Shown here: piece after piece, positions 1 to 28,780 of the stretch
Position numbering within the stretch: the stretch's first letter is position 1
Layout: every line of letters starts with the position of its first letter
Virus record (IMG/VR): IMGVR_UViG_3300042691_036880
Location: 1 to 28,780 of that record
DNA from: a virus
Length of the DNA: 28,780 nt
Reading direction: 5' to 3' (one strand)
Position numbers and translations under genes: made by a program
The notes under the pieces: generated by a model
What the model was told of the DNA's origin: nothing
The model's input: the letters and a program-made list of their open reading frames with translations, nothing else
The model's database searches: none

Positions 1-1
1 T

Positions 2-598
2 TCAATACCTGAAAGTCAAAGAGAGACTCAATTTGATAATATAGTGTCAAATTTATTCACATTTACATACTACACAATTGAATCTGACGAAGTTGATGAG
101 GAGTGTGGTGATTGTTATGGTAGTGGAGAGGTTAATTGTGGTAATTGTGATGGTAATGGTAAGGTTGATTGTGATGAATGTGGGGGTGATGGTGAAGATT
201 CAGATGGTGATACTTGTAACAGATGTGATGGTGAAGGTGATTTTGAATGTGACTATTGTGGTAGTAGTGGACAAGAGACTTGTGACAGATGTGACGGACA
301 AGGTTATATCAAATTAGACGATACTTATGAAATTGAACAGTATTATTGCACATCATACGACCCAAATATACTTGAAGTTTGTGAAATGTATGACGAAGAT
401 GAGATTGTGGTATCAGGTGATATTAATACTATTGAGAATAGAAAAAAAACAATAGTATTATATACCGATACGAGAAATATTGAGGAAAACAGTGAGTTAT
501 ATAGGGGTGATATCCATTTTTACGAATATAATAGGGACCCTGAATTTTATGGTAACGGTAACTATATTTCCGACACCCACATTAATGATAAAGATTAA
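2..598 (+). CDS. Cysteine-rich protein with six CxxCxGxG (DnaJ-type zinc finger) repeats, probably 5'-partial
   Basis: Six CxxCxGxG-type units (CGDCYGSG, CGNCDGNG, CDECGGDG, CNRCDGEG, CDYCGSSG, CDRCDGQG) follow one another in the first half, the pattern of the DnaJ/Hsp40 zinc-binding hairpin. Known DnaJ proteins have four such units and a J domain; no J domain is visible. The second half is acidic and unlike anything I recognise. The frame is open to the first bases of the window, and the residues before the GTG at 44 (SIPESQRETQFDN) look coding, so the true start is probably outside the window; a GTG start at 44 is the alternative. It ends at a strong hairpin terminator. The likely role is zinc binding and protein or nucleic-acid interaction; the exact function is unknown. 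Confidence 0.75.
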   Translation, partial: SIPESQRETQFDNIVSNLFTFTYYTIESDEVDEECGDCYGSGEVNCGNCDGNGKVDCDECGGDGEDSDGDTCNRCDGEGDFECDYCGSSGQETCDRCDGQGYIKLDDTYEIEQYYCTSYDPNILEVCEMYDEDEIVVSGDINTIENRKKTIVLYTDTRNIEENSELYRGDIHFYEYNRDPEFYGNGNYISDTHINDKD

Positions 599-626
599 AA
601 AAAGAGGACTTTTGTCCTCTTTTTTA
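597..626. terminator. Bidirectional intrinsic terminator
   Basis: The inverted repeat GAGGAC / GTCCTC has a short T-rich loop, is preceded by a run of A and followed by a run of T. It can end both the plus-strand Cys-rich gene and the minus-strand tRNA transcript. Confidence 0.85.
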
Positions 627-629
627 TTA

Positions 630-706
630 TGGTACCCCCGACAGGATTCAAACCTGTGACCGCAAAATTAGAAATTTTGTGCTCTGTTCTGCTGAGCTAC
701 GGAGGC
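630..706 (-). tRNA. tRNA-Arg (anticodon UCU)
   Basis: The complement folds into a full cloverleaf of 77 nt. The acceptor pairs GCCTCCG with CGGGGGT (two G-U pairs), the D stem is GCTC/GAGC, and the anticodon stem is CAAAA/TTTTG with loop TTTCTAA, giving anticodon TCT. The variable loop has 5 nt and the T stem is ACAGG/CCTGT with loop TTTGAAT. The 3' ACCA is encoded. It reads AGA, a frequent Arg codon in this AT-rich window, so it may support phage translation. A host-type promoter lies directly upstream. Confidence 0.97.
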
Positions 707-718
707 ATTTATCTGTTA

Positions 719-750
719 CAAATATAGACAAAATTTGTTACAAAATCAAA
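719..750 (-). promoter_or_regulatory. Host-type (Bacteroidota) promoter of the tRNA
   Basis: On the minus strand TTTG (750-747), a 20-bp spacer and TATATTTG (726-719) match the Bacteroidota consensus TTTG-N19/20-TAnnTTTG. It ends 12 bp before the first base of the tRNA. Confidence 0.75.
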
Positions 751-919
751 TCTTTTTTACGACGTATCTATATCCCGAATCGGAATTCATCTGAAGAATG
801 TTTTTAAAATCTTCAGCTTTAACTTCAGTGTCAAACTCTAAAACCTCATCTTGTGAATTAAGAATTATAACAGGTAATTCTTTTTTATCTAACTTAATAT
901 ATTTTATAATACAATACAT
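746..919 (-). CDS. Small hypothetical protein (57 aa)
   Basis: A 57-residue reading frame from ATG at 919 to TGA at 746. It starts 2 bp after the stop of the upstream 75-aa gene, as expected for an operon. The sequence starts MYCIIKYIKLDKKELPVII and ends NSDSGYRYVVKKI, with a beta-alpha-beta look and an acidic middle. I do not recognise a named family. The tRNA promoter overlaps its 3' end. Confidence 0.7.
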   Translation of the reverse strand: MYCIIKYIKLDKKELPVIILNSQDEVLEFDTEVKAEDFKNILQMNSDSGYRYVVKKI

Positions 920-921
920 AA

Positions 922-1149
922 TTAATAACCGAAATGTGTCCCACTAAAATTATCCCAAGGGTCCTCAACGTGGATTTGTTTTTTATCTTCTTTTATAATT
1001 TTACAACCTCTACTAATTAAAAAATCAGGAGTATTTTTAAATTCTTTCCAAGTATCAAAGTCCTTTAGTTCTTCAATCAATTCTAATGGAATTAATATAC
1101 TATCAACTTCTTGATTAAATAATACTTTGTTTTTGTCACTTGGGAACAT
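922..1149 (-). CDS. Hypothetical protein (75 aa)
   Basis: 75 residues starting MFPSDKNKVLFNQEVDSIL, with a helical middle (LELIEELKDFDTWKEF) and an aromatic C-terminus. There is no recognised domain, signal peptide or membrane segment. It is the first gene of a two-gene minus-strand operon with the 57-aa gene at 746-919. The upstream region is divergent with the HNH gene. Confidence 0.75.
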   Translation of the reverse strand: MFPSDKNKVLFNQEVDSILIPLELIEELKDFDTWKEFKNTPDFLISRGCKIIKEDKKQIHVEDPWDNFSGTHFGY

Positions 1150-1227
1150 AATTAAATATGAATATTTTTTTGGTTAATGTCAACTTACAGATATAAATAA
1201 TTAGAGAATTTTTTTTGACTAAAAAAG

Positions 1228-1259
1228 TTTGGTTTTTTGTCAATTAATATTTAATTTTG
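1228..1259 (+). promoter_or_regulatory. Host-type promoter of the HNH gene
   Basis: TTTG (1228-1231), a 20-bp spacer and TAATTTTG (1252-1259) match the Bacteroidota consensus. The expected start of transcription falls at or next to the ATG at 1265, so the mRNA may be nearly leaderless. Confidence 0.6.
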
Positions 1260-1264
1260 TTACT

Positions 1265-1756
1265 ATGATACAAGGAGTATTAGTTTTAAATGCGGATTAT
1301 AACCCAATCAATGTAACATCCCTACAAAGGGGATTTAATTTGGTATATAAGGGTAAAGCTGAGATTGTTAAATCGGCTGATAATCCTATTGTGTCAAGTT
1401 TTGGTAAATTTGTTCGTCCGTTAATTATCCGTTTATTAAACTATGTATCGGTTAAATCAAGAAAGATAAGAGTTAATCGTAATAGAATAATGAGACGTGA
1501 TGGTTATACTTGTGTATATTGTGGAAGTAAGAAAAATTTAACCATTGACCACATTATACCCAAATCAAAAGGGGGTGATAATACTTGGAAGAATTTGGTT
1601 ACCTGTTGTTCTCCTTGTAATTTGAAAAAAGGGGATAAGTCACTTGAGGAGATTGGAATGAAGTTAATAAAAAAACCCACAGAACCTAATATATTTTCAG
1701 ATGCTGTGGGTCAGGGACTTCAAAAGATTTGGCAAGATTACCAAAACAACTTTTAA
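1265..1756 (+). CDS. HNH endonuclease
   Basis: A 163-aa protein from the ATG at 1265 (MIQGVLVLNADYNPINV). The upstream extension to 1229 would start inside the promoter and is rejected. The N-terminal half (VLNADYNPINVTSLQRGF) is typical of a widespread family of small HNH nucleases. The C-terminal half holds the HNH zinc finger: CVYCG, then TIDHIIPKSKGGDNTWKNLV, then CSPCN. Asp-His of IDHI is the catalytic pair and the two CxxC pairs bind the structural zinc. It probably cleaves DNA; in phages such genes act in packaging, host DNA attack or homing, and the sequence does not decide which. Its stop overlaps the convergent large gene by 4 bp. Confidence 0.9.
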   Translation: MIQGVLVLNADYNPINVTSLQRGFNLVYKGKAEIVKSADNPIVSSFGKFVRPLIIRLLNYVSVKSRKIRVNRNRIMRRDGYTCVYCGSKKNLTIDHIIPKSKGGDNTWKNLVTCCSPCNLKKGDKSLEEIGMKLIKKPTEPNIFSDAVGQGLQKIWQDYQNNF

Positions 1757-3519
1757 AATTCTGCTATTTTACTTGATAACTTATCAATAAAAGACTGCTT
1801 AACTTCATTTGAAGTTCTCTCAACATTTTGTCTTGCTGAGTCTAAAACTGAAGTTAATCTATTTGCAATTTTAAATTTAACGTCATCCATTGTAGACCTC
1901 ATTTTGTTTACGGTGGATGATTTTAACATACTTTCTAAACTATCATCAGTTACATTATCAGACTCAATACTTTTGTCAATTGCCGAACTAATTTTATCAG
2001 CAACAAACGTTGGGTCGGACAATAATCTTGTAACCTCTGAATCAGGCACACTATTTAATTCATTAGTGATTTCAATTCCAATCTTAGAAGAAGGTTCTAC
2101 TTTAAGTTCTCTTAGAATGTGATTGATTGTTTGTTCTTTCATCTTTGACTCATTCCCTAAAAATAAACTGTTAAATGCTTTCTCAAAAGTCGCTTCAATG
2201 TTCTCAGTTATAATTCCATTAGAATTTTGTAATGATTTTGTATGTTCCATTATTTGAGTTAAGAATTTTCTATAGTTTTGTGAATAGAAGTTCTCAGCGA
2301 TTTCATTTAATGATTTTTTGTGTATTTCAACTTTAAGAGATTTAACCATCTTAGTTTCAACCAATTTAGTTCTTAAAGAATTTTCAATAGATTTCATTTT
2401 ATTTTCAGTTAATTTATTTGCAGTTCTACTTGACAAATTAATTGCCCAATCACGGTCCGCGATTCTTTGGAACTTTCTTATTTTATTGGTTAATCCAGGA
2501 TGATATTTCACACAATAAAAAACTGCGTCTTTGGTTGAGTTCATTTTATTTATGAAATTATTTCTTGTCATTCCATAACTGTCAGTATCATATTTGTTAT
2601 ATGCACTATCATACATGTCAAGCAAATCTTTACACGCACTTCTTTCAGGTTGTTTAGCTCCTGTCTTAGACAATAATGACATGATATTAGTACCCTTATC
2701 AAACAAATTACTTAATTCGGCAATTACAGGTGCTCCTGATTCTATTTTTTGATAATCGGAAACAACACTATCTTGTTTACCTTGTTGGTATACATTATTG
2801 TACCAAAAATCAAATGCTTCTTTATAGACAACTTTTTTATCCTTACCCATAAATGAGTCTCTTTTTGTTGCCATGTATTTAACTAAAGGACTCTGATGAA
2901 TTGGGTCAGTTGTAATATATGGTTGAGATTCAATTGAACCGCATAATCCATGTAAAACTCCACCAGGACTAAAATAAAACTTCTTTGAGTTTATCCAATT
3001 GATAAATTCAGAAACACTACTTTCAATTCCGTATGTCTCAAAATAGTTCCCACTAGTCCATTTATCATCACAATTAATTTGTAATTTTGATGGTGTAGTT
3101 GTTGTTTGATTTGTCCCACCACCTTGCTGAGTTGTGTTTGTTTGATTGGACCCTCCAGTACTTTGTTGAGATGATGGTTTATTAATCTCATCTTGATATA
3201 TTTTACCGAACTCTTTCCACGCCTTTCTAATACAACTATTATCAGGTTTACCTGTTACAGATAAAGAAGAACCGTCATCACATTTAAAATCTGAATTATT
3301 TTTTTTCATCCATCCTCTAAACTCATTACCTTTAGTATCATCTAATCCTGTCGCTGGATATGATGAACCTCCTCCACCACCTCCTGATGTTTTTTTCTTC
3401 GCATACCATTTACCGTCAGCACCCTTTCTAACAGTATGAGTTCCAGCAGCATCTAATTGAGCTGCTTTATTTTTACTTACTTCTTCTTCACCTGATTTGG
3501 CCGGTTCATTTAACATCAT
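1753..3519 (-). CDS. Large alpha-helical putative virion/injected protein with FRxW module (588 aa)
   Basis: This gene is last in the minus-strand block of large genes. The start is coupled to the upstream stop (TAATG at 3521-3517), with a second in-frame ATG just after. In order: an acidic N-terminus, GTHTVRKGADGKWYAKKK, a six-Gly run near residue 46, an FRxW module at about 63-108 (NEFRGWMKKN ... SCIRKAWKEFG) that also occurs in the 782-aa protein, and a Gln/Thr/Ser/Gly-rich linker at about 115-145. A Cys-containing globular part follows, then a long helical C-terminal half rich in Lys, Glu and Ser. There is no membrane segment or catalytic motif, and unlike its neighbours no clear leader. 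I infer a structural or ejected virion protein from the context only. Confidence 0.8.
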   Translation of the reverse strand: MMLNEPAKSGEEEVSKNKAAQLDAAGTHTVRKGADGKWYAKKKTSGGGGGGSSYPATGLDDTKGNEFRGWMKKNNSDFKCDDGSSLSVTGKPDNSCIRKAWKEFGKIYQDEINKPSSQQSTGGSNQTNTTQQGGGTNQTTTTPSKLQINCDDKWTSGNYFETYGIESSVSEFINWINSKKFYFSPGGVLHGLCGSIESQPYITTDPIHQSPLVKYMATKRDSFMGKDKKVVYKEAFDFWYNNVYQQGKQDSVVSDYQKIESGAPVIAELSNLFDKGTNIMSLLSKTGAKQPERSACKDLLDMYDSAYNKYDTDSYGMTRNNFINKMNSTKDAVFYCVKYHPGLTNKIRKFQRIADRDWAINLSSRTANKLTENKMKSIENSLRTKLVETKMVKSLKVEIHKKSLNEIAENFYSQNYRKFLTQIMEHTKSLQNSNGIITENIEATFEKAFNSLFLGNESKMKEQTINHILRELKVEPSSKIGIEITNELNSVPDSEVTRLLSDPTFVADKISSAIDKSIESDNVTDDSLESMLKSSTVNKMRSTMDDVKFKIANRLTSVLDSARQNVERTSNEVKQSFIDKLSSKIAEF

Positions 3520-4988
3520 TACTTAAATGTTTTAGTTTTTTTATCATATTCATATCCAACAGTTGAATTTTCTGATGCGTAATAAAATCCATCTTCCTTC
3601 TTAACTCCATTTTCACCAACCTTATTACCCGGGGTTAGTTCATAAGATTTCCATTTTGATAAAATTTGGTCTTCAGTCTCCTCACCACTTTGTGATTCTC
3701 CTCCAAAATTTAATTCACTAGTTGGCAATCCCGCTTCTTCAAAATCTTTAATAGTTGCACCTTGTTTAATTAGTTCATTTGCGAATTTGATGTAGTCAGA
3801 ATTGTTTTGGTCATTATTTAACATTTCTTGTAGTTTCGCTTTAACTTCTTCGTCCTGTGGGGTTAATTGTGAAACAAATTGAGCTCCGTCAAGTAATTCC
3901 ATAACCCCATTAATAGGTAATGTAATACACCCACCTAAATCTTTAATTTGGCTTGATAATTCCCCATACATTGTTTTATATATCTCAAAGTCGGCACCTG
4001 ATTTAACAGCATAATCCCAAAGAACTTTCACTACCTTAACTATTAAACACATTTTAATTATAAAAATAGAATATGCCGCGATAACAAAAACTGATTTTGA
4101 CGGTTGTCCTTTATATAATTTAAGTAAACGTTCATATAGTTTAAATCTGTTAGCACTTTTAGTTACCATAGTCTGAACATTTGGTATCACATCAAAATAT
4201 GGGTTACTTTCAGAAATTGAATTTTTAATAGTATTTAATTGATTTGTAATATTCTCAGGGCTCCACAATTTAGGATTAGAAACTGCGGAATCATATAAAC
4301 CAACTAATTCATCATATTTAATATTTTTACCTTTGATTTTTCTTGAAAGTTCAGAAAATGCTGTGTCAATTTCAGGTTGTACCGATTTTTTAGGTATAGA
4401 ACTTAAATTAAGTTTATTAGTTATAATTTTTTTTAATTCATCGTCCATAGTTGATGAATTAATTGCATTTCTTAATTCAGTTAAATTATCAATCTGTTGG
4501 TTATATAATTTAGGATTTTTTACACTGTCAATATTTTTAAAACCCTGTACTGATGATAATAATTGAGATACTTCTTTAAACTCACCAGAAGTAATCATAT
4601 CATCAACTAATTTTGAATAAAATGAGTCGTTTCGTTTAATAACGTCATCTAATAACGAATACCAATTAACCCCACCACCAATATTTGACAATGACTCACC
4701 TGAAATTAATTCATCATTAATTGTTCTTAAATAACTATCAATATCTTGTGGAGACGCACTGGATAAATTAAATTCCTTAGTTATCCACGGTCTAACCGCA
4801 TCATACGCAGCTTCATCCATGATATCGTCTGAAACTCCATCCATATTTCTAGTTGCACTTTCAATAATGTCTTTCATTAATGATTCAAACCATGGCTGTC
4901 CGATACTTTCTAAAATTACATTTTTAGGAGATACTCCCATTATTTCATGTAATCTTTTTATTTCTTCAAATAATAAATTTGTATTCAT
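3519..4988 (-). CDS. Leader-bearing putative virion protein with one membrane segment (489 aa)
   Basis: The N-terminus MNTNLLFEEIKRLHEIMG is a leader of the type shared across this window, followed by VILES, a hydrophobic-x-Glu site. The body is helical and acidic. A hydrophobic stretch at about residues 298-325 (VFVIAAYSIFIIKMCLIVKVV) can span a membrane. The C-terminal 40 residues (from about SKWKSYELTPGN) are Lys/Gly/Tyr-rich. The ATATTTAT element lies 17 bp upstream, in the tail of the preceding gene. The stop is coupled to the next gene by TAATG. A leader, a membrane segment and co-transcription with two other large proteins suggest an internal virion or injected protein; this is inference. 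Confidence 0.85.
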   Translation of the reverse strand: MNTNLLFEEIKRLHEIMGVSPKNVILESIGQPWFESLMKDIIESATRNMDGVSDDIMDEAAYDAVRPWITKEFNLSSASPQDIDSYLRTINDELISGESLSNIGGGVNWYSLLDDVIKRNDSFYSKLVDDMITSGEFKEVSQLLSSVQGFKNIDSVKNPKLYNQQIDNLTELRNAINSSTMDDELKKIITNKLNLSSIPKKSVQPEIDTAFSELSRKIKGKNIKYDELVGLYDSAVSNPKLWSPENITNQLNTIKNSISESNPYFDVIPNVQTMVTKSANRFKLYERLLKLYKGQPSKSVFVIAAYSIFIIKMCLIVKVVKVLWDYAVKSGADFEIYKTMYGELSSQIKDLGGCITLPINGVMELLDGAQFVSQLTPQDEEVKAKLQEMLNNDQNNSDYIKFANELIKQGATIKDFEEAGLPTSELNFGGESQSGEETEDQILSKWKSYELTPGNKVGENGVKKEDGFYYASENSTVGYEYDKKTKTFK

Positions 4989-5005
4989 AATATATTAATA
5001 TTTAG

Positions 5006-5013
5006 ATAAATAT
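5006..5013 (-). promoter_or_regulatory. ATATTTAT late-type element of gene 3519-4988
   Basis: Exact ATATTTAT in gene orientation, 17 bp before the ATG at 4988, in the space just beyond the stop of the preceding gene. It is one of eighteen such occurrences before gene starts. Confidence 0.5.
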
Positions 5014-5014
5014 T

Positions 5015-7363
5015 TTAGTCCACAGGAATATCACTGATTTCATCAAGTAATTTTTCTTGTTCCTCATATTCTTGGTTTAATTTGTCAATTTTTTCTTTTA
5101 GTTTAACACAATAACTTTGTAAATTTACTTTTTGTCCTGTTTTAGGGTCAATTGTTTCATATTTACCAAATTTTTCTCTTTCTTGTTTTGTTACAGTACC
5201 TAAAGCTTCTTGATATAAACTTGGGTTATTCATTATTTCATCCGCAACTACATCATAATCAACTCCACTTCTATTCTTTTTTACCCACGAATTCCATCTT
5301 TCAAACTCAGTCTCAGTTATTTCTCTACCGTATATTTTTTTATGTAAATCACTAATTGTTGCAATTAATTTAAACCCATAATACCCTATCATTGGTGATA
5401 ATGTTAAAATACCCTTCGTCCCCGCTTCTCTAAGCATTGATTTGATTAAATTAGTTTTTGCGGACCCAATGTCTTTAGCTAAAGCTTGTTGCATTTTACC
5501 TCTAGCAAACGTGCTCAACTGTTGTTGAAACTCACTATTTGACAGTAACTCTTGGAATAGTTTTTGTTCGGTTGTTGTTAAATTTGAATTAAAATTAACT
5601 AAATCTTGGTATGAGCTTAGATTTGCCTCTCTCATTTTCTGAGTAAACGATTTTCTTGTCCAATCATCAATTCCACCAGTTAAGAACTTAGATATTACTG
5701 GTAATTCGGCAAACACCCCTAAAAACGCAATTGCAACATCTAATTTAGCCTCATCATACTTCCCGGCTTTATAATTTTGATTTGCTGAAACAAGGTTAAT
5801 TCCAACGTCTGCCGCGGTTGCCGCTAATGTTACTGATAAGGCACTTCCACCTAAAACCGCCGCCGCACCTCCACTAACAATTGTCGCTAATATTATTCCT
5901 CCAATTTGTATTAAAGCTCCGTATTCATCCCAAAAAGTAGTGTCTTCAGGTATAGTATCATAAACACCTTTTTGAATTTTTACTGACCCGTCTTTATCTC
6001 TATATCTACCACCAAGAGTATGTCCTTTATATCTAATTTTACCATCAGCAACATCAAGCAAGAATTCAATTGCTCTCATACCCTTTTCATTTATTGCTCT
6101 GTCAATTTCCTCATCAGTAAATGCGTTTGTTACAAAAGAACTCATTTTCAATTCTTTTTTTACCTTTTCAATCCATTTTAAATTTTCAGAAGCCTTTGAA
6201 ATTGAGTCAAAATTAATGTTAGAGTATTTTGTATTAGTAACATCAGGTGACTGAGTGATGTCTATTTTGAATAGGTTATCTGATATTTTTTTACCTTCAC
6301 CTGACTCTATATCTTTAGGTTTGAACTGTTCAATCCCATAAAATTCATCAAAACCATTCATTAAGTTCCATTCCCTTATTGACATTTGAACAGATTCGTT
6401 ATTAATATCCCATTTTAAATTTTTAGCGTCTTTATAACTAACAGGTGGGAAGTCTCCACTCGGTTCTTTAATTTTTAATCTTGTAACTTTATCATATTCA
6501 GTTGGGGTCCCCTCAAAAGTGAACTTGTCAACATTTTTTGAAGCCGTACTTAAATTTCCGAATGAGATGTCATAATTCCATCTATTAAATACTATTCCCC
6601 ACCCGCATTTAGTATTGTGATTTACCGCCAATGACATGTTTTGATTCCACATTGGTCCTGTTTGAGATAGGTTATATGTTTTAGCAACTGATGGATAATT
6701 AACTCTAAACCACTGTCTAAATGAGTCAGACCCATTTTCACCTGTTTTATCTTTAAATGGATTTTTACCAACACTCCCCATTAAATTAAATCCTTTTGAT
6801 TTTTCACATTTTTGATTTTTTTCTAAACTTTGTTGTGTGTCTATTTTTTTTGAATTTTCATATCCTTTTATGATACGACTTGCGGGCTCTAAAAATCTGA
6901 AATAATTTGCGGATACTAAATTTGAGGGGATGTCCTCAGGTTGTTTTAACCTAACGTCAATACCAAACTCATTTTTAGTTGTTGTAATCCCTTTTGATTT
7001 TTTATCATTAAAATCTTTCAATTCTTTTTGATAAATTGTCTTGTCAAGTATTAATGACGCTGGGGTATATGATTTACTACCCATAAGGGCAACACTTCTG
7101 TTTAAAAGTTTGTCTCTTCTCAATTTATATAATTGAGGTAGGGACATTGTATTAATTAATTGTGCAAACTGATAAATTTTGTCATCAATATTAGGAACCC
7201 TTTTAGGGTCTCTCCAATCATATTTATTAATTTCATCAATTAATGTATTAACATTATATTGTTCTAAAATTAACGTTCCAACATTTTCAGATAAAGTTTT
7301 TTTATTGTCATATTTCATTAACAATAAAACTCTTTCTAATATTTCCTGTTTGTTTTCTCCCAT
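5015..7363 (-). CDS. Large leader-bearing putative virion protein with hydrophobic segment (782 aa)
   Basis: I choose ATG at 7363 because it overlaps the upstream stop as TAATG; a start six bases earlier is possible. The leader is MGENKQEILERVLLLMKYD with TLSE as the hydrophobic-x-Glu site near residue 27. An FRxW module lies at about 210-248 (SDSFRQWFRVNYPSVAK), resembling the one in the 588-aa protein. A strongly hydrophobic Gly/Ala-rich region at about 483-525 (IQIGGIILATIVSGGAAAVL) could insert in a membrane. The rest is helical, ending in a charged coiled coil. Size, hydrophobic segment and leader fit an internal head, ejection or tail-associated protein; no catalytic motif was found. 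Confidence 0.85.
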   Translation of the reverse strand: MGENKQEILERVLLLMKYDNKKTLSENVGTLILEQYNVNTLIDEINKYDWRDPKRVPNIDDKIYQFAQLINTMSLPQLYKLRRDKLLNRSVALMGSKSYTPASLILDKTIYQKELKDFNDKKSKGITTTKNEFGIDVRLKQPEDIPSNLVSANYFRFLEPASRIIKGYENSKKIDTQQSLEKNQKCEKSKGFNLMGSVGKNPFKDKTGENGSDSFRQWFRVNYPSVAKTYNLSQTGPMWNQNMSLAVNHNTKCGWGIVFNRWNYDISFGNLSTASKNVDKFTFEGTPTEYDKVTRLKIKEPSGDFPPVSYKDAKNLKWDINNESVQMSIREWNLMNGFDEFYGIEQFKPKDIESGEGKKISDNLFKIDITQSPDVTNTKYSNINFDSISKASENLKWIEKVKKELKMSSFVTNAFTDEEIDRAINEKGMRAIEFLLDVADGKIRYKGHTLGGRYRDKDGSVKIQKGVYDTIPEDTTFWDEYGALIQIGGIILATIVSGGAAAVLGGSALSVTLAATAADVGINLVSANQNYKAGKYDEAKLDVAIAFLGVFAELPVISKFLTGGIDDWTRKSFTQKMREANLSSYQDLVNFNSNLTTTEQKLFQELLSNSEFQQQLSTFARGKMQQALAKDIGSAKTNLIKSMLREAGTKGILTLSPMIGYYGFKLIATISDLHKKIYGREITETEFERWNSWVKKNRSGVDYDVVADEIMNNPSLYQEALGTVTKQEREKFGKYETIDPKTGQKVNLQSYCVKLKEKIDKLNQEYEEQEKLLDEISDIPVD

Positions 7364-7608
7364 TACCAAATTTGATTTGCAACCCCTCTACCAATACCTG
7401 TAGACCACACTTCACCTTTTTTACCTAACATATTCGCCTTACCTCTTTTAGTAACATATAAGTCGGACCACTTAGGCATTGCCTTCGCACCCCCTCCTCC
7501 ACCAGCCGCAGCATCCTGTTCGTCAATTTCACCGCTAGACTTTTTGGAATCATTTGTGAAAGTATAAGACTTTAACAAATCAATTATGTCATCAATATCG
7601 TTAGTCAT
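7363..7608 (-). CDS. Small Gly-rich protein (81 aa)
   Basis: First gene of the large-protein block. An acidic helical N-terminus (MTNDIDDIIDLLKSYTF) is followed by AAAGGGGGAKAMPKW and a basic, Gly-rich end (VTKRGKANMLGKKGEVW). The poly-Gly linker echoes that of the 588-aa protein. It is joined to the 782-aa gene by a TAATG overlap. No family recognised; probably a small structural or accessory virion protein. Confidence 0.8.
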   Translation of the reverse strand: MTNDIDDIIDLLKSYTFTNDSKKSSGEIDEQDAAAGGGGGAKAMPKWSDLYVTKRGKANMLGKKGEVWSTGIGRGVANQIW

Positions 7609-7616
7609 TTTTAATG

Positions 7617-7624
7617 ATAAATAT
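7617..7624 (-). promoter_or_regulatory. ATATTTAT late-type element of gene 7363-7608
   Basis: Exact ATATTTAT in gene orientation, 8 bp before the ATG at 7608. It would drive the whole block 7608 to 1753. Confidence 0.55.
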
Positions 7625-7658
7625 CTATACTAAATCAAATTTTGTGTATATTAGCAAT

Positions 7659-8120
7659 ATGAAAAATCTATTTGTTGTTTTATTCTCAATTTTATTATTA
7701 ACTTCTTGTGAAGTTTATGAAGAACCAACATATCCAACTTTAAGTGGTGAATATGTAATTGATTTAGTCACAGTAGATGATATGTCACTTACTCAATATC
7801 TTTCTGGAGATACTTTAGAGATTGAGGCTAATGAGTTTCCAATTGACACACTAATTGTTGGGATAACTAAGATTAAATTTTCAAATGATAGGATTTTCTT
7901 CAACCCTTATTTAAATCAATACGGAAACACTCAATGGGAGAATGAATTTTTCTACGTAACAAGAAATTACGAATATCACGGTTCGGGACATTTTTTAGTG
8001 GATATGAATGGTAAGACATTCATATTTGATATAGTTGAGGATGGTTTGACAAATCTTGTTATTAAAAGTAACTCATTTAACAAAACAATTACTTTTAACC
8101 TAACGATGGTTGGCCATTAA
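7659..8120 (+). CDS. Putative lipoprotein (153 aa)
   Basis: From ATG at 7659 (MKNLFVVLFSILLLTSCEV) the protein has a classic lipoprotein signal: positive residue, hydrophobic core and lipobox LTSC with the lipidated Cys at residue 17. The mature part is beta-rich with Thr/Asp/Asn and Tyr, reminiscent of small lipocalin-like Bacteroidota lipoproteins, but I cannot assign a family. The extension back to 7614 would spoil the signal and is rejected. The TATATTAG at 7647 is a weak match to the host-type -7 box. A phage lipoprotein could alter the host outer membrane, for example for superinfection exclusion; this is inference. Confidence 0.8.
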   Translation: MKNLFVVLFSILLLTSCEVYEEPTYPTLSGEYVIDLVTVDDMSLTQYLSGDTLEIEANEFPIDTLIVGITKIKFSNDRIFFNPYLNQYGNTQWENEFFYVTRNYEYHGSGHFLVDMNGKTFIFDIVEDGLTNLVIKSNSFNKTITFNLTMVGH

Positions 8121-8440
8121 AATAATTCTGACGGTGGGATTTTTTTTGGATTTGTCTCGTAGTACTCTGATAAAAAATTGGATAATTCCGACTCGTCAAT
8201 ACTACAATCATCATTAATGTAGTCGTCGTTTAAAATAATGTCGTCAGTATCCTCTTCATAAGTTATGGGGTATTCATCATCGTTTAAACCTTCAATGACA
8301 TAATACCCCATACCTTCAATAATATCAATTTCAAATTCATCTTCTCTGATATAATCATCAGAGTCGTCCTTCATCCTAAAGGAAACCTGTATTGCTTGAG
8401 TCTTTTGATTATAATATGACTCTACAATTTCTTTAATCAT
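8117..8440 (-). CDS. Acidic hypothetical protein (107 aa)
   Basis: Very acidic (runs such as MKDDSDDY and YEEDTDDIILNDD), starting MIKEIVESYYNQKTQ. No recognised domain or motif. It lies 2 bp after the leader-bearing zinc-knuckle gene and converges with the lipoprotein gene with a 4-bp overlap. Probably co-transcribed with 8443-8907. Confidence 0.8.
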   Translation of the reverse strand: MIKEIVESYYNQKTQAIQVSFRMKDDSDDYIREDEFEIDIIEGMGYYVIEGLNDDEYPITYEEDTDDIILNDDYINDDCSIDESELSNFLSEYYETNPKKIPPSELF

Positions 8441-8442
8441 CT

Positions 8443-8907
8443 TTAGATAATCTTCTTAAACCACTTTAGTGACTCTTGTATTTGTTCTGAGACTAATGGA
8501 GCCTTTGATTTTAGGTTAACGTTCTCCTCAATCTCTTCCATTGTATACATTTTGTTTGAGCATTCACATGTTTCACCTTCATACATCTCACCACACTCGT
8601 TACACTCTTTTTTAGATTCACTCATTTTACCTGACATACATTCACAAGTTTCAGCTTCATAAATCTCGCCACACTCATTACAAGTTTTCATTAATTTTTT
8701 ATTAATGTTTGTATGTTTGTATTCCATTACTTCACCTTTATTATTAACCGTAATTCCACCTTCATCTAATGCGTAATTACCGACAGTCAGAGGTGTCTCA
8801 CTAGGTCCTTTACCTTCACGAGTCACATAACCATCATATAGTTTAGTGTGTTTTTCCTTAATGGAATTTTTTTCTTCTTCAGATATGTTTAAAAAATAAG
8901 CTCTCAT
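8443..8907 (-). CDS. Leader-bearing protein with duplicated Cys-rich zinc knuckle (154 aa)
   Basis: The N-terminus MRAYFLNISEEEKNSIKEKH matches the SEEEK-I-H type of leader. Residues 76-90 (CNECGEIYEAETCEC) are repeated at 102-116 (CNECGEMYEGETCEC). Each copy holds a CxxC and a CxC and could bind one zinc ion. The C-terminal tail is helical. The function is unknown. An ATATTTAT element stands 14 bp upstream. The leader suggests packaging with the virion, and the knuckles suggest binding of nucleic acid or protein. Confidence 0.85.
   Translation of the reverse strand: MRAYFLNISEEEKNSIKEKHTKLYDGYVTREGKGPSETPLTVGNYALDEGGITVNNKGEVMEYKHTNINKKLMKTCNECGEIYEAETCECMSGKMSESKKECNECGEMYEGETCECSNKMYTMEEIEENVNLKSKAPLVSEQIQESLKWFKKII
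8560..8682 (-). repeat. Internal duplication coding for two Cys-rich knuckles
   Basis: Two copies of a 45-base coding unit, 8638-8682 and 8560-8604 on the minus strand, separated by 33 bases. They encode 15-residue segments that differ at two positions. Confidence 0.8.
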
Positions 8908-8921
8908 AATTTAATTTTCTT

Positions 8922-8929
8922 ATAAATAT
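8922..8929 (-). promoter_or_regulatory. ATATTTAT late-type element of gene 8443-8907
   Basis: Exact ATATTTAT in gene orientation followed by AA, 14 bp before the ATG at 8907. Confidence 0.6.
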
Positions 8930-8973
8930 ATTGACATTACCATTTGACAAAAAAAGATAATTAATTTAAATTT

Positions 8974-9480
8974 ATGGTTATGACACCTGAATTAAAAAAA
9001 CAACCGGTATTCAAGGACCACAGAGGTTCATTCACACCAATCAAATTATCCAATAAATGGGTCCAATCCAACATTAGTATTAACGATGATATTTTTGTTT
9101 TTCGTGGATTACATTTACAGAAATATCCAAAGTCACAAGCCAAACAAGTGATGGTTATTCAGGGTAAATTGATTGATTTTTGTGTATGTGTTGACAAACT
9201 CAACCCAAATTTTGGAAAAGTTTTTGAATATATGATGAATGAAGGAGATGTTCTATATGTACCTCATGGATATGCTCACGGATTTTTAACTCTACAAAGT
9301 GGAACTATTGTCAACTATTTGGTTGATGAAATGTATTCTCCCGAACATGAACTATGTGTTAAATGGGATTCGGTTGAAGAGGTTAGAGAAACTATTACAA
9401 AATTAACCTCAGGGTTTACATTCAAACTTAAAATGAGCGATAAAGATAATGAAGGTATTCATTTTACAAATTTGGTATGA
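8974..9480 (+). CDS. RmlC-like cupin (dTDP-4-dehydrorhamnose 3,5-epimerase family)
   Basis: A 168-aa protein with the order of the RmlC family: DHRGSF near residue 15, FRGLHLQ at 43-49 with His47 in the place of the catalytic base, a turn KLIDFCVCVD, LYVPHGYAHGF at about 94-104, and MYSPEHE with Tyr121 near the position of the catalytic Tyr, followed by a conserved-looking WD. Known RmlC enzymes are about 180 aa and isomerise a dTDP-sugar in rhamnose synthesis; relatives work on other sugars. Here the other rml genes are absent, so it may alter host surface sugars or be a structural cupin. ATGs at 8974 and 8980 are both possible. The stop overlaps the next gene as ATGA. Confidence 0.8.
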   Translation: MVMTPELKKQPVFKDHRGSFTPIKLSNKWVQSNISINDDIFVFRGLHLQKYPKSQAKQVMVIQGKLIDFCVCVDKLNPNFGKVFEYMMNEGDVLYVPHGYAHGFLTLQSGTIVNYLVDEMYSPEHELCVKWDSVEEVRETITKLTSGFTFKLKMSDKDNEGIHFTNLV

Positions 9481-9713
9481 CAAGGGAAGAGGTTGAAGAA
9501 CTATACGAAGGAGCAATACTACTTGAGGGATTTGACGATTGTATTGTTGGAGTTACTGAGGAATTTGGTAATGGGATTAGAATACTATACTCAAGAGACA
9601 AAATTTTAGAGTCCCTACAAAAAGATATGTCCGAAGAAGATGCTATTGAGTATTATTACTATAATATAGTAGGTGGTCATTTTGGAGACAGGAATCCAGT
9701 ATTTCTGGTTTAA
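9477..9713 (+). CDS. Small conserved phage-type protein (78 aa)
   Basis: It begins within the stop of the RmlC-like gene (ATGA), so it is translationally coupled. The pattern EGFDDCIVGV ... ILYSRDKILESL ... MSEEDAIEYYYYNIVGGHFG ... PVFLV is familiar to me from many phage and plasmid proteins of unknown function that share GFDDAIIG and EYxxYNVxGAYxG. The role is unknown. Its end converges with 9710-10297, overlapping by 4 bp. Confidence 0.8.
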   Translation: MTREEVEELYEGAILLEGFDDCIVGVTEEFGNGIRILYSRDKILESLQKDMSEEDAIEYYYYNIVGGHFGDRNPVFLV

Positions 9714-10297
9714 TAATGTCTCATCCAAAAATTTAAAACTTTTGGGGCCATTCTTTTAACCATTCCTCCCACTGAACTAGGGGTAACTTCTCTACCTTCT
9801 TTTTCTAATATTGTCATTGCTCCACGAATCATTATGTGTTTAACCTCATCGGCCATTGATGCCGCTTCTTCAAACTCATCACTTTCTTCATTATAATGTT
9901 CTTTCCTTAAAATATCTTCACCAATATAAAGATATGGTGACGCTCCAAACATGTTAGCAACACCTGACTCTCTTATCTTATCCAAGTATTTTTTAATTGG
10001 TAACATTTTAAAATACTTTAGGATTTTGGCATCATCAGATAATTGGTTCACATCACTGGATTCATTAATCTTCCTTTTACTTCCCTTCCAATCTTCCTCA
10101 TACATCCATTTATCAGTATCGGACAATAAAAATAATGAACCACCATCATCCCATTTGATGTCGTATTGGTGTCCTGTCGGTTGTTTTGAAATTCTCCTAA
10201 CAGTTCCTTTATTTCCGGTGTATCTAGGCTCACCGTCCATATCAATACAAACTATTCTATCACCAATTTTTAATTCGGGATTAATTTTCTTACTCAT
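9710..10297 (-). CDS. Protein with N-terminal DUF4314-like SH3/KOW-type domain (195 aa)
   Basis: The start at 10297 (MSKKINPELKIGDRIVC) is chosen because the ATG sits in the 18-bp divergent start module and the domain begins right after it; the longer frame to 10384 would overlap the divergent gene. Residues about 10-65 (GDRIVCIDMDGE ... NKGTVRRI ... YDIKWDDGGSLFLL) look like the small beta-barrel DUF4314 family (GTV..I.....I.V.WDDG..L.L). The remainder is helical, with EEAASMADEVKHIM and a basic end. The function is unknown. Its divergent partner is the membrane leader protein 10310-10936. Confidence 0.8.
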   Translation of the reverse strand: MSKKINPELKIGDRIVCIDMDGEPRYTGNKGTVRRISKQPTGHQYDIKWDDGGSLFLLSDTDKWMYEEDWKGSKRKINESSDVNQLSDDAKILKYFKMLPIKKYLDKIRESGVANMFGASPYLYIGEDILRKEHYNEESDEFEEAASMADEVKHIMIRGAMTILEKEGREVTPSSVGGMVKRMAPKVLNFWMRHY

Positions 10298-10312
10298 ATA
10301 TTTATAAATATG
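10295..10312. promoter_or_regulatory. Bidirectional start module with ATATTTAT on both strands
   Basis: The 18-bp sequence CATATATTTATAAATATG contains the start codons of both divergent genes at its two ends and one ATATTTAT per strand (10298-10305 plus, 10304-10311 minus). Only 12 bp separate the two start codons, so mRNAs started here would be leaderless or nearly so. The reverse complement recurs at 26518-26535. Confidence 0.6.
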
Positions 10313-10936
10313 AAGATAATGATTAATGAAACTCAGAAAAGACTTATAACTGAATCTATCAATGATAGAATCAAGAATATTCAAGAAGAGTCAGTTAATA
10401 TTACAAAACAAGTAATTGAATCCACCGCAACTCAGACAGGTATTAATTTATCTATGTTGTTAACTTGGGGTACATCAATTGGGGGTTTCATATCTCCTGT
10501 TATTCAATGGTTACAAGGTAAGAACCCTCAACTAAGTGACATGGATATATCATTAATTATGACGGCAGTTATTGCTGTGATTTTTTATGATAACAAAAAA
10601 GTAATTACAGATTTAGTTAACGAAATTAAAAAAAGAGGTCTTGAAGATTACTTTAAAAATTCATTAAAGAAATCAATTGACTTAAAAAAGACGTTGATAA
10701 ATTTCCTAAGGAGTTTAAATATTTCATCATTCAACTTACTTAGTATGTTAAGTTACGCATTTTTGGTGCCTCTACTTCAGATTTTCTATAATATGGCTCA
10801 CGAAGGTCATTTTAATTCTCATGATGCTGAAATGATTGCCAAAGCAGTTACGTCGTTTGGTTTAATAACTGTGGGTAGTAATTACCTGAAAGTTTTGATT
10901 GAAAAGATTTTAAATAGATTTTCTAGCAAAAAGTAA
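10310..10936 (+). CDS. Leader-bearing integral membrane protein (208 aa)
   Basis: The leader MKIMINETQKRLITESINDR belongs to the ITExQ type of this window, with ITE and NIQE as candidate cut sites. About four hydrophobic segments follow (around 46-68, 78-94, 139-160 and 178-192), separated by a charged loop KKVITDLVNEIKKRG and a Lys-rich helix. No catalytic motif or named family. Holin-like function is conceivable because hydrolases are encoded nearby, but 208 aa with a leader is not typical of a holin. It converges with the small cupin gene, overlapping by 14 bp. Confidence 0.8.
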   Translation: MKIMINETQKRLITESINDRIKNIQEESVNITKQVIESTATQTGINLSMLLTWGTSIGGFISPVIQWLQGKNPQLSDMDISLIMTAVIAVIFYDNKKVITDLVNEIKKRGLEDYFKNSLKKSIDLKKTLINFLRSLNISSFNLLSMLSYAFLVPLLQIFYNMAHEGHFNSHDAEMIAKAVTSFGLITVGSNYLKVLIEKILNRFSSKK

Positions 10937-11189
10937 TTTTAATCTTCAAACTATCTTCTCCTTTTATTGTTCTATGATAAACTCCTTCAGGAATAGTGTA
11001 CTTACCACCTTTCTTCATTTCAATGGGTAATTCGTTATCCAATTGTAATTGCCACCCATTACCCTCAATGACCTCAATTAATCTTGTTTCTCGGTCTCTA
11101 TGCCAATGAAGTTCTCCTGAATCAACATTTGATTCAAATATTCTAATTTTAGATTTTTCTGTAACTTCTAAATCTTTGTATGGTTTCAT
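10923..11189 (-). CDS. Small cupin-domain protein (88 aa)
   Basis: Start at 11189 (MKPYKDLEVTEKSKIRIFES), 1 bp after the preceding stop; the extension to 11234 lies inside the preceding gene. The two cupin motifs are clear: GELHWHRDRE with HxH and a Glu as metal ligands, and GGKYTIPEGVYH with PxGxxH. It is a one-domain beta-barrel, probably metal-binding. Such small cupins are sugar-binding or regulatory, but no substrate can be named. It is downstream of and probably co-transcribed with the leader protein 11191-11787. Confidence 0.85.
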   Translation of the reverse strand: MKPYKDLEVTEKSKIRIFESNVDSGELHWHRDRETRLIEVIEGNGWQLQLDNELPIEMKKGGKYTIPEGVYHRTIKGEDSLKIKITFC

Positions 11190-11190
11190 A

Positions 11191-11787
11191 TTACCAATAA
11201 CCTGGATATGTTTTTCCACCCCACAAATGTCCAAAACGATTAAGACGACATGCCCAATAACCTGCGGTCATTCTATCTTTCTTGTCTTTACAGTTATGTC
11301 TTGATGCAAACGCCTTACGAGCTTTAGGGTTAGATACTTTAGCGGTTAGACCACCCTTAACATCTCCAAATGATATTTTTTTAACTCTTCCTGTAGATGG
11401 GTTTTTAACGTATACTACATATTTTTTTCCACCACCTGTATTTCTTCTTGGTTTACCCAATTCCACTTTTTTACCATTATATTCCGCCTCATTAATAAAT
11501 TCCTCAGATAATGGTATGTCTAAATAAACTTCTTTTCCACTTGATAATCTAACCTTTGCACCCAAATCGGTCTCAATTAATTCAACCTCTTCATCACTTA
11601 ATTCAATATTACCATTCTCATATAAATCACGAACTTCGTTAATTAAACTAAAGAAAGAATCGGAATGTGGACGATATATGTTTTCAGTTAATGGTATATT
11701 GTTTTTTAAATGGTAATTCAAACCTTCAGAAACTAATAATTCATTACTTTCCTTTAACACTTTTTTAATCAAATTATCAATTCTCAT
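11191..11787 (-). CDS. Leader-bearing protein with basic C-terminal domain of T4-like phage type (198 aa)
   Basis: Leader MRIDNLIKKVLKESNELLVS, with KVLKE and LLVSE as hydrophobic-x-Glu sites and a further PLTE near 35. Residues 60-100 are acidic. From about 108 a basic domain follows: KYVVYVKNPSTGRVKKISFG, then NPKARKAFASRHNC, then TAGYWACRLNRF. From memory this (VYVK.P.TG..KK..FGD / ARK.F.ARH.C / A.YWSC) is a small domain common in T4-like marine phages, listed I believe as DUF5872; the name should be checked. The Cys and His residues suggest a metal site. The start overlaps the upstream gene by 4 bp. Probably a virion protein. Confidence 0.8.
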   Translation of the reverse strand: MRIDNLIKKVLKESNELLVSEGLNYHLKNNIPLTENIYRPHSDSFFSLINEVRDLYENGNIELSDEEVELIETDLGAKVRLSSGKEVYLDIPLSEEFINEAEYNGKKVELGKPRRNTGGGKKYVVYVKNPSTGRVKKISFGDVKGGLTAKVSNPKARKAFASRHNCKDKKDRMTAGYWACRLNRFGHLWGGKTYPGYW

Positions 11788-11987
11788 TTTTTCTCACGAA
11801 ATAAAAAATACAACCCAAAGAATGATAGTGCAATACCATAAAAAATTGCGGTGGTAGTCCAATAGGAATTCGTAGCATCTAAAATCATCTTGAAGATTAC
11901 GTCGAAACCTAAAGGGTTGAAAAACATTCCAGCCATCAGACAGAAAGTCGCTATGTTTTTGCGAAATAATTGTCTCCAAGTCATCAC
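11784..11987 (-). CDS. Small membrane protein (67 aa)
   Basis: Two hydrophobic segments, about residues 12-35 and 45-62, with a basic end FREKK. The start is MMTWRQLFRKN at 11987; the second Met is equally possible. It overlaps the start of 11191-11787 by 4 bp (ATGA), so the frame is preferred over the alternative one at 11794-11994. No family recognised. An ATATTTAT element is about 56 bp upstream. Confidence 0.7.
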   Translation of the reverse strand: MMTWRQLFRKNIATFCLMAGMFFNPLGFDVIFKMILDATNSYWTTTAIFYGIALSFFGLYFLFREKK

Positions 11988-12043
11988 TATCCATTTATTT
12001 GGGGTTAAAGTTTATGAATCTGAAAAAAATCAAATTCTTTATC

Positions 12044-12051
12044 ATAAATAT
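12044..12051 (-). promoter_or_regulatory. ATATTTAT late-type element upstream of the 11987-10923 operon
   Basis: Exact ATATTTAT in gene orientation, 56 bp before the ATG at 11987, farther than in other cases. It overlaps the end of the divergent host-type promoter of the CAP gene. Confidence 0.4.
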
Positions 12052-12081
12052 TTGTGGGAATCAATATTTGTCGTATATTTG
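12051..12081 (+). promoter_or_regulatory. Host-type promoter of the CAP/SCP gene
   Basis: TTTG (12051-12054), a 19-bp spacer and TATATTTG (12074-12081) are a near-perfect Bacteroidota promoter. The 22 bases from 12074 to 12095 recur exactly, on the other strand, at 21379-21358. Confidence 0.85.
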
Positions 12082-12107
12082 TAGAAATAATTAAATAATC
12101 AAGTCCT

Positions 12108-12650
12108 ATGAAAAACTTATTCCTTTCTTTAGTGTTAGTTTTAACAAGTTTATGTTCATTTGGGCAAGTTAAAAAAGAATTTGTTGCATTGACTGAGGTT
12201 GAGCAATTAGTCTTCAAAAAAATAAATGACTATCGAGTTAAAAACGGATTAAAGTCAATTATTTGGTGTCCTAACTCATACAAATCAGCATACCATCACT
12301 CCTACTACTTGTCAGACCCAAATGTTGAAATTTCACACTTTGAGCCGGAAGATGTTGAAGGTATTGATGAAATTAACACTCATAACGACAGAATTTGTGG
12401 GGTTTTAAATTCACCTGGGGTTGTTAGTGTTGAAAACGTAATGACAGTCCAAGCGTCCGACCGTTGGCTTAATAGAAAAGATTGTGATGGTAAAAAAACA
12501 ACATCCGATTTTATTTTTAAAGCTTGGTATGAATCTGATAGTCATAACAAGGCAATGTTAAATCCGTCTATGACACATGGGTCAATTGCTATTGTTAGAG
12601 AAAAGGATGGTAATTATTGCAGACCTGTAATGGTATTCTATAAAAAATAA
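12108..12650 (+). CDS. Secreted CAP/SCP-domain (PR-1-like) protein
   Basis: A 180-aa protein with a signal peptide (MKNLFLSLVLVLTSLCSFGQ, cut likely near FGQ at 18-20, a typical Bacteroidota form). The CAP fold signals are visible: helix EQLVFKKINDYRVKNGLKS, His63/His64 in AYHHSYYL, ENV at 109-111 and AWYESDSHNKAMLNPSMTHG with His146. The family's cavity tetrad is two His and two acids, and most of it is present. Bacterial CAP proteins are secreted; their activities are mostly unknown, with proposed peptidase, lipid or wall roles. It is transcribed from a host-type promoter and ends at a strong terminator, so it stands alone. In a phage it probably acts in the host periplasm. Confidence 0.9.
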   Translation: MKNLFLSLVLVLTSLCSFGQVKKEFVALTEVEQLVFKKINDYRVKNGLKSIIWCPNSYKSAYHHSYYLSDPNVEISHFEPEDVEGIDEINTHNDRICGVLNSPGVVSVENVMTVQASDRWLNRKDCDGKKTTSDFIFKAWYESDSHNKAMLNPSMTHGSIAIVREKDGNYCRPVMVFYKK

Positions 12651-12677
12651 AAATGGGGATTACTCCCCATTTTTATT
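12649..12677. terminator. Bidirectional intrinsic terminator
   Basis: ATGGGGA / TCCCCAT stem with loop TTAC, flanked by A and T runs, between the convergent CAP gene and the OmpA-like gene. Confidence 0.9.
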
Positions 12678-13808
12678 TTATTGTCCTTTAGTCTTATATG
12701 ATGACCAATTCTTCGCAATTTTTTCAGCTGTGGTCCTCGGTACTTCATTTCCAGGGACACTCCAATCACTACCTGAACCTCCGTATCTGTATCGATACGA
12801 ATAATTTGGCCATTTTTTAAAGTAATCTTGACATTTTGGTTCTTTTCCCGCTCCGTGATACTCATATTGGAAACACCAACGTGCGGTCTCATCACTCCAC
12901 ATACCCTTACCAAGTACAAAATCTGAATTTGAAACACTTTCACCTGCCAAATCACCTTCTTGTACAGGTATCCATCTTACTTTACCTGCAACTTGATTGT
13001 CATCACCATTTGAGTAATATACTGACGCATAATTAGGTTTCTGCACCTTACATCTATAAATCCCTTGAGCATCTGTTGCGAACCCATCCGCACAAAATGT
13101 GATAATTCTAGTATGAGGCGCATTCCATGCCAATATTCTATACGGCTGAAATGAGTAAGTTTGACTTGATTTTGTTTCAACCTCACCTTTAGCTTGTATT
13201 GTTATAGTTACAAATTGATATGGCTGATATTGAGGTTCCGTAGATTTATTAACATTAGGAGTATAATCAGGTCCCGCAAATGCTTGTGAGATATCGGTAA
13301 TATATTTAACCTTATCTAATGATATTCCTGGAATTGTAGATAAATAATTTTTAATTGAACTAAACGCAGTATCCGCTCTTTTTTGAGCTAAATCAATATT
13401 AAAGGCCTTTCTTTCTTCTTCGGTTTTTCCTGGTCCTGATTTTGAACTACCTGCGGTAACAATAACTTCGGTTTCAACATTTTTTAACCCCTGATTATTA
13501 TACCAATTACTAATTTTTGTTTTTTCATCATCTGTTAAACTCCATGGTTGTGACTTACCTGGAGCAAATTTAGTTTCGGCTTTTATAATCAAAGGTTTAA
13601 CTTTAGATGTTTCATTCCTAACTAATTTAGTTCCATCAGGAGAAATAAAAGTCCCAGGCGTTGGATTTGGTGGTTGATGTTGCTCATTTACCAACTCTGT
13701 ATATTTTTTTTCAAGAACGTTAAAGTAATTAATTTCCGTTTTTTGATTTTCATGAAGAGAACGAATTTTTTCTTTTTCGTTTTCTGATATAATAATTCTT
13801 TTTCCCAT
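12678..13808 (-). CDS. Leader-bearing protein with OmpA-like domain (376 aa)
   Basis: The start at 13808 (MGKRIIISENEKEKIRSLHE) restores a leader of the SE-EK-I-H type; the frame runs back to 13874 but without sense. VNE near residue 41 is a candidate cut site, followed by a Pro-rich linker QHQPPNPTPG. Residues about 90-225 have the layout of an OmpA-like peptidoglycan-binding domain: a beta strand VETEVIVTAGSS, then DLAQKRADTAFSSIKNYL, then strands YQFVTITIQAKG. The C-terminal 150 residues are aromatic and Cys-containing (WCFQYEYHGAG, YSYRYRYGGSGSDWS) with no family I can name. It could tether the virion or an enzyme to peptidoglycan. It lies downstream of another OmpA-like leader gene. Confidence 0.8.
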   Translation of the reverse strand: MGKRIIISENEKEKIRSLHENQKTEINYFNVLEKKYTELVNEQHQPPNPTPGTFISPDGTKLVRNETSKVKPLIIKAETKFAPGKSQPWSLTDDEKTKISNWYNNQGLKNVETEVIVTAGSSKSGPGKTEEERKAFNIDLAQKRADTAFSSIKNYLSTIPGISLDKVKYITDISQAFAGPDYTPNVNKSTEPQYQPYQFVTITIQAKGEVETKSSQTYSFQPYRILAWNAPHTRIITFCADGFATDAQGIYRCKVQKPNYASVYYSNGDDNQVAGKVRWIPVQEGDLAGESVSNSDFVLGKGMWSDETARWCFQYEYHGAGKEPKCQDYFKKWPNYSYRYRYGGSGSDWSVPGNEVPRTTAEKIAKNWSSYKTKGQ

Positions 13809-13827
13809 ATTACATTTTAGTTTTTTT

Positions 13828-13835
13828 ATAAATAT
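13828..13835 (-). promoter_or_regulatory. ATATTTAT late-type element of gene 12678-13808
   Basis: Exact ATATTTAT in gene orientation followed by AA, 19 bp before the ATG at 13808. Confidence 0.6.
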
Positions 13836-13836
13836 A

Positions 13837-14442
13837 TTAATTAGTCCAAATATTAATTTCAACCCATTGGTCATTTAAATATTTTGGGTCCTGTGGGTTA
13901 TCAACACCTTGTTTATAAGGTATTGAACCTTGTTTATATCTCCCACTTACTGATGACATTCCTTTTGGCCAAGATGGTAACTTTTCTAATTGACTTCTAA
14001 AGTAATCTCCAAGTGTCCCCCCTCTTTTTTGAGATAAAGTATTAACATCTGAACCTGTCTTAGGAGTCTGTGACTCTGAAGCCACCCAACTAATTTGAAA
14101 TGGTTTGTTTGATTTCGATAAATATTCTTTAGCCTTTGTTAAAAAGTTTTGAACTTCCTGAAAGTTTCTAATGGAATCTTTATCAAGTCCTGTTTTACCC
14201 GTATTAAAATAAAATTTATTATTTAACTTTAAAACATCTTTTAGATTTTGTTTACTAGCAGCCGATGACGTGCCGGTCTTAACATCCACACTTGTGTTTG
14301 GCGTTACCGGTCCTCCAGTTGACGGGGGGTCCGTTTCATTAATTTGGGACTCTGAAATCAAATATCCATTTTTTGTTGCGGACAAATGCATTTCAATAAT
14401 TCGTTGTCTTTCACTATCGTCAATTGTAAATAAATTTTTCAT
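13837..14442 (-). CDS. Leader-bearing OmpA-like protein (201 aa)
   Basis: Start at 14442 (MKNLFTIDDSERQRIIEMH), giving the MKNLF leader; the upstream extension is not sensible. The leader ends GYLISE near residue 33, a hydrophobic-x-Glu site, followed by a Thr/Ser/Pro linker. Residues about 72-201 follow the OmpA C-terminal pattern: KFYFNTGKTGLDKDS, a helix FLTKAKEYLSKS, FQISWVASES, then NTLSQKRGGTLGDYFRSQL, then WVEINIW. The classical OmpA Asp and Arg for diaminopimelate binding are not clear, so binding to peptidoglycan is uncertain. It is one of two adjacent OmpA-like proteins with separate leaders. Confidence 0.8.
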   Translation of the reverse strand: MKNLFTIDDSERQRIIEMHLSATKNGYLISESQINETDPPSTGGPVTPNTSVDVKTGTSSAASKQNLKDVLKLNNKFYFNTGKTGLDKDSIRNFQEVQNFLTKAKEYLSKSNKPFQISWVASESQTPKTGSDVNTLSQKRGGTLGDYFRSQLEKLPSWPKGMSSVSGRYKQGSIPYKQGVDNPQDPKYLNDQWVEINIWTN

Positions 14443-14458
14443 ATTAAAACATTTTATA

Positions 14459-14466
14459 ATAAATAT
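14459..14466 (-). promoter_or_regulatory. ATATTTAT late-type element of gene 13837-14442
   Basis: Exact ATATTTAT in gene orientation, 16 bp before the ATG at 14442. Confidence 0.6.
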
Positions 14467-14503
14467 ATGACAAAAGAGAATACTTATTAGCAAACATAAA
14501 AAT

Positions 14504-14644
14504 ATGGCTGCAAAAACATCAAAATCAACAGGAGCAACAAAGGTTACCTTTGGGACTAAAAAAACTGGAAGATATTCCAAAAAACAATCAACAAATAAGA
14601 GGTCTAAAAACTATAAGAAATCATATAGAGGACAAGGTAGGTAA
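14504..14644 (+). CDS. Small very basic protein (46 aa)
   Basis: 46 residues from ATG at 14504 (MAAKTSKSTGATKVTFGTKK) to TAA at 14644, ending KNYKKSYRGQGR. Lys, Arg, Ser, Thr and Gly dominate, so it is probably disordered and binds nucleic acid or an acidic partner. The shape (MAAK..., KVTFG, SKNYKKSYRGQGR) is one I recall in Bacteroidota phages, with no known function. The next gene starts 1 bp after its stop. Confidence 0.7.
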   Translation: MAAKTSKSTGATKVTFGTKKTGRYSKKQSTNKRSKNYKKSYRGQGR

Positions 14645-14645
14645 T

Positions 14646-14942
14646 ATGAAACAATTTATTAAAAAACAAATTGCAGATATAAAAAAATTCTCATTTGCTG
14701 AAATGACTTCCAATAGCAATGGGAAAACATCTAGCAGTGGAACTATGGGGGTTTATGTAATCATTATTGGAGGACTTTGTTTTCTACTTGGTAGTATTGA
14801 TAAAATGTTTCTAAATAAAGATATTGATGTGATGACACAATCAATAATCTTTACAGGCATCGGAGCAGCATTACTTGGTTACAGAAAATCAAAAGATAAT
14901 ACTGAAATTATATCTGAAGAGGTTAAAAATGAAGAAAACTAA
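14646..14942 (+). CDS. Small membrane protein (98 aa)
   Basis: Start at 14646 (MKQFIKKQIADIKKFSFAEM), 1 bp after the stop of the basic protein; the longer frame to 14550 overlaps that gene and is rejected. The N-terminus is basic with an amphipathic helix. Two hydrophobic segments follow (about 39-57 and 66-82), then an acidic tail SEEVKNEEN. Size and topology would suit a holin or other small membrane protein, and a peptidoglycan hydrolase gene is next, but nothing more specific can be said. Confidence 0.75.
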   Translation: MKQFIKKQIADIKKFSFAEMTSNSNGKTSSSGTMGVYVIIIGGLCFLLGSIDKMFLNKDIDVMTQSIIFTGIGAALLGYRKSKDNTEIISEEVKNEEN

Positions 14943-14951
14943 CATTTAGAT

Positions 14952-14959
14952 ATATTTAT
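14952..14959 (+). promoter_or_regulatory. ATATTTAT late-type element of gene 14966-15727
   Basis: Exact ATATTTAT followed by AA, 6 bp before the ATG at 14966. Confidence 0.6.
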
Positions 14960-14965
14960 AATATT

Positions 14966-15727
14966 ATGACACGAAAAGAAAAACAAGTTGACAAAGTTTT
15001 AAAAACAATAACTGAAGGTAAACAACATCTTTTAGTTGAGAATCCATTACTTATGGGTTTATTAAGAATGGGATTAATGAATTACTTATTTGGTGATGCG
15101 GTTAAAACACAAGTAGATAAAGTAATTCAAAAATATCCTGAATTATCTCCAACCGAGTTATTAAAAAAGGCAGGGTTAGATGTTACCGCTTCTGACAAAG
15201 ATGTTGAGGAGTACACAAAAGATAGTTATTTAAGTAAATCTGAAAAAGAAAAATTAGGACTTGGTGATACTTCTTATGGTGTCGGAGCAATGAGTTCAAA
15301 TAATGATAACAAATTTTATGAAAGAGTTTTGAAGGATTTAGGAGCACCTGTCACTGATGGGAACATTACATTCTTAAAGGCAATTAGACAGGCGGAAGGA
15401 GCTAAAGCAAGATACAATCCATTTAATACAACTATGAAAAAAATGGGGTCATCTTGTTATAATGTCTTAAAGAGAGATAATTTTGGTGGATGTAAATCAG
15501 GAGTTCAAAATTATATGAGTGAGGAGGATGGAATTGACGCAACTGTTGAGACTTTAAAATTGGGTTACTATAAAGATATTGTTAACGGATTTAAAAATGA
15601 CGTAGGTCCTAAGGAATTATCAAAAAGATGGGCGTCATCACCATGGGGAACAGGAGACTTAGTTAAAAAAGTTGTTGATTCCTACTTAAAGGGTGCTAAA
15701 CCATCTCCACCACCTATTGCTCGTTAA
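14966..15727 (+). CDS. Leader-bearing peptidoglycan hydrolase (lysozyme/transglycosylase-like, 253 aa)
   Basis: The N-terminus MTRKEKQVDKVLKTITEGKQ followed by HLLVEN gives a leader and hydrophobic-x-Glu site at about 25. A hydrophobic patch (LLMGLLRMGLMNYLFG) and helical linker follow. Residues about 130-245 form a domain I know from phage wall-degrading proteins: FLKAIRQAEGAKARYNPFNTT, SGVQNYMSEEDGIDATVETL and GYYKDIV, then WGTGDLVKKV. Glu144 in AEG is the likely catalytic acid. The product should cut the peptidoglycan glycan chain. With its leader it is probably virion-borne and used at entry rather than as the main endolysin. It ends 14 bp into the convergent 15714-15950 gene. Confidence 0.75.
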   Translation: MTRKEKQVDKVLKTITEGKQHLLVENPLLMGLLRMGLMNYLFGDAVKTQVDKVIQKYPELSPTELLKKAGLDVTASDKDVEEYTKDSYLSKSEKEKLGLGDTSYGVGAMSSNNDNKFYERVLKDLGAPVTDGNITFLKAIRQAEGAKARYNPFNTTMKKMGSSCYNVLKRDNFGGCKSGVQNYMSEEDGIDATVETLKLGYYKDIVNGFKNDVGPKELSKRWASSPWGTGDLVKKVVDSYLKGAKPSPPPIAR

Positions 15728-15950
15728 TTAACGAATATTTCTTAATTTTTCTATCAAGATGTTGATTTAATTGGTCTACAAAAAAATTAAATCCGTCTTC
15801 ATTGACTGAATCAAAATCATCGGACCAATGTTTGTTCTTATACTGTTTAATTAAATTTTCACAACATTCAATTTGAGTATACGATGTTACAGAGTCAATT
15901 ATTTTTTTAACCCATTCAAAATCTTTTTCCATTGGGCTAATATAAGTCAT
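15714..15950 (-). CDS. Hypothetical protein (78 aa)
   Basis: Helical, starting MTYISPMEKDFEWVKKIIDS, with a Cys pair (IECCENLIKQY). The start overlaps the stop of the metallopeptidase-like gene (TAATG), so the two are translationally coupled; the Met at residue 7 is an alternative start. No family recognised. Confidence 0.7.
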   Translation of the reverse strand: MTYISPMEKDFEWVKKIIDSVTSYTQIECCENLIKQYKNKHWSDDFDSVNEDGFNFFVDQLNQHLDRKIKKYSLINEQ

Positions 15951-16333
15951 TAGTTATATAACAAAGCAACGTACTGAGGATATTTTTTCTCAAATACTCT
16001 TGCCATAATTCCGGCTTCAGTATTTGCATAATCTTCTTGTGATTGAGTATTATACCCTTGTAACTTTATTTTTCTTTGTCTTGCAAATTCATGAGTCCAT
16101 TCATGAGCAATTGTTCTAATAATATCAAGTAACATTCTATTATCCGCCAAAACCTTAATTAAACCCGTTATCTCGCTACCGGTTGACATAGCCCCCATTC
16201 TCTCACTCATTAAAATAATCTCAACGTCTCTTTTAAGTGGTGAGTTTTCTTGGGCGAATTTTAAAAAATCTCTAATAACCTGAATCTTATCTTGCCCTAA
16301 ATCTTTTACTCTATTTACAATTTTAACTTTCAT
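15950..16333 (-). CDS. HExxH zinc metallopeptidase-like protein (127 aa)
   Basis: Residues 77-81 read HEWTH in the helix RTIAHEWTHEFARQ, the zincin motif with two His zinc ligands and the catalytic Glu78. EDYANTEAGIMARVF (100-114) offers a third ligand Glu about 20-25 residues later, as in minimal phage and ICE-type metallopeptidases. There is no signal peptide or membrane segment. A target cannot be named. It could process phage or host proteins, or be an entry factor, as its neighbour is a wall hydrolase. An ATATTTAT element lies 4 bp upstream of the start. It is co-transcribed with 15714-15950. Confidence 0.85.
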   Translation of the reverse strand: MKVKIVNRVKDLGQDKIQVIRDFLKFAQENSPLKRDVEIILMSERMGAMSTGSEITGLIKVLADNRMLLDIIRTIAHEWTHEFARQRKIKLQGYNTQSQEDYANTEAGIMARVFEKKYPQYVALLYN

Positions 16334-16337
16334 ACTG

Positions 16338-16345
16338 ATAAATAT
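16338..16345 (-). promoter_or_regulatory. ATATTTAT late-type element of gene 15950-16333
   Basis: Exact ATATTTAT in gene orientation, 4 bp before the ATG at 16333, implying a very short or absent 5' leader if it is a promoter. Confidence 0.55.
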
Positions 16346-16350
16346 TTGTC

Positions 16351-16378
16351 TTAGTTGATTAAATTTACTATATTTAAT
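16351..16378 (+). promoter_or_regulatory. Possible third-class promoter of the 16396-17370 operon
   Basis: TTAGTTGATTA (16351-16361) recurs at 22857-22867 and CTATATTTAAT (16368-16378) recurs at 20195-20205. All three places are upstream of plus-strand genes that lie divergent to ATATTTAT-controlled minus-strand genes. Confidence 0.35.
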
Positions 16379-16395
16379 TGTAAAGAAAACTAATC

Positions 16396-16746
16396 ATGCG
16401 GAAAGATTTAAGTTTAGTTGATATTCTTAATAAAACAATCACATCTGAATTTCCTGTAATAAAAAAAGTGGAAATGACAAATAAAAAAATCTATGACGGA
16501 TTCATTGATTTTAAATTTGTTCTTTTTTTAACTAAAGATGATTTATTTAAAATATTAGGAGTCACTGATGATTCATTAATACTTGATTTAATTTTTAAAA
16601 ATGATGAAGTGAATGATTTTTGGTTCAAGTATAAAGTGACCGATAATTTTGATTACAAGACAATAAGACACAGACTAAAAAATATTTGTAAGTTCTATTA
16701 TAACGAAAAGATACAAAATTTTGACGTGGTTATTAAACTTTTATGA
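16396..16746 (+). CDS. Hypothetical protein (116 aa)
   Basis: A mixed alpha/beta protein starting MRKDLSLVDILNKTITSEFP, with the Phe/Lys-rich core DGFIDFKFVLFLTKDDLFKIL. No motif, signal or membrane segment seen. First gene of a plus-strand operon; its stop overlaps the next start (ATGA). Confidence 0.75.
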   Translation: MRKDLSLVDILNKTITSEFPVIKKVEMTNKKIYDGFIDFKFVLFLTKDDLFKILGVTDDSLILDLIFKNDEVNDFWFKYKVTDNFDYKTIRHRLKNICKFYYNEKIQNFDVVIKLL

Positions 16747-17015
16747 TGAAAAAATTCTATGAGGCGTATCTGAATAAACTTTATAAAAAGGACATTGACA
16801 TTTTTTTTGGTGAGGGTTCAAAAATTGTAATTACTAGTTTAGGATACTCAACAAATTTAAAACAGATTCATATGTCGGCAAAGTTATTTCCAACTAACTC
16901 AGAATTTGCAGTTGAGATTTTTCCTGAAGGTTTGGAAATGTTAATTACGGAATCTTGGAAATTTATGGGAATTGATGAATTTGAAATAATGTTAACTAGC
17001 TCAATGGAACACTAA
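16743..17015 (+). CDS. Hypothetical protein (90 aa)
   Basis: Starts at ATG 16743 or the following ATG 16746, coupled to the preceding stop. It begins MMKKFYEAYLNKLYKKDIDI, with alternating strands (SKIVITSL, FAVEIFPEGLEMLITESW). No family recognised. One base separates it from the DUF6915-like gene. Confidence 0.7.
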   Translation: MMKKFYEAYLNKLYKKDIDIFFGEGSKIVITSLGYSTNLKQIHMSAKLFPTNSEFAVEIFPEGLEMLITESWKFMGIDEFEIMLTSSMEH

Positions 17016-17016
17016 T

Positions 17017-17370
17017 ATGGCACATCCAATTTTACATTCCAAATCATCCGCAAAAAAGTTTGGGGGAATATGGGAAGATTATATACACCTACACGAATGG
17101 ATGGATGAAACTAAGGGTTGGTACGGGCACTCAACTCATAGAATGTTTAGACATCATTCTGAAGGTATTTTTGAAATGGAGAAAAGGTTCGGACCTGAAT
17201 TTAAAAATAGTGAAGGAAAGACTGTGTATACCAGATATGTTGGAGAGCAACATGTTAGAGAAGACTGCAATAACTACATCCCAACGGCAAAGGAGTGGAT
17301 TGATGCAATTGAATCAAAGTCAAGACCGTTATGGATGATGAAAACTATGAAATTAGAATTTGAAGACTAA
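17017..17370 (+). CDS. DUF6915-like histidine-rich protein (117 aa)
   Basis: The pattern MAHPILHSKSSAKKFGG, EDYIHLHEWMDETKGW, HRMFRHHSEGIFEMEKRFG, NSEGKTVYTRYVGEQHVRED and a final WIDAIES matches closely a family of about 100 aa that I recall as DUF6915, found in phages and many bacteria. Conserved His residues (near 3, 7, 25 and 42-48) and the EQHVRED box suggest a metal site, but the function is not known. Third gene of the plus-strand operon starting at 16396; its TAA overlaps the next ATATTTAT element. Confidence 0.8.
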   Translation: MAHPILHSKSSAKKFGGIWEDYIHLHEWMDETKGWYGHSTHRMFRHHSEGIFEMEKRFGPEFKNSEGKTVYTRYVGEQHVREDCNNYIPTAKEWIDAIESKSRPLWMMKTMKLEFED

Positions 17371-17377
17371 TATTTAT
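17370..17377 (+). promoter_or_regulatory. ATATTTAT late-type element of gene 17382-18092
   Basis: Exact ATATTTAT, sharing its first A with the stop of the preceding gene and lying 4 bp before the ATG at 17382. Confidence 0.5.
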
Positions 17378-17381
17378 TAAT

Positions 17382-18092
17382 ATGGGAATATCAGAATTGA
17401 GAGATTATTTGGAAACCGAGGTTTCAAAAAAGATGATAAAATTATTATCTAAAATCATGAAGAGTTATAATAGAGAACGTCTCTATCAAACAATTACAAT
17501 ATATAATGGTGATGATGTTAATTATTATTTTTCACCTCATACAGAATCGGGCTCAATTGAACTTCCTCCATCTATAACAAATTATTTAGACAATCTTTAT
17601 GAAAAAATATCTAATATGGATATTGAAAGTAATGAAGATGATGTTAACTATTCAACAATAGAAGTTATTTTTGATTTTGATGACGACGTGTTTAAAGTAT
17701 GGATGACTGATTACGTATACGAAACTCAATCGTTTTCAACTGAAAGTGAGTTAGATGAAAACGATGAAAAAGAAATTATTGAAACTTTAAACCAATGGTT
17801 GAGTGAAGGTCATAAATTTGTTAAAGTTGATTATAGTGGAGGTGGTGATAGTGGATATATTGAAAGTAATGGATATGGTGAAGGTGGGATTAATGATATT
17901 GGAATTCCAGCAGGTTTTGAGGACTATATCTATCAAATGCTTGAATCAAATTACGGTGGGTGGGAAATAAATGAAGGTTCTCAAGGAACCTTCATAATTA
18001 ATACTGAAGAAAAGACTGTTACTTTAGAACACAACATGAACGATGAACGTCCTGTTGATAGTGAGTTACTAAAAGTACATTTAAACTATTAA
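17382..18092 (+). CDS. Acidic hypothetical protein (236 aa)
   Basis: Begins MGISELRDYLETEVSKKMIK. Rich in Asp, Glu, Tyr and Asn, with beta-type segments (TIEVIFDFDDDVFKVWMTD) and a Gly-rich turn YSGGGDSGYIESNGYGEGG. No catalytic motif, signal or membrane segment, and no family recognised. It converges with the leader gene 18089-18415, overlapping by 4 bp. Confidence 0.8.
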   Translation: MGISELRDYLETEVSKKMIKLLSKIMKSYNRERLYQTITIYNGDDVNYYFSPHTESGSIELPPSITNYLDNLYEKISNMDIESNEDDVNYSTIEVIFDFDDDVFKVWMTDYVYETQSFSTESELDENDEKEIIETLNQWLSEGHKFVKVDYSGGGDSGYIESNGYGEGGINDIGIPAGFEDYIYQMLESNYGGWEINEGSQGTFIINTEEKTVTLEHNMNDERPVDSELLKVHLNY

Positions 18093-18415
18093 TAAACTTG
18101 TATTGTTCTTTGTGGTCTGTCATCACCAAAATCAGGACAGAAATATACATTTACTCCGTCGTGATAGATTGCACCACCAACACCATTAGGTATCTTGTGT
18201 TTCTCATGGAATTTATCACCTAAGTCAATTTGATAATTTCCATCAGCAACTTTTATACACTTATTTTCCATTTCGTAACCACAATGATATTGTTGGTTTT
18301 TATTTTTATGTTTCATAAATTCATCAAATGACATTACAAATGATGCATTTTCATTCATTACTTTTTTAACAACTTTTCCTAATTGTCTTTCTGTTATCAA
18401 AATATTCTTTTTCAT
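18089..18415 (-). CDS. Leader-bearing small protein (108 aa)
   Basis: The leader MKKNILITERQLGKVVKKVM, then NE, is the ITExQL-VVKKV type. VMNE near residue 21 is the hydrophobic-x-Glu site. The body (about 85 aa) has YHCGYEMENKCIKVADGNYQ and GGAIYHDGVNVYFCPDFG, beta-rich with three Cys. No known family. Its ATATTTAT element overlaps the stop codon of the PPK2-lysozyme gene just upstream. Confidence 0.8.
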   Translation of the reverse strand: MKKNILITERQLGKVVKKVMNENASFVMSFDEFMKHKNKNQQYHCGYEMENKCIKVADGNYQIDLGDKFHEKHKIPNGVGGAIYHDGVNVYFCPDFGDDRPQRTIQVY

Positions 18416-18421
18416 ATTACT

Positions 18422-18429
18422 ATAAATAT
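18422..18429 (-). promoter_or_regulatory. ATATTTAT late-type element of gene 18089-18415
   Basis: Exact ATATTTAT in gene orientation, 6 bp before the ATG at 18415, touching the stop codon of the preceding gene. Confidence 0.55.
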
Positions 18430-20147
18430 TAACTTATATTATAATTACCATTAAGATACATTTCCGCTTCAGAATTTCTTCTGTTAACTAATCCCTGTAA
18501 TCCTAATGTTTTAAAATTTCTAATCTGTTCCGCAGCCCTTTTATGGTCTCCTTTCTTAACTGACTGAATGAAGTCAGATTGTCTAACCCCACCACATCCA
18601 GCATTAAACGCTAATGACACTAATGCGTCAAATTGACCCTGAGTTATCATATAACTTTTAAGTCCTTTTGATTTCCATTCAGATAAAAAATTCCTAACAC
18701 AGTCCGCAAACTCTTTAGCATCATTGTATAGTAATTTTAAAGCCCTTGTTTCATCTATAGTCATTCCCATTCTAACATCATCACCAGTGTGACCCCATCC
18801 AATAGTTGCAACACCAACGCTGTCTTTATATGCTTGTAATGCCGGCTTGCCCTTTAATTTTGCCAATCCCTCGGCGTACTTAATATGGTCCCAAAAATCC
18901 TGACTAACTTTCATTTTAGTACCATCTTGTAAATTACTTTCCTCAGGTACGTCTACAGGTTTTACAATTGGTTGTGGTTTATCATACTTTGTCATAGTAC
19001 TATCCGACGCTGCGGTAATATCAGGCATTTTTATTTTTTGCTCATTAACTTCAGGTTTCAATACCGTCATGGACTCAGGAAATTCTTTACTTAAAAATTC
19101 TCTGTTTTTACCCTTATATGGAATATTTTGTAAAACGTATCTAATTGCATTTAAACCTGATACTCTCTTATCATTGGCATCCAATATTACCCAAGGGTGA
19201 TTAACCGTTGAGGTTTTGTCAAATAATTTTTGTTTAAACTCTGAGAATCGGTCCCACATGTCTTGCATTTTCTCGTCATTAGGGGAGTATTTCCAATACT
19301 TTAATGGTGACGCTTGTCTCATCTGAAATCTAGTTGCCTGAGTCTCCTTATCAATTGAGAACCATAATTTAAACAAATAATCTCCATCTTTAACTAAGTC
19401 TTTTTCAAAGTCTTCAACGTTTTCCATAAAGTCTTCATATTCCTCTGGAGAACCGTATCCCATCACTGGTTCAACAAGTCCTCTATTATACCAACTTCTA
19501 TCAAAGAAATTAATCATTCCTTTTCTAATTTGACTTCTATATCTATCCCACCATGCTTTTCTCTCCTCAGGTGTTGGTATTCCCAATGCAATGATGTTGT
19601 AATATCTTGGATTTAAATTCTCAGTGTACTTTTTAATAGTTGAACCCTTACCCGCAGAATCTCTACCCTCAAAAACAATTATGACAGTTTTACCGGTACT
19701 TTTAATCCACTCTTGCATTTTAAGTAACTCAACTTGTAAATGATATAACTCCTCGTTATAAACTTTCTTTTTAATTAATGAAGGTTCTTGTGGTTCAAAT
19801 GAAAACTCTTCAAAATCAGGTTCGTTACTTATGAAATCTTCTTTTTTTCTTTTCTTTAATACCTTTATAATATTTTCAAAATACTTGGTAATGTTTTTTT
19901 CTTTATTACCTTTTTTCATTAAAACATTTCTAACATTTCTCTCAAGTAAGTCAAAATTAATGGTTTGATTAAAACCCATATCCATAATATCATACAATAG
20001 AATCTCAAGGTTCTTTGTGTAGATATTATATTGTTTTAGAATATCCGCAATCTCATTCTCATATTGTTCTGTCGGTTTCTCCTCTTCGTTTAATTGAGTT
20101 CCGAGTAATTGTTTGTATCTGCTGATTTCAGAAATTAATTTTTTCAT
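18429..20147 (-). CDS. Leader - polyphosphate kinase 2 (PPK2) - GH24 lysozyme fusion (572 aa)
   Basis: The leader MKKLISEISRYKQLLGTQLN, then EE, has QLNE as candidate cut site. A helical region runs to about 130. Residues 140-345 are a complete PPK2 domain: Walker A GRDSAGKG (161-168), LNPRYYNIIALG, WWDRYRSQI, Walker B FFDRSWYNRGLVEPVMGYG (214-231) and WKYSPNDEKMQDMWDRF. PPK2 moves phosphate between polyphosphate and nucleotides. A linker (350-412) is followed by a GH24 lysozyme (415-570): Glu426 in YAEGL, AYKDSVGVATIGWGHTG with Asp442 and Thr448 spaced as Asp20 and Thr26 of T4 lysozyme, AFNAGCGG, and RRNSEAEMY at the end. Both active sites look intact, and no frameshift separates them. The combination is new to me. 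Confidence 0.93.
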   Translation of the reverse strand: MKKLISEISRYKQLLGTQLNEEEKPTEQYENEIADILKQYNIYTKNLEILLYDIMDMGFNQTINFDLLERNVRNVLMKKGNKEKNITKYFENIIKVLKKRKKEDFISNEPDFEEFSFEPQEPSLIKKKVYNEELYHLQVELLKMQEWIKSTGKTVIIVFEGRDSAGKGSTIKKYTENLNPRYYNIIALGIPTPEERKAWWDRYRSQIRKGMINFFDRSWYNRGLVEPVMGYGSPEEYEDFMENVEDFEKDLVKDGDYLFKLWFSIDKETQATRFQMRQASPLKYWKYSPNDEKMQDMWDRFSEFKQKLFDKTSTVNHPWVILDANDKRVSGLNAIRYVLQNIPYKGKNREFLSKEFPESMTVLKPEVNEQKIKMPDITAASDSTMTKYDKPQPIVKPVDVPEESNLQDGTKMKVSQDFWDHIKYAEGLAKLKGKPALQAYKDSVGVATIGWGHTGDDVRMGMTIDETRALKLLYNDAKEFADCVRNFLSEWKSKGLKSYMITQGQFDALVSLAFNAGCGGVRQSDFIQSVKKGDHKRAAEQIRNFKTLGLQGLVNRRNSEAEMYLNGNYNIS

Positions 20148-20152
20148 ATAAT

Positions 20153-20160
20153 ATAAATAT
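20153..20160 (-). promoter_or_regulatory. ATATTTAT late-type element of the PPK2-lysozyme gene
   Basis: Exact ATATTTAT in gene orientation, 5 bp before the ATG at 20147. Confidence 0.6.
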
Positions 20161-20194
20161 TACGAAAAAATAATTGATTGTTTTTTAAATTACA

Positions 20195-20205
20195 CTATAT
20201 TTAAT
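20195..20205 (+). promoter_or_regulatory. Possible -10-like element of the leader peptide/synthetase-like unit
   Basis: CTATATTTAAT, identical to 16368-16378, 7 bp before the ATG of the 15-codon leader frame. Confidence 0.35.
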
Positions 20206-20212
20206 AAAAAGT

Positions 20213-20260
20213 ATGAGAAATAAATTGCGAAACATATATAATTTATACAGAATGTCCTGA
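20213..20260 (+). CDS. Putative 15-codon leader peptide of the synthetase-like gene
   Basis: ATG at 20213 to TGA at 20260 encodes MRNKLRNIYNLYRMS, with three Asn (codons 3, 7, 10), three Arg and two Tyr. Its stop lies inside the first arm of a perfect terminator hairpin 58 bp before the synthetase-like gene. This is the layout of a ribosome-controlled attenuator. No antiterminator pairing was found by eye, so its role is uncertain. Confidence 0.35.
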   Translation: MRNKLRNIYNLYRMS

Positions 20261-20280
20261 CAATTGTCAGGATTTTTTTT
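20256..20280 (+). terminator. Intrinsic terminator / putative attenuator
   Basis: The perfect 16-base palindrome CCTGACAATTGTCAGG (20256-20271) is followed by A and eight T. It sits between a promoter-like element with a short frame and the start of the synthetase-like gene, so transcripts must read through it. Confidence 0.7.
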
Positions 20281-20317
20281 GCCCATACGTTAACAATAAA
20301 CAAAAAAATAAAAAAAA

Positions 20318-21145
20318 ATGAAAGACACAAAAACTTATGACGAGTTAGTTCAAAAAATGAGAACATTCTTCCAAGAAAAAGGATTTAAAGAAGTTCCAAC
20401 ACAATCAAGATTGTCAATTTTGGCAGCATGTGAGAATCCTCACTCAATAACAACATTCAATTATCAAGGAGAAGTTTGGCCGTTACCACAGACAGGTCAA
20501 ATGTGGTTAGAATACGAACTTCTTAAAAATCCTGAATGGAATGGTGTATATTGTATCTCAACATCATATAGACAAGAGAAGGACCCAATTCCTGGAAGAC
20601 ATGAATTAATTTTCCCTATGTTTGAATTTGAATCAAAAGGAGGAATGAAAGAAATGATAAAACTTGAATCTGAACTTTTGGATTACTTAGGGTTTGATAA
20701 ACCAATTGAGGTTAACTACGATGATGTTTGTGAAGAATATGGTGGAGTCCCAATTTTAGAAAACGAACATGAAACAAGAATGTGGGAAGAGAAAGGTCCT
20801 GTTGTTTCTCTTCAGAATTTCCCATACAGAACCAATCCATTTTGGAATATGCGAGAAAGTGAAAATAGAATATTCAATAAAGTTGATGTGATTCTCTACG
20901 GACAAGAAACAATTGGTTCGGCAGAAAGAAGTTCTAATGTAGAAGAAATGAGAAATAACTTCTACACTATTGAAAACGGTGGATATTCTGCCAAACTATT
21001 TGAACTATTCGGTAAAGAAAGAGTTGAGAAAGAATTAGAAGAATTCCTATCGTTTGATTTCTTCCCTCGTTTTGGTGGAGGAATCGGAATGACAAGACTC
21101 GCAAGAGCTTATCAGTTAATGATGGAAGAAGTAGAAACTGTATAA
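20318..21145 (+). CDS. Class II aminoacyl-tRNA-synthetase-like enzyme (AsnRS/AspRS-type catalytic core only)
   Basis: A 275-aa protein with the class II core but no N-terminal anticodon-binding OB domain. Motif 2 is SYRQEKDPIPGRHELIFPMF (83-102), with Arg85 and Glu87. Motif 3 is FGGGIGMTRLARA (252-264), with the ATP-binding Arg260. A conserved-looking stretch YGQETIGSAERSSNVEEM lies between. Aspartate/asparagine-type enzymes of this size are known that make free amino acids (archaeal-type asparagine synthetase) or aminoacylate other substrates, so tRNA charging is unlikely. A-rich sequence without a Shine-Dalgarno precedes the ATG; a terminator hairpin follows the gene. The preceding Asn-rich leader frame would fit an asparagine-linked role, but this is inference. 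Confidence 0.85.
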   Translation: MKDTKTYDELVQKMRTFFQEKGFKEVPTQSRLSILAACENPHSITTFNYQGEVWPLPQTGQMWLEYELLKNPEWNGVYCISTSYRQEKDPIPGRHELIFPMFEFESKGGMKEMIKLESELLDYLGFDKPIEVNYDDVCEEYGGVPILENEHETRMWEEKGPVVSLQNFPYRTNPFWNMRESENRIFNKVDVILYGQETIGSAERSSNVEEMRNNFYTIENGGYSAKLFELFGKERVEKELEEFLSFDFFPRFGGGIGMTRLARAYQLMMEEVETV

Positions 21146-21149
21146 AATG

Positions 21150-21180
21150 AAAATCCCCTCTAATTTGAGGGGATTTTTTT
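21150..21180 (+). terminator. Intrinsic terminator of the synthetase-like gene
   Basis: AATCCCCTC / GAGGGGATT stem with a short AT loop and seven T. The 3' end touches the stop of the convergent gene 21179-21343, so it may act for both. Confidence 0.85.
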
Positions 21181-21343
21181 ATTCTTTAATTTCCGACATT
21201 AAACGTCCCCACAACAACATCTGAATAATACCCAAAAGAATTCCAATAGTCAAAATTGACTTATTCGGAGCATTAACAATCAAAATCATATCTACCGCCA
21301 AAGCCATCATACAAGCGGTCATTTTAAGTTTTAAGTTTTTCAT
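21179..21343 (-). CDS. Small membrane protein (54 aa)
   Basis: 54 residues from ATG at 21343 (MKNLKLKMTACMMALAVDMI) to TAA at 21179. Two hydrophobic segments, about 8-24 and 30-47, leave a short charged tail MSEIKE. No family recognised. It has a host-type -7 box upstream and stands alone between two terminators. Confidence 0.7.
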   Translation of the reverse strand: MKNLKLKMTACMMALAVDMILIVNAPNKSILTIGILLGIIQMLLWGRLMSEIKE

Positions 21344-21357
21344 AGTTGTGTTGTGGT

Positions 21358-21379
21358 TTTAATTATTTCTACAAATATA
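21358..21379 (-). promoter_or_regulatory. Host-type promoter of the 54-aa membrane protein
   Basis: TATATTTG on the minus strand (21379-21372). The 22 bases 21379-21358 are identical to 12074-12095 at the CAP gene, covering the -7 box and the first transcribed bases. The -33 TTTG is not clear because the terminator hairpin occupies that place. Confidence 0.6.
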
Positions 21380-21384
21380 GAATA

Positions 21385-21410
21385 AAAAACCCACATTTCT
21401 GTGGGTTTTA
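21385..21410 (-). terminator. Intrinsic terminator
   Basis: AAAACCCAC / GTGGGTTTT stem with loop ATTTCT, downstream of the minus-strand gene ending at 21429. Confidence 0.8.
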
Positions 21411-21428
21411 ATATTTTTTTATAAGAAA

Positions 21429-21905
21429 TTAAAATCTTACAGGTGGTACCACAACAGTTCCTCCACCGCCACAAGGACATCCGCATTTCTTTTGCCAATA
21501 TGACGGCCATTTACATGGATTAGCACAAGTAGACGCACAATTTCCAGGTGCAATATCTTCTTTTACATCTCCATCGCGTTGTAATCTTTTTTTCTTTCTT
21601 TGTTCTCCGATTTCACCACCATTATCGTTAGATTGCATGTCTTTAATTGCTGACATCATTTCTTTCGCCTCTTTTTTCTTACCTGACTTCATTAATTCTT
21701 TAGCGTATGCTTTAAGGATGTCATACCCGGCAATACCTAATAAACCAATTGTAGTTCCAACAATTGTTAAAATTGCATCACCTGTTTCCAACGCTACCGG
21801 TAAATACTCCTGCTCATTTACTGATTTTTTTCTTTTTGTTTCAGTTACCAAATTTTTGATTAAATCTGTTAATTCAGATTCTGTTAGTCTTATTTTCTTT
21901 TTCAT
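21429..21905 (-). CDS. Leader-bearing single-pass protein with Cys-rich C-terminus (158 aa)
   Basis: The leader MKKKIRLTESELTDLIKNLV, then TE, is the RLTESxL type; LVTE and SVNE are candidate cut sites. A hydrophobic segment at about 43-63 (DAILTIVGTTIGLLGIAGY) is followed by a Lys-rich helix. The end has seven Cys within about 25 residues (NCASTCANPC ... KKCGCPCGGGG) followed by VVVPPVRF. This could be a metal-binding or disulfide-linked tail. It follows the 308-aa leader gene by 1 bp, in one operon. Confidence 0.8.
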   Translation of the reverse strand: MKKKIRLTESELTDLIKNLVTETKRKKSVNEQEYLPVALETGDAILTIVGTTIGLLGIAGYDILKAYAKELMKSGKKKEAKEMMSAIKDMQSNDNGGEIGEQRKKKRLQRDGDVKEDIAPGNCASTCANPCKWPSYWQKKCGCPCGGGGTVVVPPVRF

Positions 21906-21906
21906 T

Positions 21907-22833
21907 TTATATATTATTACAACATTTAGTCTTATTTAATAAATACTTAGATAGTTCACTTTGGTATAAAAAACCTTCATTTGTTTTTCTTTTTTCCTTA
22001 CTATTTTTTTGGAAATATTTAAACACCACTCTACCACAATCATATATTACATACGATTTTTCATTACTTTCAACGTCAGTCATTTCCATTTCAACAGTTA
22101 AATAATCATCTTCCTGAATATACGTAGCGTTTACAACTTTAAAAATTTTTGGTTCTTTAATTTTCCTATCTTCAAAAATATAAGTTTTACCAATTAAAAA
22201 TTCTAATTCTGACGGTACCTCTACAATCTTGTCTAATTCTAATGTTAATATTTCCTTATCTTTATTCTCTTTAAATTTATCGTCTATCACATATTGTTTG
22301 TCAGTATATCCGTCTTTAGTTATTATAATATTAAAGTCGTAGGTACTGTCAAATTTAACTTTCCCATCACTGTTAGTTTTTAAAGTCACATCCTCACCTA
22401 ATTTATTTTTTGTTTGTATAACACACTCAGGTAGTGGGGACTTAGACACCGAGTCAACAATCAGTAAATCAAATTGGTTTACCCGTATTTCAAGTGTTTT
22501 CAATGACAATGAATCTTTAAGTGTCACATTAATTTCAGTTTCGTCAATTTTAGGAGTAATTTCTTGAGGCTCCATTCCAACAAATGTTACGTTTACTGAA
22601 GGTCCAACAAAATTGTTTAAGATTCCAATTCCATTTACATCCGTCACCGCTCCGTTTGTCCTGTCTCCAGAATCAATCACCGTAACAAATTCTAATGGTT
22701 TATTACGTTCATCAAAAACTTTAATTTTTAATGTTCTTTTTTCCTCAAATAAATATTGCTTATTTAACGCATTAATATGCATTTCTAAAATTCTATCTCT
22801 TTCTTCAGATGAAATCTCAAATAAATTTTTCAT
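21907..22833 (-). CDS. Leader-bearing protein with two carboxypeptidase-regulatory-like (Ig-fold) domains (308 aa)
   Basis: The leader MKNLFEISSEERDRILEMH then YLFEE is the best example of the MKNLF type. Residues about 34-105 (KIKVFDERNKPLEFVTVIDS, TDVNGIGILNN, VTFVGMEPQEI) have the pattern of the CarboxypepD_reg beta-sandwich known from Bacteroidota outer-membrane proteins. Residues about 118-200 (VDSVSKSPLPECVIQTK ... NSDGKVKFDSTYDFNIIITK) look like a second copy. The C-terminal 100 residues are beta-rich with two final Cys. The likely role is structural or binding, on the virion surface or at the host envelope. Confidence 0.8.
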   Translation of the reverse strand: MKNLFEISSEERDRILEMHINALNKQYLFEEKRTLKIKVFDERNKPLEFVTVIDSGDRTNGAVTDVNGIGILNNFVGPSVNVTFVGMEPQEITPKIDETEINVTLKDSLSLKTLEIRVNQFDLLIVDSVSKSPLPECVIQTKNKLGEDVTLKTNSDGKVKFDSTYDFNIIITKDGYTDKQYVIDDKFKENKDKEILTLELDKIVEVPSELEFLIGKTYIFEDRKIKEPKIFKVVNATYIQEDDYLTVEMEMTDVESNEKSYVIYDCGRVVFKYFQKNSKEKRKTNEGFLYQSELSKYLLNKTKCCNNI

Positions 22834-22843
22834 AATTCTATTA

Positions 22844-22851
22844 ATAAATAT
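22844..22851 (-). promoter_or_regulatory. ATATTTAT late-type element of gene 21907-22833
   Basis: Exact ATATTTAT in gene orientation, 10 bp before the ATG at 22833; heads the two-gene leader operon 22833-21429. Confidence 0.6.
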
Positions 22852-22894
22852 AAAGCTTAGTTGATTATATTAAACTAAAGAATTAATATTGGGT

Positions 22895-23320
22895 ATGAGT
22901 ACAATTAAAAATGGAGACCGTGTATCCGTTAACTACACTGGAAAATTAGAAGATGGTTCAATTTTTGATTCTTCATTACAAGAAGGACGAACACCATTAG
23001 AGGCGACTTTAGGTCAAGGTATGTTAATTCCTGGTTTTGAAAATGGATTAATTGGCATGTCTATTGGTGAATCTAAAACTGTTGAGATTGAGCCTGAAAA
23101 TGCTTACGGTACCTATAATAATGATATGGTACAGGAAGTTCCATTGTCACAGGTTCCTGAAGGAGTTCAAGTCGGTGACATGTTGACCGGTCAGAGTCAG
23201 TATGGGCCAATGCAAGTAACAGTTAAAGAAGTTAGTTCTGAAACTGTTGTATTGGATATGAACCACCCACTAGCGGGAAAGAAACTAATCTTTGATTTGG
23301 AAGTAGTTTCAGTAAACTAA
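22895..23320 (+). CDS. FKBP-type peptidyl-prolyl isomerase (SlyD-like)
   Basis: A 141-aa protein from ATG at 22895 (MSTIKNGDRVSVNYTGKLED); a TTG six bases earlier is less likely. The FKBP core VNYTGKLEDGSIFDSS, then PGFENGLIGMSIGES, is split by an insert (residues about 70-125, ENAYGTYNNDMVQEVPLSQV) as in the chaperone-type SlyD/FkpB group. The domain closes with HPLAGKKLIFDLEVV. It speeds prolyl isomerisation and assists folding; in a phage it would help fold structural proteins. There is no signal peptide, so it is cytosolic, and no His-rich tail. A terminator follows directly. Confidence 0.95.
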   Translation: MSTIKNGDRVSVNYTGKLEDGSIFDSSLQEGRTPLEATLGQGMLIPGFENGLIGMSIGESKTVEIEPENAYGTYNNDMVQEVPLSQVPEGVQVGDMLTGQSQYGPMQVTVKEVSSETVVLDMNHPLAGKKLIFDLEVVSVN

Positions 23321-23321
23321 T

Positions 23322-23349
23322 AAAAAGTCCCCTAATTGGGGACTTTTTT
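23322..23349 (+). terminator. Intrinsic terminator of the FKBP gene
   Basis: AAAAAGTCCCC / GGGGACTTTTTTT stem with loop TAATT, starting 2 bases after the FKBP stop. Confidence 0.9.
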
Positions 23350-23389
23350 TACACTAATTAGTATTTATTAACTATAGATAAAAAGTTTA

Positions 23390-24004
23390 ATGGATTATAT
23401 GTCACCAGAGATAATTGTTGCGTTTATTACAGGGGTTTTGGGTCCAGTTTCTGTAATTCTAATCAAAAGTTTTTTAGATAAAAGAAAGAAAAAACCAGAT
23501 TTAGTTCATGAAACATTAAAAGTTTCAGAATTAGTAACATCAAAGATAGAACACATTAAAGAAGAGTTCGGAGCCGACAGAGTTTGGATTACACAATTTC
23601 ACAACGGAGGTAATTTTTACCCAACAGGAAAATCAATGGCAAAATTCAGTATTATCTATGAATCAGTGAATGTTGGGGTCTCTTCAATACAAAGTAATTT
23701 CCACAATATACCTGTTAATCTTTTTAGTAAATCAATTAATCAGTTATTATTAAATGATGTAATTGAAATCCCTGATTTTAAGGATGATTCAATTTCAACA
23801 TTCGGTTTAAAATATGTTGCCGAGGAAAACGGATGTAAATCAGGTTATCTATTCGCAATTAAATCAATTGATGAGAGATTTATTGGTACTTTAGGTTTGG
23901 ATTTTACAAAACGTAAAACAAAATTAGACATGGAGTCAGTAAATCACCTACAAGTTCATGCGACTTCATTGGGTGGGGTGTTGATGAATCACTTATCTAA
24001 GTAA
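23390..24004 (+). CDS. Membrane-anchored GAF-like domain protein (204 aa)
   Basis: An N-terminal hydrophobic segment at about 5-27 (IIVAFITGVLGPVSVILIK) followed by a basic KRKKK stop-transfer. A soluble domain from about 40 on has a GAF-like order: a helix VTSKIEHIKEEFGADRVWI, TQFHNGGNFYPTG, a long loop, then GCKSGYLFAIKSIDERFIGTLGLDF. A conserved-looking QFHNGG occurs in related phage proteins, as far as I recall. No partner kinase or output domain. It may sense a small ligand at the membrane. A GTATTTAT near 23361 is one base off the late element. Confidence 0.7.
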   Translation: MDYMSPEIIVAFITGVLGPVSVILIKSFLDKRKKKPDLVHETLKVSELVTSKIEHIKEEFGADRVWITQFHNGGNFYPTGKSMAKFSIIYESVNVGVSSIQSNFHNIPVNLFSKSINQLLLNDVIEIPDFKDDSISTFGLKYVAEENGCKSGYLFAIKSIDERFIGTLGLDFTKRKTKLDMESVNHLQVHATSLGGVLMNHLSK

Positions 24005-24190
24005 TTAATTCATTAGTCCTGACATTTCGTTAACAATCACACCTTGTTTCATTTGTAATTGTCTAATACGACTATTTTGAGATTCATTCATCTCCAAACT
24101 TTCACCTTTAATTGACGCTATTTGGTTAGATAATTTATCAAATTCTGATAAAAGATATTGGTATCTTTGAGCTTTTTGTTCGTAATTCAT
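24005..24190 (-). CDS. Small coiled-coil protein (61 aa)
   Basis: Almost wholly helical with heptad-like hydrophobic spacing (YQYLLSEFDKLSNQIASI ... SRIRQLQMKQGVIVNEM). No leader. It ends at the base next to the convergent gene's stop and is probably the last gene of the minus-strand group starting at 24951. Role unknown. Confidence 0.75.
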   Translation of the reverse strand: MNYEQKAQRYQYLLSEFDKLSNQIASIKGESLEMNESQNSRIRQLQMKQGVIVNEMSGLMN

Positions 24191-24225
24191 TCTAAATTAT
24201 AATCATTTGTTTATATAAATAAACA

Positions 24226-24531
24226 TTACTTTTCACATTCCGATGCGTGACTATATACCTCAAATGGAAATGGTATCATAGATTTTAAATATTCTTTAAC
24301 ATTATCTCTAATATACCCTGAACGTAATGATGACCAATTATCATTCAATACCCATTCCTTGTTTAATAGGGTATACACATCAAAAATTGAATCTTCCTCG
24401 TCAATTCTATCTTCATTTAGAAACGCTCTAAAACCACAAATTCTATCATCAGATGAAAAATAACTATTAAGTTGTTCTTCCACCTTTCTGATGATTTTTT
24501 TACTTTGTTCTTGTGTGATTTTATATTTCAT
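24226..24531 (-). CDS. Leader-bearing small protein (101 aa), paralogue of the next
   Basis: The leader MKYKITQEQSKKIIRKVEEQ is of the IT-xQ-xxI type. The body has an N-terminal Cys strand RICGFRAFLNED, a central KEWV and an ending SECEK. The same layout is seen in the neighbour at 24536-24838 (EICKFEV, KKWV, SDKC), so the two are diverged duplicates. Unknown function. It starts 4 bp after the neighbour's stop. Confidence 0.75.
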   Translation of the reverse strand: MKYKITQEQSKKIIRKVEEQLNSYFSSDDRICGFRAFLNEDRIDEEDSIFDVYTLLNKEWVLNDNWSSLRSGYIRDNVKEYLKSMIPFPFEVYSHASECEK

Positions 24532-24535
24532 TAAA

Positions 24536-24838
24536 TTAACATTTGTCAGAATAAGGTAATATTGTCAAATAAATATCATACTTATCTTGTATAAAATTTA
24601 TAGAATCTTTAATTAAAGATTTTAATTCTTCTTTACCCTCAAAACCTTTTTTACTCATTTTACTATTAACCCATTTCTTATCAATTCTAAGTTTAACAGT
24701 TGGGTTAATGTCAAAATCTTCATCAGGAATTACCTCAAATTTACAAATCTCATATCTGTTATGAAATTCTTTATTTAAATCTGAGACAATACCGATAAGT
24801 ATTTTATTTTTTTGAGATTCGGTGATTACAAGTTTCAT
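24536..24838 (-). CDS. Leader-bearing small protein (100 aa), paralogue of the previous
   Basis: Leader MKLVITESQKNKILIGIVSD, ITESQ type, followed by DLNKE as candidate cut site. A Cys strand, KKWV and a C-terminal DKC follow. The start overlaps the stop of the 38-aa basic gene as ATGA. Its weak similarity to 24226-24531 is confined to layout and a few residues, so the duplication is old. Confidence 0.75.
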   Translation of the reverse strand: MKLVITESQKNKILIGIVSDLNKEFHNRYEICKFEVIPDEDFDINPTVKLRIDKKWVNSKMSKKGFEGKEELKSLIKDSINFIQDKYDIYLTILPYSDKC

Positions 24839-24951
24839 TTTAATTCCTTAATTTCTCTTAGTACTTTAACGTTATTTGAAATCCTTTTAAGATTTTTTGC
24901 GAAGTTACGTCTATTACGTTTTGGTTTACCTGCTTTTTTTGCCTTTGCCAT
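24835..24951 (-). CDS. Very small basic protein (38 aa)
   Basis: From ATG at 24951 to TGA at 24835: MAKAKKAGKPKRNRRNFAKN and a helical tail. About one third of residues are Lys or Arg. It overlaps the next leader gene by 4 bp (ATGA), which supports it being real, and has an ATATTTAT element 14 bp upstream. It probably binds nucleic acid, or helps the acidic proteins beside it. Confidence 0.65.
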   Translation of the reverse strand: MAKAKKAGKPKRNRRNFAKNLKRISNNVKVLREIKELK

Positions 24952-24965
24952 GTGAATATTTTATT

Positions 24966-24973
24966 ATAAATAT
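24966..24973 (-). promoter_or_regulatory. ATATTTAT late-type element of the 24951-24005 operon
   Basis: Exact ATATTTAT in gene orientation followed by AA, 14 bp before the ATG at 24951. Confidence 0.6.
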
Positions 24974-24983
24974 CCATTAAATA

Positions 24984-25007
24984 AAAAACCCCAATTAAGG
25001 GGTTTTT
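24984..25007 (-). terminator. Intrinsic terminator of gene 25010-25210
   Basis: AAAAACCCC / GGGGTTTTT stem with loop AATTAA, just downstream of the minus-strand stop at 25010. Confidence 0.8.
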
Positions 25008-25009
25008 AG

Positions 25010-25210
25010 TTAGTTAATACCTTCGTTGAATTTAGTTTCAATCTCTTCACGTTCTTCATCCGTTAAATCCTCGTCGGTTTCAATTTCTTCAATCCAAGTG
25101 TTATAACCATCACTACGAGCAACGATTGAAAATTCTCTACCGTCTTCTGTTGTTCCATCATATTTTTTTAGACAGAACATCAACATTTCATTTTCAAAAT
25201 CAATATTCAT
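25010..25210 (-). CDS. Acidic hypothetical protein (66 aa)
   Basis: Starts MNIDFENEMLMFCLKKYDGT and ends in a very acidic helix (EEIETDEDLTDEEREEIETK). No named domain. It follows 25213-25491 by 2 bp and ends at the terminator, so it is the last gene of that unit. Confidence 0.75.
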   Translation of the reverse strand: MNIDFENEMLMFCLKKYDGTTEDGREFSIVARSDGYNTWIEEIETDEDLTDEEREEIETKFNEGIN

Positions 25211-25212
25211 AA

Positions 25213-25491
25213 TTAGTCAAATCTACATTCTTGTTCTTCACCTGTAATTTTTTCTCTAACTACATCAGACTCACTACATTCTTCTCTTAAACTTTCAAGA
25301 TACTCGTCATCGGTTGGCTTCATTTCATTCCAATTTTCTGAGATGTAATCTTGTATTTCTTCTTCGGTCATTCCATTAAGTTCGGGATAGTCCTCAACAT
25401 TAATTTCAACCGATTCTCTTACAACCATTGTGTTGTAATACTCTACCATTCTGACTGAAATGGTCTTTGGCGTTTCGTTTGTATTTTCCAT
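25213..25491 (-). CDS. Acidic hypothetical protein (92 aa)
   Basis: Starts MENTNETPKTISVRMVEYYN, with the pattern YPELNGMTEEEIQDYISENW in the middle and EECSESDVVREKI near the end. Two Cys. No function known; co-transcribed with 25010-25210. Confidence 0.75.
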   Translation of the reverse strand: MENTNETPKTISVRMVEYYNTMVVRESVEINVEDYPELNGMTEEEIQDYISENWNEMKPTDDEYLESLREECSESDVVREKITGEEQECRFD

Positions 25492-25532
25492 AATAATATT
25501 TTTAATAAAAATACATTAGGGAAATTATATTG

Positions 25533-26012
25533 TCAAACGTCTTTTATTTTTTTGGGTGAATAATAATTCCAATCATATGATTCACTATCATGATTAATAG
25601 TATCAATTACTTCTCCGTCATAAACTGAAGTAAATCCTTCATTTTCCTCAAATCTAAACTTTTCAGTTACGATACTCATATCGTATGAATAGACAATATT
25701 TTTATATACTTCTGTTTGGATAACTCTCATCTCAATTCCAACGTTTTGAGAGTATTTCGCAAGAGTTGGTCTATTTAGAGGAGTTTTAAAATCGTCTCTA
25801 ATATTTAATTTAATCAACGAATACATGTAATCCACGTCAATTGTTTCAACATTAATCCCAAGAGCACTGATATTTGACACATAATTTTCGTAATATTCTG
25901 ATGACTCATCAAACGGATTTTCCCATTCATCACCATCAAAATCTTTTAATATGTTGTCAATGATTTTAATTAATATCTTATCATTAAATCTTTCTAACTT
26001 ACTTTTTTCCAT
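25533..26012 (-). CDS. Hypothetical protein (159 aa)
   Basis: Starts MEKSKLERFNDKILIKIIDN, with an acidic, Tyr-rich middle (DEWENPFDESSEYYENYVS). A mixed alpha/beta protein with no recognised motif. One base separates it from 26014-26520, so both are one unit. Confidence 0.75.
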   Translation of the reverse strand: MEKSKLERFNDKILIKIIDNILKDFDGDEWENPFDESSEYYENYVSNISALGINVETIDVDYMYSLIKLNIRDDFKTPLNRPTLAKYSQNVGIEMRVIQTEVYKNIVYSYDMSIVTEKFRFEENEGFTSVYDGEVIDTINHDSESYDWNYYSPKKIKDV

Positions 26013-26013
26013 A

Positions 26014-26520
26014 TTATATTTCGTATTTGTCAGGAATTATTCTTTCAACTTCTTCTCCTGTTGTATTAATCAATCGGTTCATATCTGACCAATTAATACC
26101 ATTGATTGAAACAACGTGTGTCATCGTATCAGAATTAAATTTCCTATCATTAAAGTACGCCCAATCACCGGCATCATCAGGTTCTAAATAATGTAGATAA
26201 TTGAATAGTATTGAAATATGAGACTCATCTTTAACTTCAGGTATTATGACATCAACATAAATGTCATACGTCCCTCCAAAGTAGTCGTCATCTTTTTCAA
26301 TTTCAGTTATTTGTATTGGGAGTTTGTATCTTTTTTCCGACTCGTCAATATAGAACTCAAGTTCTCCTCCTAACTTAGTATCGAGTAAATCTTTTAAATA
26401 AGGGTACTTTGAAACTCTTTTTAAAAACTCCCCAAGTCCCCCAAAATACTCCGCAATCTCTAATGGAGACATTCCCTTATCTAATTGAGAAATTATCTTC
26501 TGCGAAAAGTTATCTGACAT
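26014..26520 (-). CDS. Hypothetical protein (168 aa)
   Basis: Starts MSDNFSQKIISQLDKGMSPL. An N-terminal helical part with IAEYFGGLGEFLKRV is followed by a beta-rich acidic part (YDIYVDVIIPEVKDE). No motif recognised. The start codon is part of the 18-bp divergent module shared with 26533-26892. Confidence 0.75.
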   Translation of the reverse strand: MSDNFSQKIISQLDKGMSPLEIAEYFGGLGEFLKRVSKYPYLKDLLDTKLGGELEFYIDESEKRYKLPIQITEIEKDDDYFGGTYDIYVDVIIPEVKDESHISILFNYLHYLEPDDAGDWAYFNDRKFNSDTMTHVVSINGINWSDMNRLINTTGEEVERIIPDKYEI

Positions 26521-26535
26521 ATTTATAAATATATG
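26518..26535. promoter_or_regulatory. Bidirectional start module, reverse complement of 10295-10312
   Basis: CATATTTATAAATATATG holds both divergent start codons and an ATATTTAT per strand (26519-26526 plus, 26525-26532 minus). It is the exact reverse complement of the 18 bases at 10295-10312. Confidence 0.6.
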
Positions 26536-26892
26536 GATAAAGATATATTAATCACTATTGAATTAATTAAAAAGTTTGTAAAATCTAACGGAGTATTTGA
26601 AGATTACTACTATACCCCATATTCTGAAAACGAATTACCAATTGATGTTAGAATCCCATATAAAGTAACTAAGATTTCTTTACATAAAGAAAAAGAAGGT
26701 AAATTCAAATACGAAGGTGTTGTCTATGTTAAACCATTGGAAGTTATTCAGGGTGTTGGAGGTCAATTTGAGACAGGATATTCTTTAGATGATATCCCTG
26801 AATACTTGTTAGACGATTTCACTGAAAATATTGTGAAAGATATTGATAACTTTCTAAGTCACGTATATTTAGAAGTTGATTTTACTTATTAA
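26533..26892 (+). CDS. Hypothetical protein (119 aa)
   Basis: Starts MDKDILITIELIKKFVKSNG, with a Tyr-rich N-terminal part (EDYYYTPYSENELP), beta strands KYEGVVYVKPLEV and an acidic helical end. No family recognised. It converges with the leader gene 26889-27206, overlapping by 4 bp. Confidence 0.75.
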   Translation: MDKDILITIELIKKFVKSNGVFEDYYYTPYSENELPIDVRIPYKVTKISLHKEKEGKFKYEGVVYVKPLEVIQGVGGQFETGYSLDDIPEYLLDDFTENIVKDIDNFLSHVYLEVDFTY

Positions 26893-27206
26893 ATCTGAAC
26901 AAATTTAATAACCCTTATGTATGAATTAGGAAGCCAATCTTCGTCAACTCTTGCCGATATCTCCTCAATTAATTCACTATAGTATATTCCATCATCATTG
27001 ACATAACATATCACATCAATTTTAAATGGATTACCTTTTTTCTCAACGTTAATCACCTCCATTCTATCTAACCCCTCAACTTGAACAAGTTCAGACATCT
27101 CACCCATACCCCAATCTTCTGATTCGGTTTTAATTGTGCGCAGAGTATTATCTACCGCAGTTTGGGCAAGTGTAATTAATTTAGATTGCGCAACTTTAAA
27201 CTTCAT
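26889..27206 (-). CDS. Small protein with a weak leader-like N-terminus (105 aa)
   Basis: The start at 27206 (MKFKVAQSKLITLAQTAVDN) is preferred because it gives a leader-like helix and only an 11-bp overlap with the upstream 52-aa gene; the extension to 27272 lies inside that gene. TIKTE near residue 28 is a possible cut site. The body is acidic with DVICYVNDDGIYYSELIEEI. No family recognised. Confidence 0.65.
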   Translation of the reverse strand: MKFKVAQSKLITLAQTAVDNTLRTIKTESEDWGMGEMSELVQVEGLDRMEVINVEKKGNPFKIDVICYVNDDGIYYSELIEEISARVDEDWLPNSYIRVIKFVQI

Positions 27207-27354
27207 CGCTTTCACCAAGAAATGGTTTTGTATCACCCAACTTGGTATTAACCAATTTATTAAAGTTTTCAATTACGATTTTTTTTCCTCCTGTGTGTTG
27301 TTCACGGATTCTGTTTTTTTCTTCTTCAGAAAGGTCGTTTAAAAGATGTTTCAT
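27196..27354 (-). CDS. Leader-only mini-protein (52 aa)
   Basis: From ATG at 27354 to TAA at 27196: MKHLLNDLSEEEKNRIREQH, then IVIEN as hydrophobic-x-Glu site, then only about 20 residues to the end (LGDTKPFLGESDEV). The leader is a close match to the SEEEK-xxI-xxxH type. It overlaps the next gene by 11 bp. Either a very short cargo or a leader remnant. Confidence 0.65.
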   Translation of the reverse strand: MKHLLNDLSEEEKNRIREQHTGGKKIVIENFNKLVNTKLGDTKPFLGESDEV

Positions 27355-27376
27355 TTTAGTATTTTATTTATGTTAT

Positions 27377-28132
27377 TTATCGTCCAAGTAATCTATTGAT
27401 TATATTATTTGTTTTTTTAGTTTCTGCAAATTTTATCCTTGGGATTTTTATATTATTCTCCTTTTCGTATTTGGCGATTAAATCCATAAGAATATTTTTT
27501 GGCGCGTAATTGGTAAGTTTGTTCAGTAAGTGTTGATAATTATATGGTGTTTTATTTTCACGAGCGTCTGTTCTATAATCAGAGATAAATTTAAAAATTA
27601 CTTTTTCCAGTTTAGGATTGTGTTCCTTATAATCAACTTCAATATTTTTATTTTGGACTAAATCAGGAACTTTTAAGGCCGCAATTCCCGTAATTGCCCC
27701 AACAATCAATGGGATAATACTGGTATCATCGGGTTGATGACGTATATATGACGTGGTCATGTCAAGTAACCCGTATACACCTGAAGTTACCGAAATATTG
27801 ATTAAATTTGATAAACTAAGTTTATCAAGTATGTTTTGAAGTCGTTCTCTTTCTTCTTCATTTGCAACTTTAAAATTACCTTTAGAATAAGATATGGTTT
27901 CATTAACCTCTTCACTAAACTGAGATTCAATTTCATCTTCAACAGTTTCTTCAAATCCCTCTTTACCTAACTTATTGTATAACTTACCAAGAAACAATAA
28001 GTCGTCATTAGACAATGTTTGAATAATCTCCTGTTTAATTTCACTTGCAACTTTTTGTTCTTCGTTCTCACGAATAACACGTTTAACAATGTTTGTCAAA
28101 TCCGACTCGGTTAATCTAATAACTTTACTCAT
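27377..28132 (-). CDS. Leader-bearing protein with one hydrophobic segment (251 aa)
   Basis: The leader SKVIRLTESDLTNIVKRVIR, then EN, is nearly identical to that of the upstream gene. The body is acidic and helical, with a hydrophobic segment near 145-160 (IIPLIVGAITGIAALKV) and a Lys-rich end (NIKIPRIKFAETKKTNNIIN). No catalytic motif seen. It follows the 180-aa leader gene by 2 bp, in one operon. Confidence 0.8.
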   Translation of the reverse strand: MSKVIRLTESDLTNIVKRVIRENEEQKVASEIKQEIIQTLSNDDLLFLGKLYNKLGKEGFEETVEDEIESQFSEEVNETISYSKGNFKVANEEERERLQNILDKLSLSNLINISVTSGVYGLLDMTTSYIRHQPDDTSIIPLIVGAITGIAALKVPDLVQNKNIEVDYKEHNPKLEKVIFKFISDYRTDARENKTPYNYQHLLNKLTNYAPKNILMDLIAKYEKENNIKIPRIKFAETKKTNNIINRLLGR

Positions 28133-28134
28133 AA

Positions 28135-28677
28135 TTATTTTTTACCTAAATCTCTCATCATTTTTGAGATGTTATATGGGTTGTCAAGAGATGATACTCT
28201 ACCTCTATTACTTTCATCACTATAACGAATTTTTGGAGCCCTCTCCGCAACCAAATTGGCAATTTTCTTGATAAATCCTTTAGAAAAAATCTTAATTGGA
28301 TTTTTACCATTTTTACCAGTGTGATTAATAATTATGAGTGGTCTTAACCCTGTATGCTTAAGAACAGATGCCGGATAATATATATCAATATCTAAAAACT
28401 CACCAAAAGGGCTAACTCTAATAACAAAATGTTTGTTGTCATCTGTATCAGGATTATTTGATATTGTTCTAAGTATTTCATAATCACCGCTCTTAACTTT
28501 CTCAAGTATCCCATTGGCAAGGTATTCCATTGTTGATGATTCATTCTCAACACCAAACAATGAATGGAAAGAACCACTTAATTTATCTCCAAATGTGAAC
28601 GCGCTATCTTCTTGGATTACTCGTTTAACGATATTAACTAAATCTGACTCGGTTAATCTGATTATTTTTTCACTCAT
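28135..28677 (-). CDS. Leader-bearing protein (180 aa)
   Basis: Leader SEKIIRLTESDLVNIVKRVI, then QED as cut site. The body has a beta-rich core (HFVIRVSPFGEFLDIDIYY, PLIIINHTGK) and a basic C-terminal half (IKIFSKGFIKKIANLVAERA). No family recognised. An ATATTTAT element is 14 bp upstream. Confidence 0.8.
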   Translation of the reverse strand: MSEKIIRLTESDLVNIVKRVIQEDSAFTFGDKLSGSFHSLFGVENESSTMEYLANGILEKVKSGDYEILRTISNNPDTDDNKHFVIRVSPFGEFLDIDIYYPASVLKHTGLRPLIIINHTGKNGKNPIKIFSKGFIKKIANLVAERAPKIRYSDESNRGRVSSLDNPYNISKMMRDLGKK

Positions 28678-28691
28678 AATAATGTTTTAAT

Positions 28692-28699
28692 ATAAATAT
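28692..28699 (-). promoter_or_regulatory. ATATTTAT late-type element of the 28677-27377 operon
   Basis: Exact ATATTTAT in gene orientation, 14 bp before the ATG at 28677. Confidence 0.6.
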
Positions 28700-28710
28700 A
28701 TCAAAAAACA

Positions 28711-28780
28711 CTATTTTTTGTATTCAATCCACTCAAGATAGAATCCAATACCGACAATTAAATTCATACCGATAGAAGAT
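28711..28780 (-). CDS. 3' end of a small hydrophobic protein (partial)
   Basis: A minus-strand frame open to the window edge ends at TAG (28713-28711) and reads SSIGMNLIVGIGFYLEWIEY, then KK. The hydrophobic sequence with a basic end fits the end of a membrane protein. Only about 23 codons are visible and the start lies outside, so this is tentative. Confidence 0.45.
   Translation of the reverse strand, partial: SSIGMNLIVGIGFYLEWIEYKK

Follow-up and report, generated by a model that had tools for sequence, protein, structure and literature searches.

Why would a phage place a polyphosphate kinase and a lysozyme in one polypeptide, and where in the infection would such a protein act? The question is raised by an open reading frame at 18429-20147 on the minus strand of the window, a 28,780-base IMG/VR virus record that is a fragment (28.8 kb) of a phage genome. 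The frame, for which the first-pass annotation gave no strand, is indeed the single uninterrupted one described there, running from ATG to TAA over 572 aa and joining a polyphosphate kinase 2 (PPK2) to a GH24 lysozyme behind a short leader. We consider it reasonably probable that a T4-like jumbo phage makes it as a cargo polyprotein, which is packaged in the head, cut into PPK2 and lysozyme, and ejected into the host.

Two enzymes in one frame

From its N terminus the protein comprises a class A leader (residues 1-21, MKKLISE-ISRYKQLLGTQLNE; 20085-20147), a helical domain (residues 26-100; 19848-20072), a PPK2 domain (residues 126-348; 19104-19772), a linker (residues 364-411; 18915-19058) and a lysozyme (residues 412-572; 18432-18914), all on the minus strand. 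The helical domain, which is predicted with confidence to be helical, is phage-specific and kept through the family (FDLLERGLRK.LLKKGDKKKN), and a weaker form of it recurs in two giant phages; a comparison with PDB folds returned no match (best E 1.3). The full-length AlphaFold model is poor past residue 366 (pLDDT <50 throughout 367-481) because the alignment is shallow, and domain packing is therefore left out of our claims.

Pfam places PPK2 at residues 126-348 (E 5.7e-71), and the kinase is intact, as had been claimed, with Walker A (GRDSAGKG, residues 161-168; 19644-19667, minus strand), DRSWYNR (residues 216-222; 19482-19502, minus strand), D163, K167, R217 and R277 all present. FtPPK2 depends on K66, R118 and R178 for its activity and for binding polyphosphate (PMC8776046); these residues correspond to K167, R217 and R277 of the fusion protein, and the catalytic Asp to D163. 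The class I signature of PPK2 is an Asn after Walker B (PMC8776046), found here as N221 in DRSWYN. A Foldseek search with the AlphaFold model finds the kinase part closest to F. tularensis PPK2 (5llf, E 6e-20), and the class I enzymes of F. tularensis (4yeg/5ll0) and S. meliloti (3czq/6dzg) are ~44% identical to it over the kinase, sharing the Walker A Asp, the class I Asn of DRSWYNR and the polyphosphate-binding Lys and Arg residues. Unlike these enzymes, the fusion kinase is preceded by a leader and the ~75-residue helical domain and, in its own clade, is followed by a lysozyme. We assign it to class I PPK2, and its family and residues predict that it uses polyphosphate. PPK2 reactions are reversible, and so the enzyme may instead synthesize polyphosphate, or deplete the polyphosphate that serves the host as a stress signal.

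The C-terminal half is, as judged from its sequence, a GH24 lysozyme that is predicted to cut peptidoglycan (Phage_lysozyme/GH24, PF00959, residues 437-560, E 5e-30). Its Glu, Asp and Thr are present as E426, D442 and T448, consistent with the intact enzyme first proposed. In T4 lysozyme the Glu-Asp spacing is 9 and the Asp-Thr spacing 6; the initial description of a T4 spacing holds for Asp-Thr (6) but not for Glu-Asp, which at 16 has a seven-residue insertion. PF00959 and the Glu/Asp/Thr residues are common to the fused lysozyme and to GH24 phage lysozymes at large (phi29/PZA, P21-type endolysins, T4 lysozyme), with phi29-group endolysins ~35% identical to it; it is set apart by the seven additional residues relative to T4 lysozyme and by its position behind a leader or PPK2.

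The linker and the lysozyme behind it

In one related contig (L147) the window's lysozyme occupies the same locus with a class A leader immediately before it and without PPK2, of which there is none anywhere in the 19.6-kb contig. The joint in the window, ...LKPEVNE↓QKIKMPDI, can be set against the end of that leader, ...SGINE↓QKITMPDI, such that a predicted prohead-protease site, V-N-E369↓Q (19041-19049, minus strand), aligns with the leader end of the unfused lysozyme. In L148-L158 the leader that precedes a related GH24 is of class C and has the junction LME↓QK, and separate leader-bearing lysozymes have the junctions ...IILE↓QKSDPKN (L007) and ...LLNE↓QNRDPKN (L010). In a second type of fusion, PPK2 is joined at the same point to a PF18013 lysozyme (L003 and L004, 660 aa; NINE↓TEGADPKN) or to a different GH24 (L005, 649 aa, on a 208-kb contig; HLNE↓TEGADPKN). 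The lysozyme module thus keeps an x-E site at its start whether it stands behind a leader or behind PPK2, and release of free lysozyme by a prohead protease is therefore favoured. Only 4 of 79 leaders have Val at P3, as the window linker does, so that the argument for complete cleavage at this site is weaker. Between the two linker sites suggested at first pass, KPEVNEQ is the favoured one, VNE↓Q coinciding with INE↓Q at the L147 leader end, whereas PEESN is not indicated.

Cleavage at VNE↓Q is accordingly preferred to an uncleaved enzyme, in which the protein would be packaged by its leader but never cut in the linker, leaving PPK2 tethered to lysozyme as one bifunctional virion enzyme. Such an enzyme would suit the uninterrupted frame and the retention of fusions in four other contigs, but we judge it unlikely, given that both types of fusion retain a protease-type site at the former end of the lysozyme leader, that relatives express the two enzymes as separate proteins, and that the linker region has very low predicted order, itself a reading of the poor part of the AlphaFold model.

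A cleaved product could still be an ordinary endolysin acting at the end of infection, with PPK2 as a passenger or metabolic gene and a leader unrelated to the virion. The top PHROG for the fused lysozyme is the endolysin family phrog_7 (2.5e-40), and in G003 the fused lysozyme is the only PF00959 match found. Yet leaders of the same kinds occur on more than 100 mostly unrelated proteins, most relatives are leader-bearing PPK2s without a fused lysozyme, and the start of the fusion protein has neither a hydrophobic signal nor a SAR helix. G004 moreover encodes a second, untagged GH24 of endolysin size, so that a leader-tagged lysozyme need not be the endolysin, and every close GH24 relative read at full length carries a leader, either alone or behind PPK2. 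We regard the endolysin explanation as quite unlikely, and prefer a lysozyme that is carried in the head and acts at entry.

Leaders, protease and capsid

Five classes of leader were modelled from seeds, stretches from inside the same proteins served as controls, and a leader was found near the start of 147 of 1057 proteins (window, G003, G004 and G015) compared with 2 of 2459 controls per class. Since the seeds had been picked by visual inspection, a stricter test was made with a class A model trained on 16 leaders, none of them from a PPK2 protein; counting the motif in leader proteins is likewise circular in part. This model gave the window leader 18.9 bits against 6.6 for the best of 2459 internal controls, and for 54 of 57 PPK2 leaders its score exceeded that of all controls, which upholds the virion-type leader of the first-pass annotation. 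With no selection for leaders, [IL]xE with its Glu at residues 7-9 occurs at ~2.5x background in each of three genomes. An alignment of 79 tagged proteins has the common site I/L/V/M-x-E (P3 Ile in 39, Leu in 35, Val in 4 and Met in 1; Glu in 78 of 79) ahead of mature parts that are nearly all unrelated, and many leader genes encode small proteins of unknown role. The window leader, a predicted capsid targeting sequence, has the sites I-S-E7 and L-N-E21, the second of which almost all of 56 PPK2 relatives retain. The L/I-x-E motif is short and present elsewhere in the fusion protein too.

T4 gp21 cleaves after L/I-X-E, the N-terminal propeptides (10-19 residues) of T4 internal proteins are capsid targeting sequences (CTS), and fusion of a foreign protein to T4 IPIII or its CTS leads to its packaging and its delivery into cells (PMC9026906). 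The gp21-cut propeptides of IPI, IPII, IPIII and Alt are, as here, short N-terminal tags ending in L/I-x-E, and in T4 as in these phages unrelated mature proteins stand behind one kind of tag. Also as in T4, there is a gp21-type protease (Peptidase_S77, in 12 of 16 relative records) and gp23 (9 of 16), both found in the relatives of the window, which is itself a fragment. The gp23 of these relatives has an invariant L-I-N-E↓A/S at residue 60, near the 65-residue length of the propeptide that T4 gp23 loses on maturation (PMC9026906). Unlike the handful in T4, however, these phages have tens of tagged proteins per genome, and unlike the T4 internal proteins the predicted cargo includes PPK2, lysozymes and a polyprotein that is itself cleavable at an internal site, as its sequence suggests. 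As regards tag, protease and capsid type the fusion protein qualifies as a T4-type internal head protein, and its presence in the virion is predicted.

The leaders might instead direct proteins to another site in the cell, for example a replication compartment or a membrane, since they are defined from sequence alone and many of the tagged proteins are short and have no assigned function. This we hold to be improbable: the leader ends in the gp21 cleavage motif, the same site occurs in the gp23 of phages that also have a gp21-type protease, and the T4 capsid-targeting tags are of similar length. The wider claim is that T4-like jumbo phages carry a large capsid-targeted cargo set (~35-50 genes per genome) that includes virion-delivered class I PPK2. 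It takes in jointly the cleavable leaders, often with an upstream TATTTAT, a PPK2 that burns host polyphosphate in the first minutes of infection, and, in some lineages, a polyprotein from which the prohead protease frees a lysozyme; so stated, we see it as evenly poised between true and false.

The upstream element precedes the fusion gene at -12 (TATTTAT in AATATTTATATTAT-ATG; 20153-20159, minus strand) and is common to leader genes. In the upstream regions of the window, G003, G004 and G015, in which the ATATTTAT(A) element was tallied, ATATTTAT stands before 53 of 128 leader genes versus 99 of 878 others (Fisher p 3e-15), and it is absent before gp23. The T4 late-promoter consensus is TATAAATA; on the sense strand it is not enriched before leader genes and was rejected as a candidate, while its reverse complement, TATTTATA, is enriched.

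The nearest named gp23 proteins include those of Rhodothermus phage RM378 and Flavobacterium phage immuto, and similar aquatic jumbo phages, the 'moraphages', are predicted to infect Flavobacteriia (PMC12619734); the host is therefore probably a member of the Bacteroidota. The isolated T4-like phage immuto has leaders in only 2 of 207 ORFs and was rejected as a cultured model, the leader set being essentially absent; no cultured phage with the leader system was found in this analysis.

Eleven further genes in the window carry leaders of the same kinds, such that it resembles a cargo island. One of them encodes a 108-aa class B leader protein downstream of the fusion (18089-18415, minus strand) and keeps its synteny both in the fusion clade and in the lineages sister to it; the others, also on the minus strand, lie at 3519-4988, 8443-8907, 11191-11787, 13837-14448, 21429-21905, 21907-22833, 24226-24531, 24536-24838, 27377-28132 and 28135-28677. 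The product of a gene at 14966-15727 (plus strand) begins much as a leader does (VDKVLKTITEGKQHLLVEN) and matches no Pfam family above the cut-off; L002 and L005 have this gene in synteny. Among the leader-tagged proteins, one matches Acb1 (E 5e-4), a possible virion-delivered counter-defence; at G003:C1:127550-127729 (L176) a match to anti-CBASS Acb1 scores 19.9 bits, under the Pfam cut-off.

History of the fusion and a proposed pathway

Most of 80 related viral loci match residues 1-366 only. A separate contig (L002) has the same 572-aa fusion, 90% identical over the full length; the PPK2+GH24 architecture is thus not unique to this phage, L005 being another case, and most relatives have the two proteins separate or PPK2 alone. 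In the tree all five fusions (window, L002-L005) fall in one clade, a leader with PPK2 alone is the wider state, and sister lineages have either PPK2 alone (L006) or PPK2 with a separate leader-bearing lysozyme as the very next gene (L007, L010). The fusion may have originated when a leader-bearing lysozyme gene 3' of a leader-bearing PPK2 gene lost its start and retained its cleavage site; a single fusion followed by lysozyme exchange and two separate fusions both fit. A divergent class II aminoacyl-tRNA-synthetase-like gene (20318-21145, plus strand; a window protein matches PF00152) adjoins in 8 of 8 relatives searched. Although the window is a single metagenomic contig, an assembly chimera or missed stop is vanishingly improbable and was rejected in view of the independent contig L002, the analogous fusions of L003-L005 and synteny unbroken on both sides, and the missed stop, frameshift or chimera against which the first-pass annotation had cautioned is excluded as far as sequence can do so.

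A scan of genome contigs gave no cellular relatives of the fusion protein, none of the plasmid records reaches 80% coverage of it (the best matches being on the PPK2 half), and no GenBank phage covers 80% of the protein. The literature searched holds no report of PPK2 joined to a lysozyme or of PPK2 in jumbo phages, and describes neither the fusion nor a tagged set of this size. Metagenomic phages of 634-735 kb (LR756502, LR745206 and LR756501) encode an unannotated PPK2 that is 50-52% identical. In LR756502 (L160, 642 kb) and LR756501 (L161, 735 kb) it is extended at the N terminus by a region that can be aligned with the helical domain of the fusion, and in LR756502 it begins with a leader-like FIKFINEE, as in leader-bearing PPK2s; unlike the window, these two phages have no lysozyme fusion, and the giant-phage PPK2s are distant on the tree. 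Neighbours of the LR756502 gene start MENIKSFDSFNEKK and MKYLKRFNEELD, perhaps another class of tag.

From the anatomy of the protein, the kinship of its leader, the conservation of its sites, the protease and gp23 of its relatives and the history of the fusion, all of which are read in the sequences, we infer a pathway of five steps. The leader would act as a T4-type capsid targeting sequence and load the protein into the prohead core (step 1), where a gp21-type (S77) protease would cut after L/I-x-E, taking the leader off at E7 or E21, and after V367-N368-E369 in the linker, yielding mature PPK2 and free GH24 lysozyme (step 2). Both would leave the head with the DNA and pass into the host (step 3), the lysozyme opening peptidoglycan at entry (step 4), and the class I PPK2 would convert NDPs to NTPs with host polyphosphate, as an immediate supply of energy and nucleotides (step 5). 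Head-internal muralytic ejection proteins such as T7 gp16 embody the same, established idea, in which the head holds a wall-cutting enzyme for release at entry, but they differ in fold and have no CTS. If the proposed pathway is correct, the few injected proteins of T4 extend to a large tagged cargo repertoire readable from sequence alone, polyphosphate, a host store, becomes a direct fuel of phage takeover, and the polyprotein shows a prohead protease freeing several enzymes from one packaged chain.

Two other genes in the window deserve mention. A small protein encoded at 15950-16333 (minus strand) has an HEWTH motif and is perhaps a zinc peptidase; DUF6055 is matched by one window protein at 1e-5, for which this gene is the candidate. 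The gene at 12108-12650 (plus strand) has a signal-peptide-like start followed by an apparent CAP/SCP domain, and is the candidate for the one window protein that matches CAP (3e-9).
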